Shown here one piece after another: positions 1-64,000 of a stretch of 64,000 nucleotides of DNA. Every line of letters begins with the position of its first letter. Position 1 is the stretch's first letter. A program made the translations under genes and the position numbers. The notes under the pieces were generated by a model. That model saw nothing but the letters and a program-made list of their open reading frames with translations, searched no databases and had not been told where the DNA came from. This stretch comes from Salinisphaera sp. Q1T1-3 (lineage in GTDB: Bacteria > Pseudomonadota > Gammaproteobacteria > Nevskiales > Salinisphaeraceae): assembly GCF_003602005.1 (NCBI RefSeq), contig NZ_QZWD01000007.1:62001-126000 (forward strand), written 5' to 3'.

Positions 1-951
1 GGTTGCCTCGTCCAGGCCGTGCCCGACCGGCATCGCGTTCATGCGTTCGACGAAACGAGCGACGAAGGCGTCGTATAGTTTCCGGTGCACGTAGATGCGA
101 TTGGCGGCGACACAATCCTGGCCGGAAGTCTGGAATTTGGCGGCGATGGCGTCGTCGACAGCCCTATCGAGATCCACATCGTCGCAGACGATGAACGGCG
201 CGTTGCCGCCGAGTTCCATCGATGTGCACTTGACGGTATCGGCAGCGCCGGCCAGCAACGCGCGCCCCACGTGTGTGGAACCGGTGAACGACAGCGCACG
301 GACGCGCGTATCGGCACAGACTGTCTCGCCGAACGTGCGACCCGAGCCGGTCAGGACGTTGAACTGACCGGCGTCCAGCCCGGCGGCTTCGGCCAGCCGG
401 GCCAGCGCCAGTGCACAGAACGGCGTCTCACTGGCCGGATTGACCACTGTCGTGCAGCCGGCGGCGATCGCTGCGCCGACCTTGCGGGTGATCATGGCCA
501 GCGGGAAATTCCAAGGCGTGATGATGGCCGCCACGCCGACCGGCTCGCGTCGCGTGCCCAGTGCCAGGGTCGGCGCTTCCGGGGGGATCGCGGTGCCCTC
601 GATGCGTCGTGCCTCTTCGGCGAACCAGCGCAGAAAACTGGCCGCATAATCCACCTCGCCGCGGGCCTCGTCGATCGGCTTGCCCTGTTCCCGCGTCATC
701 ATCTCGGCCAGGGGGTCGCGATGACGGCACATGCCGTCGTACCAGGCCAGCAGCGCCTCCGCGCGGTCGCCGGCCGTGCTGTGTCGCCAGTCGGCAAAGG
801 CCGCGACGGCGGCATCGATGCCGGCTTGCATTGTCGGGCTGTCCAGATCGGGCACCTGGCCCAGAGTTTCACCGTTGGCCGGATCGGTGACCGCCGTGCG
901 TGCGCCGGATCCCGCGGTCTGCCATTGGCCACCGAGGTAGGCGTTTTCCAT
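1..951 (-). CDS. gabD: NAD(P)-dependent succinate-semialdehyde dehydrogenase-type aldehyde dehydrogenase (3' end outside window)
   Basis: The open frame runs off the left edge, leaving the first 317 residues. It shows aldehyde dehydrogenase hallmarks in order: the TPWNFP motif of the Rossmann region, a FTGSTHVG nucleotide-binding turn, the MELGGNAPF segment with the general-base Glu, and GQDC with the catalytic Cys at residue 280. The family oxidises succinate semialdehyde (or glutarate semialdehyde) to the acid with NAD(P)+, the last step of GABA and putrescine breakdown. That would fit the polyamine cluster at 32-43 kb, although the two are 30 kb apart. The usual KPASxTP motif reads NPASETP, with Asn171 in place of Lys. 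The exact aldehyde substrate cannot be fixed from sequence. Confidence 0.85.
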   Translation of the reverse strand, partial: MENAYLGGQWQTAGSGARTAVTDPANGETLGQVPDLDSPTMQAGIDAAVAAFADWRHSTAGDRAEALLAWYDGMCRHRDPLAEMMTREQGKPIDEARGEVDYAASFLRWFAEEARRIEGTAIPPEAPTLALGTRREPVGVAAIITPWNFPLAMITRKVGAAIAAGCTTVVNPASETPFCALALARLAEAAGLDAGQFNVLTGSGRTFGETVCADTRVRALSFTGSTHVGRALLAGAADTVKCTSMELGGNAPFIVCDDVDLDRAVDDAIAAKFQTSGQDCVAANRIYVHRKLYDAFVARFVERMNAMPVGHGLDEAT

Positions 952-1178
952 CCACAAGCTCAAAGTGCGGGCGGGTCCGGGGAATTGACGTCGCGCACAC
1001 TAACAGCCCGCCCGCGCGCCGCAGATCCGGGCAGTTACTTATGTGCGCGTGCTCTCGTAGCGCCTGCGTTTGGGCGTTGGCGGGTCGGCAGTTGGCTTGT
1101 CGGACGTGGGCCGGTCAGGGGCAAGATGGTCGTATCGACGGCGTATCAACGTCTGGCGCTGGCCCGGCATCATGGGCC

Positions 1179-2117
1179 TCAGAGTTGCCATTGCAGCACG
1201 ACCGCAGTCGAGATCAGCAGCGCCATCGCTTGATGGAAGGCCACGACCGCGCCCGGCGCCTTGGGTTTGAGATTGACAGCCTGGAAGACGATAAAGCCGA
1301 TGGCGAGCTGTGCCAGACAGAGAATGAAGGCGACCGGGTAGGTCGGGGCATACCAGCCCAGCGTGCCGAGCGTGAGCAAGCCGGCAAGGCCGTGCAGCGC
1401 AAAGATCCACTGCGGTTTCTTCCGAGGGGTGGGGGCGAATGCGCCGATCGGCTCGCCGAAGCCGCGGCCGCCGGTCACCACGCCGCCCATGAAGATCGAA
1501 AAGAGCAGCGCATGCGTCGGCACGATGATCTTCAGATACAGGCCGAGTCCGATGTCGTTATAGGCCAGCGGGACGAGATAGGCGAAGAAGACCAGATATG
1601 CCAGCAGCCCGTGGATGCCGTGCACTATCGACGGCGCACGGCCGGCCAGGACATGTAGTACGCCCATGCCGAACAGCGCGGTCGCGACGATCATGCCGAG
1701 GCCGAGCGCCATTTCGTAGCTCGGATCCACGATCACCAGGGCCACGCCGACCAGGCCGACTGCGGTGGCCACCACGCGGTGGGCGGCCTCCGGGTCGCCG
1801 CGTAGCGTGAGCACCAGAATGTTTTTGGTGTACGGCCAGCGCGTGCCGAGGGCCAGGCCGAAGCCGAAGCCCTCGACGATGCTGCCAAGCATGATCAGCA
1901 CGGCCGCGAAGACGATCTGGGTGAACAGCAGGCCGTGGGCGATCGAGGCCCGCAGGCCTTCGACATCGCGAAAGCCTTCCCACAGGCCGAGCAGCACGGC
2001 GAACGCCAGTGCGGCGCCGATGGTCAGGCCGACCGCACGCACCAGCCATGTGATCTCGCCGTCGACGACGTGATAACGGTTGTCGGAATCGGGCGCCTGC
2101 TGCGTATCCGTGGCCAT
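1179..2117 (-). CDS. Polytopic inner-membrane protein of unknown function with histidines in its membrane segments
   Basis: I do not recognise this 312-residue protein. After a hydrophilic N-terminus of about 25 residues it has about eight or nine hydrophobic segments and almost no loops, so it is an integral inner-membrane protein. Histidines recur inside or at the edge of the segments (AHGLLF, HGIHGLL, PTHALLF, ALHGLAGLL, FHQAM). This recalls haem-binding membrane families such as CtaA/COX15 or cytochrome b561, but I cannot demonstrate homology. It stands alone, with 228 bp to the gabD-like start and 178 bp to hslO upstream. Function is left open. Confidence 0.7.
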   Translation of the reverse strand: MATDTQQAPDSDNRYHVVDGEITWLVRAVGLTIGAALAFAVLLGLWEGFRDVEGLRASIAHGLLFTQIVFAAVLIMLGSIVEGFGFGLALGTRWPYTKNILVLTLRGDPEAAHRVVATAVGLVGVALVIVDPSYEMALGLGMIVATALFGMGVLHVLAGRAPSIVHGIHGLLAYLVFFAYLVPLAYNDIGLGLYLKIIVPTHALLFSIFMGGVVTGGRGFGEPIGAFAPTPRKKPQWIFALHGLAGLLTLGTLGWYAPTYPVAFILCLAQLAIGFIVFQAVNLKPKAPGAVVAFHQAMALLISTAVVLQWQL

Positions 2118-2295
2118 GACCTATCACCTGGTAACCGGAACATTCTGTCTGGGCGCAGCGTCCCGCGCCGCCGCAATAATGCTTTGGTTGTATACGCCAG
2201 GCAACCTCGAGCCGGATGCATCGTGCCATCCGTTGCCCCGAACGGCCTCGTTGCGCGACGGCGAGACGCCGGCGGCGGATGGAACCGTCTGGTTT

Positions 2296-3189
2296 TCAGT
2301 GCACGGTCGGCGAGCTTTCGTCCGGGTTGTCGATGAGTGCCTCGATATCGGCCGGCGTGAAGACATATTCGGTGTTGCAGAAATGGCACTGCGTGGCGAG
2401 CTGGCCCTGTTCGGCGATCACGCTGCGCAGTTCGTCTGCGCCGAGCTGGTGCAGGGCCGCGCCGAAACGCTCGCGCGAACAGGTGCAGGCAAAGACCAGC
2501 GGCGCCGGGTCGAACAATCGGGTGTGCTCTTCGTGAAAGAGCCGGAACAGCACATCGCGCGAGGGCAGGCCCGTCAGCTCGTCGTCGGTCAGCGTATCGG
2601 CCAGATGGTTGAGCCGGGCCCAGGCATCGGTATCCGCGACGCGCTCGTCCGACGGCAATTGCTGTAGAAGCAGACCGGCGGCGTTGTCGTCGTCGGCGGC
2701 CAGCCAGACTCGGGTCGGCAACTGTTCGGACTGCGCGAAATAGGCCTCGATGCAGCCCGCGATGGTCGTCGCCTCGAGCGGCACGATGCCCTGGTAGCGT
2801 CGACCCTCGCGCGGATCGAGCGTGATCACGATGCGACCGTCGCCGAACAGTTCGGCCAGCGTCGCGCCCTCGAGTTCGGCCCAGGCCTGGTTGTCCAGGC
2901 GTGCGATGGCACGCAAGCGTTGGGCCCGTTCGTGGTTGCCGGGGTTCGATTCGGCCATCAACAGCGACAGCGGGCCATTGCCCCGAATCTCGACGCTCAG
3001 CGTGCCGTCCAGCTTCACGGTGGCCGTGAGCAGCGCACAGGCAGCCATGAGCTCGCCGATCAGGTGCTGGATCGGCGCCGGATAATCGTTGTGGGCCAGC
3101 ACGTCCTGGTAGGCACCGGCCAGCTGCGCGATTTCGCCGCGCACCGCCGTGTCGTCGAACAGAAAACGCTGCAGTTGATCGGAAGCCAT
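2296..3189 (-). CDS. hslO: Redox-regulated chaperone Hsp33
   Basis: This 297-residue cytoplasmic holdase starts [13 protein letters not shown] and has the full Hsp33 layout. An N-terminal substrate-binding domain is followed by a C-terminal zinc switch with CTC at residues 235-237 and CHFC at 268-271. In the family these four cysteines bind zinc when reduced and form disulfides under oxidative stress, unfolding the linker and switching on chaperone activity. Length matches E. coli Hsp33 (about 290). The frame is open further upstream, but that extension would overlap the next gene and has no family counterpart, so the ATG at 3189 was chosen. The gene follows the SDR gene after 61 bp and may be co-transcribed. 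Confidence 0.93.
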
Positions 3190-3250
3190 GATGCGCTCGC
3201 TCGAATCGAGTGGGGATTGCCCGTTGATATGCGCGCGCTTTGCTCCGGAT

Positions 3251-4090
3251 TCAATGCGCGGTGAGTACGGCCAGCCGGCGCTCGGTCTCCTGCCAGAGCC
3301 GGGCGGCCAGGGCCATGTCGGCCCCGGCGCGCGAACTGGCGACCGGTTGGCGATCGACGACGTACTCGCCCTGGAACGCAGCGGCCTCGGGCGCGCGTGC
3401 CAGCCAGATGCCGGTGTCTGCGCCGCGTTTGCTGTCGATGAAGGTATTGCCCAACAGCTTGCGCACGGGGCGCGGCAATTCGGCCCAGATGCCGGTGGCG
3501 ACCGCGCCGGGATGGAAACAGTTGGCGGTGATGCCGCTGTCACCGACCCGTCGTGCCAGCTCACGCGTGAAAAGCAGGTTTGCCAGCTTGGCCTGGGCAT
3601 AGGCCTGTAGCGCCATCCAGTGGCGGTTCGGCTGGTCGAAGGTGGCCGGACGTATCCGTCCTATCTTGTGGGCCACCGACGAGGTGACGACCACGCGCGC
3701 ATTCTCGGCGCTCGCCAGACAGCTCTGTAGCTGCTGGGTCAGGCGGAAATGGCCGAAATGCATGACGCCGATCATCGTCTCCAGGCCGTTATCCAGCGCC
3801 CGCGTGCCGTGTGTATAGAGCCCGGCATTGAGGATCAGCACATCCAGCGCGGGTATCTGTTCGCGAATCCGGGCGGCAAAGCGGTCGACGTCGTCCAGAT
3901 CGCCGAGGTCCAGGGCCATGGCCTGGATGGCGACATCACCGTGGGCCTGCCGAATCGTCTCGGCCGCGGCCTGCGATCGCGCCAGATCGCGTGAGGCGAT
4001 GATCACCTGATCGCCGTCGGCGGCCAGTGTGGCGGCCATTTCGCGGCCGATGCCGCTGTTCCCTCCGGTGATCAGGATGTGTCGCGCCAT
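3251..4090 (-). CDS. Short-chain dehydrogenase/reductase (retinol dehydrogenase-like)
   Basis: A 279-residue Rossmann-fold oxidoreductase. It has TGGNSGIG at residues 8-15 for NAD(P) binding, LNAG at 87-90 and the catalytic YxxxK at Tyr164/Lys168, preceded by [10 protein letters not shown]. The order and the segment [13 protein letters not shown] resemble the retinol-dehydrogenase/WW-oxidoreductase branch of SDRs. Bacterial members of that branch mostly have unknown substrates. The ATG at 4090 puts the glycine motif at the usual distance from the N-terminus; the frame is open for another 14 codons upstream but nothing there is SDR-like. No pathway can be inferred from its neighbours. Confidence 0.85.
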
Positions 4091-4201
4091 GATCGAAGCC
4101 TGCGAAGCGATACGCTGTCTTCGACTATACACACCGCGCGCCTCGATGATGCGGCCGTCAATATCGCCGCGCCCCTCGCGTGCTGGCTCGGGGCGGGCGT
4201 A

Positions 4202-5332
4202 TCAGGATCTGTCTGCCTCGGCCTCGGTGTCCGGCTTGGCGAGATCGCCGGGCAGATGCGGTGTTTCGCCGATGACATCACGAATGTAGGCCAGCTGTAC
4301 GACCACGGCGATGACCAGCGCAATCGGGGTGGCGAGTGCGACGCCAAGCACGCCGGCGACGGCGCCGCCCAGCACCTGGACGGACAACAGAAAGCCGGGC
4401 GCGATCGAGACCGCGCGTTTCTGGATCAGTGGGGCCAGCAGATAGCCTTCGATGATGTGTAGCCCGATATAGAGCGAGCCCACGTAGATCATCGGCCAGT
4501 AGCCGTGCAGTCCGGCCACCAGCAAGGCCGGCACTGCCGAAACCAGGGCGCCGAGATATGGGATGAACGTCAGCAGCCCGGCCGACAGGCCGAGCAGGAA
4601 GGCGAACGGGATACCGATCACGGCCAGACCGGCGGCGCTGGCCACGGCGACAACGCTCATCGAGACGACGCGTCCGGTGAGCCAGCGCCGCACGGCATCG
4701 GTGGCCTCGTTGGCGATGTCCTTGGCCCGGTCGCGCTGCGTGGGGGGGAACAATCGCATCAGCCCGTCGCGATAGAGTGCCGGCTGCAGAGCCAGATACA
4801 CGCCGATGATCAGGATCACGAAGGTATCGGTCAGCGTGGTCAGGGTCACCGACGCGGCGTTGGACAACTCGCTGGTCAATTGTTCGCCCAGGGTGTCGGG
4901 GCGGTCGGAGGCCTGCTGGCTCGATAACAGCGAGCCGTCGAGCAGATGCTCGGTGATCTGATACTGATCCAGCTTGCTCTGCAGTTTGTCGATGGACTGG
5001 GCGACCTGGGTCTTGAGTTTCGGTGCCTGCGAGGCGATGTTGATCGCGCCGATCGCGATCGAAAAGCCCAGCACCAGTGCCAGTACCGAGGTGGTGATCA
5101 CCACGGCCGTATGGCGGCCCCACGGAATGATGCGTTGGGTCAGGCGCGCCAGGCCATCGAGTCCCACCGCGACCAGGAATGCCGCAAAGATCAACAGGGC
5201 CGCATGCGCGACGGTCTGGGCAAACCAGGCGATCGTCAGCACGGCCAGGGCACAGGCCGAGACCACGAGGCTGCGACGCCAGAAGGCAGAGAGCGACATG
5301 CGCGTCGCGTTCTCGTGATCGGATGTGTCCAT
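4202..5332 (-). CDS. AI-2E family (PerM-like) transporter
   Basis: A 376-residue membrane protein of the AI-2 exporter superfamily. Two N-terminal transmembrane helices are followed by a soluble stretch with TQVAQSIDKLQSKLDQY and then the C-terminal bundle with the family's GIPFAFLLGLSAGLLTFIPY and GLHIIEGYLLAPLIQKRA segments. Members include PerM, TqsA (autoinducer-2 export) and YtvI/UPF0118-type Na+/H+ antiporters, so the substrate is uncertain. The ATG at 5332 was preferred because the open upstream stretch is arginine-rich and does not look coding. It is divergent from the MATE gene, sharing a 204-bp intergenic region. Confidence 0.86.
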   Translation of the reverse strand: MDTSDHENATRMSLSAFWRRSLVVSACALAVLTIAWFAQTVAHAALLIFAAFLVAVGLDGLARLTQRIIPWGRHTAVVITTSVLALVLGFSIAIGAINIASQAPKLKTQVAQSIDKLQSKLDQYQITEHLLDGSLLSSQQASDRPDTLGEQLTSELSNAASVTLTTLTDTFVILIIGVYLALQPALYRDGLMRLFPPTQRDRAKDIANEATDAVRRWLTGRVVSMSVVAVASAAGLAVIGIPFAFLLGLSAGLLTFIPYLGALVSAVPALLVAGLHGYWPMIYVGSLYIGLHIIEGYLLAPLIQKRAVSIAPGFLLSVQVLGGAVAGVLGVALATPIALVIAVVVQLAYIRDVIGETPHLPGDLAKPDTEAEADRS

Positions 5333-5536
5333 GAAATGGCTCCGTGCGGCCAACGGGCGAGTGCCCGATATGCGGGCATTGCATCCTGCCGGGCGCCGCG
5401 ATTCAACCCGGGTTCCTACGGGCCCGTGACGTCGCCTCGGCGTGTGGCTGGTGATCGGGCCTCGATCGCTCGGACATGGGCGCCGTCGTGAGGCCGTGGC
5501 ACACTTTGGCCCCGATCCGGACAGGACCCGACGACA

Positions 5537-6859
5537 ATGCGCCAACAGGCCGGCGACGCGAGCCCGCAAGACGTGACTTTACGCCGAATTCTCGCGCTGG
5601 CGGTACCGGCGCTCGGCGTGCTCGCCGCCGAGCCGCTCTATGTACTGATCGATACCGCGGTCGTCGGTCATCTGGGCGCGTTGCCGCTGGCCGGGCTGGC
5701 GCTGGGCGGCACGATGCTGTCGGTCATGACCAGTCAGTTGACGTTTCTGTCGTATGGCACCACGGCACGGACGTCGCGGCTCTACGGCGCGAATCGGCGT
5801 GCCGAGGCCGTGGCCGAGGGCACGCAGGCCAGCTGGCTGGCGGTGGCCGTGGGGCTGCTCGTTGTCCTGCTCGGCGAGTTCTTCGCTCACGACCTGTCGA
5901 TGCTGCTGGCCGGAAAGTCCGATGTGGCCGCGGCCTCGGCCGAATGGCTGCGGATCGCGCTGCTCGGCGCGCCGGCGATTCTCGTCACACTGGCCGGCAA
6001 CGGCTGGATGCGCGGCGTGCAGGACACGATCCGGCCCCTGCGCTATGTGCTGGCGGCCAATGTCATCTCGGCCATCGCCTGCCCGGTCCTGGTCTATCCA
6101 ATGGGCTTCGGGTTGGCCGGTTCGGCGATCGCCAACGTGATTGCGCAGTATATTTCGGCCGTGTTGTTCATCACCGCACTCGCCCGCGAGCGTGCGTTCG
6201 TGGCCCCGAGCGTCTCGGTCATGCGGGCGCAGATGGTGCTTGGCCGCGATCTGATCCTGCGTAGCGCCTCGTTCCAGATCTGTTTTCTGTCGGCGGCGGC
6301 GGTCGCGGCCCGCAGCTCGGCCGCAGCGGTCGGGGCGCACCAGATCGTCTATCAGCTCTGGGTCTTCCTGTCGCTGACCCTCGATTCGCTGGCGATCGCG
6401 GCGCAGGCGCTGATCGGCGCGGAGCTGGGAGCTGATCGTACCCGTCGGGCGATACGGGTCGCCTGGCAGATCACCGCATACTCGTTCGCTTTCGGCTGTG
6501 GACTCGGGCTGCTGTTTGCCGGCGGTTATTTCGTGTTACCGCCGCTGTTCACGTCGGATCCGGCCGTGCTGGCGCAGATCCCCCATGCCTGGTGGCTGTT
6601 CGTGGTACAGCAGCCGATCGCCGGGATCGTGTTCGCCCTCGACGGCGTGCTGCTCGGCGCCGCGGATACCCGGTTTCTACGTACAACGACACTGGCAGCC
6701 GCGCTGCTGGGCTTCCTGCCGTTGATCTGGTTGTCGTGGGTCTTCGGCTGGGGGCTGACCGGCATCTGGATCGGGCTGACCGTCTTTCTGCTGGCTCGTC
6801 TGGTGGCCACGGTCTGGCGTACCCGCTCCGGCGTCTGGGCGGTCGGCGGCGCCGGCTGA
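5537..6859 (+). CDS. MATE family (DinF-like) multidrug/Na+ antiporter
   Basis: This 440-residue protein has twelve hydrophobic segments and a MATE signature at the N-terminus (LAVPALGVLAAEPLYVLIDT, then VGHLG). A second half begins near residue 235 and includes SSAAAVGAHQIVYQLW. It belongs to the DinF branch, in which the Asp/Glu-bearing first helix couples cation entry to drug or toxin extrusion. Size is typical (440-460). It is convergent with the peptidase gene that ends 24 bp after its stop, and divergent from the PerM-like gene. No DNA-damage (LexA) operator was seen upstream, so DinF-type SOS control is not indicated. Confidence 0.88.
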   Translation: MRQQAGDASPQDVTLRRILALAVPALGVLAAEPLYVLIDTAVVGHLGALPLAGLALGGTMLSVMTSQLTFLSYGTTARTSRLYGANRRAEAVAEGTQASWLAVAVGLLVVLLGEFFAHDLSMLLAGKSDVAAASAEWLRIALLGAPAILVTLAGNGWMRGVQDTIRPLRYVLAANVISAIACPVLVYPMGFGLAGSAIANVIAQYISAVLFITALARERAFVAPSVSVMRAQMVLGRDLILRSASFQICFLSAAAVAARSSAAAVGAHQIVYQLWVFLSLTLDSLAIAAQALIGAELGADRTRRAIRVAWQITAYSFAFGCGLGLLFAGGYFVLPPLFTSDPAVLAQIPHAWWLFVVQQPIAGIVFALDGVLLGAADTRFLRTTTLAAALLGFLPLIWLSWVFGWGLTGIWIGLTVFLLARLVATVWRTRSGVWAVGGAG

Positions 6860-6882
6860 GCCGTCGGACCGCCGTGCGGGCG

Positions 6883-8583
6883 TCAGTGCTCGGGGGCAGG
6901 TGTTTTCTTGCCGTTCTGGGGCCGGTCCGCCGCGTCATCGGTTACGCGATCCGTCTGTTCGATGAAGGCCGCGACGTTGGCGTGGAGCTTGTCCAGGGCC
7001 GGCTTGTGGGCATAGACCATATGGCCTGATGCATAGCCGTGATAGCTGATGTTGTCGGCCAGTCGTTTCGGGATCGGCAGGTGATGCATCTCGTAGAGGG
7101 CGGTGAAGAACGGCGTGGCCAGATCGTAGTAGCCGACGTTGAGCATGACCTTGAGGCCCGGGTTGATCTTCAGCGCGGTGGCCAGATCCGGCATGACGTT
7201 GACCGGCCCCTGGCTTGGCTTGGCGGCGCCGGGCGGCTGATGCGAGAAATCCCAGTCGTTCCACAGGCCGGTGACCGGGCGATACGCCATGTCCGCGTGA
7301 TAGTTCAGCGTATTGCGAACATAGCTGTTGAAGGTGGCGACATACGCCGAGGACAGGCCGGCCGACTGCGGATCGTACTGAGCGCCCTGAGACAGCGGGT
7401 CGAGACTGGGCCCGGCAAAGCGCGTGTCGAGCCGGCCGGTGGTGTCGTTGGCATCGGCCAGTAGATTCTTCTCGAACTCGGCGCCGTTGACACGCAGGTC
7501 GGCTTTCTTCCAGTAGTCGACCGGCAGGCCCGTGAACTCGTGCAGCTGCGCGGCGATCTTCTGTTTTCGATCGTCCGCCAGGGTGTTGCCGGCGACGAGC
7601 GCATCCAGATACGGGCCGGTGGCAAAGTTCTCGACGCGATCTAGAAACGGCTTGAGCCGGGCCGGCTTCGGGCCCGGCAGCTTGTCGTGGTACCAGGCCG
7701 TGGCGGCGTAACTGGGCAACGCCAGCGCATAGGGCAGCGGCTGACCGGGATTGTCTTCGGGGCCGTCGATCGACAGGTCGAAGTTCAGGATCTGGGACAG
7801 CAGAATCACACCGTTCAGATCGATGTTGTCTTCACGCGCGAGCTGGTTGGCCAGAATGGCCGAGCGGGTCGTGCCATAGGATTCGCCGAACAGGTATTTC
7901 GGCGAGTTCCACCGATCGTAGCGGGTGATGAACCGCGTGATGAACTGGGCGAAGGCATCGGCGTCGCCATCGACGCTGTAGAAATGCTTCTTGCGCTTTT
8001 TCATCAGCGCATCGCGATCGCCGTCCTGCGGTGTCTCGGCGATCAGCCGCGAAAAACCGGTGCCGGGCGCATCGACGAATACCAGGTCCGAGGCATCCAG
8101 CAACGAGTCCGGATTGTCGGCGAGCGTATAGGGGGCTGCCGGTGTGTGCGCATCATCGCGCGTGATGACCCGTTTGGGGCCGAACGCCCCCATGTGCAGC
8201 CACATCGAGGCCGAGCCCGGGCCGCCGTTGTAGATGAAAGTGATCGGTCGTTTCCCGGGATCCGCGCCTTTCTTGAAATAGGCGACATAGAACAGGCGGG
8301 CGGTCGGCACGGCTTCCTGATCGCCGCTGCCGTGCAGGGTCAGGGTACCGGTCCGGCTCGTGTAGTCGATCGTCTGGCCGTCGATCGTGATACGACCGTC
8401 GCTCTGCGCGGTCTTTTCCTTGGCCAGCGCGTCCATGTGGGCCACGATCTGGCCGGCCGGGGTATCGGAGGCGCTCGTCTTGTCGGATGACGGGGCTGGT
8501 TCGTCAGACCAGGCCGGCCCGGCCAGGGACAGCGTGGTCGCCAGAACACCGAAGACGGCCGGAACGAAGCGCGAGGTGGGCAT
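6883..8583 (-). CDS. Secreted serine carboxypeptidase-like peptidase (family S10)
   Basis: A 566-residue exported hydrolase. Residues 1-26 form a signal peptide (MPTSRF, hydrophobic core, AGPAWS). The mature part has the S10 features: a YNGGPGSASMW oxyanion segment at 118-128, nucleophile Ser235 in GESYG, Asp487 in GYYDLATPF and His521 in ASGHMVY. Bacterial S10 proteins are periplasmic or secreted and remove C-terminal residues from peptides. The ATG at 8583 gives a clean signal peptide; a further 21 upstream codons are open but would bury it. The C-terminal tail after residue 550 is charged and disordered in appearance. Substrate unknown. Confidence 0.88.
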   Translation of the reverse strand: MPTSRFVPAVFGVLATTLSLAGPAWSDEPAPSSDKTSASDTPAGQIVAHMDALAKEKTAQSDGRITIDGQTIDYTSRTGTLTLHGSGDQEAVPTARLFYVAYFKKGADPGKRPITFIYNGGPGSASMWLHMGAFGPKRVITRDDAHTPAAPYTLADNPDSLLDASDLVFVDAPGTGFSRLIAETPQDGDRDALMKKRKKHFYSVDGDADAFAQFITRFITRYDRWNSPKYLFGESYGTTRSAILANQLAREDNIDLNGVILLSQILNFDLSIDGPEDNPGQPLPYALALPSYAATAWYHDKLPGPKPARLKPFLDRVENFATGPYLDALVAGNTLADDRKQKIAAQLHEFTGLPVDYWKKADLRVNGAEFEKNLLADANDTTGRLDTRFAGPSLDPLSQGAQYDPQSAGLSSAYVATFNSYVRNTLNYHADMAYRPVTGLWNDWDFSHQPPGAAKPSQGPVNVMPDLATALKINPGLKVMLNVGYYDLATPFFTALYEMHHLPIPKRLADNISYHGYASGHMVYAHKPALDKLHANVAAFIEQTDRVTDDAADRPQNGKKTPAPEH

Positions 8584-8679
8584 GGGCAATCCTTGTCGAG
8601 ACGATCGATGAAGCAGCCCGCCTCGATGCAAGAAATACGCCGCCACCCGCGCCGTTGGCGATGGAGGCGCGGGTCGTCG

Positions 8680-9450
8680 TCAGACGCTCGACGTCAGTCC
8701 GCCGTCGACGAATATGTTCTGTCCCGAGACGAAGTTCGAGGCCGGTGAGCACAGATAGATCAATGTGCCGACCAGTTCCTCGAGCTGGCCCCAGCGGGCG
8801 GCCGGTGTGCGTTGTGTCAGCCAGGCATCGAAATCCGGATCCTGCCAGAGCGCCGTGTTCATGTCGGTCTGGAAATAACCGGGCGAGATGCAGTTGACCT
8901 GGATGTTGTAGCGGGCCAGATCGGCGGCCATGCCCTTTGTGAGCATGGCGACCCCGCCCTTGGAGGCGGCATAGGGCACGATCGTCTCACGCGCCAGCAT
9001 CGACTGTACCGACCCGAGATTGATGATCTTGCCGGCTCCGCGTTCGGACATGGCCGCAGCTAGGGCATGGGCGACATAGAACGCGCTGGACAGATTGGTG
9101 GCCAGCAGCCGGTCCCAGTCTGCCGGTGCGAATTCAGCGAACGGCGCCCGCTTCTGCAGGCCGGCGTTGTTGACCAGAATATCCGGCACGCCCTGGCGCC
9201 CGATCAGGGCGTCGACGCCGGCCTGGACGGCTTCGGCGTCGGTGATGTCGAAGGTGGCGTAGGTCACCTCGGTGCCGGTGCGCTCGGCGAGTCGGCTGGC
9301 GGCCTCGGCGAGCGCTGCTGCATCGCGACCGTGCAGCACCACGCGCGCGCCGCGCTCGGCCAGCCCGGTGGCCAGGGCCTGGCCGAGCCCGCGCGAGGAG
9401 CCGGTGACCAGCGCCAGCCGGTCGGTTACATCGAAAAGCGTATCGGTCAT
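8680..9450 (-). CDS. Gluconate 5-dehydrogenase-type short-chain dehydrogenase
   Basis: A 256-residue classical SDR with TGSSRGLG at 16-23, NNAG at 94-97, Ser147 and Tyr160/Lys164 as the catalytic set, and the C-terminal FVSGQNIFVDGG signature. The closest family I recognise is gluconate 5-dehydrogenase (Gno/IdnO), which interconverts D-gluconate and 5-keto-D-gluconate with NADP(H). The gluconate permease gene directly upstream on the same strand supports that reading. The 232-bp gap between the two holds a hairpin terminator and an AT-rich stretch with an inverted repeat, so this gene probably has its own promoter. A sugar-acid substrate other than gluconate, such as idonate, remains possible. 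Confidence 0.78.
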   Translation of the reverse strand: MTDTLFDVTDRLALVTGSSRGLGQALATGLAERGARVVLHGRDAAALAEAASRLAERTGTEVTYATFDITDAEAVQAGVDALIGRQGVPDILVNNAGLQKRAPFAEFAPADWDRLLATNLSSAFYVAHALAAAMSERGAGKIINLGSVQSMLARETIVPYAASKGGVAMLTKGMAADLARYNIQVNCISPGYFQTDMNTALWQDPDFDAWLTQRTPAARWGQLEELVGTLIYLCSPASNFVSGQNIFVDGGLTSSV

Positions 9451-9511
9451 GGCAGGCCCTTGGATCGTATCGTTTGCGAGAACGTGATCGTTTGGAAAAT
9501 CACATATTATT

Positions 9512-9544
9512 AACCCGGCATAAAAATAGATGATTTTTCGGGTT
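9512..9544 (-). promoter_or_regulatory. AT-rich inverted repeat upstream of the gluconate 5-dehydrogenase gene
   Basis: Outer arms AACCCG (9512-9517) and CGGGTT (9539-9544) enclose inner arms AAAAAT (9522-9527) and ATTTTT (9533-9538), with a four-base bulge on one side. The element lies about 60 bp before the start codon at 9450, inside an unusually AT-rich stretch. That is where the promoter and a sugar-acid-responsive operator would be expected. It could equally be a stem in the leader RNA. The role is inferred. Confidence 0.4.
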
Positions 9545-9646
9545 GATAACGCGCGTGTGCGACAGCACGCGCGCCACGGCCAACGGCCGTGAAGCCATTG
9601 AAAATAAAAAGACGGACAAGTGCCGGCATTTCTTTCGATGGCGTTG

Positions 9647-9673
9647 AAAACAGCTGACGTCGTCAGCTGTTTT
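9647..9673 (-). terminator. Rho-independent terminator-like palindrome after the gluconate permease gene
   Basis: Two perfect 13-bp arms (AAAACAGCTGACG and its complement) surround a single T, starting ten bases past the permease stop codon. Read on the minus strand it gives a GC-containing stem ending in a run of four U. The preceding A-run would let it act in either direction. The U tract is short, so termination may be partial and allow some read-through to the dehydrogenase gene. Confidence 0.6.
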
Positions 9674-9682
9674 GGTGCCGGA

Positions 9683-11065
9683 TTAATAGAAAAGCAGGAA
9701 CAGACCACAGGCCATGGCGAAGCCGACGAGTGACTCCAGGGCCTGTTGGACGGTCCAGGTCTTGAGCGTTGTCGCGACATCCATGCCCATCAGCCGGCCG
9801 ACCAGCCAGAAGCCGGAATCGTTGACGTGCCCGGCGAAGACCGAGCCGGCAGCCGAGGCGAAGACGACGGCGACCACCTGCATGGCGCTGTAGTCACCGC
9901 TGATCACCGCGGGTGCCATCAGGCCCGAGGCCGTGACCAGAGCAACGGTCGCCGAGCCCTGGGCCAGGCGCAGGGCAACCGCAACCACATAAACCGCCAC
10001 GATGACCGGCAGCCCGATGTCATCGAGTGAATGAGACAGTGCGTCACCGATACCCGAGGCCTTCAGGACACCGCCGAACATGCCGCCCGCGCCGGTGATC
10101 AGCACGACCGAGCAGATCGACGGTAGCGATGAGTCGAGAATGCGTTCGATATCGGCCGGGCGCCTGCCGCGTCGCCAGCCGAGCATATAGGTCGCCGCGA
10201 GTACCGATATCAGCAACGCCACCGGCGTGTTGCCGAACAGCTGGACCAGCTTGAACCACGTCGCGTTTTCGTCGAACCAGCCGAGGTTGGCACCGAAATC
10301 GAGTGCGGTGTTGGCGAAGATCAGAACCAGCGGGATCAGGAGCAGGCCGAGCACCGTGCGCAGCGAAGGCGGGTTCTCGATCGCCTCGCGATCGGCCTCG
10401 CCGAATAGATCGGCTGCCACGCGAAACGGATGACGACCGGCGGCAATACGCGCCCAGAGATACCCCGAGATCAGCCACATGGGAAACGCGAGCACCACAC
10501 CTGTCGCGAGCACCAGACCGGGGCTGGCGTTATAGAAATCGATCGCGGAAACCGGCCCCGGATGCGGGGGCACGAATACGTGCATGACCGAAAAGGCCGC
10601 GGCGGCCGGCAGGCCATAGAGCAGCAACGGCCCATCCAGACGTCGGGCAACGGCGAAGATGATCGGCAGCATCACTACCAGGCCGGCATCGAAGAAGATC
10701 GGAAAGCCCATGAACAGCGAGGCCAGACCGAGCGCGAAGGGCGCCCGTCGCTCGCCGAAGAGCGCGACCATGCGATCGGCCAGCATCTGGGCGCCGCCGG
10801 ATTGTTCGACCAGCTTGCCGAGCATGGCGCCGAAACCGACCAGCAGCGCCACCTTGGATAACGTGTCACCGAAGCCGCTCAGCAGGACAGGCACGATCTG
10901 ATCGGGCGGGATGCGGGTAGCGAATGCGGTCGCCAGGCTGATCATCGTCAGGGCGACAAAGGCATGTACCCGGAACCGGATGATCAGCAGCAGCAGCAGT
11001 GCGACCGCTGCCGCGGCGATCATCAGAAGCGGACCGGTCGTCAGGGTCTGTGTCCATTCATCCAT
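9683..11065 (-). CDS. GntP family gluconate:H+ symporter
   Basis: A 460-residue inner-membrane permease with about twelve to fourteen hydrophobic segments. Family landmarks include FGAMLGKLVEQSGGAQMLAD, a GFPIFFDAGLVVMLPI stretch and HVFVPPHPGPVSA, all typical of GntP/GntT/GntU gluconate transporters and close relatives for idonate or fructuronate. Length fits (about 440-450). It heads a two-gene unit with gluconate 5-dehydrogenase. No gluconate kinase or Entner-Doudoroff gene lies nearby, so the imported acid may first be oxidised to 5-ketogluconate, or the other enzymes are encoded elsewhere. No regulator is adjacent. Confidence 0.9.
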   Translation of the reverse strand: MDEWTQTLTTGPLLMIAAAAVALLLLLIIRFRVHAFVALTMISLATAFATRIPPDQIVPVLLSGFGDTLSKVALLVGFGAMLGKLVEQSGGAQMLADRMVALFGERRAPFALGLASLFMGFPIFFDAGLVVMLPIIFAVARRLDGPLLLYGLPAAAAFSVMHVFVPPHPGPVSAIDFYNASPGLVLATGVVLAFPMWLISGYLWARIAAGRHPFRVAADLFGEADREAIENPPSLRTVLGLLLIPLVLIFANTALDFGANLGWFDENATWFKLVQLFGNTPVALLISVLAATYMLGWRRGRRPADIERILDSSLPSICSVVLITGAGGMFGGVLKASGIGDALSHSLDDIGLPVIVAVYVVAVALRLAQGSATVALVTASGLMAPAVISGDYSAMQVVAVVFASAAGSVFAGHVNDSGFWLVGRLMGMDVATTLKTWTVQQALESLVGFAMACGLFLLFY

Positions 11066-11139
11066 GCGCGGAGATCTTCATGACGGAGCGAGACGGGTAG
11101 CGTGCGCGACACCCTATCGTGAAACCGATTCCATGCTCT

Positions 11140-11778
11140 TCATCTTTTGGTCTTAGGCCCGCCTTGCGGATCGGATGGGTTCGGCCGGCGATAACGCCGG
11201 ACCCATCGCCAGACGATATAGCCGGCCACCACGACAGCGACCAGCGTGCACAGGACGTACATGCCGACCGGGCCGAATCGCTCGATCAGGGCGTGGAAGC
11301 GTTGGCCGAACCAGTACACGCCGAACCCCCAGACTGCGACCCAGAGCGCCGCGCCTATCGCGTTGTACAGAGTGAACTTGGCGGCAGGCATACGTGCGAT
11401 GCCGGCCACGATGCCGTTGAGCTGGCGCAGCCCGACGAAGAAACGGGCAACGAGCACGATAGCGCCGCCGCGCCGGACGAAAAAAGCCTCGATGCGCGCC
11501 AGGCGGGCATCCGTGATGCCGATGCGTTCACCGTAGCGCACCACCACACGTCGGCCGCCGAAGCGGCCGATGGCATAGCCGATATTGTCCCCGATCACGG
11601 CACCGGCCCAGGCCGCGATGAGCAGCGTGAGAATCGGCAGTTTGCCCTGCGAGGCCAGCAGGGCGGCCGAGATCAGGGCTGTCTCACCGGGGACCGGAAT
11701 GCCGAAATCCTCGATGAGGATCAGCAGGAATATGGCCCAGGGGCCGTAGTCGCTGATGACTTGGCTGATATCGGGCAT
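11140..11778 (-). CDS. DedA family inner-membrane protein
   Basis: A 212-residue membrane protein with the DedA/SNARE-associated fold. The N-terminal segment LILIEDFGIPVPGETALI carries the conserved E-x-x-x-x-P-x-P-G-E, followed by GAVIGDNIGYAIGRFGGRR, the FFVRRGGAIVLVARFFVGLR loop and a C-terminal helix bundle. DedA proteins are thought to be lipid scramblases or flippases, with roles in undecaprenyl-phosphate recycling and membrane homeostasis. The ATG at 11778 was chosen because the upstream open frame is arginine/histidine-rich and non-membrane. The tail GGPKTKR is basic and cytoplasmic. It is transcribed as a single gene. Confidence 0.9.
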   Translation of the reverse strand: MPDISQVISDYGPWAIFLLILIEDFGIPVPGETALISAALLASQGKLPILTLLIAAWAGAVIGDNIGYAIGRFGGRRVVVRYGERIGITDARLARIEAFFVRRGGAIVLVARFFVGLRQLNGIVAGIARMPAAKFTLYNAIGAALWVAVWGFGVYWFGQRFHALIERFGPVGMYVLCTLVAVVVAGYIVWRWVRRYRRPNPSDPQGGPKTKR

Positions 11779-12069
11779 GTCGGACTCGGCGTGCTGGGCG
11801 CGATGCCGCGAGGCGAGGCCGCACGGTGTGGGTAAAGGGCTCGGTAACAGGATCTGGCAATTGGCGGACCGCCAGGCCGCTACGCAAACCGCGGGGCGAT
11901 GCCGCACGGCGTGCAACGGCAGTGCGTCACGCCGCGAGACGATAGCGCACGCGGCGTGAAGATGCATCGCATGCGCCCCGAGGGGCCATCGCGGGCCGGA
12001 CGATCGGCGAAGCCGAAGCGGGCATCACGATCGTCCGACCGTCGGCTGTCATGTACCAAGCTCGAACCG
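11779..12069. other. Intergenic region upstream of the DedA gene, with a 10-bp inverted repeat
   Basis: No gene is supported between the DedA start and the M13 terminator. The only structure seen is a perfect 10-bp inverted repeat, CGGACGATCG at 11997-12006 and its complement at 12028-12037, separated by 21 bases. It is about 220 bp upstream of the DedA start and could be an operator or a remnant of a mobile element. Open frames here are strongly arginine-biased and not convincing. Confidence 0.4.
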
Positions 12070-12096
12070 AAAAAGCCGCGGCAACCGCGGCTTTTT
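12070..12096 (-). terminator. Rho-independent terminator of the M13 peptidase gene
   Basis: A GCCGCGG stem with a three-base loop is flanked by five A on one side and five T on the other. It lies about 20 bp after the stop codon of the minus-strand peptidase gene. Read leftwards it is a textbook GC stem plus U5 tract. Confidence 0.85.
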
Positions 12097-12114
12097 CGGT
12101 CGGTCGCACGTCGT

Positions 12115-14220
12115 CTACCAGATCTCGACGCGCTTTTTCGGCGGACGGACCATGGCATCGCCCGGCTTGCAGTCGAACGCCTTGGCGAAGGCGGGCATGT
12201 TCGACGGCGCTCCGATCGCGCGATAGGTCATCGGTGAGTGCGGGTCGGAGTTGAGTTGCACGGCCAGTGCCTTGGGCCGGCTATGGCCACGCCAGACCCG
12301 GGCCCAGGCCATGAAGAAACGCTGGTCCTGGGTATAGCCGTCGATCTTGCGCTTGGCCTCGGTGGGATCCGCGGCCAGGGCTTTCTGCAATGCATCGTAG
12401 GCCAGTGTCAGGCCGTCGAGATCGGCGATGTTCTCGCCAAGCGTCAACTTGCCGTTGACGTGCACGCCCGGTTTGCCGGGGATTGGTGTGTACTGGTTGA
12501 ACTGATCGACCAGCTTGGCGGTGCGTGCATCGAAGGCCTTGCGATCGGCGGCGGTCCACCAATCGTTCTGGTTGCCGTCGCCGTCGAACTGGCTGCCCTG
12601 ATCGTCGTAACCGTGGCTCGACTCGTGCCCGATGACGGCACCGATGCCGCCGTAGTTCACTGCGTCATCGCCGTGAGCGTAGAAGAAGGGCGGCTGCAGG
12701 ATTGCGGCCGGGAAGTTGATGGTGTTGTCCGTCGGATTGTAATAGGCGTTGACGGTCTGCGGCGTCATGCCCCAGCGCTGGCGATCACGCGGCTGGCCGA
12801 CATAGGCCATCTCGTAGTCGTGGTTGAACTTCGCCGCACGCGTCATGTTGCCGTAGAAATCGTCGGCCTGGATCGACAGCCCTTTCCAGGAGCGCCAGTG
12901 TTCCGGGTAGCCGATCTTGGCCAGGAACTTGGACCACTTGTCGAGCGCCTTGTCCTTGGTGGTGTCGCTCATCCAGTCGTTGTTCTGGATCCGGGTCTTG
13001 AGCGCGGCGCGAATGTTGTCGACCAGTTCTTCGGCGCGAGCCTTGGCCTGCGGCGGGAAATACTTGGCGACATAGAGCTGGCCCAGTCCCTGACCCATGG
13101 CGCTGTTGACCGCATCCAGCGATTGTTTCCAGCGTGGCTTCTGCTGCGGCTGGCCGTTGAGTTCGGTGCCGTAGAAGGCAAAGTGCGCATCGCGATATCG
13201 CTTGGCCAGCAGCGGGGCGGCATCGTCGATCGTGTGCGCGGTGAGATAGGCCTTCCATTCATCGATCGAGGCATTGGCCAACAGCCGCTCGAATTCGGCG
13301 AAGAACTTGGGCTCGGAGAGCGAGAACCCTTTCTTGATATCGGCCCCCTGAGCCGCCCAGAACGCTTTCCAGTCGAAATGCGGCGTCGCCTTGTTCGCCT
13401 CGTCGAGTGTGACGAAGTGGTACTGGTTGTCCGGATCGCGCATCGCGACCTGTGACAGTGAGTGCTTGGCCAGTTTCGTCTCGAACGCCATGGCCGCCTC
13501 GGCATGGTGGGCGGCTTCGTCGTCGCTCTGGCCGATGAGCGAGAACAGCTTCGTCAGATAGGCGACATAGGCCTGACGCTGTTCAGCGTAGTCCTTGTCG
13601 GTGTAGTACTTCGGCGTCGGTAGGGACAGGCCGCCCTGGTAGACGTACGCGATGACCTGCTTGGCGTTCTTGTAGTCCGGGCTGGCATCCATGGAAAAGA
13701 CCTGCCCCTGGCCTTCGGCGAAGGCCAGGGTCAGATACCGAGCGATCGCATCACGGGAATCCAGCGCCTGAATCCTGGCCAGCCGGGACTTGACCGGGGT
13801 ATCGCCGGCCTTGTCGATGGCCGCGGTATCCATGGCCGAGGCATAGAGATGACCGATCTGGGTCTCGACACTGTCGGCATCCGCCGTGCCGGCCGTCTTT
13901 TCAGCGGCTTCGACGATCGTGTGCTGGTCCTTCAGGCTCTTCTCGGCGAGCTCGTTGAACGCACCCCAGCGGGTATGGTCGTCGGGAATCGGGTTGGCGG
14001 CGATCCACTTCGCGTTCACGAAGTCATCGAGGTTCTGGCAGACGTTGGCGTCGGTATCCAGCTCACTCGTGTCGAACACATTTTTGGCGACCGACATATC
14101 GGTCTTCGCGGCCGGGGCGTCGCTTTCGGGTGGGCTTTCGTTGCCCTGGGCCATCGCCACGCCGTTGAGACACATCAGGCCGAGGGCCACGGCCGTCGGC
14201 CGCAGGAAATCACGCGTCAT
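12115..14220 (-). CDS. Exported M13 family zinc metallopeptidase (PepO/neprilysin-like)
   Basis: A 701-residue protein starting MTRDFLRPTAVALGL, with a signal peptide ending near AMAQ (about residue 24). This is followed by the neprilysin-type N-terminal domain (NVCQNLDDFVNAKWIAANPIP). The catalytic site is HESSH at 532-536 with the third zinc ligand in GENIADLDG (Glu596), and the family's C-terminal RAIGAPSNMPAFAKAFDC segment is intact. M13 enzymes cut oligopeptides on the outer side of the cytoplasmic membrane. The ATG at 14220 gives the best signal peptide; the longer open frame upstream is arginine-rich. A strong terminator follows. It stands alone. Confidence 0.92.
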   Translation of the reverse strand: MTRDFLRPTAVALGLMCLNGVAMAQGNESPPESDAPAAKTDMSVAKNVFDTSELDTDANVCQNLDDFVNAKWIAANPIPDDHTRWGAFNELAEKSLKDQHTIVEAAEKTAGTADADSVETQIGHLYASAMDTAAIDKAGDTPVKSRLARIQALDSRDAIARYLTLAFAEGQGQVFSMDASPDYKNAKQVIAYVYQGGLSLPTPKYYTDKDYAEQRQAYVAYLTKLFSLIGQSDDEAAHHAEAAMAFETKLAKHSLSQVAMRDPDNQYHFVTLDEANKATPHFDWKAFWAAQGADIKKGFSLSEPKFFAEFERLLANASIDEWKAYLTAHTIDDAAPLLAKRYRDAHFAFYGTELNGQPQQKPRWKQSLDAVNSAMGQGLGQLYVAKYFPPQAKARAEELVDNIRAALKTRIQNNDWMSDTTKDKALDKWSKFLAKIGYPEHWRSWKGLSIQADDFYGNMTRAAKFNHDYEMAYVGQPRDRQRWGMTPQTVNAYYNPTDNTINFPAAILQPPFFYAHGDDAVNYGGIGAVIGHESSHGYDDQGSQFDGDGNQNDWWTAADRKAFDARTAKLVDQFNQYTPIPGKPGVHVNGKLTLGENIADLDGLTLAYDALQKALAADPTEAKRKIDGYTQDQRFFMAWARVWRGHSRPKALAVQLNSDPHSPMTYRAIGAPSNMPAFAKAFDCKPGDAMVRPPKKRVEIW

Positions 14221-14394
14221 AATCAATCCGTTGTTGTGCGAGTGCATCGGCCGCCGCCGACGATGAACGAGCAGAACAAGCATTGCTCGTGCCAAGGCGG
14301 CATTCTGGCACGTCAGGCGTGCGCGCATCGGCCGACGATGGTCGCAAACTATCGCTGATGGGGCAGCGATGGGCGAGCCGGGATATCAACGGAC

Positions 14395-14423
14395 AAAAAA
14401 TACCCGGCGCGGTGGCCGGGTAT
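14395..14423 (-). terminator. Rho-independent terminator following the 50-codon gene
   Basis: On the minus strand the stem ATACCCGGC pairs with GCCGGGTAT around a six-base loop and runs straight into six T. It lies 42 bp beyond the stop of the small gene at 14465-14617 and 175 bp before the M13 start, so it ends the small gene's transcript. A second, weaker hairpin (two CTCGAG arms, 14436-14451) lies between. Confidence 0.85.
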
Positions 14424-14464
14424 GTCACGAGCGTACTCGAGCACGCTCGAGTTCGATCACATGA

Positions 14465-14617
14465 TCAGCGTGCGGCCTCGGCAGCCGGCACTGTCGTCGT
14501 CTGGGCCACGCTCTGCGTCTGCGCCAGGTTGGCGGCGACCAACGGCATGGCCATGGCAGCGGCCACCAGGCCGACGACAACGATGCTGTTCACGATATTC
14601 AGCTTCACGGTATTCAT
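14465..14617 (-). CDS. Small (50 aa) hydrophobic protein, unknown
   Basis: The product is a 50-residue peptide: a short basic start (MNTVKLN), a hydrophobic core of about 23 residues (IVNSIVVVGLVAAAMAMPLV), and a polar tail rich in Gln, Thr and Ala ending EAAR. It could be a single-pass membrane protein or, if cleaved near AMA or VAA, a tiny secreted peptide. Support for a real gene is contextual. A Shine-Dalgarno AGGAG at 14626-14630 lies nine bases before the ATG, a 5' hairpin (14639-14670) precedes it, and a strong terminator (14395-14423) follows. I recognise no family. Confidence 0.62.
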   Translation of the reverse strand: MNTVKLNIVNSIVVVGLVAAAMAMPLVAANLAQTQSVAQTTTVPAAEAAR

Positions 14618-15205
14618 GGCGAAAACTCCTCGAAAGCAGGTACCCGGGGCGCGCGGACGCTCGGGGTACCGGTCGGCGCACAGCTGACGAGAACGCGAAG
14701 AGGTCGTGCCCGCTCAGTCGACGCCGAAGATTGAGATCAGAAACAAGAAAAACCTCTAGGGGACAAGCCCGATGTCGACCGGCTGCAACCGATATCGAAT
14801 GCACCGAATGCAATAACGAAGGTCACAAGAAGGCATGCCGTCCTGAACGGCTTTTTTATGCATCCTCAGCCTGTCGACGGGCGCGATTCTACGCCGAAAG
14901 TCTCATATGGCAATAGCTGCCGATAAAAAAATTGAAGACAGGATAACGCCATTTAAAATCAATCGTTTGGCGATAAGAAAGGCGGCGTTTCGGCTATTCC
15001 GATGCCCCGTGTGGCGGGAATCGCGCCTTCATCGGGCCGCGGCTGCCGTGCCACGCGCGGTTCCGGCACGGGCATCGATTGAAAAAACCGATGTTATCGA
15101 TAAGAAAGACGGATGGAGGTAACCGGGTCTTGTTGCCCCATCGATGCAGATCATCGCCGCTCTGAACGTGGGCCGTGTGTCGAGGTGTCTGCAAAACGAT
15201 CATCG
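14618..15205. other. Gene-poor intergenic patch with AT-rich stretches
   Basis: I support no protein gene in these 588 bp. From left to right the patch holds the leader of the 50-codon gene, with paired arms GGTACCC (14639-14645) and GGGTACC (14664-14670). An orphan plus-strand terminator follows (14837-14857). Two AT-rich blocks (about 14900-14980 and 15078-15118) contrast with the GC-rich surroundings and are likely promoter territory. A plus-strand frame at 14907-15122 starts with ATG, but it lacks a good ribosome site and turns arginine-rich, so it was not called. Confidence 0.5.
14837..14857 (+). terminator. Orphan rho-independent terminator on the plus strand
   Basis: A GCCGT/ACGGC stem with a five-base loop runs directly into six T on the plus strand. 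No plus-strand gene precedes it, which suggests a short untranslated or micro-protein transcript starting somewhere between 14670 and 14830, divergent from the 50-codon gene. The stem is only five base pairs, so chance occurrence is possible. Confidence 0.5.
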
Positions 15206-15811
15206 TCAATCGGCGAAGATGAATACGAGACAGGCGGCTGTCAGAGCGCCCATGACGCGGTTGAACCAGTGCCAGGCGCGATCGGTGCGCAACAGGCCGG
15301 CGAGGGCGCGTCCGAAGCCGGTCCAGAACGACAGACAGGGCAATCCGACGACGCTCATCGTGAGGACGAGGAGGGTGGCGTCTCGCCAGAGCAGGCCATC
15401 GGCCGGCATGAACGATGCGCCCAGCGTCAGGCCCATGACCCAGACTTTCGGGTTGGCGTACTGGAAAGCGGCGGCCTCCCAGAACGACAGCGGGCGCGTG
15501 TGCTCGTGCTGATCCAGTCGGGGCGGCGGTGCGCTGGCGATGCGCCAGGCCAGATACAGCAGATAGGCCCCGCCGGCCAGCCGGAGAGTCCATTGCAGCG
15601 GCGGCCAGGCCTGGAATAGTGCGCCGAGCCCGGCGATCACGGCGAAATAGAGAGTGGCGCTGCCGATGATGATGCCGGCGATATGCGGCAGCGTCCGGAC
15701 ATAACCATGACGCGCGCCCGAAGCCGTGAGCATGACGTTGTTGGGCCCGGGGGTGCCGACCGCCGATACCGCGAACAGCCCGAGCGCAAGCCAGGGAATA
15801 CTCGTGATCAT
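15206..15811 (-). CDS. LysE/RhtB family amino-acid exporter
   Basis: A 201-residue inner-membrane protein with six hydrophobic segments. It carries the family N-terminus AVSAVGTPGPNNVMLTASGARHGY, the LRLAGGAYLLYLAWRIA helix and YANPKVWVMGL. Members export amino acids or their derivatives by proton exchange. The gene is divergent from a MocR-type regulator across a 150-bp spacer that contains two matching operator-like palindromes, one of them 56 bp before this start. It is therefore the likely regulated target, and the exported compound may be linked to PLP-dependent metabolism. Confidence 0.88.
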   Translation of the reverse strand: MITSIPWLALGLFAVSAVGTPGPNNVMLTASGARHGYVRTLPHIAGIIIGSATLYFAVIAGLGALFQAWPPLQWTLRLAGGAYLLYLAWRIASAPPPRLDQHEHTRPLSFWEAAAFQYANPKVWVMGLTLGASFMPADGLLWRDATLLVLTMSVVGLPCLSFWTGFGRALAGLLRTDRAWHWFNRVMGALTAACLVFIFAD

Positions 15812-15866
15812 GCGGGATCTCCTCGAAGATGGGATGTTCGAAAGCCGACAGGGCCGAAAGATCTCG

Positions 15867-15883
15867 ATTGTATGGGTAACAAT
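15867..15883. promoter_or_regulatory. MocR operator-like palindrome, site 1 (lysE side)
   Basis: The 17-bp site has the form ATTGT-N7-ACAAT with centre ATGGGTA. Site 2 at 15953-15969 has the same arms, and its complement has centre CATGGGT, so the two are near-copies in opposite orientation, 86 bp apart. Paired sites in the shared spacer of a divergent regulator/target pair are what GntR/MocR proteins usually bind. Confidence 0.65.
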
Positions 15884-15952
15884 TCAGAGTTTTGTGTCTA
15901 TATTCGGCGTTTCTAGTAAGATAAATGACGTTGAGAAGCCGTCAATGAGTTT

Positions 15953-15969
15953 ATTGTACCCATGACAAT
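15953..15969. promoter_or_regulatory. MocR operator-like palindrome, site 2 (overlaps the mocR start codon)
   Basis: ATTGT-N7-ACAAT with centre ACCCATG; the ATG in it is the start codon of the regulator gene. Occupation of this site should block the regulator's own expression. Together with site 1 it could form a DNA loop over the shared promoter region. Confidence 0.65.
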
Positions 15970-17353
15970 CTGGACGCCCGATTTATCCGGGGATGGCCCG
16001 CGGTATCGTCAGATCGCGAGAGCGATCGCCGATGCCATCGATTCGGGCGCGCTGGCCACCGGCGAGAAGCTGCCGCCCCAGAGACGGCTCGCCCATGCGC
16101 TGGGCGTGACGCCGGGCACTGTGACACGTGCTTACGCCGAGGCCGAAAAGGCCGGCCGGGTGGTTGCGCGCGTAGGGAGCGGAACCTATGTCGCCGAGCC
16201 GGGGACACAGGATTTCACCCAGATTCGAGTCGATCGCGGTACGTCCGATGTCATCGATCTCGGCCTGGCGCTGCCGCCGCCGCTGGCCGTGCGGGACAGT
16301 GGCTTCGCGCGTGCCCTGTCGGCAATGCCTGCCGATGCCACGCTGTGTGCAACGGCTCTGGATTATCAGCCGCCGGACGGAATGGCGCGCCATCGCACGG
16401 TCTACGCCGAGTGGATGACAGCGCTCGGATTACCGGTCGCCGCCGACGAGCTGATCGTCAATCTCGGCGGGATGAACGGCATCTTTGCCGCGCTCAGTGC
16501 GTGTCTCCAGCACGGTGAACGAATCGCCGCGGAGCGGCTCACCTATCCGGGGCTGATCAGCGTGGCGGCCCAGCTGGGCCTCAAGACCGTGCCGCTCGCG
16601 CACGATGGCGACGGCCTCGACGTCGACGCGCTGGCCGCGCGGCATGCGCGTCAGCCGTTCTCGGCGCTCTATGTCATGCCCGAGCACCAGAATCCGACGA
16701 CGACGCGGTTGTCGGAAGAGCGACGCGCGGCGCTCGTCGACTTCGCGCGCGCGCATGATGTCTGGCTCATAGAAGACACCGTGCAGTTCCTGCCTGAAGC
16801 CGAGCGGGGGACGCCGCTCTATCGGCTTGCACCCGAGCGCACCATCCTGTTGTTCTCGATCTCCAAGATGCTGGGCGGCGGCCTGCGCTCGGGCGTGATG
16901 CGGGTGCCGCCCGTATTGCATGCACGCGTGGAGACCGTGATACGCAACGTGAGCTGGATGCCGCCGCCGCTTATCGTCGGCCTGGTCTGTCGCTGGATCA
17001 CATCCGGCGATGCCGATGCCGTGCTCGCCGCGCAATGGGACGAGTTGGCCGAGCGACGGCGGATGACGCACGAAGCGCTTCCGGGGATCGATGTTGCCAC
17101 GCGCGCCGGGGGATTCTTCGCCTGGATACGCTTGCCGCCGGGCCAACGTGCCGCTGCCACCGCAACACGGCTTGCCGCACAGGGCGTACGCGTGACGGCC
17201 GCGGAGTCGTTCTGTCTCGGCAGTGAGGCGGCGCCACAGGCGCTGCGTCTGTGTTTCAGTGCTGCGCCTGACCGCGCTGAACTGGTTCGTGCCCTGGCGA
17301 TCGTCAACCAGACGATCGCGTCACCGCCGGCCGGGGCATGGCAGACGATCTAG
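15962..17353 (+). CDS. MocR-type transcriptional regulator (GntR winged helix plus class I aminotransferase domain)
   Basis: A 463-residue regulator. Residues 1-75 form a GntR winged helix-turn-helix (YRQIARAIADAIDSGALATG, then LPPQRRLAHALGVTPGTVTRAY). The rest is an aminotransferase-fold domain with YVMPEHQNPTTTRLS and the PLP-lysine segment FSISKMLGGGLRSG. MocR proteins sense amino acids, GABA, taurine or vitamin B6 through PLP. The start codon lies inside an operator-like site and there is no good Shine-Dalgarno, so translation may be leaderless or weak. The divergent lysE-type gene is the obvious target. The effector is not predictable. Confidence 0.92.
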   Translation: MTIWTPDLSGDGPRYRQIARAIADAIDSGALATGEKLPPQRRLAHALGVTPGTVTRAYAEAEKAGRVVARVGSGTYVAEPGTQDFTQIRVDRGTSDVIDLGLALPPPLAVRDSGFARALSAMPADATLCATALDYQPPDGMARHRTVYAEWMTALGLPVAADELIVNLGGMNGIFAALSACLQHGERIAAERLTYPGLISVAAQLGLKTVPLAHDGDGLDVDALAARHARQPFSALYVMPEHQNPTTTRLSEERRAALVDFARAHDVWLIEDTVQFLPEAERGTPLYRLAPERTILLFSISKMLGGGLRSGVMRVPPVLHARVETVIRNVSWMPPPLIVGLVCRWITSGDADAVLAAQWDELAERRRMTHEALPGIDVATRAGGFFAWIRLPPGQRAAATATRLAAQGVRVTAAESFCLGSEAAPQALRLCFSAAPDRAELVRALAIVNQTIASPPAGAWQTI

Positions 17354-17409
17354 GTTTTCAGTCCCGTCATATGATGGGTTGCACGTGAAACGCAGGCGCG
17401 CCGGGCTTT

Positions 17410-17949
17410 TCAGGCAGGCAGCCAGATATCGCGCAGACCGCCGTCGCGGCCGGTGACGGGGTCGGTCTGCGGACAGGGCACGCCGGCGATCCGCAGACGG
17501 GCTTTTTCGATGTCGGCGTGGCCGCTACGGCAAAGATCCCAGTCCGGCTGGCCCACCGGATAACCGCCGACGAGCAGGAAATCCTGACTGGCTTCGATGC
17601 GGCAATGGCCGGTACCTGCAGGCAGAATGACGACATCGCCGGCCCGAATCGTGATCTGTTGGCCCGCTTCACCGCCAAGCTGCAGTCGCGCGCTGCCGGT
17701 GGCAACGGCCAACACCTCGTGCGCGGTCGAGTGATAGTGGTGATAGTCGAATACGCCACCGCGCCATTGCGGCGGCCAGTCGTGATGGGCCAACAGCCGC
17801 TCAAGCGCGGCGGCCGGGGCGCTTTCACTCGCGGCCAAAACGGCGTGGTGCATGACGACGGGCCAGGCGTTATTCGGTGTACGTCCGTCATCGTCGAAGG
17901 TGAGCGTGTCGAACGCCATTGCGGGCATGGGTGTTGATACACGGGCCAT
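17410..17949 (-). CDS. Cupin-domain protein (YjlB-like)
   Basis: A 179-residue single-domain cupin. The metal-site region reads FDYHHYHSTAHEVLAVATGSA, with the GDVVILPAGTGHCR second motif about 30 residues later; together they supply the His/Glu ligands. It resembles the uncharacterised YjlB family. The enzymatic reaction is not known. It lies 45 bp downstream of sqdB on the same strand and may ride on the same Pho-controlled transcript, though nothing in its sequence ties it to lipids. ATG at 17949 was preferred over a TTG two codons earlier. Confidence 0.75.
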   Translation of the reverse strand: MARVSTPMPAMAFDTLTFDDDGRTPNNAWPVVMHHAVLAASESAPAAALERLLAHHDWPPQWRGGVFDYHHYHSTAHEVLAVATGSARLQLGGEAGQQITIRAGDVVILPAGTGHCRIEASQDFLLVGGYPVGQPDWDLCRSGHADIEKARLRIAGVPCPQTDPVTGRDGGLRDIWLPA

Positions 17950-17994
17950 GCTCAACTCTGTGCCAGTCCGAAGCCATTGTCGAGACGGTGCAAG

Positions 17995-19278
17995 TCAAAT
18001 GGGCTGGATGAGGGGATCTGTCGTGGCGGTGTTCCGGGCGGTGCTCATCGTCACCTCGGCGTGCCCGGTACGGCGCCACTGCGATCGACAGGCGATGCGA
18101 CGCTTGTCACAACGATGGGCATAACGGGCCGCGATTTCGGTGACTTCGGTGAACAGGCCGGTTGCCAGCGTCGTGGGTTTCAGACCGAGGGCGATCAGGG
18201 CGTCGTTGGCGACATGCAGATCGTTCTCGGCGGCTTCGACCCGTGGATTCTGCACATGGTCGATGGCGGCTCCGGTCTGGGCCGCGATCCGCGTGGCCAG
18301 GTCGCGGATACGATGGGTCTCGGTCATCTGGTTGTAGATACGTACGCGCTCGCCGGTCGCCGGTGGGTTGCCGATGGCCAGGGCCACGCAGCGCACGGTG
18401 TCCTGGATATGGATGAAGGCGCGGGTCTGGCCGCCGGTGCCGTGCACGGTCAGCGGATGGCCGATCGCGGCCTGCATGAGAAACCGGTTGAGTACGGTGC
18501 CGTAATCGCCGTCGTAATCGAAGCGATTGATCAGGCGTTCGTCGAGACGGGTTTCCTCGGTCTGGGTGCCCCAGACGATGCCCTGGTGCAGATCGGTGAT
18601 GCGGATGCCGTCGTTCTTGTTGTAGAAGGCGAAGGCCAGCTGGTCCTGGGTCTTGGTCAGGTGATAGACACTGCCGGGGTTGACCGGATAGAGGATCTCG
18701 TCGCGGGCCATGTCGCCGTCGTCGGTCTCTACGTGGACAGTGAGATAGCCCTCCGGAATCTTCATGCCGGCACTGCCGTAGCCGTAAACGCCCATGGTGC
18801 CCAGATGCACGATATGGGCATCGACCCCGGATTCGACGAGCGCGGCGAGCAGCGTGTTGGTGGCCCCGAGGTTGTTGTCCATGGTGTAGCGCTTGTGCCA
18901 GGCGGATTTCATGGAATAGGGGGCGGCCCGTTGTTCGGCGAAATGCACGATCGCTTCCGGGCGCCAGTCCACCAGCAGATCGAGCAGACGCTGATAGTTC
19001 CGGGCCACATCGAAGCGATGAAAGACGATACGACGCCCGGAAACCGCTTCCCACGCGGCCAGTCGCTCACTCATCGGGCGGATGGGCGTGAGGGAGTCCA
19101 CTTCCAGTTCGACGTCGATCTTGCGTCGCGAGAGATTGTCGACAATCGCCACTTCGTAACCGGCGGCGGACAGATGCAGGGCGGTCGGCCAGCCGCAGAA
19201 ACCGTCACCGCCGAGGATGAGCACGCGCTCGGCGGCCCGTCGTCCGGCGGGTCGCCGGGCAGGTGTCGTGTGGTGCAT
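17995..19278 (-). CDS. sqdB: UDP-sulfoquinovose synthase
   Basis: A 427-residue extended SDR. It starts MHHTTPARRP, then VLILGGDGFCGWPTALHLSA (nucleotide site with the SQD1-specific GDGFCGWP), VEVDSL-like substrate segments, HFAEQRAAPYSM (a strong SQD1 signature) and the catalytic SVYHLTK (YxxxK). The enzyme converts UDP-glucose and sulfite to UDP-sulfoquinovose, the head-group donor for the sulfolipid SQDG. The ATG at 19278 follows a strong GGGAG; earlier in-frame starts lack one. It faces the gtrA-plcP-agt operon across a spacer with two Pho boxes. The last 35 residues look poorly conserved. Confidence 0.93.
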   Translation of the reverse strand: MHHTTPARRPAGRRAAERVLILGGDGFCGWPTALHLSAAGYEVAIVDNLSRRKIDVELEVDSLTPIRPMSERLAAWEAVSGRRIVFHRFDVARNYQRLLDLLVDWRPEAIVHFAEQRAAPYSMKSAWHKRYTMDNNLGATNTLLAALVESGVDAHIVHLGTMGVYGYGSAGMKIPEGYLTVHVETDDGDMARDEILYPVNPGSVYHLTKTQDQLAFAFYNKNDGIRITDLHQGIVWGTQTEETRLDERLINRFDYDGDYGTVLNRFLMQAAIGHPLTVHGTGGQTRAFIHIQDTVRCVALAIGNPPATGERVRIYNQMTETHRIRDLATRIAAQTGAAIDHVQNPRVEAAENDLHVANDALIALGLKPTTLATGLFTEVTEIAARYAHRCDKRRIACRSQWRRTGHAEVTMSTARNTATTDPLIQPI

Positions 19279-19328
19279 GGTCGACTCCCATGGTTGGTCG
19301 GACATGCCATTCAGCGTGGGCACGCCAT

Positions 19329-19346
19329 GTGACCGGGGCGTGACGC
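19329..19346 (-). promoter_or_regulatory. Pho box (PhoB site) facing sqdB
   Basis: Read on the minus strand it is GCGTCAC, four bases, then CGGTCAC. This matches the CTGTCAY-N4-CTGTCAY PhoB consensus at 5/7 and 6/7 positions. It ends 50 bp before the sqdB start codon. The -10 that would sit ten bases further on is poor, so sqdB may depend heavily on activator. It is in exact 11-bp phase with the neighbouring plus-strand box. Confidence 0.55.
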
Positions 19347-19350
19347 GCCC

Positions 19351-19368
19351 GTGTCATATCCGTGTCAG
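19351..19368 (+). promoter_or_regulatory. Pho box and promoter facing gtrA-plcP-agt
   Basis: GTGTCAT, four bases, then GTGTCAG matches the PhoB consensus at 6/7 and 5/7 positions with the canonical 11-bp repeat. Exactly ten bases downstream is TAGATC (19379-19384) preceded by TG, a good extended -10 at the spacing known for PhoB-activated promoters. Transcription would then begin near 19391, a few bases before the gtrA ATG, predicting an almost leaderless message. Confidence 0.72.
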
Positions 19369-19393
19369 CACGACCTGCTAGATCTGGCACGTC

Positions 19394-19840
19394 ATGGCAT
19401 GCGATCTCTCTTGGTGTGCGCGCCTTGCGCGACGTATTCATCGGCCGGCGCTGTTCGCGGCCGTAGGGGGCGTGGCGTTCGGGGTGGATATGACGGTGCT
19501 CGGTGGCCTGGTGCACGGGCTCGGTCTGGCGCCCGCGATCGCGCGCGGGCTGTCGATTCTCGCGGCGCTCAGCGTGGCCTGGTACATCAATCGGCGGGTG
19601 ACGTTCGCGGCGGCCGGTGGTGGCGGGCATCTCGGCGAGTGGCTGTCCTATCTGGCGGTCAACGCGCTGGGAATGGGCCTGAACTACGGCATTTATGTGG
19701 CAATCGTCTCGCTTACCCGTCTCGGGGCAGCCCATCCGCTGCTCAGTGTCGTGCCGGGCGGGGTGCTCGCGCTCGGGGTGAACTACGGTCTGGCCTCACG
19801 CCTGATATTCCGGACCGGCGAGGTGTCATCGCACCGTTAA
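19394..19840 (+). CDS. GtrA family membrane protein
   Basis: A 148-residue protein with four predicted transmembrane helices in the GtrA arrangement: ALFAAVGGVAFGVDMTVLGG, then SILAALSVAWYINRRVTFAA with the conserved N-R-x-x-T-F, followed by two more helices. GtrA-family proteins are proposed flippases for lipid-linked sugars. Here the gene is first in an operon with a lipid phosphodiesterase and a glycosyltransferase, so a role in moving glycolipids across the membrane is an attractive inference. No clear Shine-Dalgarno precedes the ATG, consistent with the short leader predicted from the promoter. Confidence 0.82.
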   Translation: MACDLSWCARLARRIHRPALFAAVGGVAFGVDMTVLGGLVHGLGLAPAIARGLSILAALSVAWYINRRVTFAAAGGGGHLGEWLSYLAVNALGMGLNYGIYVAIVSLTRLGAAHPLLSVVPGGVLALGVNYGLASRLIFRTGEVSSHR

Positions 19841-19908
19841 CCAATCGTCTTATTGTCGTCATGTGCCGCCGGGACACTACAGATCGTCAGCTTGCGTGGA
19901 GGCTCGCC

Positions 19909-20799
19909 ATGATCTTCGACGACGATGTGCTCGATCGCCCCGCCGGCTCGCCCGGCAACGCCGACCCGCCGTTGGCGCGTCCATCGGTGCCACCGCCGGG
20001 CGCGAACCGGCGCGGTCTGCACCGCTATCGCGCGATCTGGATCTCGGATTTCCATCTCGGTACGCGCGGTTGCCGGGCCGAGCGACTGCTGGATTTCCTC
20101 TCGCGCGTGCACTGCGACACGTTGTATCTGGTCGGCGACATCATCGATGCCTGGGCGCTCAAGAAGGCCTGGTACTGGCCGACAAGCCACACGGCCGTGA
20201 TCCGCGCGATTCTCGATCTGCATCGCAGCCGTGGTACCCGCGTGGTCTATGTGCCCGGCAATCACGATGAGGTCCTGCGGGATTACCTGCCGATCGATCT
20301 GTCCGGCATCGAAGTCTGCAACGAATGCGTGCACGAGACAGCCGACGGCAAGCGCTATCTGGTGATGCACGGCGACGAGTTCGACCTGGTGTGCACCCAG
20401 GCCCGCTGGCTGGCCGTGCTCGGTGACTATGCCTATCGCGGCGTGATCCGCGCCAACAGCGGCTTCAACACCGTGCGCCGGCGGCTGGGCTATCCGTACT
20501 GGTCGCTGTCGGCGTTTCTGAAATATCAGGTCAAGAACGCGGTGGCCTTCATCGGACGCTTCGAAGAAGCGCTGGCCGATGAAGCACGGCGGCGTGATGT
20601 CGACGGCGTCATCTGCGGGCATATCCACACGCCGTCGCGCCGCACGATCCAGGGCGTGGACTATTGCAACGACGGCGACTGGGTCGAGAGCTGCACGGCA
20701 CTGACCGAGGATTTCACCGGCCGGATCGAACTGTTGTACTGGGGACGCGACGGTATGGCGGCGCCGGCCGAGCCGGTCGCGCAGGCGGTCTCGGCATGA
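19909..20799 (+). CDS. plcP: PlcP-type metallophosphoesterase (phospholipase C acting in lipid remodelling)
   Basis: A 296-residue calcineurin-like phosphoesterase with the full metal motif series: WISDFHLG (D-x-H), GDIIDAW, GNHDE, MHGDEFD and CGHIHTP. The segment FHLGTRGCRAERLLDFL is the form typical of PlcP and of the 'UDP-2,3-diacylglucosamine pyrophosphatase' annotations that PlcP often receives. PlcP cleaves head groups from PE, PG or PC at the membrane, releasing diacylglycerol for glycolipid synthesis under phosphate limitation. The ATG at 19909 follows TGGAGG with a six-base gap. Its stop overlaps the agt start (ATGA). True LpxH is shorter and lacks this operon context. Confidence 0.85.
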   Translation: MIFDDDVLDRPAGSPGNADPPLARPSVPPPGANRRGLHRYRAIWISDFHLGTRGCRAERLLDFLSRVHCDTLYLVGDIIDAWALKKAWYWPTSHTAVIRAILDLHRSRGTRVVYVPGNHDEVLRDYLPIDLSGIEVCNECVHETADGKRYLVMHGDEFDLVCTQARWLAVLGDYAYRGVIRANSGFNTVRRRLGYPYWSLSAFLKYQVKNAVAFIGRFEEALADEARRRDVDGVICGHIHTPSRRTIQGVDYCNDGDWVESCTALTEDFTGRIELLYWGRDGMAAPAEPVAQAVSA

Positions 20800-21878
20800 A
20801 GATCGCCCTCGTCACCGATGCCTGGCACCCCCAGATCAACGGCGTTGTACGCACCTGGTCCGTGGTCCTCGACGAACTGCAACGGGCCGGGCACGAGGTG
20901 GTCACCGTCACGCCGGATCAGTACCGTACGCTGCCCTGTCCGGGGGACTCGACGATCCGGCTGGCGCTGGCCACGCCGGACGGCGTCGGGGACCGGCTGA
21001 TCGAAGCCGCGCCGGATGTCATACACATCGCCACCGAAGGCCCGCTCGGGGTCGCGGCACGCCGTTGGTGCGTGCGTCATGGCCTGGCCTTCACCACGTC
21101 CTACCACACGCATTTTCCGCAGTATCTGCAGATGCGGCTGGGCATGCCGAAGTCGTTGACCTATGCCGCGGTGCGTCGTTTCCATGCGGCTTCGGCCCGC
21201 GTGATGGTCACCACGCCCACGCTGGCCGATGAACTGGCCGGCCACGGCATCCGGCACACTGCGCTCTGGCCGCGCGGCGTGGATGCCCGGACCTTCGCCC
21301 CGCGCGCGGACGCCGTGTCCATCCCGGGGCCGCGACCGGTCATGATCTATGTGGGGCGCGTGGCCGTCGAGAAGAGCATCGAGGAATTTCTGGCTCTCGA
21401 TGTGCCCGGGACCAAGGTCGTGGTCGGCGACGGGCCGGCGCGCCGCGGGCTCGAGGCACGATATCCCGAGGCTGTTTTCGCCGGCTGGCAGAGCGGTGCC
21501 GATCTGGCGCGCTGGTATGCCGGGGCCGATGTCTTTGTCTTCCCGTCACGCACCGACACTTATGGTCTGGTGTTGCTGGAAGCCCTGGCCAGCGGTCTGC
21601 CGGTCGCGGCTTACCCGGTGCCCGGCCCGCAGGATGTGTTGGGCGATGCCCCGCACGTGGCCTGCCTGGATTCGGATCTCGCGCGCGCGGTGGCCGGGGC
21701 CGTCCGTCTGTCGCCGGCCGCGGCCCGCCAGCATGCGCTGGCATTCTCCTGGGCCGCCTGTGCCGCGCGTTTCGCCGATCTGACGGTGGCGTTACCCGCC
21801 GGCACCTGGCGGCGCCTGGCCCGGCGATCGCTCATGACCCGGGCGATTGCGCCGGCCCGACGGTTGCTGGCCGGCTGA
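20796..21878 (+). CDS. GT4 family glycosyltransferase (Agt/SqdX-like diacylglycerol glycosyltransferase)
   Basis: A 360-residue GT-B enzyme. The N-terminus KIALVTDAWHPQINGVVRT is characteristic of the diacylglycerol/phosphatidylinositol glycosyltransferase group that contains Agt, SqdX and PimB. The C-terminal half has YVGRVAVEKSIEEFL and FPSRTDTYGLVLLEALASG (E-x7-E region) for the nucleotide-sugar. It is translationally coupled to plcP. In marine bacteria the plcP-agt pair makes glucosyl- and glucuronosyl-diacylglycerol. Here sqdB is next door and no other transferase is present, so it may also or instead use UDP-sulfoquinovose. The stop directly abuts the convergent neighbour's stop. Confidence 0.85.
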   Translation: MKIALVTDAWHPQINGVVRTWSVVLDELQRAGHEVVTVTPDQYRTLPCPGDSTIRLALATPDGVGDRLIEAAPDVIHIATEGPLGVAARRWCVRHGLAFTTSYHTHFPQYLQMRLGMPKSLTYAAVRRFHAASARVMVTTPTLADELAGHGIRHTALWPRGVDARTFAPRADAVSIPGPRPVMIYVGRVAVEKSIEEFLALDVPGTKVVVGDGPARRGLEARYPEAVFAGWQSGADLARWYAGADVFVFPSRTDTYGLVLLEALASGLPVAAYPVPGPQDVLGDAPHVACLDSDLARAVAGAVRLSPAAARQHALAFSWAACAARFADLTVALPAGTWRRLARRSLMTRAIAPARRLLAG

Positions 21879-22952
21879 TCAGTCGCGAACCGGGTGAACG
21901 AGCTCGCCGCCCGCGCCGGCCGAGCGCCGCGCCGCCTCGATGACCCGAAGGGTGGCCAGCCCGTCTTCGGCGGCGACCGGCAATTTGCCGTCGCCGGCCA
22001 GGGCTGCGGCGAAGCGTCGATAGAACGCGGGATAGTCGCCCGGCCGGGTTGCCACCGGTTCGCTGGATGAACCCGCTGCCAGATGCCCGTCGGGCACGCC
22101 CGGCGCCTGGCGGCCCCAGCCGGACGCATCGGGCCGTGCGCCGTCCTTGAGTGCGTCCTCCTGCGGGTCGAGCCCGTATTTCTCGTAGCCGGCGCGTGCG
22201 CCCAGAACCCGGAACCGTGGTCCCAGTACCGGTGCGACGCTGCTCATCCACAGATGGGATCGCACGCCGTTGTCGTGACGCAGAGCGATGAACGAATCGT
22301 CGTCCACGCCGTCGTCGACGTAGCGGGGGTCCAGCTCGGCATAGACCGTCTGTGCCGGGCCGAACAAAGTCAGTGCCTGATCGATCAGATGGCTGCCCAG
22401 ATCGAACAATATGCCGCCGGCGGCCAATGGGTCGGGATCGCGTTTCCAGCCCGGTTTGGCCTCCGGGCGCCAACGTTCGAAGCGGGATTCGAATCGTCGG
22501 ACCGGCCCGAGCCGATCGTCGGCCAGCAGTTTTTCGAGCGTCAGGAAATCGTTGTCCCATCGCCGGTTCTGAAACACCGTCAGGGGTACGCGGCCGGCGC
22601 GGGCGGCGGCGATCAGCGATTTCGCCTGATCGGGCGTGGCCGCCAGCGGTTTATCGACCACCGTGGCCAGTCCGGCCGCGATGGCTTGCTCGGCGAGTGC
22701 GGCATGTGTGCCGTTCGGCGAGGCCACGACCACGGCATCGAACGAGTCGCTGTGCTGCCAGAGCGTTTCCGGATCGGGCATGATTTCCACGCCGGGATAA
22801 CGCGTCCGGGCGGCCGCGGCCCGCTCTTCGTTGCCGGTGACCACGGCGGCCAGCGACAGGCCCGGCGTGGCCGAGATCAGCGGCGCGTGAAAGACGGCAC
22901 CGGCCAGGCCGTAGCCGATGAGTGCAATGCGATGTGAGGAGGCGTCGGTCAT
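21879..22952 (-). CDS. Gfo/Idh/MocA family oxidoreductase
   Basis: A 357-residue NAD(P)-dependent dehydrogenase. The Rossmann motif IALIGYGLAGAVFHAPLI comes first, then the VVVASPNGTHAALAEQAIAAG and VDKPLA signature (the EKP-type lysine), and a C-terminal substrate domain with GGILFDLGSHLIDQAL. It most resembles the YdgJ/YvaA subgroup acting on sugars or inositols; the substrate is unknown. The ATG at 22952 gives the glycine motif at the right distance. It follows the porin gene by 143 bp on the same strand, which may hint at a joint role in carbohydrate uptake, but this is weak. Confidence 0.85.
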   Translation of the reverse strand: MTDASSHRIALIGYGLAGAVFHAPLISATPGLSLAAVVTGNEERAAAARTRYPGVEIMPDPETLWQHSDSFDAVVVASPNGTHAALAEQAIAAGLATVVDKPLAATPDQAKSLIAAARAGRVPLTVFQNRRWDNDFLTLEKLLADDRLGPVRRFESRFERWRPEAKPGWKRDPDPLAAGGILFDLGSHLIDQALTLFGPAQTVYAELDPRYVDDGVDDDSFIALRHDNGVRSHLWMSSVAPVLGPRFRVLGARAGYEKYGLDPQEDALKDGARPDASGWGRQAPGVPDGHLAAGSSSEPVATRPGDYPAFYRRFAAALAGDGKLPVAAEDGLATLRVIEAARRSAGAGGELVHPVRD

Positions 22953-23095
22953 GAACAATCCCGATGGCAAAACCGCCAACAAGATGCCCCACGGCCCGCC
23001 GATCGGGCAACGCCTGCGTATTCAGCCCCGGTTGTCCAGGCCGGGGGCGACGACCGGCGACGATGTGCGATCGCGCCGGCGGCCGCCGCGCCGAA

Positions 23096-24466
23096 TCATC
23101 GCTTGATGACGTCGCCGGCGAAGTAGAGCCCCATCTGCAGGTTGTAGCGCGTGTTCCAGTCGCCGTCGTTCGGGCCGTTGAAGGCCATCGCCGAATTCTT
23201 GCCCGAGAGCACGTCGAGCCAGATCTGAAGCGGGCCGAACGACAGATTCATGCCGGCCGCGTTGAACTGGATATCGCCGGCCATGTTGGACGGGCTGCCC
23301 GGTGTCGCACTTTCGAAACGCCCGTCGCCGCCGGTCATCAGATAGGCATAGTTGTCGTAGAGCTGGATCGACTCCAGCGCGCCCCAGCCGATGTCGAAGG
23401 TACGGGCGATGTTGCCCGAGAAGATCTGCCCGGAGGCCGGCATCTGGTAGCCGAAACCGTAGTTCTCGACGGTGATCGAATCGGTGGGCAGATCGAAACC
23501 GTTGTACTGGCGCCCATCCGGGATGTTGTAGCGGTAGTCGACGTACTGGCCCTGGAGTGTCCAGTTGCCGAGCGCGGCATCGACGGCCGCCGTGGCCGCC
23601 CAGCGGGTGCCGTTGTCGTTGGAATCGCCGACCTCAAGCTGGCCACCGCGCACCGCCGCCGAGACCTGCACGCTGCGCTCGCTGCCCTTGTTGAAGGTCC
23701 AGGCCGCGCGCATGTTGCCGCCGTTGATCTGTTGATAACCCTCGAACGGGTTCGACCCGTAGAGGCTGTGTTGCTGGAGATCGTCGTTCTTGAAGGCGTC
23801 GATATCCAGTCGGAACGGCCCGTTTTCGTACTTGTAGCCGATGCCGGCAGCCTGGTTGTCGGTGAAACCGGCGAAGTAGTTGAGGTTGCCCCAGAACGAC
23901 TGATAGCCGAAGCGCAGGTTGCCGAAGGGGACCTGGAACAGGCCGGCCTTGAGTTGATGCTTCGGTGTGAAATCGTAGGCGGCCCAGCCGTAGCGCAGGA
24001 ACGAATCATCGGCAAAGGCCACCTGGGACCAGCGATATTCGCCGGCGTAGGTCAGCTTGCCGTACTGGCCGTCCCAGTTGACTGCCGTAATGCCCATCAC
24101 GCCGTCGCCGCGGTCCTGGCTTTCGTTTTCCAGATCCGGCTTGAGCTTGTAGCCGAGCGTATAGGCGCCGCCGAGCGTCAGGCTTTTCTTGGGTGCCTCG
24201 TCGGCCGGTGCCGGTGACGTCGCGCTGGCCGTATCGCTGGTTTCGGCATCGTCTGTGGCCGGCTCGGCACTGGCCTGGCTGGGCTGCGCCCCCTGATCGG
24301 CCTTGAGCTGATCCAGCGTGGTCTTGAGTTGATCGATCTGTTGTTGCAACGCGGCGCGGGCCGCGCTGTCATTCGTGTCGTTGGCAGCGGCGAATGCCGG
24401 TGCCGTGCAGAAAAGGCTGGTACCGGCCACGATCGTGGCCAGCCGCAATCCGGATGCGTGCGTCAC
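23096..24466 (-). CDS. Outer-membrane porin with N-terminal coiled coil
   Basis: A 456-residue exported protein: signal peptide ending TAPAFAA (about residue 27), a 25-residue coiled-coil stretch (ARAALQQQIDQLKTTLDQLK), an acidic Ala/Thr/Pro linker, then an antiparallel beta-barrel of alternating aromatic and polar strands. The barrel includes KAGLFQVPFGNLRFG, a motif seen in OprP/OprO-like and related porins. The GTG at 24466 is the start, supported by AGGGGG four to six bases upstream. Substrate is not predictable. Only one isolated TGTCA-type half-site lies upstream, so phosphate control was not claimed. Confidence 0.82.
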   Translation of the reverse strand: MTHASGLRLATIVAGTSLFCTAPAFAAANDTNDSAARAALQQQIDQLKTTLDQLKADQGAQPSQASAEPATDDAETSDTASATSPAPADEAPKKSLTLGGAYTLGYKLKPDLENESQDRGDGVMGITAVNWDGQYGKLTYAGEYRWSQVAFADDSFLRYGWAAYDFTPKHQLKAGLFQVPFGNLRFGYQSFWGNLNYFAGFTDNQAAGIGYKYENGPFRLDIDAFKNDDLQQHSLYGSNPFEGYQQINGGNMRAAWTFNKGSERSVQVSAAVRGGQLEVGDSNDNGTRWAATAAVDAALGNWTLQGQYVDYRYNIPDGRQYNGFDLPTDSITVENYGFGYQMPASGQIFSGNIARTFDIGWGALESIQLYDNYAYLMTGGDGRFESATPGSPSNMAGDIQFNAAGMNLSFGPLQIWLDVLSGKNSAMAFNGPNDGDWNTRYNLQMGLYFAGDVIKR

Positions 24467-24679
24467 GTATCCCCCTGAAATTGTAATCCCCTGGCCCGCG
24501 GGGCGAACGCCGCGGGGTTGAATGCGACCCGGACTGTTTGGACATCGATCCCCGATGATCGATGACAGGAGCCGGGTCGCTCAGCCAGGCGAAGGCTATC
24601 ACGACCGGCTGTGTGCTTGCCCTGTCTTGCCATGCATATCGTCGATATGCCCCCGGCTGCATAGCATTCGATCGGCCGC

Positions 24680-26641
24680 TCAGTCGGCGTTCGGCGACGA
24701 TTTGTCGTTTTCGGGTGTCTTGTGGCCCTGTTTGTCGAGAATCGCGTTGGCCTGATCCATCAAGTGATTCATGTAATCCATGAGCGCCTGATACGGTTTG
24801 GCGGTGGCCAGATCCACGCCAGCCGCCTTGAGGATCTGGTAGCCGGATTCGGCGCCGCCCTTCGACAGCGCGTTCAGATAGGCCTTGCGTGTCGCCTCGT
24901 CGCCGGACTCGATCCGGGTGGCGAAATAGCGCCCGGCGGTAATCGAGGTCGCGTACTGATAGACGTAGAAGTCGTAGTAGAAGTGCGGGATGTAGGCCCA
25001 CTCGATGTCATCGCGATCATCGATCTTCGTGATGCCCTGATCGACCCCGTAATACTTGTCGAGGATCTTGCCGTACATCTTGGTCATGCGCGCGCCCGAC
25101 AGGGCTTCGCCTTTTTCCGCGGCCTGATGAATGGCCAGCTCGAATTCGGCGAACTGGGCCTGGCGGAAGAACGTGCCACGCAGCTGCTCAAGCGCCTGAC
25201 CGATATAGTAGAGCTTGTCCTTGTCGGTCCTGGCGTGATCGATCATGTAATCGATCAGCAGGGCCTCATTGGTGGTCGAGGCCACTTCCGCGGTGAAGAT
25301 CGGATAGTCCGACTTGGCGTAGGGCTGGGCTGCATCGGCCAGCATGCTGTGTACGCCGTGGCCCCATTCGTGGGCGTAGGTCGACACGCTTTCGTAGTCG
25401 TCGTTGAAGTTCATCAACACGTAGGGATGCACATCGTAGGCCGCGCCGTTCATGTAGGCGCCGGGGCTTTTACCCTTGGATGGATAGACACTCGTCCAGG
25501 GTTCGCTCGTGGCCTTGTCGATCAACTTCTGATAACGCGGACCCAGCGGCTCGACCGCCTTGCGCACCAGGCTGCGGGCCTGATCGAGAGTGAAGGTCTT
25601 GTCCGTGTCGACCAGCGGCGGATAGATATCGTAGTAATGGAGCTGATCGACGCCGAGCATGCGGGCCCGCAGCTTGAGATAGCGATGCAGCGTATCCAGG
25701 TGGTCATTCACCGAACTGATCAGCTCGTGGTAGACCGAGACCGGGATATCGTTGCCGGCCATGGCATCGGCCAGCGCACTGTCGTAGTGGTGCAGACGGG
25801 CATCGATGACGTGCTGGAGCACGGTCTGGTCGAGCAGCGAGCCGAAGGTGTCCTCGTATTGGTTGTATTTCGACCAGAAAGTCTTGAAGACCTGCTTGCG
25901 GACGTTGCGGTCCGGATTGCTGCGCCACTTGGTGTAGCCGGCCTGATCGATGGTTTCGGCCTTGCCGTCGATGGTGACCTGTGGCCATTCGATATCGGCC
26001 GAGGACAGCAGCGAGAACGTATCCGCCTGGCCGGCGACCGGCCCGAGCGCGGCCAGCGCCGACTCGGTCTGCTTGGACAGTGTGTGCGGGGCAGCGCGCA
26101 TCACGTTGGCCAGGTAATAGCTTTCATCGGACAGCACCGGCTTTTTCGCCCAGTCGGCGAGCTTGTCCTGATCCATCGCCGTCAGTTCCGGGCGCACATA
26201 GCCCGTGGCCTCGCCGAACTGGGATGCCAGACGGCTGACCTTGTTGCGCCGTTCCTGCGCACTGCTGTCCCGCAGATCCTCATCGGCGCGCAAGCCGGCA
26301 TAGACGGACAGCCGGGCCAGGGATTTGTCGACGTCGTTGATGGCCGCGAGTGCCTTGGCCAGCGCTTGTGGGTTGTCGGTCAGATGACCCGAGAATCGCG
26401 ACAGGGCCGCGATCTGCTTGTCGGTCTTGTCGAAGGCGTTCTGCCAGGCCTCGGGCGAGGCATAGAGATCGGCCAGGTTCCAGTGACTCGGTGTCTTGGA
26501 CGGGGCGTTTGACGCGGTACCGTCGGCGGTGCTGGCCGACGTTGTCGTATCGGTGCCGGTTGCTTCGGCCGCCAGGGCCGGCAGCGCGGTGGTACTCAAG
26601 GCAGCGGCGAGCACAGCCGCGCGAAACATGAAAGATGGCAT
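24680..26641 (-). CDS. Exported M3 family oligoendopeptidase F-like metallopeptidase
   Basis: A 653-residue zinc peptidase. The first 24 residues form a signal peptide (MPSFMFRAAV, hydrophobic, LPALAA), so it is periplasmic, unlike the usual cytoplasmic PepF. A low-complexity Thr/Ser/Ala linker follows, then the M3B body (WNLADLYASPEAWQ) and the zinc site HEWGH at 424-428, with the third ligand likely in TAEVASTTNEALL. It ends with the family's YQYATSITAGRYF region. It should cut short peptides. The ATG at 26641 was chosen for the signal peptide and the upstream GGGGGAT. The last 15 residues are charged. Confidence 0.9.
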   Translation of the reverse strand: MPSFMFRAAVLAAALSTTALPALAAEATGTDTTTSASTADGTASNAPSKTPSHWNLADLYASPEAWQNAFDKTDKQIAALSRFSGHLTDNPQALAKALAAINDVDKSLARLSVYAGLRADEDLRDSSAQERRNKVSRLASQFGEATGYVRPELTAMDQDKLADWAKKPVLSDESYYLANVMRAAPHTLSKQTESALAALGPVAGQADTFSLLSSADIEWPQVTIDGKAETIDQAGYTKWRSNPDRNVRKQVFKTFWSKYNQYEDTFGSLLDQTVLQHVIDARLHHYDSALADAMAGNDIPVSVYHELISSVNDHLDTLHRYLKLRARMLGVDQLHYYDIYPPLVDTDKTFTLDQARSLVRKAVEPLGPRYQKLIDKATSEPWTSVYPSKGKSPGAYMNGAAYDVHPYVLMNFNDDYESVSTYAHEWGHGVHSMLADAAQPYAKSDYPIFTAEVASTTNEALLIDYMIDHARTDKDKLYYIGQALEQLRGTFFRQAQFAEFELAIHQAAEKGEALSGARMTKMYGKILDKYYGVDQGITKIDDRDDIEWAYIPHFYYDFYVYQYATSITAGRYFATRIESGDEATRKAYLNALSKGGAESGYQILKAAGVDLATAKPYQALMDYMNHLMDQANAILDKQGHKTPENDKSSPNAD

Positions 26642-26835
26642 TGGCAACAAATCCCCCAAGAAATGGCGTATCGGCCCACAAGCAAAAAGCAGGCCGCTGC
26701 CGCGACGATCGCATGATCGGCTGTCAATACGTCGCCCGAGCTCATCGAGCATAGCGACAACCGGGTCGGCCGTGCAGGGCCGGTGGTGGCCCCTACGTTG
26801 TCATGGCACAGCCGGGGGCCACGGGCACGCAGGCC

Positions 26836-27849
26836 CTAAGGCGGCGGTACGGGCCAGCCTTCGGGGGCGGGGAGGCCGCGCCGGATTGCGGCCGAGAAAT
26901 CGTCGGCCGAGGGGCCCGCATCACGATCCCAGGCCAGCGCGCGGGCATTGATCCAGCCGCGACGGCGCAGCTCGGCCAGGCTGAGGCGCGTATCCAGGGC
27001 GCCGAGCGCATAGAGATAGCTGGGCAGTCGTCCGGAGACGATCAGGCGCCAGTTCCATGGCAGGCCCGGCACGATAGGTTTGACCATGTCGTAGATCAGT
27101 GTCGTGCAGTTGGCGGTCAACGTATTGTAGAAACGCGGGCGGCGCTGCAGCCGCTCGGCGGTATCCAGATAGGCATGGAACAGGGCCCGGGCCTCGCCGG
27201 GCGGCAGGCCGACGCGGTAGAGATGGACGTGCTCGCCGCGGATGTTGGTGCGGGTGCGCAGGATATCGCGCTCGTCGGCGGCCACCAGCACGAGTTCGCA
27301 TTGTCGGAACAGACCGCCGATCGCCGAGAAATGTTCGCCGTCCAGGCGCCGGACCTCCACGGAAAAGCATAGATGACGCCCGTCGGCAAAGGCGAAGGCG
27401 ACAAGCGTGTGGGCGATGTTCGGCCCGGCCCAGTAGGAGACCGCGAGATCGACCCCGACGATCGTGGCCGCATTGAACGTGCGTTTTTCCCAGCCGGGCG
27501 TGAAATCCTGCCGGGTACGCCAGACGAAATGGCGCACGTTGTCCAGTTCGACGATATCGCCGTGCCGTTGTACGCCGAGCTGCCGCGCCACGTCCGGTGC
27601 CCAGTCACGATCCTGACGGGGTGTGATGCACGCCCACCAGATCAACAACACGATCGTGGCCACGACAAAGAGCAATGGGCCGATATCGCCGCCGGTCGCA
27701 AAGCCGGCCAGGCCCGCACCGGCAAGGCCCAGCCAGATCGTGATCAACAGATAACGCGCCGGGCGCTGTCGTGGGCCGCGAAACGTCAGCGCGCCGAGGC
27801 CGTAGCCGGTGAGCACCAGGCCGGCAGTGCCGGCACCGAGACGGATCAC
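26836..27849 (-). CDS. DUF4105-type membrane protein
   Basis: About 337 residues: two or three N-terminal hydrophobic segments, then a soluble domain with DFTPGWEKRTFNA and the cysteine motif RPRFYNTLTANCTTLIYDM. That motif is typical of the DUF4105 (Lnb N-terminal periplasmic) family, whose NlpC/P60-like Cys-His arrangement suggests a hydrolase or transferase of unknown reaction. It begins 25 bp after the opgD stop on the same strand, so the two are probably one operon. The start is uncertain: the GTG at 27849 is the first plausible codon after opgD, but its ribosome site is weak. Confidence 0.72.
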   Translation of the reverse strand: MIRLGAGTAGLVLTGYGLGALTFRGPRQRPARYLLITIWLGLAGAGLAGFATGGDIGPLLFVVATIVLLIWWACITPRQDRDWAPDVARQLGVQRHGDIVELDNVRHFVWRTRQDFTPGWEKRTFNAATIVGVDLAVSYWAGPNIAHTLVAFAFADGRHLCFSVEVRRLDGEHFSAIGGLFRQCELVLVAADERDILRTRTNIRGEHVHLYRVGLPPGEARALFHAYLDTAERLQRRPRFYNTLTANCTTLIYDMVKPIVPGLPWNWRLIVSGRLPSYLYALGALDTRLSLAELRRRGWINARALAWDRDAGPSADDFSAAIRRGLPAPEGWPVPPP

Positions 27850-27874
27850 GGTGCCGGCACCGCCGGTCAGGGCA

Positions 27875-29491
27875 TCAATAATGGCGGTCGCCGGGGGCCG
27901 GTGGCTGGAACTGGTAGAGCCAGGTCTCGGACAGGGTCTGATCACCCTGCTTGAGATAGGCCCGTAGCGTGACGGGTGTCGTGTCCGAGGACGTGGGCAT
28001 CCAGTCGAAGACCGCGCGATATGCATCGATCGGGTCCATCGCGTGCACGGCGGTGTAGCTGATCTTGCCGTTGGATGCGCTGACCTCGACCTGCACGTCG
28101 GCATTGTCGTCCAGCTTTTCGAGGGTCTTGCCGGTGAAATCCACTGCGAAACGCCGGGCATATTCCTCGGGGGAATGGTCGCCGGGGATCCAGCCTTCCT
28201 GTACGTTGCCCATGCCCGACCAGGTCTCGTCGACCTCGGCCAGCGACGGCGAGGCCGGCGGCTCGGGCCACCAGTACAGGCGATAGTCGTAGGTCAGCGT
28301 CTCGCCCGGCGTGACCGGGTTGGCCGGCACCCAGAAGGCCACGATGTTGTCGACCGTCTCACCGACCGTCGGCATCTCCATGAGCGCGATCTCGCCCTTG
28401 CCCCAGTCGTTCTTCGGCTCGAGCCAGAGACTCGGGCGCCGGTTGTACCAGGCCACGGGATCACGATAGTGGTCGAAATCGTGATCGTGCTGGATCAGGC
28501 CGAAGCCTTTCGGGTTTTCGTCCTGGAACGTGTTGAACTGGATCGTCTGCGGGTTGTAGAGGGGGCGACAGATCCATTCGCCGTTGCCGCGCCACATGGA
28601 CAGCCGGTCGGAGTCGTGCATGCGCGGATAGATCGTGTCGCGCGCCGTCTCCTGGGCCGTGCCCTTGAGATACATGCTGGTCATCGGTGCGACGCCGAGT
28701 CGCTTGATGGCCTTGCGGGTATAGACGTTGGCCTCGATGTCCATGATCACGCCCTGCGCGTTGCCGGCGTCGATCGTGAAACGATAGGCTCCGGTCGCGC
28801 TGGGCGAATCGAGCAGGGCATAGACGGTGACCGTCTTGGTATCGGGATCTGGCTGCTCGAACCAGAACTGGGTGAAGTCCGGAAACTCCTCGCCCTCGGG
28901 CTCGGCAGTATTGACCGCCAGGCCACGGGCCGACAGCCCGTACTGCATGTTTTTGTCGATCGCCCGGAAATAGCTGGCCCCGAGAAACGAGGCGACCTCC
29001 GGTCGCTCGCTCGGTTTCTCGTCACCGACAGCCAGACGCCAGCCGGCAAAGCCCAGATGCTTGCCCTCGAGCTGGCCGGTGTCGACGCCGCTGTCGCCGT
29101 AGTTGAACATCGACGGCTCGAAGGGAATCAGATGTGCCCGCCCGTCCGGGCTGATGGCATGCATGCGCACCGGCACCTTGAAGTGCATGCCGGTATGAAA
29201 GAAGCGCACGCTCAGATCGATGTCGTTCTTGTCCGACCACAGGGCGTCGGCCTTGTTGAACTCGATCTTCTGGTAGTCGAGCGGTTGGAGATTCGACAGC
29301 GTCGGCGGCAGCTTTTCGGCCGGGGACTGATAGGCCTGGGTGGCCAGTTTCTTGGCCTGATCCTTGAGGCCGTCAAAGGAGAACGGTTCCCCCTTGCCCG
29401 GTTTGACCGGTGAGGCAGCAAAGGCCGGCAGGCCGGGCAGACCCAGCGCGCTCAGCGCGAGCGAGGCTTTCAAGAGCGTGCGTCGTTCCAT
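27875..29491 (-). CDS. opgD: Osmoregulated periplasmic glucan biosynthesis protein OpgD (MdoD)
   Basis: A 538-residue periplasmic protein of the OpgG/OpgD family. The N-terminus MERRTLLKASLALSAL is a twin-arginine signal, ending at PAFAA (about residue 26). Tat export separates OpgD from the Sec-dependent OpgG. The body contains NFGGKV-like beta-sandwich stretches such as ASYFRAIDKNMQYGLSARGLA and PRMHDSDRLSMWRGNGEWICRPL, characteristic of the family. OpgD shapes the backbone of osmoregulated periplasmic glucans. No opgH glucosyltransferase is adjacent, so the polymerase must be elsewhere. A DUF4105 gene follows after 25 bp. Confidence 0.92.
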   Translation of the reverse strand: MERRTLLKASLALSALGLPGLPAFAASPVKPGKGEPFSFDGLKDQAKKLATQAYQSPAEKLPPTLSNLQPLDYQKIEFNKADALWSDKNDIDLSVRFFHTGMHFKVPVRMHAISPDGRAHLIPFEPSMFNYGDSGVDTGQLEGKHLGFAGWRLAVGDEKPSERPEVASFLGASYFRAIDKNMQYGLSARGLAVNTAEPEGEEFPDFTQFWFEQPDPDTKTVTVYALLDSPSATGAYRFTIDAGNAQGVIMDIEANVYTRKAIKRLGVAPMTSMYLKGTAQETARDTIYPRMHDSDRLSMWRGNGEWICRPLYNPQTIQFNTFQDENPKGFGLIQHDHDFDHYRDPVAWYNRRPSLWLEPKNDWGKGEIALMEMPTVGETVDNIVAFWVPANPVTPGETLTYDYRLYWWPEPPASPSLAEVDETWSGMGNVQEGWIPGDHSPEEYARRFAVDFTGKTLEKLDDNADVQVEVSASNGKISYTAVHAMDPIDAYRAVFDWMPTSSDTTPVTLRAYLKQGDQTLSETWLYQFQPPAPGDRHY

Positions 29492-29616
29492 GCACCAATA
29501 TCCTTGTTATCTGGATTTATAGCTTGTTCTGGGTCTGCAACAAAGACAGATCATGTTCTGCAAGGTTCCCTGTCACACGCCGTCATGACAAGCCTCGGCG
29601 TCGCCGGAACCGGTCA

Positions 29617-30111
29617 CTAGCCGGGCGAGTCGATCTCCAATTCGGAGAGGAAAGCACTGGCCTCGTCCTGCATGTTCTGGCGCAGTTCAATCATCTTTTG
29701 CGCATAGTCGTTGAGACGACGCGAATGCTCGGTGGCCGGTGTGAATGACGGTACGCTCGCGGGCCGGCCCTCGGCATCCACGGCCACGAACACCAGAATG
29801 CAGTGTGTGGTGAAGCGGGCATCGTCGCTCTTCGGATCGCGTGCGTAGACCGACACCGAGATATGCATGCTCGTGTTGCCGGTATGGATGAGCTCGGCCC
29901 GCAGTTCGACGAGATCGCCGATGCGGATCGGGCGCAGAAACCGGATGCCGCCGACATAGGCGGTGACGCAGTAGCTGTGCGACCAGTTGGCGGCACAGGT
30001 ATAGCCGGCGTGGTCGATCCATTTCATCACGCTGCCGCCAAAGACCTTGCCGCCGAAATTGACGTCCGATGGCTCGGCCAGAAAGCGTAGCGTGATCTCG
30101 TGTTCGGGCAT
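29617..30111 (-). CDS. Acyl-CoA thioesterase, hotdog fold (YciA-like)
   Basis: A 164-residue cytoplasmic hotdog-fold enzyme. The family core is intact: EPSDVNFGGKVFGGSVMKWIDHAGYTCA (catalytic Asp/Asn region and helix), VTAYVGGIRFLRPIRIGDLVEL and GNTSMHISVSVYARDP. YciA-type thioesterases hydrolyse medium and short acyl-CoAs, keeping CoA free. The tail (MIELRQNMQDEASAFLSELEI) is a predicted helix that may help form the hexamer. Upstream is 125 bp from the opgD start; it stands alone. Confidence 0.88.
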   Translation of the reverse strand: MPEHEITLRFLAEPSDVNFGGKVFGGSVMKWIDHAGYTCAANWSHSYCVTAYVGGIRFLRPIRIGDLVELRAELIHTGNTSMHISVSVYARDPKSDDARFTTHCILVFVAVDAEGRPASVPSFTPATEHSRRLNDYAQKMIELRQNMQDEASAFLSELEIDSPG

Positions 30112-30209
30112 GACAGTCTCGAAGCAGGTTGAAAACGTTGATCAGTCTAGAGGCTGCTGCCGTATCCTACGAGGCCGGACCGAGGCGCGGCTGAATGGCC
30201 CGGCATGCC

Positions 30210-30518
30210 TCAATCGATGGGCCGTGGGCCCATATAGACATGGGCGACGGCCTGGCCGTGCATCTCGATCGTTCCGGCATAACGGCGATCGCCCCGTTGA
30301 TAGAATTCGAAGCCGTAGCGGCGGGCCAGGCGCCAGTGTCCGGTGCGGTCGCGGGTCAGGCCGAGACGCTTGAAGGCCAGTTCATCGATGAAGATCACAT
30401 CGGCTTCGGCACAGGCATTCTGTGCGGCCCGGCGGGCGCTGGCGCGGGCGCCCATGGCACGCCACCAGACCAGTGCCACGACCGCCAGGCCCAGCAACCA
30501 GGGCGCGAGTTCGAGCAT
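30210..30518 (-). CDS. DUF3301 small membrane-anchored protein
   Basis: A 102-residue protein with one N-terminal transmembrane helix (LELAPWLLGLAVVALVWW). A cytoplasmic part follows: AAQNACAEADVIFIDELAFKRLGLTRDRTGHWRLARRYGFEFYQRGD. This matches the DUF3301 family, widespread in gammaproteobacteria and of unknown role. The ATG at 30518 is five bases beyond the stop of the alpha-hydroxy-acid dehydrogenase gene and is served by a GGAG inside that gene's end, so the two are translationally linked. Confidence 0.78.
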   Translation of the reverse strand: MLELAPWLLGLAVVALVWWRAMGARASARRAAQNACAEADVIFIDELAFKRLGLTRDRTGHWRLARRYGFEFYQRGDRRYAGTIEMHGQAVAHVYMGPRPID

Positions 30519-30523
30519 GCGGA

Positions 30524-31822
30524 TCAGCTCCGGGTTCGTGGGACGAGCTCGATCGCCCCGGCGTGAATATCGGCGACCGAGGTCGCACCGGCCAGCGCCA
30601 TCGACAACGCGAAATCCGCGGCCGTGTTGGCGATCCATTCGGCTACCCCGTCGGCCCCGCCCAGGGCCAGCGCATAGGCATACGGCCGGCCGATGGCCAC
30701 GGCATCGGCGCCCAGCGCCAGGGCCTTGACGATGTCTGCCCCGGTACGCACCCCGGAATCGAGCACCAGTCGCAGATCCGGGGCGGCGGCGCGGATTGCC
30801 GGCAACGCGTCGAGACTGGCCAGGGCGCCGTCGACCTGGCGCCCGCCGTGATTCGAGACCACGAGTCCGTCGATGCCTGCAGCAGCGGCGGCGCGCGCAT
30901 CGGCCGCACTCAGCACCCCCTTGAGCAGGATCGGCAGGCGCGTCATCTCGCGTAGCCGTTCGAGTTCGGTCCAGGTCAAATCGGGCCGCGAATAGGTGGC
31001 GATGAACTGTCGGATCGCCGCCGCGGCGTGGCCGCGGCGCAGGGCCTGCCACGTCGATCCGGGATAGTGATACGCACTGGCCAGGACATTGGCCAGCAGG
31101 CGCGGTGTGATCGGTGGGCGCGTGGTATCGGCCGGCGTGTGCGCCAGCAGGTCTCGAAAGACCGGATCGTGGGTGTACTGGGCCAGCCCCTGACCGCGCA
31201 GAAACGGCAGATGGCCGAGCGCGAGATCGCGAGGGCGCCAGCCGAGCAGCGGCGTATCCAGGGTCACCACGAGGGCATCGCACCCGCAGGCCTCGGCGCG
31301 TGCGACCAGCGAGGCCGCGAGCGCATCGGACTTCGGCCAGTACAACTGGAACCAGCGGGGCGCATGATCGGCGATGCGGCGCATGGCCGCCGTGCAGGCC
31401 TCCATCGATCGACCGGCCTGGTTGGAGAAGATCATCGGCACGCCGGTGCGGGCTGCGGCCTCGGCCACGCCGACGTCGGCGCTGCGATGCGCCAGCTCCA
31501 GTGCGCCGATCGGCGCCAGCAGAAACGGCTGCGGGTAGCGGTGGCCGAACAACGAGATCGCGGTATCGCGTACTGCGATATCGCGCAGCATGCGCGGCAC
31601 GAGCCGCCACTCGTCGAACGCCCGTCGATTGGCGGCTACGGTGGTCTCGTCGCCGGCACCGCCGGCGATATAGGCATGGGCACGGGCCGACAGACGACGC
31701 TGTGCCCGGGCGGCGAGCGCATCGTGCGTGATCGGAAGTCTGGGCCGATGGCCGGCCAGTCCGGCGCGATAGATCGCCTGCTGGCGGTCGTGGGTTCCGG
31801 TCGTCGGGGGCGGTTCTGCCAT
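30524..31822 (-). CDS. FMN-dependent alpha-hydroxy-acid dehydrogenase/oxidase (LldD/lactate monooxygenase-like)
   Basis: A 432-residue TIM-barrel flavoprotein. It has AHAYIAGGAGDETT at the FMN phosphate side, PFLLAPIG, FQLYWPKSD, the lysine segment LPILLKGVL, the active-site pair SNHGGRQVDGA (catalytic His and substrate Arg), and DSGVRTGADIVKALALGADAVAIGRP. The family oxidises L-2-hydroxy acids such as lactate, glycolate or mandelate. The protein is longer than LldD (about 380-396) and closer in length to lactate 2-monooxygenase-like members. Substrate unresolved. ATG at 31822. It is divergent from the polyamine cluster. Confidence 0.88.
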   Translation of the reverse strand: MAEPPPTTGTHDRQQAIYRAGLAGHRPRLPITHDALAARAQRRLSARAHAYIAGGAGDETTVAANRRAFDEWRLVPRMLRDIAVRDTAISLFGHRYPQPFLLAPIGALELAHRSADVGVAEAAARTGVPMIFSNQAGRSMEACTAAMRRIADHAPRWFQLYWPKSDALAASLVARAEACGCDALVVTLDTPLLGWRPRDLALGHLPFLRGQGLAQYTHDPVFRDLLAHTPADTTRPPITPRLLANVLASAYHYPGSTWQALRRGHAAAAIRQFIATYSRPDLTWTELERLREMTRLPILLKGVLSAADARAAAAAGIDGLVVSNHGGRQVDGALASLDALPAIRAAAPDLRLVLDSGVRTGADIVKALALGADAVAIGRPYAYALALGGADGVAEWIANTAADFALSMALAGATSVADIHAGAIELVPRTRS

Positions 31823-32058
31823 GTGCGGCTCCGATGCGTACCGGCGCGCGCACAGTCGCCCCGGTCTCATCCAGAATAGAGGGCGCACGGCGTTGCGCCA
31901 ATGCCGGCCGGCCGATGCGCTGTACAGGTGTGAGCGGCAAGGCGCCGGTGCACGGCATGACCGCGCGCCGCGATGCCGGCACTATAGCCGGACGTGCGAA
32001 CCGCGGCCCCGCCAACAGCCGGCAGTGCCCCGATGGCAATCACGAGACCGGGAGGCCG

Positions 32059-33351
32059 ATGAGCGACTACGTCGACAGCTATTATCGCGACACGAATCGT
32101 GTGACGCTCGCGCCGACGCCGCGGCTGGCGGGGGCGGCACGGGCCGATGTCGCGATCGTCGGTGGCGGCGTGACCGGTGTCTCGGCCGCGCTGTCGCTGG
32201 CCGAGCGTGGTTACGATGTCGCGCTGCTCGAAGCCAATCGAATCGGTTGGGGCGCCTCGGGGCGCTCGGGCGGTCAGATCCTCACCGGTTTCGGCACCGG
32301 CATGTCGACGTTCGCCGAGGCGCTCGGCGCGACGGCGGCCCGGCATATCTTTGCCATGTCACGCGAGGCGGTTTCGCACACCGTCGCCCGGATCGAGACG
32401 CATGCCATCGACTGCGATCTGCGCCCCGGGGCGATCTACGCTGCATTGAAGCCGCGCCACATGACCGAATTCGCGCGCGAGCGCGACATGCTGCAGCGCG
32501 ACTACGATTACGATGGCCTGACACTGCTCGATGACGAGGCGTTGGCCGCGCGGGTGCAGAGCCCGCGCTACATCGGCGGGCTGCGCGATGCCGAGTCCTG
32601 GCATCTGCACCCGTTGAACTATGTGCGCGGGCTGGCGCATGCGGCCCAGACCGTCGGGGCCCGACTGTACGAGGACTCGGCCGCCGTGCGCATCGAACCC
32701 GGGTCGCGGCCGGTCGTGCACACCGCGACCGGCCGACTGCAGGCCGATTGGCTGGTGCTGGCCGGCAACGCCTATCTCGCTGCCGATCTCGTGCCGGAGC
32801 TGTCCGGGCACGTGATGCCGGTGGGCAATTACATCATTGCCACCGAGCCGTTGCGCGAGGACCAGGTCGCATCCAGTCTGCCCGGCGACGATGCGCTCTC
32901 GGATGCCAATTTCGTGCTCGACTACTACCGCCTGTCGACGCCGCCGGGTACCTCACCGCGTCTGCTCTATGGTGGCCAGGTCAGCTATGGTCACCGGCCG
33001 CCGCGACGGCTCGTCGCGCGCATGCAGGCCAAGCTCGGCCGGCTGTTTCCGGCACTGGCGGGTATCGGTATCGATTACAGCTGGGGTGGTCTCGTGGGTG
33101 TGACCCGCAACCGCGCGCCGCATTTCGGGCGTGTGGGCGACAACATATTCTATGCTCAGGGGTACTCGGGCCATGGCATGGCCTTTGCGGGACTGGCAGG
33201 CGGTCTGATCGGCGATGCCGTGGCCGGCCAGGCCGAGCGTTTCGATCTCTATGCACGCATGGCGCATCGTCGCTTTCCGGGCGGAACGCGGTTGCGCACG
33301 CCGTTGCTGGTGCTGGCCACGAATTTCTATCGTATGCGGGACTTGATATGA
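32059..33351 (+). CDS. puuB: Gamma-glutamylputrescine oxidase-type FAD oxidoreductase
   Basis: A 430-residue DAO-family flavoprotein. It starts MSDYVDSYYRDTNR (typical of PuuB), then DVAIVGGGVTGVSAALSLAE (FAD GxGxxG), GWGASGRSGGQI, and the C-terminal WGGLVGVTRNRAPHFGRV and YAQGYSGHGM segments. PuuB oxidises gamma-glutamylputrescine to the aminoaldehyde plus ammonia and H2O2, the second step of the Puu pathway. It opens the polyamine operon: GGAGG lies just before the ATG, and its TGA overlaps the potA ATG (ATGA). Confidence 0.9.
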   Translation: MSDYVDSYYRDTNRVTLAPTPRLAGAARADVAIVGGGVTGVSAALSLAERGYDVALLEANRIGWGASGRSGGQILTGFGTGMSTFAEALGATAARHIFAMSREAVSHTVARIETHAIDCDLRPGAIYAALKPRHMTEFARERDMLQRDYDYDGLTLLDDEALAARVQSPRYIGGLRDAESWHLHPLNYVRGLAHAAQTVGARLYEDSAAVRIEPGSRPVVHTATGRLQADWLVLAGNAYLAADLVPELSGHVMPVGNYIIATEPLREDQVASSLPGDDALSDANFVLDYYRLSTPPGTSPRLLYGGQVSYGHRPPRRLVARMQAKLGRLFPALAGIGIDYSWGGLVGVTRNRAPHFGRVGDNIFYAQGYSGHGMAFAGLAGGLIGDAVAGQAERFDLYARMAHRRFPGGTRLRTPLLVLATNFYRMRDLI

Positions 33352-34484
33352 CAGTGTCCTCGACACCCTCGAAACCGACATCGCAGGCCGAAGGTGTTCG
33401 GGCGGACCCGCCAGACGAGACTGCCCGGCGCGCCGCCGCGGGCATCGAGCTGCAGGGCCTGAGCAAGCACTTCGCACCCGATGCGATCGCGCTCGACGGC
33501 GTCGATCTGTCGATTCCGGCAGGCGAGTTCTTCACGCTGCTCGGCCCGTCGGGCTGTGGCAAGACCACGCTGCTGCGCCTGATCGCCGGGCTCGAGGCAA
33601 CCACGAGCGGCACGGTCGAGATCGGCGGTCGGGCCGTTACGGAGGCGCCCGCGCACAAGCGCAACGTCAACACCGTATTCCAGTCATATGCTCTGTTCGA
33701 TCATCTCAACGTGGCCGACAACATCGGTTTCGGGCTCCGGATGCAACGGGTCGCTCGTGCGGAGATCACCCGGCGCGTGGCCGAGACCGCCGCGTTCATC
33801 AAGATCGACAACCTGCTGGGGCGCCGGGTCGATCAACTCTCCGGCGGCCAGCGCCAGCGCGTCGCACTCGCGCGGGCGCTGGTCAACGAACCGGACGTGC
33901 TGCTGCTCGACGAGCCACTCTCTGCGCTGGATGCCGGCCTGCGTTCGGATCTGCAGCTGGAGCTGATGCGCATCCAGCGTCGGCTGGGCATGACGTTCGT
34001 CTTCGTGACCCACGATCAGCAGGAAGCCATGGTCATGAGCGATCGCGTGGCGGTGCTCGATGCCGGGCGTATCCAGCAGGTCGGTTCGCCGCAGGCGCTA
34101 TACGAGCACCCGGAGAATCTGTTCGTCGCCCGTTTCATGGGCCACGAGAACCTGTTCGAGATCGTGGATCGCGATGAGGCCGGCGTGGTGCTGTCCTTCG
34201 GGCGCCTGAACGGCCGTTTCACGGCCGGCACCCATCTGTTGATCCGCCCGGAGACGATGACGGTCACGCGCGACGACGAGAGTGTCGCGACCGCCGACAA
34301 CACCCTGCGCGCCCGGGTCGCCGAGCGTGTCTATCGCGGGCACGTGGCGGAATACGGCCTCACGCTGGCCGACGGCACGGTTCTGGTGGCGACCTGCAAT
34401 AACCTCGGCGAGCCGATGTTCGATGTCGGAACCGAGGTGTGTGTATCGATCAGGACATCGGGGGTGGTGGCCTTTCATGCCTGA
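33348..34484 (+). CDS. potA: Polyamine ABC transporter ATP-binding protein
   Basis: A 378-residue ATPase of the spermidine/putrescine importer. Walker A GPSGCGKTT, the Q-loop FQSYALFDHL, signature LSGGQRQRVALARAL, Walker B VLLLDEPLSALD and the H-loop VFVTHDQQEA are all intact. The C-terminal 120 residues form the TOBE/OB regulatory domain. A 30-residue polar N-terminal extension precedes the ABC domain. The start overlaps puuB by four bases and the stop overlaps potB by eight, so this is a tightly coupled operon. Confidence 0.93.
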   Translation: MTVSSTPSKPTSQAEGVRADPPDETARRAAAGIELQGLSKHFAPDAIALDGVDLSIPAGEFFTLLGPSGCGKTTLLRLIAGLEATTSGTVEIGGRAVTEAPAHKRNVNTVFQSYALFDHLNVADNIGFGLRMQRVARAEITRRVAETAAFIKIDNLLGRRVDQLSGGQRQRVALARALVNEPDVLLLDEPLSALDAGLRSDLQLELMRIQRRLGMTFVFVTHDQQEAMVMSDRVAVLDAGRIQQVGSPQALYEHPENLFVARFMGHENLFEIVDRDEAGVVLSFGRLNGRFTAGTHLLIRPETMTVTRDDESVATADNTLRARVAERVYRGHVAEYGLTLADGTVLVATCNNLGEPMFDVGTEVCVSIRTSGVVAFHA

Positions 34485-35409
34485 CGTCGGAACCTCGTCT
34501 GCCTCAGCCGCCGGCGCCTCGCGCGCTGCCCGGACCCGCACCCTGCATCTGTTGGCCGTGATCTCGCCCGGCGTGCTCTGGATCGTGATCTTTTTGGTGC
34601 TGCCGAGCGCGTACCTGATGACTATCGCGTTCATGAGCAATGGTCCCTACGGTCTGCCGCAGATGCCATGGACGCTCGATGCCTTCAAACAGCTGGCCGG
34701 TTACGGCTTTCTCGGTTGGTCCCCCGGCAATCTGTACACGCTGCTGCGCTCGCTCTGGCAGACCGTGCTCGCCACCGGGCTCGTCATCGCCATGGCCTAT
34801 CCCATGGCCTATTACATCAGCACCGCGCCGGCCCGACTGCGGCCGTTGATGCTGCTGGCCGTGGTCGTGCCGTCGTGGACCAACCAGGTGATTCGGGCGA
34901 TCGGCTGGATGAACATCCTCTCGCCGGGCTCGCCGATCAGCGACGGCGTGGCCGCGCTCGGGCTGATCTCGCCGCAGATGGGCCTGTTCCCGTCGAAGTT
35001 CGCGGTGGTCGTGGGGCTGGTCTACAACTTCCTGCCGTTCATGGTGCTACCGCTCTATGCGGTCTTCGAAAAACTCGATTGGGGCCAGATCGATGCCGCG
35101 CGTGATCTGGGCGCCGGGCCGTTGCGCAGTTTTCGTCATGCCGTGCTGCCCCAGACTCTGCCCGGCCTGCTGGCCGGCACGGTGCTGGTCTCGATTCCGG
35201 CGTTCGGCATGTATGTGATTCCCGAGCTGCTCGGCGGCGGCAAGTCGATGATGCTCGGCAATCTCGTGGCACGACAGTTCGCCGAGGCTTCCAACTGGCC
35301 GCTGGGCGCGGCCGGGGCGCTGATCATGATCGTCGCCACGCTGGGCGGGCTGGTGGTGTTGCGCCGGCTCGGCCGTAAGCTCGGCGGCGATACGCAGGTG
35401 GTGCTGTGA
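34477..35409 (+). CDS. potB: Polyamine ABC transporter permease
   Basis: A 310-residue inner-membrane permease with six transmembrane helices of the PotB/PotH type. It has the conserved VVVPSWTNQVIRAIGWMNIL region, and the EAA loop reads YAVFEKLDWGQIDAARDLGAGPLRSFRHAVLP. It forms the channel with PotC for putrescine or spermidine uptake powered by PotA. The start lies within the end of potA and its stop overlaps the potC GTG (GTGA), so all are co-translated. Confidence 0.92.
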   Translation: MPDVGTSSASAAGASRAARTRTLHLLAVISPGVLWIVIFLVLPSAYLMTIAFMSNGPYGLPQMPWTLDAFKQLAGYGFLGWSPGNLYTLLRSLWQTVLATGLVIAMAYPMAYYISTAPARLRPLMLLAVVVPSWTNQVIRAIGWMNILSPGSPISDGVAALGLISPQMGLFPSKFAVVVGLVYNFLPFMVLPLYAVFEKLDWGQIDAARDLGAGPLRSFRHAVLPQTLPGLLAGTVLVSIPAFGMYVIPELLGGGKSMMLGNLVARQFAEASNWPLGAAGALIMIVATLGGLVVLRRLGRKLGGDTQVVL

Positions 35410-36224
35410 GCGGGCGCGGCTTGCGGATCACGCTGCGCGGCTTCTGGTATCTGATGCTGCTGTTTCTCTACGCGCCGCTGGCCGTCGTCGCGCTGTATTC
35501 GTTCAACAGCATCAACTCGTCGGCCGTGTTCGCCGGGGTTTCGCTGCGCTGGTATCACGCGCTGCTGGCCGACGACACGATCATGAACGCGTTCTACAAC
35601 AGTGTCGTGCTGGCCCTGTCCTCGTCGGTGATCGCTACCGTAGTGGGCACGTTGCTCGGCTACGGCATGTACACCCATCGCGAACGTCGGCTGGGCTGGC
35701 TGATCTGGCTCGTCTATCTGCCGATCGTGATGCCGGACATCGTCTACGGCATCTCGCAGATGAGTTTCTTCACCTCGATCAGCGCGGCCACCGGCGGCAT
35801 GCTCGATCTCGGTCTGACCACAATGGTCATCGCGCACGTGAGTTTCCAGGTGCCGTTCGTCGCGCTCCTGGTCTATTCGCGCCTGGTCGGTCTCGACAGC
35901 CGGCTGTTCGCGGCCTGTCAGGATCTGTATGCCAATGCCTGGCAACGGGCCTGGTATTTCATCCTGCCGACGCTGCGCCCGGCGATCGTGGCCGCGTTCT
36001 TCCTCGCGTTCACGCTGTCGATCGACGATTTCGTGATCAGTTTCTTCACCGCGGGGCCGGAAAGCACGACGTTGCCGATCTTCATCTGGAGTGCGATCAA
36101 GAAGGGGGTGACCCCGGAGGTCAACGCCATCGCGACGCTGATGATCGGTGCCGTCTTTGCGGCAGCGGCCGTGGCGCTGGCCTTTCAGTACGTCCGGGCC
36201 GGACGCCGGAACGCCGCCGGTTGA
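35406..36224 (+). CDS. potC: Polyamine ABC transporter permease
   Basis: A 272-residue permease of the PotC/PotI type: N-terminal helix LMLLFLYAPLAVVALYSFN, the LPIVMPDIVYGIS segment, the EAA loop ACQDLYANAWQRAWYFILPTLRPAI and the family-typical FTLSIDDFVISFFTAGP. The start is GTG, overlapping the potB stop. It pairs with PotB in the importer. PotD comes next. Confidence 0.92.
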   Translation: MSGRGLRITLRGFWYLMLLFLYAPLAVVALYSFNSINSSAVFAGVSLRWYHALLADDTIMNAFYNSVVLALSSSVIATVVGTLLGYGMYTHRERRLGWLIWLVYLPIVMPDIVYGISQMSFFTSISAATGGMLDLGLTTMVIAHVSFQVPFVALLVYSRLVGLDSRLFAACQDLYANAWQRAWYFILPTLRPAIVAAFFLAFTLSIDDFVISFFTAGPESTTLPIFIWSAIKKGVTPEVNAIATLMIGAVFAAAAVALAFQYVRAGRRNAAG

Positions 36225-36280
36225 TGCCGCGTCGAAACACGCCGGGCAGAATAACGTTTTTGCCAAGGAATGAGCATCGC

Positions 36281-37393
36281 ATGACCCGATCGACTTCACC
36301 CGCGCCTTCGACCGTGACCCGCTGTCTGCGCTGTCTCGGGGGCCTGTTGCTCGTGCTCGGGGGCCTCGGCAGTGCCCAGGCCGCGCCGCAGACGGATCAT
36401 GCCGACAAGCTGATTCTGTTCAACTGGTCGCATTACATGAACCCGGCGCTGGTCAGCGCGTTCGAGAAGAAATATCACGTCAAGGTGGTTCAGAACTTCT
36501 ACGAGTCCAACCCGGAGATGTTCGCCAAGCTGCAGGCCGGTGGCGACGCCCAGTACGACGTGATCGTGGCCTCGAACTACTATGTGCCGCGGTTGATCGA
36601 CACAGGTCTGATCCAGCCGTTGAACAAGGCTCTGATTCCGAATTACCAGAATCTGATGCCGCGTTTCGCCAACCCGGACTACGATCCGAAGGGCCGCTAC
36701 ACCGCGGCCTACCAGTGGGGCGATACCGGGATCGTCTACAACACCGAAAAACTCGGCGAGCAGCCGGCGAGCTGGTCGATCCTGTTCGACCCGAAGGCCA
36801 ATACGAAGTCCCCGTTCGCGCTCGGCGCCGATGCCCAGGTGATGATGGGCGCGGCCTGTGCCTATCAGGGCCACGATTACGATTGTCGCGGGGCCGAGAA
36901 CTGGAAACAGGCCGCGCGGCTGCTTCTGCAGACCCGCCGTCGCGATAACTTCTCCGGATTCCAGGGCGGCACGCCGGTACTGCGCCAGCTCGCCCGCGGC
37001 AACATCGCGGCCGGGGTGAGTTTCAACGGCGACTATCTCCAGTACAAAAAGGACAACCCGAAGACGTTCGCCCACATGAAGTTCGTGGTACCGAAAGAGG
37101 GCGCCGAGCTCTGGGTCGACACGATGGCCATTCCGGACAAGGCCCCGCACGCGCGGCTCGCCAATCTGTTCATCAATTTCATCCTGAACGGCGAAAACGG
37201 GGCGAGGCTGTCCGAACACACCTTCTATGCCAGCCCGAACAAGGCAGCACAGCCGTATCTCGAGCCGGCGCTCAAGCAGCCGCCGAGCCAGCCGACCGAC
37301 GCACAGATGGCACATCTCGTGTATACGCCTTCATTGAAGGGCAACGGGTTGCAGATCGTCCAGCAGCTCTGGAACGAGGTGCAATCGCGCTGA
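36281..37393 (+). CDS. potD: Periplasmic polyamine-binding protein (first copy)
   Basis: A 370-residue substrate-binding protein with an N-terminal signal peptide (MTRSTSPAPS, then a hydrophobic LLLVLGGLGSAQA). The PotD/PotF fold follows: LILFNWSHYMNP, NPEMFAKLQAGG, QWGDTGIVYNTEKL, PKEGAELWVDTMAIP. These regions line the polyamine pocket (conserved Asp, Trp and Tyr). Copy two follows after 32 bp and is roughly two-thirds identical by eye. The ATG at 36281 follows AAGGAATGAG. It delivers putrescine or spermidine to PotBC. Confidence 0.92.
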   Translation: MTRSTSPAPSTVTRCLRCLGGLLLVLGGLGSAQAAPQTDHADKLILFNWSHYMNPALVSAFEKKYHVKVVQNFYESNPEMFAKLQAGGDAQYDVIVASNYYVPRLIDTGLIQPLNKALIPNYQNLMPRFANPDYDPKGRYTAAYQWGDTGIVYNTEKLGEQPASWSILFDPKANTKSPFALGADAQVMMGAACAYQGHDYDCRGAENWKQAARLLLQTRRRDNFSGFQGGTPVLRQLARGNIAAGVSFNGDYLQYKKDNPKTFAHMKFVVPKEGAELWVDTMAIPDKAPHARLANLFINFILNGENGARLSEHTFYASPNKAAQPYLEPALKQPPSQPTDAQMAHLVYTPSLKGNGLQIVQQLWNEVQSR

Positions 37394-37425
37394 AGCGATG
37401 ATTTTCCAATGGGGGAGGGCAGACG

Positions 37426-38511
37426 ATGATCAATAAAAGAGTAGGCGGCGTGCTCGCCGCGGCACTTCTGGTCGGGGTGGCCGCGCTGGCCTCGCCGCTG
37501 GCGATGGCACAGGACAAGGCCCGGACGCTCTATCTGTTCAACTGGTCCCAGTACATGGACCCGGCCATCATCAAGGCCTTCGAAAAGCAATACGACGTCA
37601 AGGTGGTCCAGACCTATTACAACTCGCAGCCCGAGATGTTCGCCAAGCTGCGGGCCGGGGGCGATTCGCAATACGATGTGGTCGTACCGTCGAGCTATTA
37701 TGTGCCGCGGCTGATCCACACCGGCCTGCTGCAGCCGCTGGACAAGAAAGCGATCCCGAACTACAGCAACCTCATGCCGCGTTTCAGCCATCCCGACTAC
37801 GATCCGGACGGCAAGTACGTGGCGGCCTATCAGTGGGGCGATACGGGTATCGCCTACAACGTCGACAAGCTCGGTGAGCAGCCCGAGAGCTGGTCGATCC
37901 TGTTCGATCCGAAAGCGAATGCGAAGTACCCGTTCGACCTGGGCACCGATGCCCAGGTGATGCTCGGCTCGGCCTGCGCGGCACTGGGCCACGGTTATGA
38001 TTGCACCGACCGCGACCAGCTCAAGAAAGCCGCGCAGCTGATCCTCAAGACCAAGCAACGGCGCAACTTCAGCGGTTTCGAGGATGCCACACCGACACTG
38101 AAGCAGCTGGCGCGCGGCAATATCGTCGCCGGGGTCGCCTATAACGGCGATTATGCCTTCGACAAGCAGGAGAACCCGCAGGGTTACAAGCACATCAAGT
38201 TCATTGTGCCGAAGGAGGGGGCCGAGCTCTGGGTCGACAGCATGGCGATACCGGCTCATGCCCCGCACCCCAGACTGGCGAACCAATTCATCAATTTCAT
38301 CCTGGACGCGAAGATCGGCGCTCAGTTGTCCAATTACAACGCGTATGCCAGCCCCAACAAGGCAGCCAGGCCCTACCTGGACAAGGCGCTGACCGAGCCG
38401 CCGATCATGCCGAGCGATGCCGAGATGAAGCGTCTGCACTTCACGCCGTCGATCGCCGGCGACCAGCTGCAGTTCGTCCAGCAGCTCTGGACCGAGGTGC
38501 AATCGCGCTGA
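37426..38511 (+). CDS. potD: Periplasmic polyamine-binding protein (second copy)
   Basis: A 361-residue paralogue of the preceding gene. The signal peptide (MINKRVGGVLAAALLVGVA...AMA) is different, and the mature domain is very similar (LYLFNWSQYMDPAIIKAFE, NSQPEMFAKLRAGGDSQYDV, QWGDTGIAYNVDKLGEQPESW). The two genes end in almost the same 33 bases. A strong Shine-Dalgarno (GGGGGAGGG) precedes the ATG, stronger than that of copy one. The pair may give one transporter two affinities or two substrates, as PotD versus PotF do in E. coli. Confidence 0.92.
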   Translation: MINKRVGGVLAAALLVGVAALASPLAMAQDKARTLYLFNWSQYMDPAIIKAFEKQYDVKVVQTYYNSQPEMFAKLRAGGDSQYDVVVPSSYYVPRLIHTGLLQPLDKKAIPNYSNLMPRFSHPDYDPDGKYVAAYQWGDTGIAYNVDKLGEQPESWSILFDPKANAKYPFDLGTDAQVMLGSACAALGHGYDCTDRDQLKKAAQLILKTKQRRNFSGFEDATPTLKQLARGNIVAGVAYNGDYAFDKQENPQGYKHIKFIVPKEGAELWVDSMAIPAHAPHPRLANQFINFILDAKIGAQLSNYNAYASPNKAARPYLDKALTEPPIMPSDAEMKRLHFTPSIAGDQLQFVQQLWTEVQSR

Positions 38512-38575
38512 TTGCATCCGCCATGTCTCGTCGATCGCGTGGTCGCTGCATGATTCATCCGTCCAGGGGAGCCTT

Positions 38576-39940
38576 ATGATCGAGGACACCAGTGACCCGC
38601 GCGTCCGGGATTGGTTCGAGACGCACGAAATCAGCGAGGTCGAGTGTCTCGTGCCGGACATCACCGGTGAGGCCAAGGGCAAGATCATGCCCGCGGCGCG
38701 CTATCTCAACGGTGAGCGCCCGCGTCTGCCGGATTCGATCTTCATCCAGACCGCGACCGGTGCCTACCCGGACAACGAGGACGAGATCGTTGACCCGGCC
38801 GAGCTGGACATGCAGCTGACCGCGGATCTGTCGACGTGTCGACTCGTGCCCTGGGCCCGCGAGCCGACGGCCCAGGTCATTCACGAATGTCGCTATCTCA
38901 ACGGCGAGGCCGTCGAGGTCAGCCCGCGCCATGTCCTGCGTCGCGTACTCGCGTTGTACGAAGAGATGGGGCTGCGGCCGGTGGTCGCGCCCGAGATGGA
39001 GTTCTATCTCGTCCAGCGCAACACTGACGCCGACTATCCCCTCAAGCCGCCGGCCGGGCGCAGCGGTCGGCTCGAGATTTCGCGCCGTGCCTATTCCATC
39101 GATGCCGTCAACGAATTCGAGGACGTCTTCGAGGATATGTATGCCTACTGCGAGGCCGAGGAACTCGATATCGACACCCTGATCCACGAGGAAGGATCGG
39201 GCCAGATGGAGATCAACTTCGAGCACGGCGACCCGCTCGAACTGGCCGATCAGGCGTTCCTGTTCAAGCGCACGCTGCGCGAGGTGGCACTGGCCCACGG
39301 CATGTACGGCACATTCATGGCCAAGCCGATGGCCGACGAACCGGGCAGCTCCATGCATCTGCATCAGTCGCTGCTGGATACCGCGACCGGCGAGAACGTG
39401 TTCGCCGACGAGAGCGGTCAGGCCACGAGCCTATTCCATCATTTCATCGCCGGCTTGCAGACCTATCTGCCTTCGGCCCTGGCTCTGTTCGCCCCGAACG
39501 TGAACAGCTATCGGCGCCTGATGCCGGACAGCTCCAACGCATCGGCACCCATCAATACCGAATGGGGCTATGACAACCGGACCGTCGGACTGCGGGTACC
39601 GCATTCCGGGCGCAGCGGACGACGTGTCGAGAACCGGATCGCCGGGGCCGACGTGAATCCCTATCTCGCGATCGCGGCCTCGCTGGCCTGCGGCTATCTC
39701 GGCCTCGTGGACCAGCGCGATCCACGTTCGCCCGTGGCCGATTCGGCCTATGCCCAGGGCCATCGTCTGCCCTCGGATCTCGGCCGCGCGCTGGAAGCAC
39801 TGGCAGGCTGTGATCCCCTCAAGGCACTGCTCGGCCGCCGTTTCATCGAGACCTATCTAGCGGTCAAACGCACAGAGGAACGGGCTCATTTCAAGGTCAT
39901 CAGTTCCTGGGAACGCGAGTATCTGTTGTTGCGTGTTTAG
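38576..39940 (+). CDS. puuA: Gamma-glutamylputrescine synthetase (glutamine-synthetase family)
   Basis: A 454-residue ATP-dependent ligase. N-terminal beta-grasp (VECLVPDITGEAKGKIMPA) and catalytic domains are present: EMEFYLV (metal ligands), GQMEINFEHGDPL, MAKPMADEPGSSMHLHQSL and RVPHSGRSGRRVENRIAGADVNPYLAIAASLACG. The pattern GKxMP plus this last stretch marks the PuuA/Ipu/SpuI subfamily rather than GlnA. It joins glutamate to putrescine, making PuuB's substrate. It ends the potD-potD-puuA run, 64 bp after the second potD, with AGGGGAG before the ATG. Confidence 0.9.
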   Translation: MIEDTSDPRVRDWFETHEISEVECLVPDITGEAKGKIMPAARYLNGERPRLPDSIFIQTATGAYPDNEDEIVDPAELDMQLTADLSTCRLVPWAREPTAQVIHECRYLNGEAVEVSPRHVLRRVLALYEEMGLRPVVAPEMEFYLVQRNTDADYPLKPPAGRSGRLEISRRAYSIDAVNEFEDVFEDMYAYCEAEELDIDTLIHEEGSGQMEINFEHGDPLELADQAFLFKRTLREVALAHGMYGTFMAKPMADEPGSSMHLHQSLLDTATGENVFADESGQATSLFHHFIAGLQTYLPSALALFAPNVNSYRRLMPDSSNASAPINTEWGYDNRTVGLRVPHSGRSGRRVENRIAGADVNPYLAIAASLACGYLGLVDQRDPRSPVADSAYAQGHRLPSDLGRALEALAGCDPLKALLGRRFIETYLAVKRTEERAHFKVISSWEREYLLLRV

Positions 39941-40239
39941 GGCGAGTCGTCACGAGATCGGCAGCCGCATTGTCCCGCCGGCGGTGTCAGGCAAGGCGCC
40001 GGCCGTCGCGCGCCACTTGCCGCGACCGCAACGCGATATGACGCCGCGGCAGGGATGAGCCGAAAGGGAGCGGCCCGGCCGGCGAGGTCGTGGATGCGTC
40101 CGATCGCAATTCCGCGGCGGCCGGGTCCGCCCCGATATCGTCAATGGCATACCGTGCCCGATGCGACCATGTCATTCGGGCGTGCCGCGTGCCGTGACAG
40201 CGCATTGCGCACGCGATTCGCCCTCGTCAGGAGCTCTTG
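39941..40239. other. Intergenic region between puuA and the deacetylase gene
   Basis: 299 bp without a supportable gene. It is GC-rich and contains no clear terminator, promoter or repeat by eye. The only secure element is the AGGAG at 40229-40233 that serves the downstream ATG. Confidence 0.5.
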
Positions 40240-41289
40240 ATGCAGATCGTCCATACCGAAGACAGCAAGCGCCGCGCGGCGACCACCGAACTCAGCGGCG
40301 GTCATCTGGTCGCGCCGTTCGAATCGCCCGCACGGGTGGATCAGGTCATCGCGGCACTGCGTGCCCGCGACAGCGGGCCGATCGTCGCGCCTACGTCGCA
40401 CGGCATGGCGCCGATCGCGGCCGTCCACGATGCCGGCTATATCGATTTTCTGGCCAGCGCCTGGGACGACTGGGTCGCGGCCGGCAACACGGGCGAGATC
40501 ATTCCGACGATTTGGCCGACGCGACGGCTGGGCGAGACGCTGCGTTCACGCCATATCGAAGCCCGGGTGGGCTACTACGCCCTGGCCGGCGAGACCTCGA
40601 TCGAGGCGCAAACCTACGAGGCCGCGCGAACGAGCGCGGATATCGCGCTCAGCGCGCTCGATCATGTCCTGGCGACCGGGGCGCCGGCGTTCGGATTGTG
40701 CCGGCCGCCGGGGCATCACGCTGCGGTCGACCAGTTCGGCGGGTATTCTTTCTTCAACAATGCCGCGATCGCGGCCGAGAGCGCGCGCCAGCGGGGCGTA
40801 TCGCGTGTGGCGATCCTCGACGTGGATTTCCATCACGGCAACGGCACGCAGCAGATCTTCTACGAGCGGGCCGATGTGTCGTTCGTTTCGTTGCACGGTG
40901 ATCCGGTCGACGAGTTCCCGTATTTCTCCGGTTTCGCCGACGAACGCGGGGCAGGGCCGGGCCTGGGCTACAACCGCAATCATCCGTTGCCACCCGGCAC
41001 CGACTACGTCGTCTGGTCAGGCGCACTCGACGCGGCACTCGCCGAAATCGCTGCCCAGGCTCCGGCGTTGCTCATCGTGTCGCTGGGTACGGATATTTTC
41101 AAGGACGATCCCATCAGTTCGTTCACCCTGGACAGCGACGATTTCGTCGATTGCGGCGCCCGTATCGCCGCGCTCGGGCTGCCCAGCCTGTTCCTGCTGG
41201 AAGGTGGGTATGCGGTGGCCGCCATCGGCACCAACATCGCCAACACGCTGGCGGGCTTCGAGGCGGCGTGGCGGCCGGGGCGGTCGTGA
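40240..41289 (+). CDS. Acetylpolyamine amidohydrolase (histone-deacetylase family)
   Basis: A 349-residue zinc hydrolase. It starts MQIVHTEDSKRR and has the family's catalytic GLCRPPGHHAA (His dyad), GGYSFFNNAA, the zinc motif ILDVDFHHGNG (Asp, His), YNRNHPLPPGTD, and LGTDIFKDDPI with the second zinc Asp. In bacteria these enzymes remove acetyl groups from N-acetylputrescine, -cadaverine or -spermidine, feeding free polyamines into the Puu route encoded upstream. Good Shine-Dalgarno AGGAG six bases before the ATG. Separated by 299 bp from puuA, so likely its own transcript. Confidence 0.9.
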   Translation: MQIVHTEDSKRRAATTELSGGHLVAPFESPARVDQVIAALRARDSGPIVAPTSHGMAPIAAVHDAGYIDFLASAWDDWVAAGNTGEIIPTIWPTRRLGETLRSRHIEARVGYYALAGETSIEAQTYEAARTSADIALSALDHVLATGAPAFGLCRPPGHHAAVDQFGGYSFFNNAAIAAESARQRGVSRVAILDVDFHHGNGTQQIFYERADVSFVSLHGDPVDEFPYFSGFADERGAGPGLGYNRNHPLPPGTDYVVWSGALDAALAEIAAQAPALLIVSLGTDIFKDDPISSFTLDSDDFVDCGARIAALGLPSLFLLEGGYAVAAIGTNIANTLAGFEAAWRPGRS

Positions 41290-41393
41290 CGCCGCGCTCG
41301 GCAGGCACCGGCGTGGCCGGTCTGCAGAGTGCGGCCCGTTTATGTCATCTTGATAGGCCGTTGACGTGGTTTTCTCGAGCCCGGGGCATCGTC

Positions 41394-42248
41394 GTGAACA
41401 GGCTAAACCGTTTATCTTTCGTGCATTACAGGCGTGCAGCCTCACTGACGCTGCTGTCGCTGTTTGCTGCGGCGCTGCTTGGCGGCTGCGCAAACGGCCC
41501 GACCCGTGGGGCAAGCGACCAGGCCACGACGGCCGCCACATTGCCCGACGCGCTGGCCCCACTGCCGGCGCAGTATGCGGGCACGCTGCCCTGCGGTGAC
41601 TGCGGCAGCATCGCCTACTGGCTGACACTCGGCCCCGACGGCGATTACATTCTTCAGCAGCACTACGACACGAACGATGCACAGAATCCGGCCGACTACG
41701 TCGAGGTTGGCGGTTGGCAGCTGGCCGCCGACGGTCGGCGCCTCGCGCTCACGCCGGCCGATTCGGATGAAAGCGGCACGAGTTTCTGGTCGATCTCGGC
41801 CAACGGCGATCTGGTCGCCCTGGACGAGAACAGCCAGCCGATCACGCCCGCGGCGCAATACACCCTGCATCGCCGCGCGCATCTCGACGAGCCGCCGCTG
41901 ACGGGCGGGCGCTGGTATCTCGTCAACGCACCGGACGCGCATCAGGGTAACGCCGCCTACATCGCCTTCGACGATGACGACAAGCGTCTGTCGGGCTCGA
42001 CCGGCTGCAACCGTCTGATGGGCGACTACGAGCGCGATGACGCGGCATTGTCGCTCGAACATCTGGCGGCCACGAAACGGGCCTGCTTCGCCTTCGAGGA
42101 TACCGAACAGTCGATGCTGGAGGCGCTGCGCCAGACGCATCGCGTGCGGATTCTGGGCAATTATCTGCTGCTGCTCGGGCCGGCGGGCAATGCCTCGCCG
42201 CTGGCGGTCTTTCAGGCCCGCAGCGAGGCCATGCCGCTCAGCCGATGA
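41394..42248 (+). CDS. Lipoprotein with NlpE-like and META domains
   Basis: A 284-residue outer-membrane lipoprotein candidate. The signal peptide ends at a lipobox LLGGC (Cys at residue 32). Residues 55-130 resemble the NlpE N-terminal domain (YAGTLPCGDCGSIAYWLTL, with the family CxxC). The C-terminal third is a META/HslJ-type domain (GGRWYLVN, then SGSTGCNRLMGDYERD). NlpE senses surface contact and copper stress in other bacteria; META domains are linked to envelope stress. The GTG at 41394 was taken as start because it gives a proper signal peptide. Function is inferred only at that level. Confidence 0.78.
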   Translation: MNRLNRLSFVHYRRAASLTLLSLFAAALLGGCANGPTRGASDQATTAATLPDALAPLPAQYAGTLPCGDCGSIAYWLTLGPDGDYILQQHYDTNDAQNPADYVEVGGWQLAADGRRLALTPADSDESGTSFWSISANGDLVALDENSQPITPAAQYTLHRRAHLDEPPLTGGRWYLVNAPDAHQGNAAYIAFDDDDKRLSGSTGCNRLMGDYERDDAALSLEHLAATKRACFAFEDTEQSMLEALRQTHRVRILGNYLLLLGPAGNASPLAVFQARSEAMPLSR

Positions 42249-42302
42249 ACCGCGATGCCCGCCCGCGACGTCGGCGTGTCGCCGCGGGCCGGCCGTATCG
42301 GG

Positions 42303-43676
42303 TCACGGGGTGCGCGTGATGATGTCGGCCAGCACCTCGCAGATGTGATCGATATCGGCTCTCTCGGCGATGAAGGGCGGGCCGAGCTGAACCGTGTCGC
42401 CGCCAAAGCGCACGTATAGGCCGCGTTCCCATGCCGCCAGCGCGATCTGCCAGGGCCGTCGGCCCGGCTCGCCCGGGACGGGCTCGATCTGGAAGGCCCC
42501 GGCCAGTCCGAGATTGCGGATATCCACGATATGCCGCAGGCCCTTGAGATGGTGGATCTGTGATTCGAAATAGGGCGCGAGCGCGGCGGCCCGGCCGACC
42601 AGATCGTCACGTTCCAGCACGTCCAGGGCGGCCAGCCCGGCCGCACAGGCCAGCGGATGTGCGGAATAGGTGTAGCCGTGACGGAATTCGACGTCGTAAT
42701 CCAGCGGCGTGCTGTCCATGAAGGCATCGTGCACGGCATCGGTCACGGCCACGGCCCCCATCGGCACGGCGCCGTTGGTGATGTTCTTGGCCATGGTGAG
42801 AATATCCGGCGTGATGCCGAACAGCGTTGCGCCGAACATCGCCCCGAGACGGCCGAAACCGGTCAGCACCTCGTCGAATATCAACAGGATGTCGTGTGCG
42901 CGACAGATCCGCGCGAGGCGTTCGAGATAACCCTGGGGTGGGATGACCACGCCCGCCGAACCGCTCATGGGCTCGACCATCACGGCCGCGATCCGCTCGG
43001 CGCCGAGTTCATGGATCTGTGCGAGAAGCTCATCGGCCAGCTCGGCGCCTTCGGCCGGGCAGCCCCGCGAGAAACGATTGGCCTCGATCAGCGTGTGGGA
43101 TAGATGGTGGGTATCCATCAGGGCACCGAAGCCGGCACGGTTGGGCGCGATCCCGCCGACGCTGGTGCCGCCGACATTGACCCCGTGATAACCCTTGGCC
43201 CGGCCGATGACATGGTTCTTTTCCGGCTGGCCGCGGCGGGCCCAGTAGCCCTTGGCGATCTTGATCGCGGTATCGGCCGATTCCGAGCCGGAGTTCGTGA
43301 AAAAGATATGATCGAGGCCGTCCGGCGTGAGTTCGGCCACCCGGTTGGCCAGTTCGAAGCCCAGCGGATGGGCGTACTGGAAGGGCGGCGCATAATCCAG
43401 TGTCTGGGCCGTATCGGCGATCGCCCGTGCGATCTCGGGCCGGCCGTGTCCGAAGCTGGCACACCAGAGCCCTGAAAGCGTGTCGTATTTCTGCGAGCCG
43501 TCGGCGGCGGTGTAGTGACAGCCGGTGGCGCCCACGATCATGCGCGGGGCGGCCTTGAACTCGCGGTTCGAGGTGAACGGCATCCAGAACGCGTTCATGG
43601 CATCTGCATCGAGACGCGCGGCGTTGTCGCGCAGATCGGGATGTCGCGGTTCGGGGGCGTCGGTTGTACCAGTCAT
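42303..43676 (-). CDS. Class III omega-amino acid:pyruvate aminotransferase
   Basis: A 457-residue PLP enzyme. The N-terminal FWMPFTSNREFKAAPRMIVGA and GLWCASFGHGRPEI segments are diagnostic of the omega-amino acid/beta-alanine:pyruvate aminotransferase group. It has FFTNSGSESADTAIKIA (cofactor phosphate), LLIFDEVLTGFGRLG (Asp) and the PLP lysine in TMAKNITNG. It could deaminate beta-alanine, GABA, or putrescine-derived amines, giving the semialdehydes handled by aldehyde dehydrogenases. It faces the deacetylase and META genes, just right of the polyamine cluster, and that context favours a polyamine-linked role. Confidence 0.88.
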   Translation of the reverse strand: MTGTTDAPEPRHPDLRDNAARLDADAMNAFWMPFTSNREFKAAPRMIVGATGCHYTAADGSQKYDTLSGLWCASFGHGRPEIARAIADTAQTLDYAPPFQYAHPLGFELANRVAELTPDGLDHIFFTNSGSESADTAIKIAKGYWARRGQPEKNHVIGRAKGYHGVNVGGTSVGGIAPNRAGFGALMDTHHLSHTLIEANRFSRGCPAEGAELADELLAQIHELGAERIAAVMVEPMSGSAGVVIPPQGYLERLARICRAHDILLIFDEVLTGFGRLGAMFGATLFGITPDILTMAKNITNGAVPMGAVAVTDAVHDAFMDSTPLDYDVEFRHGYTYSAHPLACAAGLAALDVLERDDLVGRAAALAPYFESQIHHLKGLRHIVDIRNLGLAGAFQIEPVPGEPGRRPWQIALAAWERGLYVRFGGDTVQLGPPFIAERADIDHICEVLADIITRTP

Positions 43677-43804
43677 GGGCAGGCAACGCAGCGTCAGTTG
43701 AACGATCAGCGATCATTGGACGATGCACTGAGTGTCGGTTGCAACCCTGTCCGCTGTTTTCGCGGTTAAAGTATGGGGTTACAGCGCCAATCGGGAGGTC
43801 GCCG

Positions 43805-45601
43805 TTGAGCGTCTCGTTGCAGGAAATCGTGATCTTTCTCGCCGCCGCGGTCATCTCGGTGCCGATCGCCCAGCGCCTGAAGCTGGGTTCGGTGCTGGGC
43901 TATCTGCTGGCCGGCATGATCATCGGTCCCTGGGGTCTCGGGCTGATCGGCCAGGTCGACGAGGTCCTGCATCTGGCCGAGTTCGGCGTGGTGTTCCTGT
44001 TGTTCATCATCGGCCTGGAGATGCAGCCGCGACGCCTGTGGGCGCTGCGCAAGGCGATCATCGGGCTCGGTGGGCTGCAGGTTCTGGCTACGGGCGTGGC
44101 GCTGGCTGTCGCGGCGGCCTGGGTGATGGATCTGCCACCGGCGCCGGCCGCGGTGGCCGGCGCCGCACTTGCCCTGTCCTCGACCGCATTCGCCTTGCAG
44201 ATGCTGGCCGAGCGCGGCGAGCTGACGTCACGACACGGCCGTGGGGCGTTCGCGATCCTGCTGTTCCAGGATCTGGCCGTGATCCCGATTCTGGCGCTCC
44301 TGCCGCTGCTGTCGGTCGGCCATGCCGAAATCAGCCTGCTCGGTGGGCTGGAGAAGACCGCGAAAGCCGCCGGCGTGATCGGCGTGCTGGTGATCGGCGG
44401 CCATTATGTCCTCAAACCGGTTCTGCGTCTGGTTGCAGCCACGCGCATGCAGGAGATCTTCATCGCGACCGCCTTGCTGATCGTGGTCGGCACGGCGGCG
44501 ATCATGGAAGCGGCCGGCATCTCGGTGGCACTGGGCGCGTTCGTGGCCGGCGTGCTGCTTGCCGATTCGGAATATCGGCACGAGCTCGAGGCCAATGTCG
44601 ATCCGTTCAAGGATCTGTTGCTCGGACTGTTCTTCATCGCGGTCGGGATGTCGATCAATCTTGGACTGTTCGCCTCGGTGCCGCTCAAACTGATCGAAAT
44701 GACCGCCGGGCTGTTCGCGGTCAAGGCGCTCATTCTGTTCGGGCTCGCCCGGCGGCACGGCCTGAAAGGGCCCGCGGCGCGCAATCTGGCAGCCTATCTG
44801 GGCCAGGGCGGCGAATTCGCGTTCGTGATCCTGTCGACCGCTGTCGCCGGGCATCTGTTCGTCCAGGCCGAGGCGGATCTGCTGGTGGCGACGGTGACGC
44901 TGTCGATGGTGATCACGCCGCTGGCGGTGCAGGGCGCGGCGCTGTTCAATCGCTGGCGTGCCGGGGAAGTGGCCGCGCCGGATTACGAAACACCCGAGGA
45001 ATCCGAACACCCGGTGATCATCGCCGGTTTCGGACGCGTGGGTGGCATCGTCGCGCGCATGCTGCGCGCCAAGCGCATCGGCTTCATCGCTTTGGAGGCC
45101 AATCCGGCACAGGTGGATTTCGTGCGGCGTTTTGGTGCCCGCGTCTATTACGGCGATGCCGCGCGGCTGGAAATGTTGCGGGCCGCGCACGCCGAGGAGG
45201 CCAAGGTGCTGGTGGTGGCGATCGGTGAGATGGAGACCTCGCTACGCCTGATCCACATGGTACGCACGCATTTCCCGCATCTGCACATCGTGGCCCGGGC
45301 CCGCGATCGCCGGCATGCCTATCGTCTGCTCGACGAAGGCGTCACGGTCTTCCAGCGCGAGACGTTCCTGTCGAGCATCGCGCTGGCCGGCGACACGATG
45401 CGGGCCCTGGGGCTGTCGCGCGACGAGGTCGACAAGGCACAGAAGACGTTCCGGGCCCACGACGAGGCACGGCTGTCCGAGCATTACGAAGTCGCCGATG
45501 ACGAGGAACGTCTGGCGCGTCGGGCGCGTGAAGCCGCCGCCGAGCTCGAAGCGCTGTTCGAACGCGACGAGGCCGAAAAGTCCGCCGACGAGGCACGTTG
45601 A
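43805..45601 (+). CDS. Kef-type K+/H+ antiporter with TrkA-N domain
   Basis: A 598-residue cation:proton antiporter-2 protein. About 380 residues of transmembrane CPA2 fold (GYLLAGMIIGPWGLGLI, FLLFIIGLEMQPRRLWALR, ALSSTAFALQMLAE) precede a cytoplasmic NAD-binding TrkA-N/RCK domain (VIIAGFGRVGGIVARMLRAK). A charged helical tail (ARLSEHYEVADDEERLARRAREAAAELEALFERDEAEK) follows. KefB/KefC proteins export K+ when electrophiles are conjugated to glutathione. No KefF/G partner is adjacent. The start is TTG at 43805, with GGGAGG six bases upstream; there is no suitable ATG. Confidence 0.88.
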   Translation: MSVSLQEIVIFLAAAVISVPIAQRLKLGSVLGYLLAGMIIGPWGLGLIGQVDEVLHLAEFGVVFLLFIIGLEMQPRRLWALRKAIIGLGGLQVLATGVALAVAAAWVMDLPPAPAAVAGAALALSSTAFALQMLAERGELTSRHGRGAFAILLFQDLAVIPILALLPLLSVGHAEISLLGGLEKTAKAAGVIGVLVIGGHYVLKPVLRLVAATRMQEIFIATALLIVVGTAAIMEAAGISVALGAFVAGVLLADSEYRHELEANVDPFKDLLLGLFFIAVGMSINLGLFASVPLKLIEMTAGLFAVKALILFGLARRHGLKGPAARNLAAYLGQGGEFAFVILSTAVAGHLFVQAEADLLVATVTLSMVITPLAVQGAALFNRWRAGEVAAPDYETPEESEHPVIIAGFGRVGGIVARMLRAKRIGFIALEANPAQVDFVRRFGARVYYGDAARLEMLRAAHAEEAKVLVVAIGEMETSLRLIHMVRTHFPHLHIVARARDRRHAYRLLDEGVTVFQRETFLSSIALAGDTMRALGLSRDEVDKAQKTFRAHDEARLSEHYEVADDEERLARRAREAAAELEALFERDEAEKSADEAR

Positions 45602-45654
45602 TCGCACGGCTTCGCCGGCCGGCATCGAACGATGCGCGACGTTCGGGCGGACTC

Positions 45655-46539
45655 TCAAGCGTGGCGTCGGTGGACGATCTCGCGCCAGTATTCGGTGAGC
45701 GCGAAGGCCGCGAGCAGCCAGAAACCGCCGACGATCAGCCCGGCGGCCACGTCGCTTGCGAAATGGACCGAGAGGACCAGACGGCTGGCGGCGATGGTGG
45801 CGATCAACGCGCCGGCCCAGAACGCCAGTTCGAAGCGCACGGCGGGCCGGTCGATCTCGCGCAGGATCGCGTAGGCGATGAAACCGTAGACTGCCATGGC
45901 GCCGGTCGCATGCCCGCTGGGAAACGACGGCGTGGCGGCGCTGGCGAAGGTCAGGAATTCCGGACGGGCCCGGTCGATCGCATACTTGCCGATATAAGTG
46001 ATCGTCTGCGAGCCGATCACCGCCAGCCAGAGACCGGGCAGGAAATGCATTCGGCGATCGGCCCAGAGAAACGCGCTGGCCACCACGGTGACGGCCACCA
46101 GCGTGACGACATCGGCCAGATGCGTGATCTTGCCGACCACCGCCAGGATATGCGGATCGCGAACGACCGACAGCGCGCGGTTGATGTGCTCGTCGAGATG
46201 CATGATCTCTTCATGCTCGATGACATGCTCCGCCAGATCGCTGCCGAGTGAGACCAGATAGGCCGCGAGTAGCACGAAAAGCGTCAGCGGCAGTCCGGTG
46301 AAGCGATCGGTGGCGAAGCGCTGGCTGACCCATTGTGTCGGCCCCGGGGCACGCAGGCGCAGCAGCTCGATGACATGGGGCACGCCATAGACGCGGCGCA
46401 TCCAGCCCTGCAGCCGCGCGATCAAGGGTGGCAAGCCACGCAGAATCATCGTCCGGAGCAGCCCTGCGATGAGCCGGGCAACCAGCAGGATGCCGGCAAT
46501 CACCAGAATAATGAGCCAGAAGGACAAGGGGTCGGGCAT
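45655..46539 (-). CDS. PAP2 superfamily phosphatase, membrane-bound
   Basis: A 294-residue polytopic protein with the three PAP2 phosphatase motifs in order: KYAIDRARP (K-x6-RP), PSFPSGHATG (PSGH) and SRLVLSVHFASDV (SR-x5-H-x3-D). The active site faces the periplasm. Substrates in the family include undecaprenyl pyrophosphate, phosphatidic acid and PGP. The N-terminal helix plus amphipathic region (MPDPLSFWLIIL...) is longer than in short PgpB types. The ATG at 46539 was chosen; an earlier start would add an arginine-rich non-membrane stretch. Convergent with the Kef gene. Confidence 0.86.
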   Translation of the reverse strand: MPDPLSFWLIILVIAGILLVARLIAGLLRTMILRGLPPLIARLQGWMRRVYGVPHVIELLRLRAPGPTQWVSQRFATDRFTGLPLTLFVLLAAYLVSLGSDLAEHVIEHEEIMHLDEHINRALSVVRDPHILAVVGKITHLADVVTLVAVTVVASAFLWADRRMHFLPGLWLAVIGSQTITYIGKYAIDRARPEFLTFASAATPSFPSGHATGAMAVYGFIAYAILREIDRPAVRFELAFWAGALIATIAASRLVLSVHFASDVAAGLIVGGFWLLAAFALTEYWREIVHRRHA

Positions 46540-46782
46540 GTCGGCGGCTGGTGACTCGGGACAGCCCTTCAGTATAGCGCCTGGGCGATCGGGCCCTGTT
46601 AACATGCCGGCATAAAGCCGCGTCTCCAATCGTCGGGCCATACCCGGACGTCACGCCATGCATGATTTTCTGCCCGCCGATCCGCTCGTCGTATCGCCCG
46701 GCCTAAAGGTCGCGCGATCAGGGTATCGTGGTCGGGCCCGATCGGTATCCCGTGATCGCGATATCAGTCCGGTCAGCGCGCG

Positions 46783-47631
46783 TTGTTGAGGCGGGCATCG
46801 TGGCCACGCACGCCGGCCCTGCCAGGGGCCGGGATCGCCCATGCGACGGTGCGCTGGGTTGCCCGTATCGGCTATGGCGCGCGGGGTGTGGTCTATCTGA
46901 TGTTCGGCGCGCTGGCGATGCGCACGGCCGTGACGCTGTCCGATGTGCATGACGTGCGCGGCACGCTTGGTGTCATGCACCAAATGACCGGCGGGGGCGT
47001 GCTGCTGCTGGGCGCGGCTGCCGGTCTGGCAGCCTATGCGCTCTGGCGTCTCGTCCAGGGCGGTTTCGACACCGACGGCCACGGCTGGGGGCTGCGCGCT
47101 TTGATTGTGCGGGGGGCGCTGCTGGCCAGCGCGGCCGTCTACGGCTCGCTGGCATGGGCGAGCCTGAAGCTGGTCGCGGCGACGGCGCATCGGACCTCGC
47201 AACCGGTCCAGCATGCTGTCGCGGCCACGCTGGATTGGCCGGCCGGACGTGAGATGGTCGTGCTGGGCGGTCTCATCGGGCTGATCGCTGGCATCGCCCA
47301 CATCCACAAGGCGTGGTGTGCCGGCTTTCGTCGCTGGTTCTCGGCGTCGCCGGCCGCGATGCGCTGGATCGATCCGGTGAGCCGGATCGGACTGTGCGCG
47401 CGAGGCCTGCTGTTTCTCGGTGTGGGCGGCTTCATTGTCTATTCGGGGATCACGCTCCAGCCGCAGGACGCGCTCGGCGTCGCCGAGCTGCTGGACTGGG
47501 TGCGCGGGGCCAGCTACGGGCGCTGGCTGCTCGCGGCCTGGGCGGTCGGCGTCATGTTGTTCGGTGTCTACTCGCTGATCGAGGCGTTTGTCCGGCGGGT
47601 CGATCCAACCCCGTATCGCGCCCCGCGTTGA
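46783..47631 (+). CDS. DUF1206 membrane protein
   Basis: Up to 282 residues with six transmembrane segments arranged as three repeats, each beginning with a helix of the type RxGYxARGxVY: ARIGYGARGVVYLMFGALA near residue 28, ALIVRGALLASAAVYGSLAWA, and SRIGLCARGLLFLGVGGFIV. This triple pattern defines DUF1206, function unknown. The start is uncertain: TTG at 46783 gives the longest frame, and GTG at 46849 would match the family N-terminus better. It is convergent with queA 32 bp later. Confidence 0.8.
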   Translation: MLRRASWPRTPALPGAGIAHATVRWVARIGYGARGVVYLMFGALAMRTAVTLSDVHDVRGTLGVMHQMTGGGVLLLGAAAGLAAYALWRLVQGGFDTDGHGWGLRALIVRGALLASAAVYGSLAWASLKLVAATAHRTSQPVQHAVAATLDWPAGREMVVLGGLIGLIAGIAHIHKAWCAGFRRWFSASPAAMRWIDPVSRIGLCARGLLFLGVGGFIVYSGITLQPQDALGVAELLDWVRGASYGRWLLAAWAVGVMLFGVYSLIEAFVRRVDPTPYRAPR

Positions 47632-47663
47632 GCCCGAGCGGGCTCGGCCGGCGTGAATCGGCC

Positions 47664-48689
47664 TCAGGCGATGAACATCGCATCGCCATAGCTCAAGAAC
47701 CGGTATTCGGCGGCCACGGCATGGGCATAGGCGGCGAGCACGGCCCGATGCCCGGCGAAGGCGGCCACCAGCATCAGCAGGCTGGACTGGGGTTCGTGAA
47801 AATTGGTAAGCACGGCATCGACGACGTGAAACGCATCGCCCGGCTTGATGAACAGCTGGGTCTCGTCGGCGTAGGGCACCGGCGTGCCATCGCCGGCACG
47901 CGCGGCGGTTTCCAGGCTCCGTACGGCCGTGGTGCCGACGGCGATCACGCGACCGCCGGCGGCGCGGGTTGCCGCGATCTGTTCGCAGACCGTGGTATCG
48001 ACGAACACGCGCTCGGCGTGCAGCGTCTGATCGTGCACGTCGCCCTCGCGCAGGCGCTGGTAGGTGCCGGACCCGACATGGAGCGTCACATAACCGAAGC
48101 GCACGCCCCGCGCGGCCAGCCGGTCCAGCAGTTCGGTATCGAAATGCAGGCCGGCGGTGGGCGCGGCGACCGCACCGTCGTGGCGTGCCCAGACCGTCTG
48201 GTAGCGTGCCCGATCGTCATCGGCATCCGGGCGGCGGATGTAGGGCGGCAGCGGCATGTGGCCGTGATCGCCCAGTAGATCGGCGACCGAGTCGGCCGAT
48301 GCGACCAGCCGCAGTGTGTAGAGCTCACCCGTTCGTGCGGTGACCTGAAGGCGATAGTCGCCGATCCGGATCTCGCTGTCGGGTCGCGGGGGCTTGTTGG
48401 CCCGGATCTTGGCCGTGAGCAGCTGTGAATCCAGAATGCGTTCGAGCATGACTTCCACCGCGCCGCCGGTGGCCTTGGCGCCGTGAAGCCGGGCCGCCAG
48501 CACGCGCGTGTCGTTGAAGACCAGGAGATCGTTCGGGCCGAGCAGGTCGACCAGGTCGGTGATCCGCCGATCGGCCAGCGCGCCGTCATCGCGATCCAGG
48601 GTCAGCAGGCGCGAGGCCTGACGCTCGGCCAGCGGCGCCTGGGCAATACGGGCCTCGGGCAGGTCATAATCGAAATCGCGCTTGTCCAT
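47664..48689 (-). CDS. queA: S-adenosylmethionine:tRNA ribosyltransferase-isomerase
   Basis: A 341-residue enzyme making epoxyqueuosine in tRNA from preQ1. Family landmarks run end to end: MDKRDFDYDLPEARIAQAPL, FNDTRVLAARLHG, YQTVWARHDGAVAAPTAGLHF, THVGSGT-like segment TLHVGSGTYQRLREGDV, AVGTTAVRSLE and the C-terminal FIKPGDAFHVVDAVLTNFHEPQSSLLMLV. Length and ends fit precisely. The partner tgt is not in view, whereas in many genomes queA and tgt are adjacent. Confidence 0.95.
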   Translation of the reverse strand: MDKRDFDYDLPEARIAQAPLAERQASRLLTLDRDDGALADRRITDLVDLLGPNDLLVFNDTRVLAARLHGAKATGGAVEVMLERILDSQLLTAKIRANKPPRPDSEIRIGDYRLQVTARTGELYTLRLVASADSVADLLGDHGHMPLPPYIRRPDADDDRARYQTVWARHDGAVAAPTAGLHFDTELLDRLAARGVRFGYVTLHVGSGTYQRLREGDVHDQTLHAERVFVDTTVCEQIAATRAAGGRVIAVGTTAVRSLETAARAGDGTPVPYADETQLFIKPGDAFHVVDAVLTNFHEPQSSLLMLVAAFAGHRAVLAAYAHAVAAEYRFLSYGDAMFIA

Positions 48690-48820
48690 GGGGTGGCAGC
48701 GGTGTGAACGCGTCGCGATTCTGGCCGTCCCGTCGCGTGCCGGCAAGCCGGTTCAGGCGAAACCGTGGCACCTGTGGTTAGACTTGGCGTATTGATCAAG
48801 CGCGATGGGGCCGCTTACGC

Positions 48821-49576
48821 ATGCGTCATATCGTCACATCGATCGCTGCCAGCACGCTGGCCGGCTGGCGCGGCACGATGGCGGCCCGTCGCACCGATGG
48901 GCCGCCGCTCATGCTGCAACTCTACGAATTCGAGGCCTGCCCGTTCTGTCGCATGGTGCGCGAGACGCTCACCGAGCTCGACCTGGACGCGGTGATCCTG
49001 CCGTGCCCGCGCGGCGGTACGCGGTTTCGCCCGCAGGCCGAGGCTGTCGGCGGACGACAGCAGTTTCCGTTGCTCGTCGATGACAACGTCAATCGCGTCA
49101 TCTACGAGTCGCGCGAGATCATTGCGCATCTGCGCCAGACCTACGGCCAGGGGCAGGCGCGCGAGAAATCACCGCCCGGACGGGTCGGCGAGATCGGTTC
49201 GGCCCTGGCCAGCGTCGTGCGCGGCATGGCCGGCATGCATGCCGATACAGGCGTCGATCGGGCCTGCCCCCGTGAGTTGCCCGAGCTCTACAGTTTCGAA
49301 TCCAGTCCGTACTGTCGCCGCGTGCGTGAAGTCTTGTGCGAACTGGAGGTGCCTTACGTGCTGCGCAACACCGGCAAGATCGGGCTCGCCGACATGGGCC
49401 CGCCGTGGGTGCGGGAGAAACTGTTCCCGAACGCGCCCGTCGAGGGGCGCAATCGTCAGCACCTGATGGACGAGGCGGGGCGCGTTCAGGTGCCGTATCT
49501 GGTCGATGCCAACACGCAGACCGCGCTCCATGAATCGGCCGATATCGAAGCCTATCTGCGCCGCACCTACGGCTAG
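48821..49576 (+). CDS. Tandem glutaredoxin/GST-N-like double thioredoxin-fold protein
   Basis: A 251-residue protein with two similar thioredoxin-fold units. Unit one (about residues 31-105) has the redox motif CPFC in LYEFEACPFCRMVRETL and ends with SREIIAHLRQTYG. Unit two (about 155-251) starts ELYSFESSPYCRRVREVL, where the first cysteine is replaced by Ser (SPYC), and ends ADIEAYLRRTYG. Each carries the cis-Pro region (QQFPLLVDDN and VQVPYLVDAN). A two-fold internal duplication is clear. It may bind or transfer glutathione. The stop codon TAG is formed at the junction with transposable element copy 1. Confidence 0.82.
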   Translation: MRHIVTSIAASTLAGWRGTMAARRTDGPPLMLQLYEFEACPFCRMVRETLTELDLDAVILPCPRGGTRFRPQAEAVGGRQQFPLLVDDNVNRVIYESREIIAHLRQTYGQGQAREKSPPGRVGEIGSALASVVRGMAGMHADTGVDRACPRELPELYSFESSPYCRRVREVLCELEVPYVLRNTGKIGLADMGPPWVREKLFPNAPVEGRNRQHLMDEAGRVQVPYLVDANTQTALHESADIEAYLRRTYG

Positions 49577-49750
49577 GGCGTGTTGAGGTTTCGTGCGAGT
49601 CCGCGCCAAGCGCGCCCTGAAATTGACGATGGGCGCCCGGCGGCGTTGCGAGCCTTGATCGTGGCACGCCACGATACGGCGACTCGCGCCTTGCCCGACA
49701 CACGGCGGTCTCTCGACGAAAAGGCCCTCGAACGAAACATCAACACGCCC
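49576..49750 (+). mobile_element. Non-autonomous MITE-like element, copy 1 (internally deleted, 175 bp)
   Basis: Bounded by 24-bp terminal inverted repeats of the form GGGCSTGTTGAGGTTTCGTG plus CGAG, with two mismatches between ends, and flanked on both sides by TA (49574-49575 and 49751-49752). It lacks the central section present in copies 2 and 3 but matches copy 3 at both ends in the same orientation. No transposase is encoded. It sits exactly between a stop codon and the next gene's Shine-Dalgarno. Confidence 0.85.
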
Positions 49751-49765
49751 TAGGGAGATCACGAC

Positions 49766-50185
49766 ATGAAACGATCGACAATGATGGCCGGGGCCGCCAC
49801 GCTGGCGCTGCTCGGCGGCTGCGCGGCCCAGAAGCCCGTGCTCTATGCGCCGAACGATGCCCATCCGCCCGGCGGCGAAGCTGCCGTTGAGGCGTGCCAG
49901 AACCAGGCCCGGGCGGCCGGTCTGGATTACTCGAAGGGGCGGGTCGGCGCGACGGCGCGTGGCGCGGTCAAGGATGGCGCCGTCGGCGGCGCCGGGGGCG
50001 CGGTCGCCGGGGCGATCTACGGCAATGCCGCGCGCGGCGCGGCCGCCGGTGCGGCCGGCGGGGTGGCGGCCGGACTCGTACGCGGTCTGTTCGCCGGCCA
50101 CGATTCCGGCCCGGCGCCGGCCTACAAGGCCTACGTGAATCGTTGTCTGCGCAGCCGTGGCTACGATCCGGTCGGCTGGAACTGA
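49766..50185 (+). CDS. Glycine-zipper lipoprotein
   Basis: A 139-residue outer-membrane lipoprotein: signal peptide with lipobox LLGGC (Cys near residue 19), then a long Gly/Ala zipper (GAVGGAGGAVAGAIYGNAARGAAAGAAGG, read as repeated GxxxG). Two further Cys flank it (VEACQNQ and NRCLRSRGYD), and the C-terminus YDPVGWN is typical of the family. Glycine zippers pack helices in membranes; the precise role is unknown. Its GGGAG ribosome site begins one base after the TA that ends MITE copy 1. Confidence 0.83.
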   Translation: MKRSTMMAGAATLALLGGCAAQKPVLYAPNDAHPPGGEAAVEACQNQARAAGLDYSKGRVGATARGAVKDGAVGGAGGAVAGAIYGNAARGAAAGAAGGVAAGLVRGLFAGHDSGPAPAYKAYVNRCLRSRGYDPVGWN

Positions 50186-50231
50186 CAGGATCGATTAAGC
50201 TGGAACGATCATCCCGCAGCACTGACGTCTC

Positions 50232-50657
50232 GTGAGCCGGTTCATCGACGAATTCAAGGCCTTCGCCGTGCGCGGCAATGTCATCGATCTGGCCGTCGGC
50301 GTGGTCGTCGGCGGCGCGTTCGGCAAGATCGTGACCTCACTGGTCAACGATCTGATCACGCCCCCGCTGGGGCTTCTGATCGGTGGTGTGGATTTCTCGG
50401 CCCTCAAGATCACGCTGCGCCACGCCCATGGCGATGTGGCGGCGGTGACGCTCAACTACGGCGCGTTCATCCAGACCGTGATCAATTTCCTGATCGTGGC
50501 GTTTGCGATCTTCGTCGCCGTGCGCCTGATCAACCAGCTCAAGCGCCGGGAAGCCGTCCAGCCGACCGTGGCGCCAGCGCCCACGCGCGAGGAAGTGCTG
50601 TTGACCGAGATCCGGGATGCACTGCGTGATCGCGCAACGCAGCCCAAGGACGACTAG
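50232..50657 (+). CDS. mscL: Large-conductance mechanosensitive channel
   Basis: A 141-residue inner-membrane channel: N-terminal amphipathic [31 protein letters not shown] with first helix, the [15 protein letters not shown] loop, second helix [18 protein letters not shown], and a cytoplasmic helix ([12 protein letters not shown]). All are canonical for MscL, the pentameric emergency valve opened by hypo-osmotic shock. The start is GTG. MITE copy 2 begins eight bases after its stop, so the native terminator, if any, is displaced. Confidence 0.95.
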
Positions 50658-50665
50658 ACGTCTTA

Positions 50666-50978
50666 GGGCGTGTTGAGGTTTCGTGCGAGCGCCTTTTCGT
50701 CGAGAGACCGCCGTGTGTCCGGCAAGGCGCGAGTCGCCGTATCGTGGCGTGCCACGATCAAGGCTCGCAACGCCGCCGGGCGTCCATCGTCGATTTTTCA
50801 TGGGGGGCGGCCCAACCCGAAGGGACAAGCGCCCCAAAATCGAGAACACGACGGCGATCCAGCGTTGTCGCCCGCGGGTGCGGAATGGCTGCACGGCGCG
50901 CACGACGCCTCGTCTTGCCGCCCATCGTCAATTTCAGAGCGCGCTTGGCGCGGACTCGCACGAAACCTCAACAGGCCC
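50666..50978 (-). mobile_element. Non-autonomous MITE-like element, copy 2 (313 bp, inverted)
   Basis: Same terminal inverted repeats as copies 1 and 3, with a single mismatch between its ends, and TA on both sides (50664-50665, 50979-50980). Its orientation is opposite to copies 1 and 3. The interior shares a block with copy 3 containing ATTTTGGGGC and a terminal-adjacent segment around TGACGATGGGCGGCAAGACG. It has no open frame resembling a transposase. It lies between convergent mscL and the SRPBCC gene. Confidence 0.88.
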
Positions 50979-51078
50979 TAGGCGCGCCGCTTATCCGCGA
51001 TATGCGATGGCCGGCCCGCGGAGGCCGTCATCCGCTCGGACGAGGGCACGCCGTGCCGGTTCGCCCGTGCGGCTCCTC

Positions 51079-51525
51079 TCAGCCGAGGCGGCGCGCCCAG
51101 ACTTCCAGGGCCCCGCGATAGGCAAGCTGCATCTGCTTGGCGACTGCCAGTGCCGCGAAGTCTGCGGCGATCGGTGTCGTGCCGCGCAGGCGGGAGGTCC
51201 AGTGGACGCGCGTGCGCAGGCCACTGGTGCCCAGCGGCTGTAACAGGATGCGGGCGCCGAGGTGATGGATCGGCAGCGGCGATTCGATGATGCGATAACC
51301 CAGCGATTCGCCGGGCTGGTACTCGACGATCTGCTCGACCAGCTGCATCGCCGGTAGTTTGATCACGCGCTCGGCGCCAATGCCGCCGCGCTCGTTTTCG
51401 CCGGGAACGCGCAGCCAGGCGGCCCGCACGCCGGGTAGGCTGGCATAGCCTTCATGATCGGCAATGACATCGAAGATAGTGGCCGCATCGGTATCGAAGT
51501 CGCGGCTGACATGAATCGTCTGCAT
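51079..51525 (-). CDS. SRPBCC-fold (polyketide cyclase-like) protein
   Basis: A 148-residue single-domain protein with the START/SRPBCC pattern. It begins with IHVSRDFDTDAATIFDVIADHEGYASLPGVR (strand then helix, with the typical VxDVIADxExY). Strands around VIKLPAMQLVEQIVEYQPG follow, and a long C-terminal helix (AADFAALAVAKQMQLAYRGALEVWA) closes the pocket. Such proteins bind hydrophobic ligands; the ligand is not known. No operon partner. Confidence 0.82.
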   Translation of the reverse strand: MQTIHVSRDFDTDAATIFDVIADHEGYASLPGVRAAWLRVPGENERGGIGAERVIKLPAMQLVEQIVEYQPGESLGYRIIESPLPIHHLGARILLQPLGTSGLRTRVHWTSRLRGTTPIAADFAALAVAKQMQLAYRGALEVWARRLG

Positions 51526-51890
51526 GACAAGTGCCTGCGCGTTCCAAAGACGCGCACCTTATGTGCCGGCCGGCGGCTTGGCAATATCCGAGGGCAATGA
51601 CAGGGGCGCTGCCCGCGATAAGCCACGGTCGATGCACGGTATTGCACGTCCCCATGTTGTCCGCCCGACATGTCGCTGCCAGGCGCGATGCGTGCTCGGC
51701 AAACCACGGGGTGGCGGCTGTCGAGCCCGGTGAACAATACCGAATACGGGCGTGAGCAGATCGTTCGGGGCAAGGCCGCCAGTGGGCTCGCACGAACGGC
51801 CGATATGCCGCAGTCATCTCGGCCGTAGCAACCAGACGTGTGCGCGATCCTCGGTCGGTTCGGAAAATCCGCGCCTGTTCGCGACACCTA
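51526..51890. other. Intergenic region between the SRPBCC gene and MITE copy 3
   Basis: 365 bp with no gene I can support. It holds the promoter of the minus-strand SRPBCC gene and nothing else recognisable: no hairpin with a U tract, no repeat shared with the neighbouring elements, and only arginine/cysteine-biased short frames. Confidence 0.5.
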
Positions 51891-52184
51891 GGGCCTGTTG
51901 ATGTGTCGTGCGAGTCCGCGCCAAGTGCGCCCTGAAATTGACGATGGGCGGCAAGACGAGGCATAGCACGCATAGCGTGTCATTCTGCGCCAGCGTTCTA
52001 GCACGCTGGATTGCCGTCGTGTTTTTGATTTTGGGGCACTTGTCCCGAAGGGTTGGGCCACAAATCCCGCCCGGCGGCGTTGCGCGCCTGGATCGTGGCA
52101 CGCCACGATACGGCGACTCGCGCCTTGCCGGACACACGGCGGTCTCTCGACGAAAAGGCGCTCGAACGAAACCTCAACAGGCCT
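51891..52184 (+). mobile_element. Non-autonomous MITE-like element, copy 3 (294 bp)
   Basis: Same orientation as copy 1, with the full central section. The left end is flanked by TA (51889-51890). At the right end the expected C-TA has drifted to T-TG, so this copy looks older. A central block of about 45 bp differs from copy 2 while both sides match. No coding capacity for a transposase. It lies 185 bp before the next gene. Confidence 0.83.
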
Positions 52185-52369
52185 TGGGGTGCGGCCAATC
52201 AGCGAACGGTGTGACGCGAGAAAGGAATCGCGCGCGACATTTATTTCTACGGCGCAGACTCCTAGACTCGATGCATCAGCCTGCGTCGAGCCCGCCCGGC
52301 CGGCGGCGGCCAGTGCGGTTCTGCCGGCACATCGGTGTGCGCCAGGCTGCACGTTTCTGGGAGAAAACC

Positions 52370-52762
52370 GTGTCCTATCTCATGTCACGAAGCGTTATCC
52401 GCCTGGCGTTCGCCGGTCTCGTCGTCGCCGTGCTGGCCGGCTGTGTCAACGAGCCGCCGCCACCGCAACATCCCGGCCCGTACGACGATCCCGTCGATGC
52501 CTTCAATGCCACGCGGGCGCCATATGATCCGAATGCGGCCAAGGGCGCCGATCAGCCGCTCACGCGGGATCTGTCCCAGCTGCGCGATGCGCGCGCGAAC
52601 TATGAACACAGCCAGGCCGTTCAGCGCGCGCGCCTGCGTGACGCCCAGGCGAAGTGTCGCCAGCAGCCCGATGCGCATCTCGTGCATATCCGGGACGGCA
52701 GCGGTGATCCGGATGCCGTTTACTGTCAGTCCGGGCCGGGGCAATCGGACAGCGACGACTGA
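52370..52762 (+). CDS. Small outer-membrane lipoprotein, unknown
   Basis: A 130-residue lipoprotein: start GTG (MSYLMSRSVIRL), lipobox LAGC at about residue 24, then a proline-rich stretch (EPPPPQHPGPYDD) and a helical region (QLRDARANYEHSQAVQRARLRDAQ) with a late Cys pair. The GTG at 52370 is supported by GGGAG six bases upstream; an ATG four codons later is the alternative. No family recognised. Confidence 0.72.
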   Translation: MSYLMSRSVIRLAFAGLVVAVLAGCVNEPPPPQHPGPYDDPVDAFNATRAPYDPNAAKGADQPLTRDLSQLRDARANYEHSQAVQRARLRDAQAKCRQQPDAHLVHIRDGSGDPDAVYCQSGPGQSDSDD

Positions 52763-52822
52763 ACCCGAGCGCAAGCGCGGCCGGCGGTTGTCCGGTGCGG
52801 TGCTCGTCGCCATGTTCATCGC

Positions 52823-54358
52823 ATGAGTGATACGACAACGCCGCCGGCCGAGCCCTACACGCTGGCCTCGCCGCTCGACGCGCTGGATTGGCGTAATCGT
52901 GCGGCCGAGCTCGGCACGCCGTACTACACGCCACAACGGCCCACACCCATCGCCGATCCGTATCCGGTGATTTTCAATGCCGACGTGGCGGCGCTGCTCG
53001 GTCTGGATGCCGAAGCGATGCAGACCGCCGGTTATGCGACGGTCCTGTCCGGCAACGCTTTGCCGGCGGCCGCGGCTCCGGTCTCGCATCGCTACGGCGG
53101 CCATCAATTCGGCCTCTGGGCCGGTCAGCTCGGCGACGGCCGTGCGATCACGCTGGGCGATATCGAAACCGAAAGCGGGCAGGTCTACGACATCCAGCTC
53201 AAGGGCGCCGGCGCGACGCCATATTCGCGTTTTGCCGATGGGCGCGCCGTGCTCCGTTCGACCATCCGCGAGTTTCTGGCCAGCGAAGCGCTGGCCGCGC
53301 TGCGGATCCCGACCACGCGGGCGCTGTCGATCGTGGGTAGCGATATGCCGATCTATCGGGAAACCGCCGAGACGGCGGCCATCCTGACGCGCGTGGCCCC
53401 GAGCCATGTGCGATTCGGCAGTTTCGAGATGCTGTTCTACGACCGTCGTTTCGATGCGCTCGCTCCGCTGGCCGATGCGGTGATCAGCACGCATCATCCG
53501 GAAATCGCCGCGATCACCGATCCGGCGACCCGTTATCGCCACTGGGTCGCCCATGTCGTTGAATGCACGGCCACGCTGGTCGCCGACTGGCAGGCCGTGG
53601 GGTTCTGTCATGGCGTGCTCAACACCGACAATATGTCGATCCTGGGCCAGACGCTGGACTATGGGCCGTTCGGTTTCTTGGACCGCTTCAATCCCGAATG
53701 GATCTGCAACCATACCGATGCCGGCGGTCGCTATACCTATCGCCAGCAACCCCAGGTGGGGCTCTGGAATCTGGGGCGGTTCGTCCAGGCCGTGCTGCCG
53801 CTTCTGGACGACGATCCGGAAGAGGCCGTGGCCATCGGGCAATCGCTGCTCGATGCCTATCGAGAAACCTTCGATGCGGCCTGGCTTGCCCGCATGCGCG
53901 CCAAGCTCGGGCTCACCGATGCAAAGGACACGGATCGCGCGCTGATCGAGTCATTGCTGCAGTGCATGGCCACGGACGGAGCCGATTTCACACGCGTCTT
54001 CCGCGGATTGTGTGCGGTCTCCGGCGCATCGGGCGGCCACGAGGCCGCGTTCGTCGACGAGTTCGTCGACCGCGAGGCGGCACGCGGCTGGCTGGCCGAA
54101 TGGCGCACTCGACTGGGCGATACGAACGCCGATGACGCGGCCCGAGCGGCGCGCATGAAAGGCGTGAATCCGAAGTATATCCTGCGCAACTATCTTGCCC
54201 AGCAGGCGATCGAGCAGGCACAGGCCGGCGATTACAGCGCGCTCGAGCGGCTGCACGACGTATTGCGTCGGCCCTTCGACGAGCAGCCGGAAAACGCCGA
54301 CTACGCCCGCCTGCCGCCGGATTGGGCCCGGGGCCTGGTGCTGTCCTGCTCGGCCTGA
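52823..54358 (+). CDS. selO: Protein adenylyltransferase SelO
   Basis: A 511-residue pseudokinase-fold AMPylase. It has RYGGHQFGLWAGQLGDGRAITLGDI, LKGAGATPYSRFADGRAVLRSTIREFLASEA (inverted ATP site), FCHGVLNTDNMSILGQTLDYGPFGFLD (metal-binding Asn/Asp) and NPKYILRNYLAQQAIE. The protein ends LSCSA, so the position that is selenocysteine in some eukaryotic members is an ordinary Cys here. SelO AMPylates redox-related proteins in oxidative stress. Length is a little above E. coli YdiU (478). Convergent with the hydrolase gene 17 bp away. Confidence 0.93.
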   Translation: MSDTTTPPAEPYTLASPLDALDWRNRAAELGTPYYTPQRPTPIADPYPVIFNADVAALLGLDAEAMQTAGYATVLSGNALPAAAAPVSHRYGGHQFGLWAGQLGDGRAITLGDIETESGQVYDIQLKGAGATPYSRFADGRAVLRSTIREFLASEALAALRIPTTRALSIVGSDMPIYRETAETAAILTRVAPSHVRFGSFEMLFYDRRFDALAPLADAVISTHHPEIAAITDPATRYRHWVAHVVECTATLVADWQAVGFCHGVLNTDNMSILGQTLDYGPFGFLDRFNPEWICNHTDAGGRYTYRQQPQVGLWNLGRFVQAVLPLLDDDPEEAVAIGQSLLDAYRETFDAAWLARMRAKLGLTDAKDTDRALIESLLQCMATDGADFTRVFRGLCAVSGASGGHEAAFVDEFVDREAARGWLAEWRTRLGDTNADDAARAARMKGVNPKYILRNYLAQQAIEQAQAGDYSALERLHDVLRRPFDEQPENADYARLPPDWARGLVLSCSA

Positions 54359-54375
54359 AGCGTCATCGGCGCGGC

Positions 54376-55512
54376 TCAATTCGGCCGCACCGTCGGTGTG
54401 TCGGCCAGATTCGCCAGGGGATGGGCGCCGGTCCACGCCGCCTGGAAATGGGCATCGACATAGGCGGCCGGCACATCCGCGACGCTCGGGAAGCGCCATT
54501 GCGGCGTTTTGTCCTTGTCGACGAGCAGAGCCCGAACGCCTTCCGGGAAATCCACGTGGGCACAGCAGGCCAGCGCCATCGCAAGTTCGCGCTGGACCGC
54601 TTCGCGCAGGGACAGATAGCGCCCGTCGCGTAGCTGTCGATCGATCAGATGGGCGGTGACGGGGCAGCCCTGGACCAGGTTGTTCCCGCATTCGGCCAGC
54701 CACGCGTCGTCGACCCCGGCCAGAGCCGTCAGCCGTTCGACGATGGCCGCGATATCGCCGCCCGCGGTGGCGGCCCGAATGACCGCGGCGTGTTGCAACA
54801 GACGCGAGTCTCCCAGAACCGCGCCCGGGGCCCGCTTGTCGGCGGCGACCAGTGCTTCTGTAACCGTGGCATGAGCCTCGCCCTGCCAGTCGGCGGTGAC
54901 GAGCGCTTCCAGCACGGCGGCCTTTTCGGCGTGTGCAATGGCGTGCTCGGCCAGCCCGGCGAACAGGCAGTCGGCAGCGTTCAGGCTCGCCCCGGTCAGG
55001 GCCACGAAGTAACCCAGATAAGACGGCAGCCGGTTGAAGAACCACGTGGCGGCACAGTCCGGGAACAACCCGATCTTGATTTCGGGCATGGCCAGCCGGG
55101 TGGTCTCGGTGACCACGCGATGCGAGGCGCCGGAGAACAGCCCGCAGCCGCCGCCCATGACGATGCCGTGGCCCCAGGCGATGCAGGGGGTGCGCATGCG
55201 ATGCAGGTCATGACAGAGCCGGTATTCCTCGGTGAAGAAACGAGCCGGATAATCGGCCGCGATCTCGCCGGTGATCGCGCGGTGGAGATTGACGATATCC
55301 CCGCCGGCACAGAAGGCCTTGTCGCCGACTGCATCGATCAGCACGGCTTGTACGTCCGGGTCCCGTTCCCAGCGTGTCAGGGCATCGCGCAGAGCCTCGA
55401 TCATGTCCAGTGAGGTGGCGTTGAGTGCGGCGGGATGATCTAGTGTCAGATGGCCCAGGCGACCGCCATTGTTCAGCGCAACTTCATTTTCATGGATTTC
55501 CGCAGCTGCCAT
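54376..55512 (-). CDS. 3-hydroxyisobutyryl-CoA hydrolase-like enoyl-CoA hydratase family protein
   Basis: A 378-residue crotonase-fold enzyme. The N-terminal half has LTLDHPAALNATSLDMIEAL, KAFCAGGDIVNLH (oxyanion hole) and HGIVMGGGCGLFSGASHRVVTETTRLAMPEIKIGLFPDCAATWFFNRLP. These long insertions plus Glu/Asp residues mark the HIBCH type, which hydrolyses 3-hydroxyisobutyryl-CoA in valine breakdown. The C-terminal 150 residues (ECGNNLVQGCPVTAHLIDRQLRDGR...) are also of that type. A valine-pathway role feeds propionyl-CoA metabolism, fitting the prp genes 4 kb away. Confidence 0.85.
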   Translation of the reverse strand: MAAAEIHENEVALNNGGRLGHLTLDHPAALNATSLDMIEALRDALTRWERDPDVQAVLIDAVGDKAFCAGGDIVNLHRAITGEIAADYPARFFTEEYRLCHDLHRMRTPCIAWGHGIVMGGGCGLFSGASHRVVTETTRLAMPEIKIGLFPDCAATWFFNRLPSYLGYFVALTGASLNAADCLFAGLAEHAIAHAEKAAVLEALVTADWQGEAHATVTEALVAADKRAPGAVLGDSRLLQHAAVIRAATAGGDIAAIVERLTALAGVDDAWLAECGNNLVQGCPVTAHLIDRQLRDGRYLSLREAVQRELAMALACCAHVDFPEGVRALLVDKDKTPQWRFPSVADVPAAYVDAHFQAAWTGAHPLANLADTPTVRPN

Positions 55513-55649
55513 CGCCTACCTCATTGTTTTGAAAGTGACTTGCCGTTCGTCGTCGACGCTATCAACAAAAATTCGAAGCTGTGCTAAATTCAGTGCCTGC
55601 GATCGGGGGTTACCGATCGACGCAAAGCAATAACTCAGGAGTTGCGATC

Positions 55650-55904
55650 ATGATCAAGACGGTTTTCAAGACGGCGTTCGCTGCCGGTATCGTGGTGGCC
55701 GCCGCCGGCTGTGCCAGCCAAAATGGCCCGATGCAGTCGCAGATCGACCAGGCCATGCGCAAGGCCGAGTCGGCTCAGTCGACGGCCAACGAAGCACAGC
55801 AGACCGCCAACCAGGCGCTGCAGACCGCCAACGAAGCGAAGTCGATGGCGCAGGCCAACTCGCAGCGTATCGAGCGCATGTTCCAGACTTCGCAGCAGAA
55901 GTAA
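55650..55904 (+). CDS. Major outer-membrane lipoprotein, Lpp/OprI type
   Basis: An 84-residue lipoprotein: signal peptide with lipobox AAGC at about residue 21, then an uninterrupted alanine-rich heptad coil (AMRKAESAQSTANEAQQTANQALQTANEAKSMAQ) and a C-terminal Lys (QTSQQK). In Lpp the terminal Lys is linked to peptidoglycan by an L,D-transpeptidase, and such a gene lies just 118 bp away, convergent. A ribosome site AGGAG precedes the ATG, and a strong terminator follows, as expected for an abundant mRNA. Confidence 0.88.
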   Translation: MIKTVFKTAFAAGIVVAAAGCASQNGPMQSQIDQAMRKAESAQSTANEAQQTANQALQTANEAKSMAQANSQRIERMFQTSQQK

Positions 55905-55946
55905 GAACATCGCTTGCGGCGGGCACGCGCTCGCCGACGATTGAAG

Positions 55947-55975
55947 AGCCCTGTCCCGACGGACAGGGCTTTTTT
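55947..55975 (+). terminator. Strong rho-independent terminator of the lipoprotein gene
   Basis: A perfect AGCCCTGTCC stem with a four-base loop and its complement is followed by a run of six T counting the last stem base. It lies 42 bp past the lipoprotein stop. Confidence 0.9.
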
Positions 55976-56022
55976 ATGGGCGCGCCATCGGCATCCGCCG
56001 AGTCGCGGCACCTTGGTCGGTC

Positions 56023-57084
56023 TCACCCCTGGGCGTAGGGATCCGCGTTGCCGGTCTGGGCATCGCTGCCCTCGTCGGACTCGCTGTTCGACGTATCCGC
56101 TGCCGGATCATCGGCGGCGGGGTGCGCGTCTCGCACCGCCGCATCCGGTCCGCCGATCGGCTCCGGAATACCGTCGGCCTGTCGTGCGACGGACTCGGCC
56201 ACGTGCCAGTCGACCGGTGTCTTCGGCCGGTCTTCGGTGGCCGCGATCAGCTCCTGAACCCAGGGCGTGTAGGACTTGACCGGTGCATCGCCGTCGGCAT
56301 CCGGCGGATGGGCCTCCATGACCAGATGGTCGCTGTCCCAGCCGATCTTGTAGGGTTGGCTGACGATATCCACGGGCATACCGACGCTGGCCATCGAGAA
56401 CAGCTTCTTGATGTCGTCGGGAAACAGCCGGATACAGCCGTGGGAGACCTTCATGCCGATCCCGGCGGGCTTGTTGGTGCCGTGGATCAGATAAGAAGGC
56501 AGGGCCAGGCGCAGCGCGTACTGGCCGAGCGGATTGTCGGGCCCGGCGGCCACGACATCCGGCAACGGATCGCCGTTCTTGGCGTGTTCGGCCTTGATGG
56601 AGGCCGGCGGTGTCCAGGTCGGGTTGGGGATCTTCTGCGAGATCTTGGTCTCGCCTAGCGGCGTCGACCAGCCTTCGCGACCGATGCCGATCGGGAACGT
56701 GAATACCTTGCCGGCGTACTCGCTGTTTGCCGGCGGGTAGAAATACAGCCGCATCTCCGGAAGATTGATCACCACGCCCTTGCGCGGCGCATCGGGCAGC
56801 ACGTATCGCGTTGGCACGACCAGCGGTGTGCCGTCGCCGGGCAGCCACGGATCGACGTTGGGGTTGGCCAGCCGCAGTTCGCGATAGCCGACGTCGTATC
56901 GGCGCGCCAGCGCCACGAACGTATCCGACGCCTTGGTATGGATATGCTGGAGCTTGCCCACGACATCGGAGCCCTCGGGCGGCATGTCGTACATCTCGGC
57001 ATACGCGCTCTGGGCGATGCCGAGTGCGAGGCACAGGGCGGTCAATACGCCGACTCGTCGCAGGGCCGCAGGCAGAACAGTCAT
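56023..57084 (-). CDS. L,D-transpeptidase (ErfK/YbiS/YcfS family)
   Basis: A 353-residue periplasmic enzyme. The signal peptide ends SAYA (about residue 29), then a LysM-like segment (HTKASDTFVALARRYDVGYRELRLANPNVD) and the YkuD catalytic domain with YLIHGTNKPAGIGMKVSHGCIRLFPDDI (active Cys in SHGCIRL). The C-terminal 80 residues are acidic and low-complexity. Members attach Lpp to the peptidoglycan diaminopimelate or form 3-3 crosslinks. The convergent Lpp-type gene next door makes lipoprotein attachment the likeliest job. Confidence 0.92.
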   Translation of the reverse strand: MTVLPAALRRVGVLTALCLALGIAQSAYAEMYDMPPEGSDVVGKLQHIHTKASDTFVALARRYDVGYRELRLANPNVDPWLPGDGTPLVVPTRYVLPDAPRKGVVINLPEMRLYFYPPANSEYAGKVFTFPIGIGREGWSTPLGETKISQKIPNPTWTPPASIKAEHAKNGDPLPDVVAAGPDNPLGQYALRLALPSYLIHGTNKPAGIGMKVSHGCIRLFPDDIKKLFSMASVGMPVDIVSQPYKIGWDSDHLVMEAHPPDADGDAPVKSYTPWVQELIAATEDRPKTPVDWHVAESVARQADGIPEPIGGPDAAVRDAHPAADDPAADTSNSESDEGSDAQTGNADPYAQG

Positions 57085-57133
57085 GGTGTCTCCGGTGACG
57101 GGTGCGCTTTACAGGGCAGCGTACCCTGCCTCA

Positions 57134-57781
57134 TCAAGGGGAAAGACGTTCGAGGGTCCAGCCGTTGTCGGCCGTGTCCCGTCGATAACGCAGTCGATCA
57201 TGCAGGCGCGAGCGCCGTGCCTGCCAGAACTCGATCGCCTCGGGGCGCAGGACATAGCCGCCCCAGTGGGCTGGCCGGGATATCTCGGTGTCGGCATGGC
57301 GGGCCTGGGCATCGGCCAGCCGATGCTCGAGCGCGGCACGGCCGTCGATGACCTCGCTCTGTCGCGATGCGTGGGCGCCGAGCCGACTGCCGTGCGAGCG
57401 TCGTGCAAAGTAGGCATCGGAGGCTTCGGGCGACAGTTTCTCGACCGATCCGTTGACGCGGACCTGGCGTTCGAGCGGTTCCCACCAGAACACCAGAGCG
57501 GCCTGTGGATGAACAGCCAGGGCGCGACCCTTGCGGCTTTCGTAGTTCGTATAGAAACGAAAACCCTCGGCATCGTAGCCCTTGAGCAACACGATACGCG
57601 CAGACGGCGCGCCATCGGGATCGACCGTGGCCAGCGTCATGGCCGTGGGCTCGCGCAGGCCGCACTGCTGGGCGGCGTCGTACCAGCTCGCGAACAGGGC
57701 AAGCGGATCGGCGGGCACCGCTGTCTCGACCAGATCCGCGCGATCGAGCTCGCCCTGCCAAGTACTCGGTTGGTCGCTCAT
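57134..57781 (-). CDS. pdxH: Pyridoxamine 5'-phosphate oxidase
   Basis: A 215-residue FMN enzyme making PLP. Family motifs run end to end: [78 protein letters not shown] and the C-terminal [11 protein letters not shown] with the PLP-binding Arg. The length is standard (about 218). It is 12 bp downstream of dodecin on the same strand, so two flavin-related genes are likely co-transcribed. Confidence 0.95.
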
Positions 57782-57793
57782 GAGCGGGTCGGC

Positions 57794-58003
57794 CTAGTCT
57801 TCCAGCGTGAAGCCGATCTTGACCGTGACCTGCCAGTGCGCGATCTCGTTGTCCTCGATGTGGCCACGCACGCCGGTCACCTGGAACCAGCGCATGTGAT
57901 GGATACTCTTGGAGGCTTCCTTGATGGCCTTGCGAACGGCGTCTTCCTGGCTGGTTTCCGACGAGCCGGTCAATTCCACGGATTTGTAGACGTTATCGCT
58001 CAT
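57794..58003 (-). CDS. Dodecin (flavin-storage protein)
   Basis: A 69-residue protein matching dodecin throughout: [30 protein letters not shown], then [34 protein letters not shown]. The tryptophan that stacks on flavin in bacterial dodecins is present (RWFQV). Dodecamers store FMN or riboflavin. The ATG at 58003 is preferred over an upstream GTG-type start because it gives the family length. Immediately followed by pdxH. Confidence 0.93.
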
Positions 58004-58085
58004 TGCGTTTTTCCTGGTCACGAGTTGATGCTTGAAAGACTACGCCCGGGCCGATAAGCGCTCAAGCATTGTATCGGCGCCTCTT

Positions 58086-58091
58086 TATGAT
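58086..58091 (+). promoter_or_regulatory. Candidate -10 box for the acuI-prp gene group
   Basis: TATGAT lies in an AT-rich stretch about 35 bp before the acuI GTG, in the divergent spacer with dodecin. It is one base off the -10 consensus. A recognisable -35 is lacking at the proper distance, suggesting activator dependence or a wrong call. Confidence 0.35.
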
Positions 58092-58124
58092 AAAAATTCA
58101 TGTTTTCGGAAACCGGGAGCCAGG

Positions 58125-59111
58125 GTGCGAGCACTGAGAATCGAAGACACCGATGCCGGCCCGCGTGCACGCCTGACGGAGGTCGCGCTGTCGGCACTCA
58201 CCGCGGGCGATGTGGTGATCGCCGCACATTACTCGTCGCTCAATTACAAGGACGCGATGGCTGTCACCGGCGCCGGCAAGATCGCGCGCCAGCGGCCGCT
58301 CAATGCCGGTATCGACGTCGCGGGTGTGGTCGAGCACAGCGAGGATGCGCGGTTTTCCGCGGGTGATCCGGTGTCGGTGACCGGCTGGCTTCTGTCCGAG
58401 ACGCGCGACGGCGGGCTGGCTGAATACGTACGCGTGCCGGGCGATTGTGTCACGCCATTGCCAGACGGGCTGAGTCTGTGGGAAGCCATGGCGCTCGGGA
58501 CTGCCGGCTTCACTGCGGCCATGGCGATCAAGCGTCTGCGCGACAATTTCCAGTCGCCCGAGCACGGCCCGATGCTGGTGACCGGTGCCGGCGGCGGGGT
58601 GGGCATGTTCGCGATCGAGATGCTGGCCCAGGCCGGTTTCGAGCCGGTGGCGGTCACACGCCGCGTCGAAGCGCTCACGCCGCAGCTGCGCACGCTCGGC
58701 GCCGTCGATGTCATCGCGCCGGACAACCTGGACACCGGCGGCAAGCCGCTGGCCGGCGAGCGGTTCGGCGGGGCGATCGATGCGCTGGGCGGCGAAACGC
58801 TCGCAGCGGTGCTGGCGCATATCCGTCAGTTCGGCAACGTCGCCGCCATCGGCCTGGCTGCGAGCCCGAAACTGGAGGCCACCGTGCTGCCGTTCATCCT
58901 GCGCGGTGTCTCGTTGCTCGGCATCAATTCCGTGGAATGTCCGGTTGCCTGGCGCGAGGCGATCTGGCGCGATCTGGCTGGCCCGCTCAAGCCCGCCCAT
59001 CTGGCCGATATCGCCCATGAGACCGTCGGGCTCGATGAGGTTGCCGATGTCTGCGACGCCATCATCGCGGGCGAGCACACCGGGCGCACGGTCGTCGCTA
59101 TCCGGCGCTGA
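58125..59111 (+). CDS. acuI: Acryloyl-CoA reductase AcuI/YhdH-type MDR oxidoreductase
   Basis: A 328-residue zinc-free medium-chain dehydrogenase. It has SSLNYKDAMAVTGAGKI (substrate side), GDPVSVTGWLLSETRDGG and VTGAGGGVGMFAIEMLAQAGF (NADPH site, GGGVG). The C-terminal PFILRGVSLLGINSVECPVAWREAIW is diagnostic of AcuI/YhdH. It reduces acryloyl-CoA to propionyl-CoA with NADPH, detoxifying acrylate from DMSP or 3-hydroxypropionate. Start GTG at 58125 after GGGAG. prpC follows after 47 bp. Confidence 0.88.
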   Translation: MRALRIEDTDAGPRARLTEVALSALTAGDVVIAAHYSSLNYKDAMAVTGAGKIARQRPLNAGIDVAGVVEHSEDARFSAGDPVSVTGWLLSETRDGGLAEYVRVPGDCVTPLPDGLSLWEAMALGTAGFTAAMAIKRLRDNFQSPEHGPMLVTGAGGGVGMFAIEMLAQAGFEPVAVTRRVEALTPQLRTLGAVDVIAPDNLDTGGKPLAGERFGGAIDALGGETLAAVLAHIRQFGNVAAIGLAASPKLEATVLPFILRGVSLLGINSVECPVAWREAIWRDLAGPLKPAHLADIAHETVGLDEVADVCDAIIAGEHTGRTVVAIRR

Positions 59112-59158
59112 GCGGGCCCGCATTCAACAAAAACGGTTTGGACAGGAGGAGTGTTTCA

Positions 59159-60301
59159 ATGAGCGGGAAGACCAATCAGCCCCCCAACACGGCCGGCCTG
59201 GCCGGTGTGACGGCCGGCCAGACCGCGATCTGTACAGTCGGCAAGCAGGGTGTCGGCCTGACCTATCGCGGCTATCTCATCCAGGATCTCGCCGGACAGG
59301 CCTCCTTCGAGGAGGTGGCGCATCTGCTGCTTTACGGCCATCTGCCCACGGCCGACGAGCTGGCCGCCTTTCAGGCCCGGTTGATCGCGCGCCGCGGGCT
59401 GCCGCAGGCGCTTCGCACCGCCCTGGAGGTCCTGCCGGCCGATACGCATCCGATGGATGTGATGCGCACCGGTGTCTCGGTGCTCGGCACGCTCGAGCAG
59501 GAAAACCATCCACAAACCGAGCAGCACGATGTCGCCGATCGCCTGCTCGCGGTTTTCCCGTCGATACTGCTGTACTGGTATCACTATGCCCATAGCGGCG
59601 AGCGCATCGACGTCGAGACCGACGATGCCACTGTGGGCGGGCATTTCCTGCACCTGCTGCATCGGCAGAAACCCGGTGATGATGCCGTGGCCTGCATGGC
59701 CACGTCGCTGACTCTCTATGCCGAGCACGAGTTCAATGCCTCGACGTTCACCGCGCGCGTGGTCACCGCCACATTGTCGGATTTCTACTCTGCCGTGGCC
59801 GGGGCCATCGGCGCGCTGCGTGGCCCGTTGCACGGCGGCGCGAACGAGAAGGCGATGGCACTGATCGATTCGTTCGCCGATCCGGATGCGGCCGAGGCCG
59901 GCCTGAAAGACATGCTCGCGAACAAGGAAAAGGTCATGGGCTTTGGCCATCGTGTCTACAAGAAGGCCGACCCGCGGAACGCGATCATCAAGGCCTGGTC
60001 GGATCGTCTGGCCGGCGGCGATGCCGCGCGGCGCAATCTCTATGCGATCTCCGAGCGGCTCGAGCAGGTCATGCTCGACGAGAAGGGCATGTTCCCCAAC
60101 GCCGACTTCTATCACGCCACGGCCTATCGTTTTCTGGGCATTCCGACCGAGCTCTTCACGCCGATCTTCGTGATGTCGCGGCTGACGGGCTGGGGCGCGC
60201 ATATCTTCGAGCAGCGCGCTGATAACCGGCTCATCCGACCGAGTGCCGACTATGTCGGCCCCGCGCCACGGGCGTTCGTGCCGATGGCCGACCGCGCGTG
60301 A
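59159..60301 (+). CDS. prpC: 2-methylcitrate synthase (citrate synthase family)
   Basis: A 380-residue enzyme of the citrate synthase fold: GLTYRGYLIQDLAGQASFEEVAHLLLYGHLP (N-terminal), active-site His in GPLHGGANEKAM, FGHRVYKKADPR and the C-terminal WGAHIFEQRADNRLIRPSADYVG. The short length and the AxxAxxLLLYGHLP form mark PrpC/short-form citrate synthases. It joins propionyl-CoA to oxaloacetate. Pairing with prpD in the same run and acuI before it favours methylcitrate over citrate. A strong AGGAGGAG precedes the ATG. Confidence 0.9.
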   Translation: MSGKTNQPPNTAGLAGVTAGQTAICTVGKQGVGLTYRGYLIQDLAGQASFEEVAHLLLYGHLPTADELAAFQARLIARRGLPQALRTALEVLPADTHPMDVMRTGVSVLGTLEQENHPQTEQHDVADRLLAVFPSILLYWYHYAHSGERIDVETDDATVGGHFLHLLHRQKPGDDAVACMATSLTLYAEHEFNASTFTARVVTATLSDFYSAVAGAIGALRGPLHGGANEKAMALIDSFADPDAAEAGLKDMLANKEKVMGFGHRVYKKADPRNAIIKAWSDRLAGGDAARRNLYAISERLEQVMLDEKGMFPNADFYHATAYRFLGIPTELFTPIFVMSRLTGWGAHIFEQRADNRLIRPSADYVGPAPRAFVPMADRA

Positions 60302-60364
60302 TCGCGCATGGCGTTGCGTGTCCCGCGACGTCGGTTTTATGACAGACCACAGGAGTATTCGCTC

Positions 60365-60757
60365 ATGATCGCTGCTTACTGGTGCGTGCTCATCGCTGCC
60401 TTCATGCCGGTCGCCTTCGTCGGCGTGGCCAAGTTCTTCGGGCCCAACAAGATGGGCCTGCAGTCCAATCACAACCCGCGTGAGTGGCTGGAATCACAGA
60501 CCGGGGCACAGAAGCGGGCCTACTGGGCCCAGCTCAATTCATTCGAGGCGTTCCCGCCGTTCGCCGCTGGCGTGATCATTGCCGCCATCGCCGGCGGTGC
60601 CACGGCAGCGATCAACACGCTGGCCATCGCCTTTGTCGTCCTGCGTATCGTCTACGGCGTGTGTTACATCACTGATCGGGCGAGCTTGCGTAGCCTGTTC
60701 TGGTTTGCCGCGACGCTGTGTACGGTCGCGCTTTTCTTCGTCGCGGCGCTGGGCTGA
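60365..60757 (+). CDS. MAPEG family membrane protein
   Basis: A 130-residue inner-membrane protein with four hydrophobic segments. Typical MAPEG sequence: GPNKMGLQSNHNPREWLESQTGAQKRAYWAQLNSFEAFPPFAAGVII, then LRIVYGVCYITDRASLRSLFWF. MAPEG proteins bind glutathione or act on lipid hydroperoxides and eicosanoid-like substrates; bacterial members are mostly uncharacterised. It is inserted between prpC and the wax-ester synthase gene, all in one direction. Confidence 0.86.
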   Translation: MIAAYWCVLIAAFMPVAFVGVAKFFGPNKMGLQSNHNPREWLESQTGAQKRAYWAQLNSFEAFPPFAAGVIIAAIAGGATAAINTLAIAFVVLRIVYGVCYITDRASLRSLFWFAATLCTVALFFVAALG

Positions 60758-60840
60758 AGCGGCGCCCGGGAACGGCCTGGCGTATGCTCGAAAAAGATGC
60801 CCGGCAGGAATCGGGTGTCGCACCGGCAAGGAGATCGACG

Positions 60841-62379
60841 ATGCAGACCAAACGACTGAATCTGGTGGATACGGCGTGGCTCAACGTCGATACGCCCAAT
60901 GCGCCGATGCAGGTCGGCGGTCTGTTGACCTTTCAGATTCCCGAGGACGCCCCGGCCGATTTCTGCCAGCGTCTCGTGGATGCCTGGCGGGGCCATTCGG
61001 TGGCCGAACGGCCCTGGAACCAGCGGCTGCGCGGCGGTCGCTGGCGCAATGTCGCCCCCGAGTGGGAACTGCTCGATGCAATCGATATCGAGTATCACTT
61101 CCGCCATTCCGCGTTGCCGGCCCCCGGCGGCGAGCTGGAGCTGGGGGCGCTGACTTCGCGTCTGCACAGCCATCCACTCGATCTGACCCGACCGCCGTGG
61201 GAATGTCATATCATCGAGGGGTTGGCCGGCAATCGGTTCGCGCTCTATCTGAAAGTGCACCATTCGCTGATCGACGGGGTGGCCGGCATGCGGCTACTGG
61301 CACGGGCGTTGTCGACCAGCGTCGATGAGCACGATCGGCCGCCGTTCTGGGCGATTCCGCCGAAGAAGTCGTCGCGTCGGTCGTCGCCGGAAGCCCAGCG
61401 GCCCGGGCTCTATCGGGCCGTTTCACAGCTGGTCGGTGAGGCGACCGAGCAGGTCACTTCGCTATCGGGCTTCGCCCGCATCCTGCGCGACATGCTGCGT
61501 ACCGCGCGCTCCGGCACCAACGGCATGGGCCTGCCGTTCGCGGCCCCGAGCTCGGTGCTCAACGGCCGGATCAATGCGCCGCGCCGCTATGCCACCCAGC
61601 TCTATTCGCTGTCGGAGTTCAAGGCACTGGCCGCGAGCGCCGGGGTGACGATCAACGATCTGCTGCTCACGGTCTGCGGCACTGCGCTGCGGCGCTATCT
61701 CGACGAGATCGGGGCGTTGCCGGACCGCGATCTGACGGCCGGCATTCCGGTCTCGGTGCGGCCGGCCGACGGCGAGGAAGAGGATGCGGCCGGTAACGCC
61801 ATCACTTTCATCATCGCCAACCTGGCGACCACCGAGGGGGATACCGCGGTGCGCCTGAAGCGCATCGCCGAATCGACGCGGGCGGCAAAGCACAGTCTGG
61901 AAAAACTCTCGGGAGCGGCGATCACCCAGTACACCGTCGCGCTCATGGCGCCCTATATTCTGTCGCTGGTCTCGGGCATGGCCGGGCGGACCCGCCCGGT
62001 GTTCAACGTCACCGTGTCGAATCTGCCGGGCCCGCGAGAGGATCTGTATGTGGAGGGCGCCCGCATGGAAGCCTTCTTCCCGACCTCGCTGGTCACGCAC
62101 GGCCAGGCGTTGAACATCACGATCCATGGCTATGCCGATACGCTCGGCTTCGGCTTCATCGGCTGTCGCGACAGCCTGCCGTCGTTGCAGCACATCGCGG
62201 TCTACGCCGGCGAGGCGGTCGAGGAGCTGCGCGCGCTGTACGGCAAAGGCGACACCGGCGGGCCTCGCCGGCGCAAGGCGCACGCCACGCCGGCGGGCAA
62301 GGACAACGGCCGAAAGACGGCAGCCAAACGACGTACGACGCCGGCTCGCTCCCGTGGCCAGAGTCGCACCGATACCTGA
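60841..62379 (+). CDS. Wax-ester synthase/diacylglycerol acyltransferase (WS/DGAT)
   Basis: A 512-residue bifunctional acyltransferase. The catalytic HHSLIDG (HHxxxDG) is near residue 140, followed by the family NDLLLTVCGTALRRYL, IPVSVRP and NVTVSNLPGPREDLYVEGARM segments. WS/DGAT enzymes join acyl-CoA to fatty alcohols or diacylglycerol, making wax esters or triacylglycerol for storage. The C-terminal 40 residues are Lys/Arg-rich, a tail that could associate with membranes or lipid inclusions. AAGGAGA ribosome site. Confidence 0.9.
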   Translation: MQTKRLNLVDTAWLNVDTPNAPMQVGGLLTFQIPEDAPADFCQRLVDAWRGHSVAERPWNQRLRGGRWRNVAPEWELLDAIDIEYHFRHSALPAPGGELELGALTSRLHSHPLDLTRPPWECHIIEGLAGNRFALYLKVHHSLIDGVAGMRLLARALSTSVDEHDRPPFWAIPPKKSSRRSSPEAQRPGLYRAVSQLVGEATEQVTSLSGFARILRDMLRTARSGTNGMGLPFAAPSSVLNGRINAPRRYATQLYSLSEFKALAASAGVTINDLLLTVCGTALRRYLDEIGALPDRDLTAGIPVSVRPADGEEEDAAGNAITFIIANLATTEGDTAVRLKRIAESTRAAKHSLEKLSGAAITQYTVALMAPYILSLVSGMAGRTRPVFNVTVSNLPGPREDLYVEGARMEAFFPTSLVTHGQALNITIHGYADTLGFGFIGCRDSLPSLQHIAVYAGEAVEELRALYGKGDTGGPRRRKAHATPAGKDNGRKTAAKRRTTPARSRGQSRTDT

Positions 62380-62446
62380 TTCATGCACGAGGGCGAGCCT
62401 GTCGTGTCTCGTGCGCTTGCGTTTTCTTCGATCACCAGGGGTTTGA

Positions 62447-63892
62447 ATGTCCGCCGATAACCGTTCCGCCGCGCGCGTCGATTTCGACGAAGTCATCCGG
62501 CGCATCGCCGACTATGTCTGTGATGGCGACATCGAGTCCGCCGAGGCACTGGAGACCGCGCGCTATTGCTTGATCGATACCATCGGCTGCGGCTTGCAGG
62601 CCCTGTCCTATCCGGCCTGCACCAAGCTCATGGGCCCGGTCGTGCCGGGTGCCGAGATAGCCGACGGGGCGCGTGTACCGGGGACGTCCTACCGCCTCGA
62701 TCCGGTCACCGCGGCATTCAACATCGGCTGCATGATTCGCTGGCTGGATTTCAACGACACCTGGCTGGCCGCGGAATGGGGCCATCCCTCGGATAATCTG
62801 GGCGGGATTCTGGCAGTGGCCGACTATGTCTCGCGCACGCGGATTGCCCGCGGCGAGGCGCCGCTGACGCTGGCCGATGTGCTCGTGGCCATGGTCAAGG
62901 CCCACGAGATCCAGGGCGTGCTCGCACTGGAGAACAGTTTCAACCGGGTCGGGCTCGACCACGTACTGCTGGTGCGCATCGCGACCTGTGCGGTGGTCAC
63001 GCACATGCTGGGTGGTACGCGGGCCGAGGTCACCAACGCCGTCTCTCACGCCTTCATCGACGGCGGCGCGCTCCGGACTTATCGTCATGCGCCCAATACC
63101 GGACCGCGCAAGTCCTGGGCGGCCGGGGATGCGACCTCGCGCGGCGTGCTGCTGGCCCTGCGGGTGCTGCGCGGCGAGATCGGCTATCCCTCGGCGCTCA
63201 CCGCGCCGACCTGGGGGTTTCAGGATGCGCTGTTTCGCGGGGAGGCGATCACGCTGGGGCAGGATTTCGGCAGCTACGTCATGGAGCAGGTGCTGTTCAA
63301 GATCAGTTTCCCGGCGGAATTCCATGCCCAGACGGCGGTCGAGGCCGCGCTCACGTTGCACGCCGACGTGGTCGGGCGCATCGATGAGATCGAACGCATC
63401 CGCATCGAGACTCAGGAATCGGCCGTGCGCATCATCGACAAGACCGGGCCGCTGGACAATCCGGCCGATCGCGATCACTGCATCCAGTACATGGTGGCCG
63501 TACCGCTCATCTTCGGCCGCCTGACTGCCGCCGACTACGAGGACGATATCGCGGCCGACCCGCGGGTCGATACGCTGCGCGAGAAGATGGAAGTCGTCGA
63601 GAACGAACGCTTCACCCTTGAATATCTCGAGGCCGACAAGCGCGCCATCGGCAACGCGGTGCAGGTCTTTTTCAACGATGGCTCGGCGACCGAGAAGGTC
63701 TCGGTGGACTATCCGATCGGCCACCGCCGCCGCCGTGACGAGGGCATCCCCGAACTTCGAAAGAAATTCGCGGCCAATCTGGCGCTGAAGATCGCGCCCA
63801 AGAACGCCGGCCGGATTCAGGATATCGTGGCCGATCAGGCCCGCACCGAAGCGACGTCCGTGCCCGACTTCCTGGATCTGTTCGTCGTGTGA
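62447..63892 (+). CDS. prpD: 2-methylcitrate dehydratase
   Basis: A 481-residue MmgE/PrpD family enzyme. It has [58 protein letters not shown], the [30 protein letters not shown] stretch and the C-terminal [21 protein letters not shown]. PrpD dehydrates 2-methylcitrate to 2-methyl-cis-aconitate. No prpB lyase lies in the window; it may be downstream of the right edge or elsewhere. The ATG is 67 bp after the WS/DGAT stop. Confidence 0.93.
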
Positions 63893-64000
63893 GCTCATCG
63901 GCACGCAATGACCGAGCCCGGCCGCGATCGTCGGCCGCGCCGGCGACTTGGCGGTGGCGCCGTCGTGGGTCCGGTCACTGGATCGCTGGCCGGCCCTCGT

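Follow-up and report, generated by a model that had tools for sequence, protein, structure and literature searches.

Lipid renovation by a plcP-agt gene pair is described, in the available portions of the reports, for P. aeruginosa (PA3219-PA3218), SAR11 and Methylosinus and for Agt of Agrobacterium (PMC8528852, PMC4796936, PMC9239053), and Agt1 of P. aeruginosa is given there as specific for UDP-glucose (PMC8528852). Sulfolipid genes occur as an sqdB-sqdD-sqdC operon in Alphaproteobacteria (S. meliloti, Loktanella and Palleronia) and, according to the accessible part of the source, as sqdB-sqdX in cyanobacteria and some Bacillota, e.g. B. coahuilensis (PMC4744853). In S. meliloti, sqdB and plcP are separate genes that belong to one Pho regulon, as stated in an extract of the corresponding paper (PMC10315480); no PlcP match was found in a 13-kb stretch around sqdB of this species. 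The idea that diacylglycerol made by PlcP can feed the synthesis of SQDG is already in print, as an excerpt of that work has it (PMC4796936).

The window considered here (the whole stretch of DNA that was analysed, 64,000 nucleotides) originates from a genome of Salinisphaera, a salt-loving bacterium. In it, sqdB on the minus strand and gtrA-plcP-agt on the plus strand diverge across a common spacer. The two enzyme families, the plcP-agt order and the upstream Pho box are as in the P. aeruginosa-type pair, so far as the excerpts of that literature go, but the window adds a divergent sqdB across one PhoB-boxed spacer and a gtrA in front, and sqdB is not among the genes that those excerpts name in P. 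aeruginosa-type plcP contexts. The SqdB proteins of S. meliloti and Loktanella are 64-66% identical to that of the window (64% for S. meliloti), but no SqdD match was found in the Salinisphaera genome, and while the transferase of S. meliloti is SqdD, the candidate in the window is a GT4 enzyme of the Agt clade. The placement of SqdB and PlcP in one Pho regulon, as the S. meliloti extract describes it, can be likened to the PhoB-boxed unit of the window. As in the sqdB-sqdX systems, SqdB is accompanied by a GT4 transferase; SqdX-type transferases, however, form a clade separate from that of the window, and no plcP was seen at five SqdX-type loci. The original prediction knew of no described locus of this kind, which agrees with the literature that we searched, where no description of sqdB combined with gtrA-plcP-agt was found.

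Genes of the locus

The arrangement of sqdB facing gtrA-plcP-agt had been proposed beforehand, and profiles and identities confirmed all four genes. sqdB (17995..19278, minus strand) encodes a UDP-sulfoquinovose synthase of 427 aa, as assigned by profile, structure and identity matches, with an ATG at 19278 taken as its start (a longer open reading frame is listed from a GTG at 19323). Its product scores 337 bits (E 1e-100) against the NCBIfam UDP-sulfoquinovose synthase profile and matches the SQD1 crystal structures with an E value of 8e-100, the next family following at 1.5e-11. Thr161, Tyr205 and Lys209, which are invariant in an alignment of 8 proteins, match the Thr, Tyr and Lys of SQD1 that we take to be catalytic. 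The curated cut-off of NF041015 (575 bits) is missed by this score, and it was dropped as a test for SqdB, as the proteins of S. meliloti (332 bits) and Loktanella (328 bits) miss it too. Since a cyanobacterial SqdB encoded beside an SqdX-type transferase (341 bits) likewise falls below it, the cut-off seems to fit another SqdB subgroup.

On the plus strand, gtrA (19394..19840, PF04138) encodes a GtrA-family membrane protein with a putative role that is possibly the movement of lipid-linked sugars; a similar gene was found in five of the seven other divergent loci that were compared, but not in L026 and L029. It is followed by plcP (19909..20799, plus strand), which on domain and identity matches encodes an intracellular phospholipase C-type metallophosphoesterase of 296 aa, and by agt (20796..21878, plus strand), whose product of 360 aa is, by domain, identity and tree, a GT4 diacylglycerol glycosyltransferase of the Agt clade. 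The ATG of agt at 20796 overlaps the stop codon of plcP (ATGA). No tRNA was found within the window, and a search of the genome with PF09423 (PhoD) gave no match, which has no bearing on the locus.

PhoB-type boxes in the divergent spacer

The spacer had been claimed to measure 115 bp and to contain two PhoB-type boxes. The motif scan bears this out, as the divergent promoter at 19279..19393 holds PhoB-type half-sites at an 11-bp period and one box per direction within this array. The box facing gtrA-plcP-agt (TGTCATATCCGTGTCAG, 19352..19368, plus strand) agrees with 11/12 consensus positions, and the weaker one facing sqdB (19329..19345, minus strand) with 10/12. An 11/12 pair was reached by 4 of 500 shuffles of the window spacer (p 0.008) and its 15/18 triple by none of 500. 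Throughout the genome, the PhoB-type pattern with at most one mismatch yielded 34 sites as compared with 9 for the reversed control, and of the three sites without a mismatch, two are located upstream of phoB and pstS.

These boxes are not confined to the window. In all eight divergent spacers (the window and seven related ones), boxes of at least 10/12 are present in both directions, and both the best pair and the best triple exceed shuffles at p<0.05 in 8/8; the ends of the related spacers are the limits of tblastn matches, and some may hold coding sequence from the start of gtrA. A conserved PhoB-type box, as expected of the Pho regulon, is present in the promoter of the locus. The original prediction is supported in part: a unit under PhoB-type boxes that unites SqdB with a PlcP-Agt module is borne out, with boxes in 8/8 spacers, and sulfolipid is a possible product of it.

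The glycosyltransferase and its donor loop

The window transferase is 46.8% identical to P. aeruginosa Agt1 and falls, in the tree, inside a 72-row Agt clade (100/99) to which Agt1 also belongs. Five SqdX-type transferases cluster together (99/99), separately from the Agt clade and without the window enzyme, and a cyanobacterial SqdX-type protein is 32-36% identical to the window enzyme. When an SqdB-linked cyanobacterial GT4, taken as SqdX, was used as the query, the transferase of this locus was the best match in 9/9 genomes of the family (E 3e-42 to 2e-48), the next best match being 9e-18 or weaker; it is the only strong Agt/SqdX-type enzyme of the genome. With S. meliloti SqdD as the query, nothing was found at E values up to 0.01 in any of 13 gammaproteobacterial genomes, while both positive controls matched.

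In its donor loop, the window transferase carries Tyr256, as does Agt1, and position 256 is Tyr in seven and Phe in one of the eight members of its clade. The SqdX-type donor loop reads T-x-T-L-G, and the window enzyme lacks its Leu, although this is not an established SqdX criterion. Leu is present at this position in 11/11 sqdB-linked Agts of a second clade, in L174 and in 5/5 SqdX-type transferases. Within the first set, L289, with sqdB 11 kb away in the genome, also has Leu, as compared with 0/50 other Agts, and L307 belongs to the same clade as the Leu-type Agts but has Tyr, with no SqdB found in its genome; L096, L289 and L307 were left out of the three transferase groups compared. As an exclusive mark of sulfoquinovose transfer Leu256 fails, as it is found in 5/127 further Agts without adjacent sqdB, all of them beside plcP and from one family (f165). 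The 127 are distinct Agts, left from 132 places after removal of the window and of four that had already been analysed. Nor did overall similarity to P0001, the SqdX-type protein, separate sqdB-linked Agts (157-200 bits) from plcP-only ones (143-196 bits).

Occurrence of sqdB with agt and plcP

The original prediction called for a neighbourhood search for sqdB beside plcP-agt, and the partnership does recur elsewhere, with the genes in a different order. Of 321 genomes of the class, 14 contain an SqdB that is at least 59% identical (5 or 6 candidates were scored per genome in the class- and phylum-level searches). Eight of these 14 also hold Agt, with 2.3 expected (p 0.0005), and sqdB and agt are adjacent or divergent in seven of the eight. 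Without Salinisphaera, Agt is held by 5/11 SqdB genomes, 1.7 being expected (p 0.017); at the order level outside the genus, the association is not significant (p 0.11).

In the clade of the window, sqdB diverges from plcP-agt in 8/8 loci examined. Three further gammaproteobacterial families have agt-sqdB pairs or agt-sqdB-plcP operons. The longer operon occurs in G333 and G221, agt-sqdB in G204 and G097, and the agt-sqdB partnership also in Candidatus Azophilus and other Salinisphaera. The partners are the same as in the window and PhoB-type arrays are mostly present, though not in L279 and L174, but the genes are co-directional, the SqdB and Agt lineages are others, and the donor loop has Leu rather than Tyr. 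The trees suggest that these operons and the divergent form of the window arose by separate assembly.

Proposed function and alternatives

We regard it as fairly probable that the locus is a PhoB-switched membrane-remodelling unit, in which phospholipid is converted at low phosphate to diacylglycerol that is glycosylated with sulfoquinovose and/or glucose or glucuronate. Judging from the boxes, PhoB would switch on both promoter arms at low phosphate. PlcP would, by homology, remove phospholipid head groups to leave diacylglycerol, SqdB would convert UDP-glucose and sulfite to UDP-sulfoquinovose, and the GT4 of the locus is predicted to glycosylate the freed diacylglycerol, while GtrA may aid movement of the product. 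Phosphate lipids are probably swapped for sugar lipids, and these sugar lipids may carry sulfur. Against a dedicated sulfolipid synthase speak the absence from the window transferase of the Leu of most sqdB-linked transferases, a mark that is not exclusive, and the fact that several relatives of the window SqdB sit in polysaccharide clusters.

The latter point also feeds an alternative with two products under one switch, in which glucosyl- or glucuronosyl-diacylglycerol is all that the transferase produces, and SqdB supplies UDP-sulfoquinovose to an unrelated transferase, e.g. for a surface polysaccharide formed in response to low phosphate. Tyr256 is shared with the UDP-glucose-specific Agt1 (so characterized in the accessible text of PMC8528852), and, in a neighbour sample of 20 scanned proteins, other SqdBs adjoin Wza/Wzc/Wzx or initiating sugar transferases, or a sulfotransferase or PAPS reductase. 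In a 28-row set around the window clade, seven loci were scanned, and polysaccharide machinery was found in L142 and around the additional SqdB copy that each of two Salinisphaera genomes carries (L037 and L038), a GT2 in L131, and a methyltransferase with a GHL15 protein in L028; the neighbours in L130 were not telling, and in L136, which belongs to the sister pair of the window clade, none of three neighbours had a Pfam match. The Agt-linked L144, from the second transferase clade, also lies inside this set. From the SqdB tree, built by a quick method with no bootstrap and with long branches flagged, and from the neighbour sample, we infer that the window SqdB may derive from polysaccharide-type SqdBs. 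Since some of its relatives sit in polysaccharide clusters, sqdB alone is no sulfolipid marker. We nevertheless hold the two-product alternative to be rather unlikely, as the window sqdB has no recognisable polysaccharide neighbour, as sqdB diverges from plcP-agt throughout the clade loci, and as agt and sqdB share one operon in other gammaproteobacteria.

The membrane-remodelling reading also has to be weighed against a Pho-controlled PlcP-Agt glycolipid unit beside which sqdB is a chance or merely transcriptional neighbour, functionally uncoupled. Among the best 80 of 578 SqdB relatives in GTDB, plcP lies within the flank covered (up to 8 kb; several loci end at contig ends) of only one, a Salinisphaera, and none of the 127 additional Agt loci from the phylum has SqdB as a neighbour (for 27, the flank covered was just 1.5 kb). 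We consider such uncoupling improbable, however, given the same divergent layout across the clade, the presence in all eight of its loci of an sqdB-facing box that agrees with 10/12 positions or more, and the agt-sqdB unions elsewhere. The LpxH-only reading named in the original prediction, with plcP as an LpxH-type lipid A enzyme in a locus unconnected to phosphate starvation, can hardly hold and was rejected. In its favour are weak LpxH matches of PlcP (34-44 bits, 34 for the window protein), but the protein is 56.6% identical to P. aeruginosa PlcP, the spacer has PhoB boxes, and the genome encodes its own LpxH on C11 (226 bits, over the cut-off).

Under the favoured membrane-remodelling reading, phospholipid removal and sulfolipid synthesis would share one regulatory unit, and the locus suggests that sulfolipid is made by heterotrophic Gammaproteobacteria for which neither SqdD nor a separate SqdX was found. 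The window transferase is a candidate sulfoquinovosyltransferase of a third type. We tentatively propose, at somewhat less than even chances, that different SqdB lineages have, on two or more occasions, enlisted Agt-type transferases as sulfolipid synthases, as a third SQDG transferase route besides SqdD and SqdX in these bacteria, and that a plcP-agt unit under PhoB control took up an SqdB of the polysaccharide type in the clade of the window.

As minor observations, a cupin-domain gene (17410..17955, minus strand, domain match) lies 39 bp downstream of sqdB and is a possible operon member with it, a similar gene being present in three of the seven other divergent loci (L022, L024 and L025). 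Near-matches to the region are also found in three plasmid records, each covering the sqdB part only.

The locus and its enzymes

The predicted four-gene layout was borne out by coordinates, strands and family assignments: sqdB (17995-19278, minus strand), with Pfam family support and an NCBIfam name, faces gtrA (19394-19840), plcP (19909-20799) and agt (20796-21878), all on the plus strand and with Pfam family support, across a spacer of 115 bp. The start of agt overlaps the plcP stop codon. The genome comprises 3.87 Mb in 59 contigs and, among the matches listed, Salinisphaera hydrothermalis C41B8 (L129) is the closest named record for the locus.

The interpretation of this confirmed observation, namely that phospholipid removal is coupled to sulfolipid formation within one PhoB-switched unit, is partly supported: PhoB-type boxes and the recurrence of SqdB with Agt, in places also with PlcP, speak for it, and the Tyr or Phe at donor-loop residue 256 in the clade of the window glycosyltransferase (GT) speaks against it. 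The strongest new point is that this SqdB-Agt(-PlcP) partnership recurs, apparently assembled separately and mostly under PhoB-type boxes, and the locus raises the question of whether an Agt makes sulfolipid (SQDG).

SQD1 crystal structures match window SqdB with an E-value of 8e-100 (next family, 1.5e-11), and T161, Y205 and K209 are retained. Window SqdB is 63.7% identical to S. meliloti SqdB and 65.8% to that of the Loktanella sqdB-sqdD-sqdC operon, and all three miss the NCBIfam cut-off. As this UDP-sulfoquinovose synthase model (NF041015, curated cut-off 575 bits) misses the S. meliloti and Loktanella proteins, annotation will probably label genes of this kind as generic epimerases.

Window PlcP and GT are of the same enzyme types as a plasmid-borne plcP-GT pair of P. 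aeruginosa (56.6% and 46.8% identity), taken as PA3219-PA3218 going by annotation and neighbours; the GT is 32.6% identical to the P. aeruginosa GT adjoining a phospholipase C gene and plcR, which was taken as Agt2. P. aeruginosa Agt1 is UDP-glucose-specific, Agt2 takes UDP-glucuronate and, to a degree, UDP-glucose (PMC8528852), and the Agrobacterium Agt (PMC3972451) and a SAR11 enzyme (PMC8231724) accept both donors. That plcP encodes just an LpxH-type enzyme is very unlikely: contig 11 carries a true LpxH, which exceeds the cut-off with 226 bits, and window PlcP scores only 34 bits.

A porin-like protein, judged by eye (23096-24466, minus strand), had no match in the Pfam or NCBIfam scans; a relative lies in the same position at two of the compared loci, L024 and L025.

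Co-occurrence of SqdB, Agt and PlcP

Of 85 genomes from the order, 81 have PlcP, 17 have SqdB and 15 have an Agt-type GT, 14 of these 15 also holding SqdB. It should be noted that 13 of these 14 belong to one genus, outside which the association lacks significance (p 0.11). Across 321 genomes of the class, 14 have SqdB (at least 59% identity), 53 have the GT and 8 have both, where 2.3 would be expected (p 0.0005); with Salinisphaera left out, both are present in 5/11 against 1.7 expected (p 0.017).

Seven of the 8 genomes with both have the two genes next to each other or in divergent orientation. The neighbourhood search proposed in the original prediction found sqdB and plcP-agt divergent in G000 and G073, agt-sqdB-plcP in G221 and G333, and agt-sqdB in G080 (another Salinisphaera), G097 and G204; in G361, agt and sqdB are 11 kb apart. 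Six Salinisphaera genomes have agt-sqdB with plcP elsewhere. Full agt-sqdB-plcP runs lie at L278 (4168-7191) and L290 (4096-7212), in two gammaproteobacteria of one family.

Among the best 80 of 578 SqdB relatives in GTDB genomes, an Agt-type GT is nearby in three (L129, L144 and L174), plcP is within the flank only at L129, and a SqdX-type GT4 follows SqdB in five (a cyanobacterium, a member of Bacillota and three Deinococcota). SqdB adjoins none of 127 additional Agt loci from the phylum; for 27 of these, the flank covered was limited to 1.5 kb. As far as these samples go, the union is a speciality of Gammaproteobacteria and not general.

Sebastian et al. (PMC4796936) describe six plcP contexts with Pho boxes, with sqdB absent from the genes named there; they report sqdB in environmental heterotrophs and already state that SQDG, like other phosphorus-free glycerolipids, requires diacylglycerol. 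In S. meliloti, a single Pho regulon includes both plcP and sqdB, and sqdD serves as the transferase (PMC10315480); B. coahuilensis possesses sqd1 and sqdX (PMC4744853). The paper listings and passages searched, with few subscription papers among them, gave no account of the sqdB-plcP-agt combination, in agreement with the claim that no such locus had been described, and nothing on SQDG in Salinisphaera.

PhoB-type boxes

Allowing at most one mismatch, the pattern TGTCAY-N5-TGTCAY has 34 sites genome-wide against 9 for the reversed control, and two of the three perfect sites lie upstream of phoB (TIGR02154) and pstS, both over cut-off. The putative boxes predicted in the 115-bp spacer held up: TGTCATATCCGTGTCAG lies at 19352-19368 and a second, weaker one on the opposite strand, and an equally good pair arose in 4 of 500 shuffles and an equally good triple in none of 500. 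In seven related divergent spacers, the ends of which were defined by tblastn matches, the best pair reached p 0.002-0.034 and the best triple p <0.05; with the window, all eight have boxes of at least 10/12 in both directions. A further 12 loci, operonic or related, were examined over 250 bp upstream (six are close relatives): the best triple has p <0.05 at 10 of them and the best pair at 5, and at L279 and L174 neither does.

Apparent separate assembly

In a tree of 78 GTs, sqdB-linked Agts fall into the window clade (8 rows, 100/100), a 13-row clade (11 linked, 90/90), and L174. The two clades are split by a starred branch (97/90), and SqdX-type GTs form a clade of their own, distinct from that of the window. 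Five changes of the linkage label are required, of which starred branches force at least 4; the shuffled mean is 21.5.

The SqdB tree, for which a quick method was used, recovers the window clade as a single group (97) nested in a starred 28-row set; L144 also belongs to this set, and the sqdD, sqdX and main operonic groups lie apart from it. Three of the seven loci scanned in this set (L037, L038 and L142) have Wzx, Wza/Wzc or an initiating sugar transferase nearby, and the others have less such machinery or nothing. With moderate confidence, we infer that the window union has an origin separate from that of the agt-sqdB operons, via capture of a polysaccharide-type sqdB.

Two Salinisphaera genomes, G072 and G081, have a second SqdB copy (L037 and L038, respectively) in a capsule/exopolysaccharide-type cluster (Wza/Wzc/Wzx), so that sulfoquinovose may be a sugar of polysaccharides as well in these genomes. 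In other parts of the tree, SqdBs neighbour genes for PAPS reductase, sulfotransferase or GDP-mannose dehydratase. On two Rhodobacterales plasmids (L086, 7998-9904; L087, 5998-9761), sqdB is close to phosphoadenylyl-sulfate reductase, with glycosyltransferases near and, at L087, a sulfotransferase; these regions look like a sulfur-sugar polysaccharide island.

The candidate sulfoquinovose transferase

A SqdB-linked cyanobacterial GT4 taken as SqdX (P0001) has the GT of this locus as its best match in all nine genomes searched of the family, the next being at least 24 orders of magnitude behind. S. meliloti SqdD had no match in 13/13 gammaproteobacterial genomes, and both positive controls were detected. 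Because of these two results, the locus GT is the prime candidate for the sulfoquinovose transferase, if SQDG is made.

Residue 256 counts against a sulfoquinovose-transferring GT in the window clade, being Tyr in seven and Phe in one of eight. Leu occupies this position in L174, in 5/5 SqdX-type GTs and in all 11 second-clade Agts with sqdB linkage; of 50 other Agts, 49 have Phe or Tyr. The window GT may be a promiscuous Agt that also takes UDP-sulfoquinovose, or it may be unable to use this donor.

Leu 256 is not exclusive to sqdB-linked Agts, as 5 of the 127 further Agts carry it without an adjacent sqdB. These five are the plcP-agt loci L452, L453, L465, L468 and L469, all of one gammaproteobacterial family (f165), within which donor specificity may vary.
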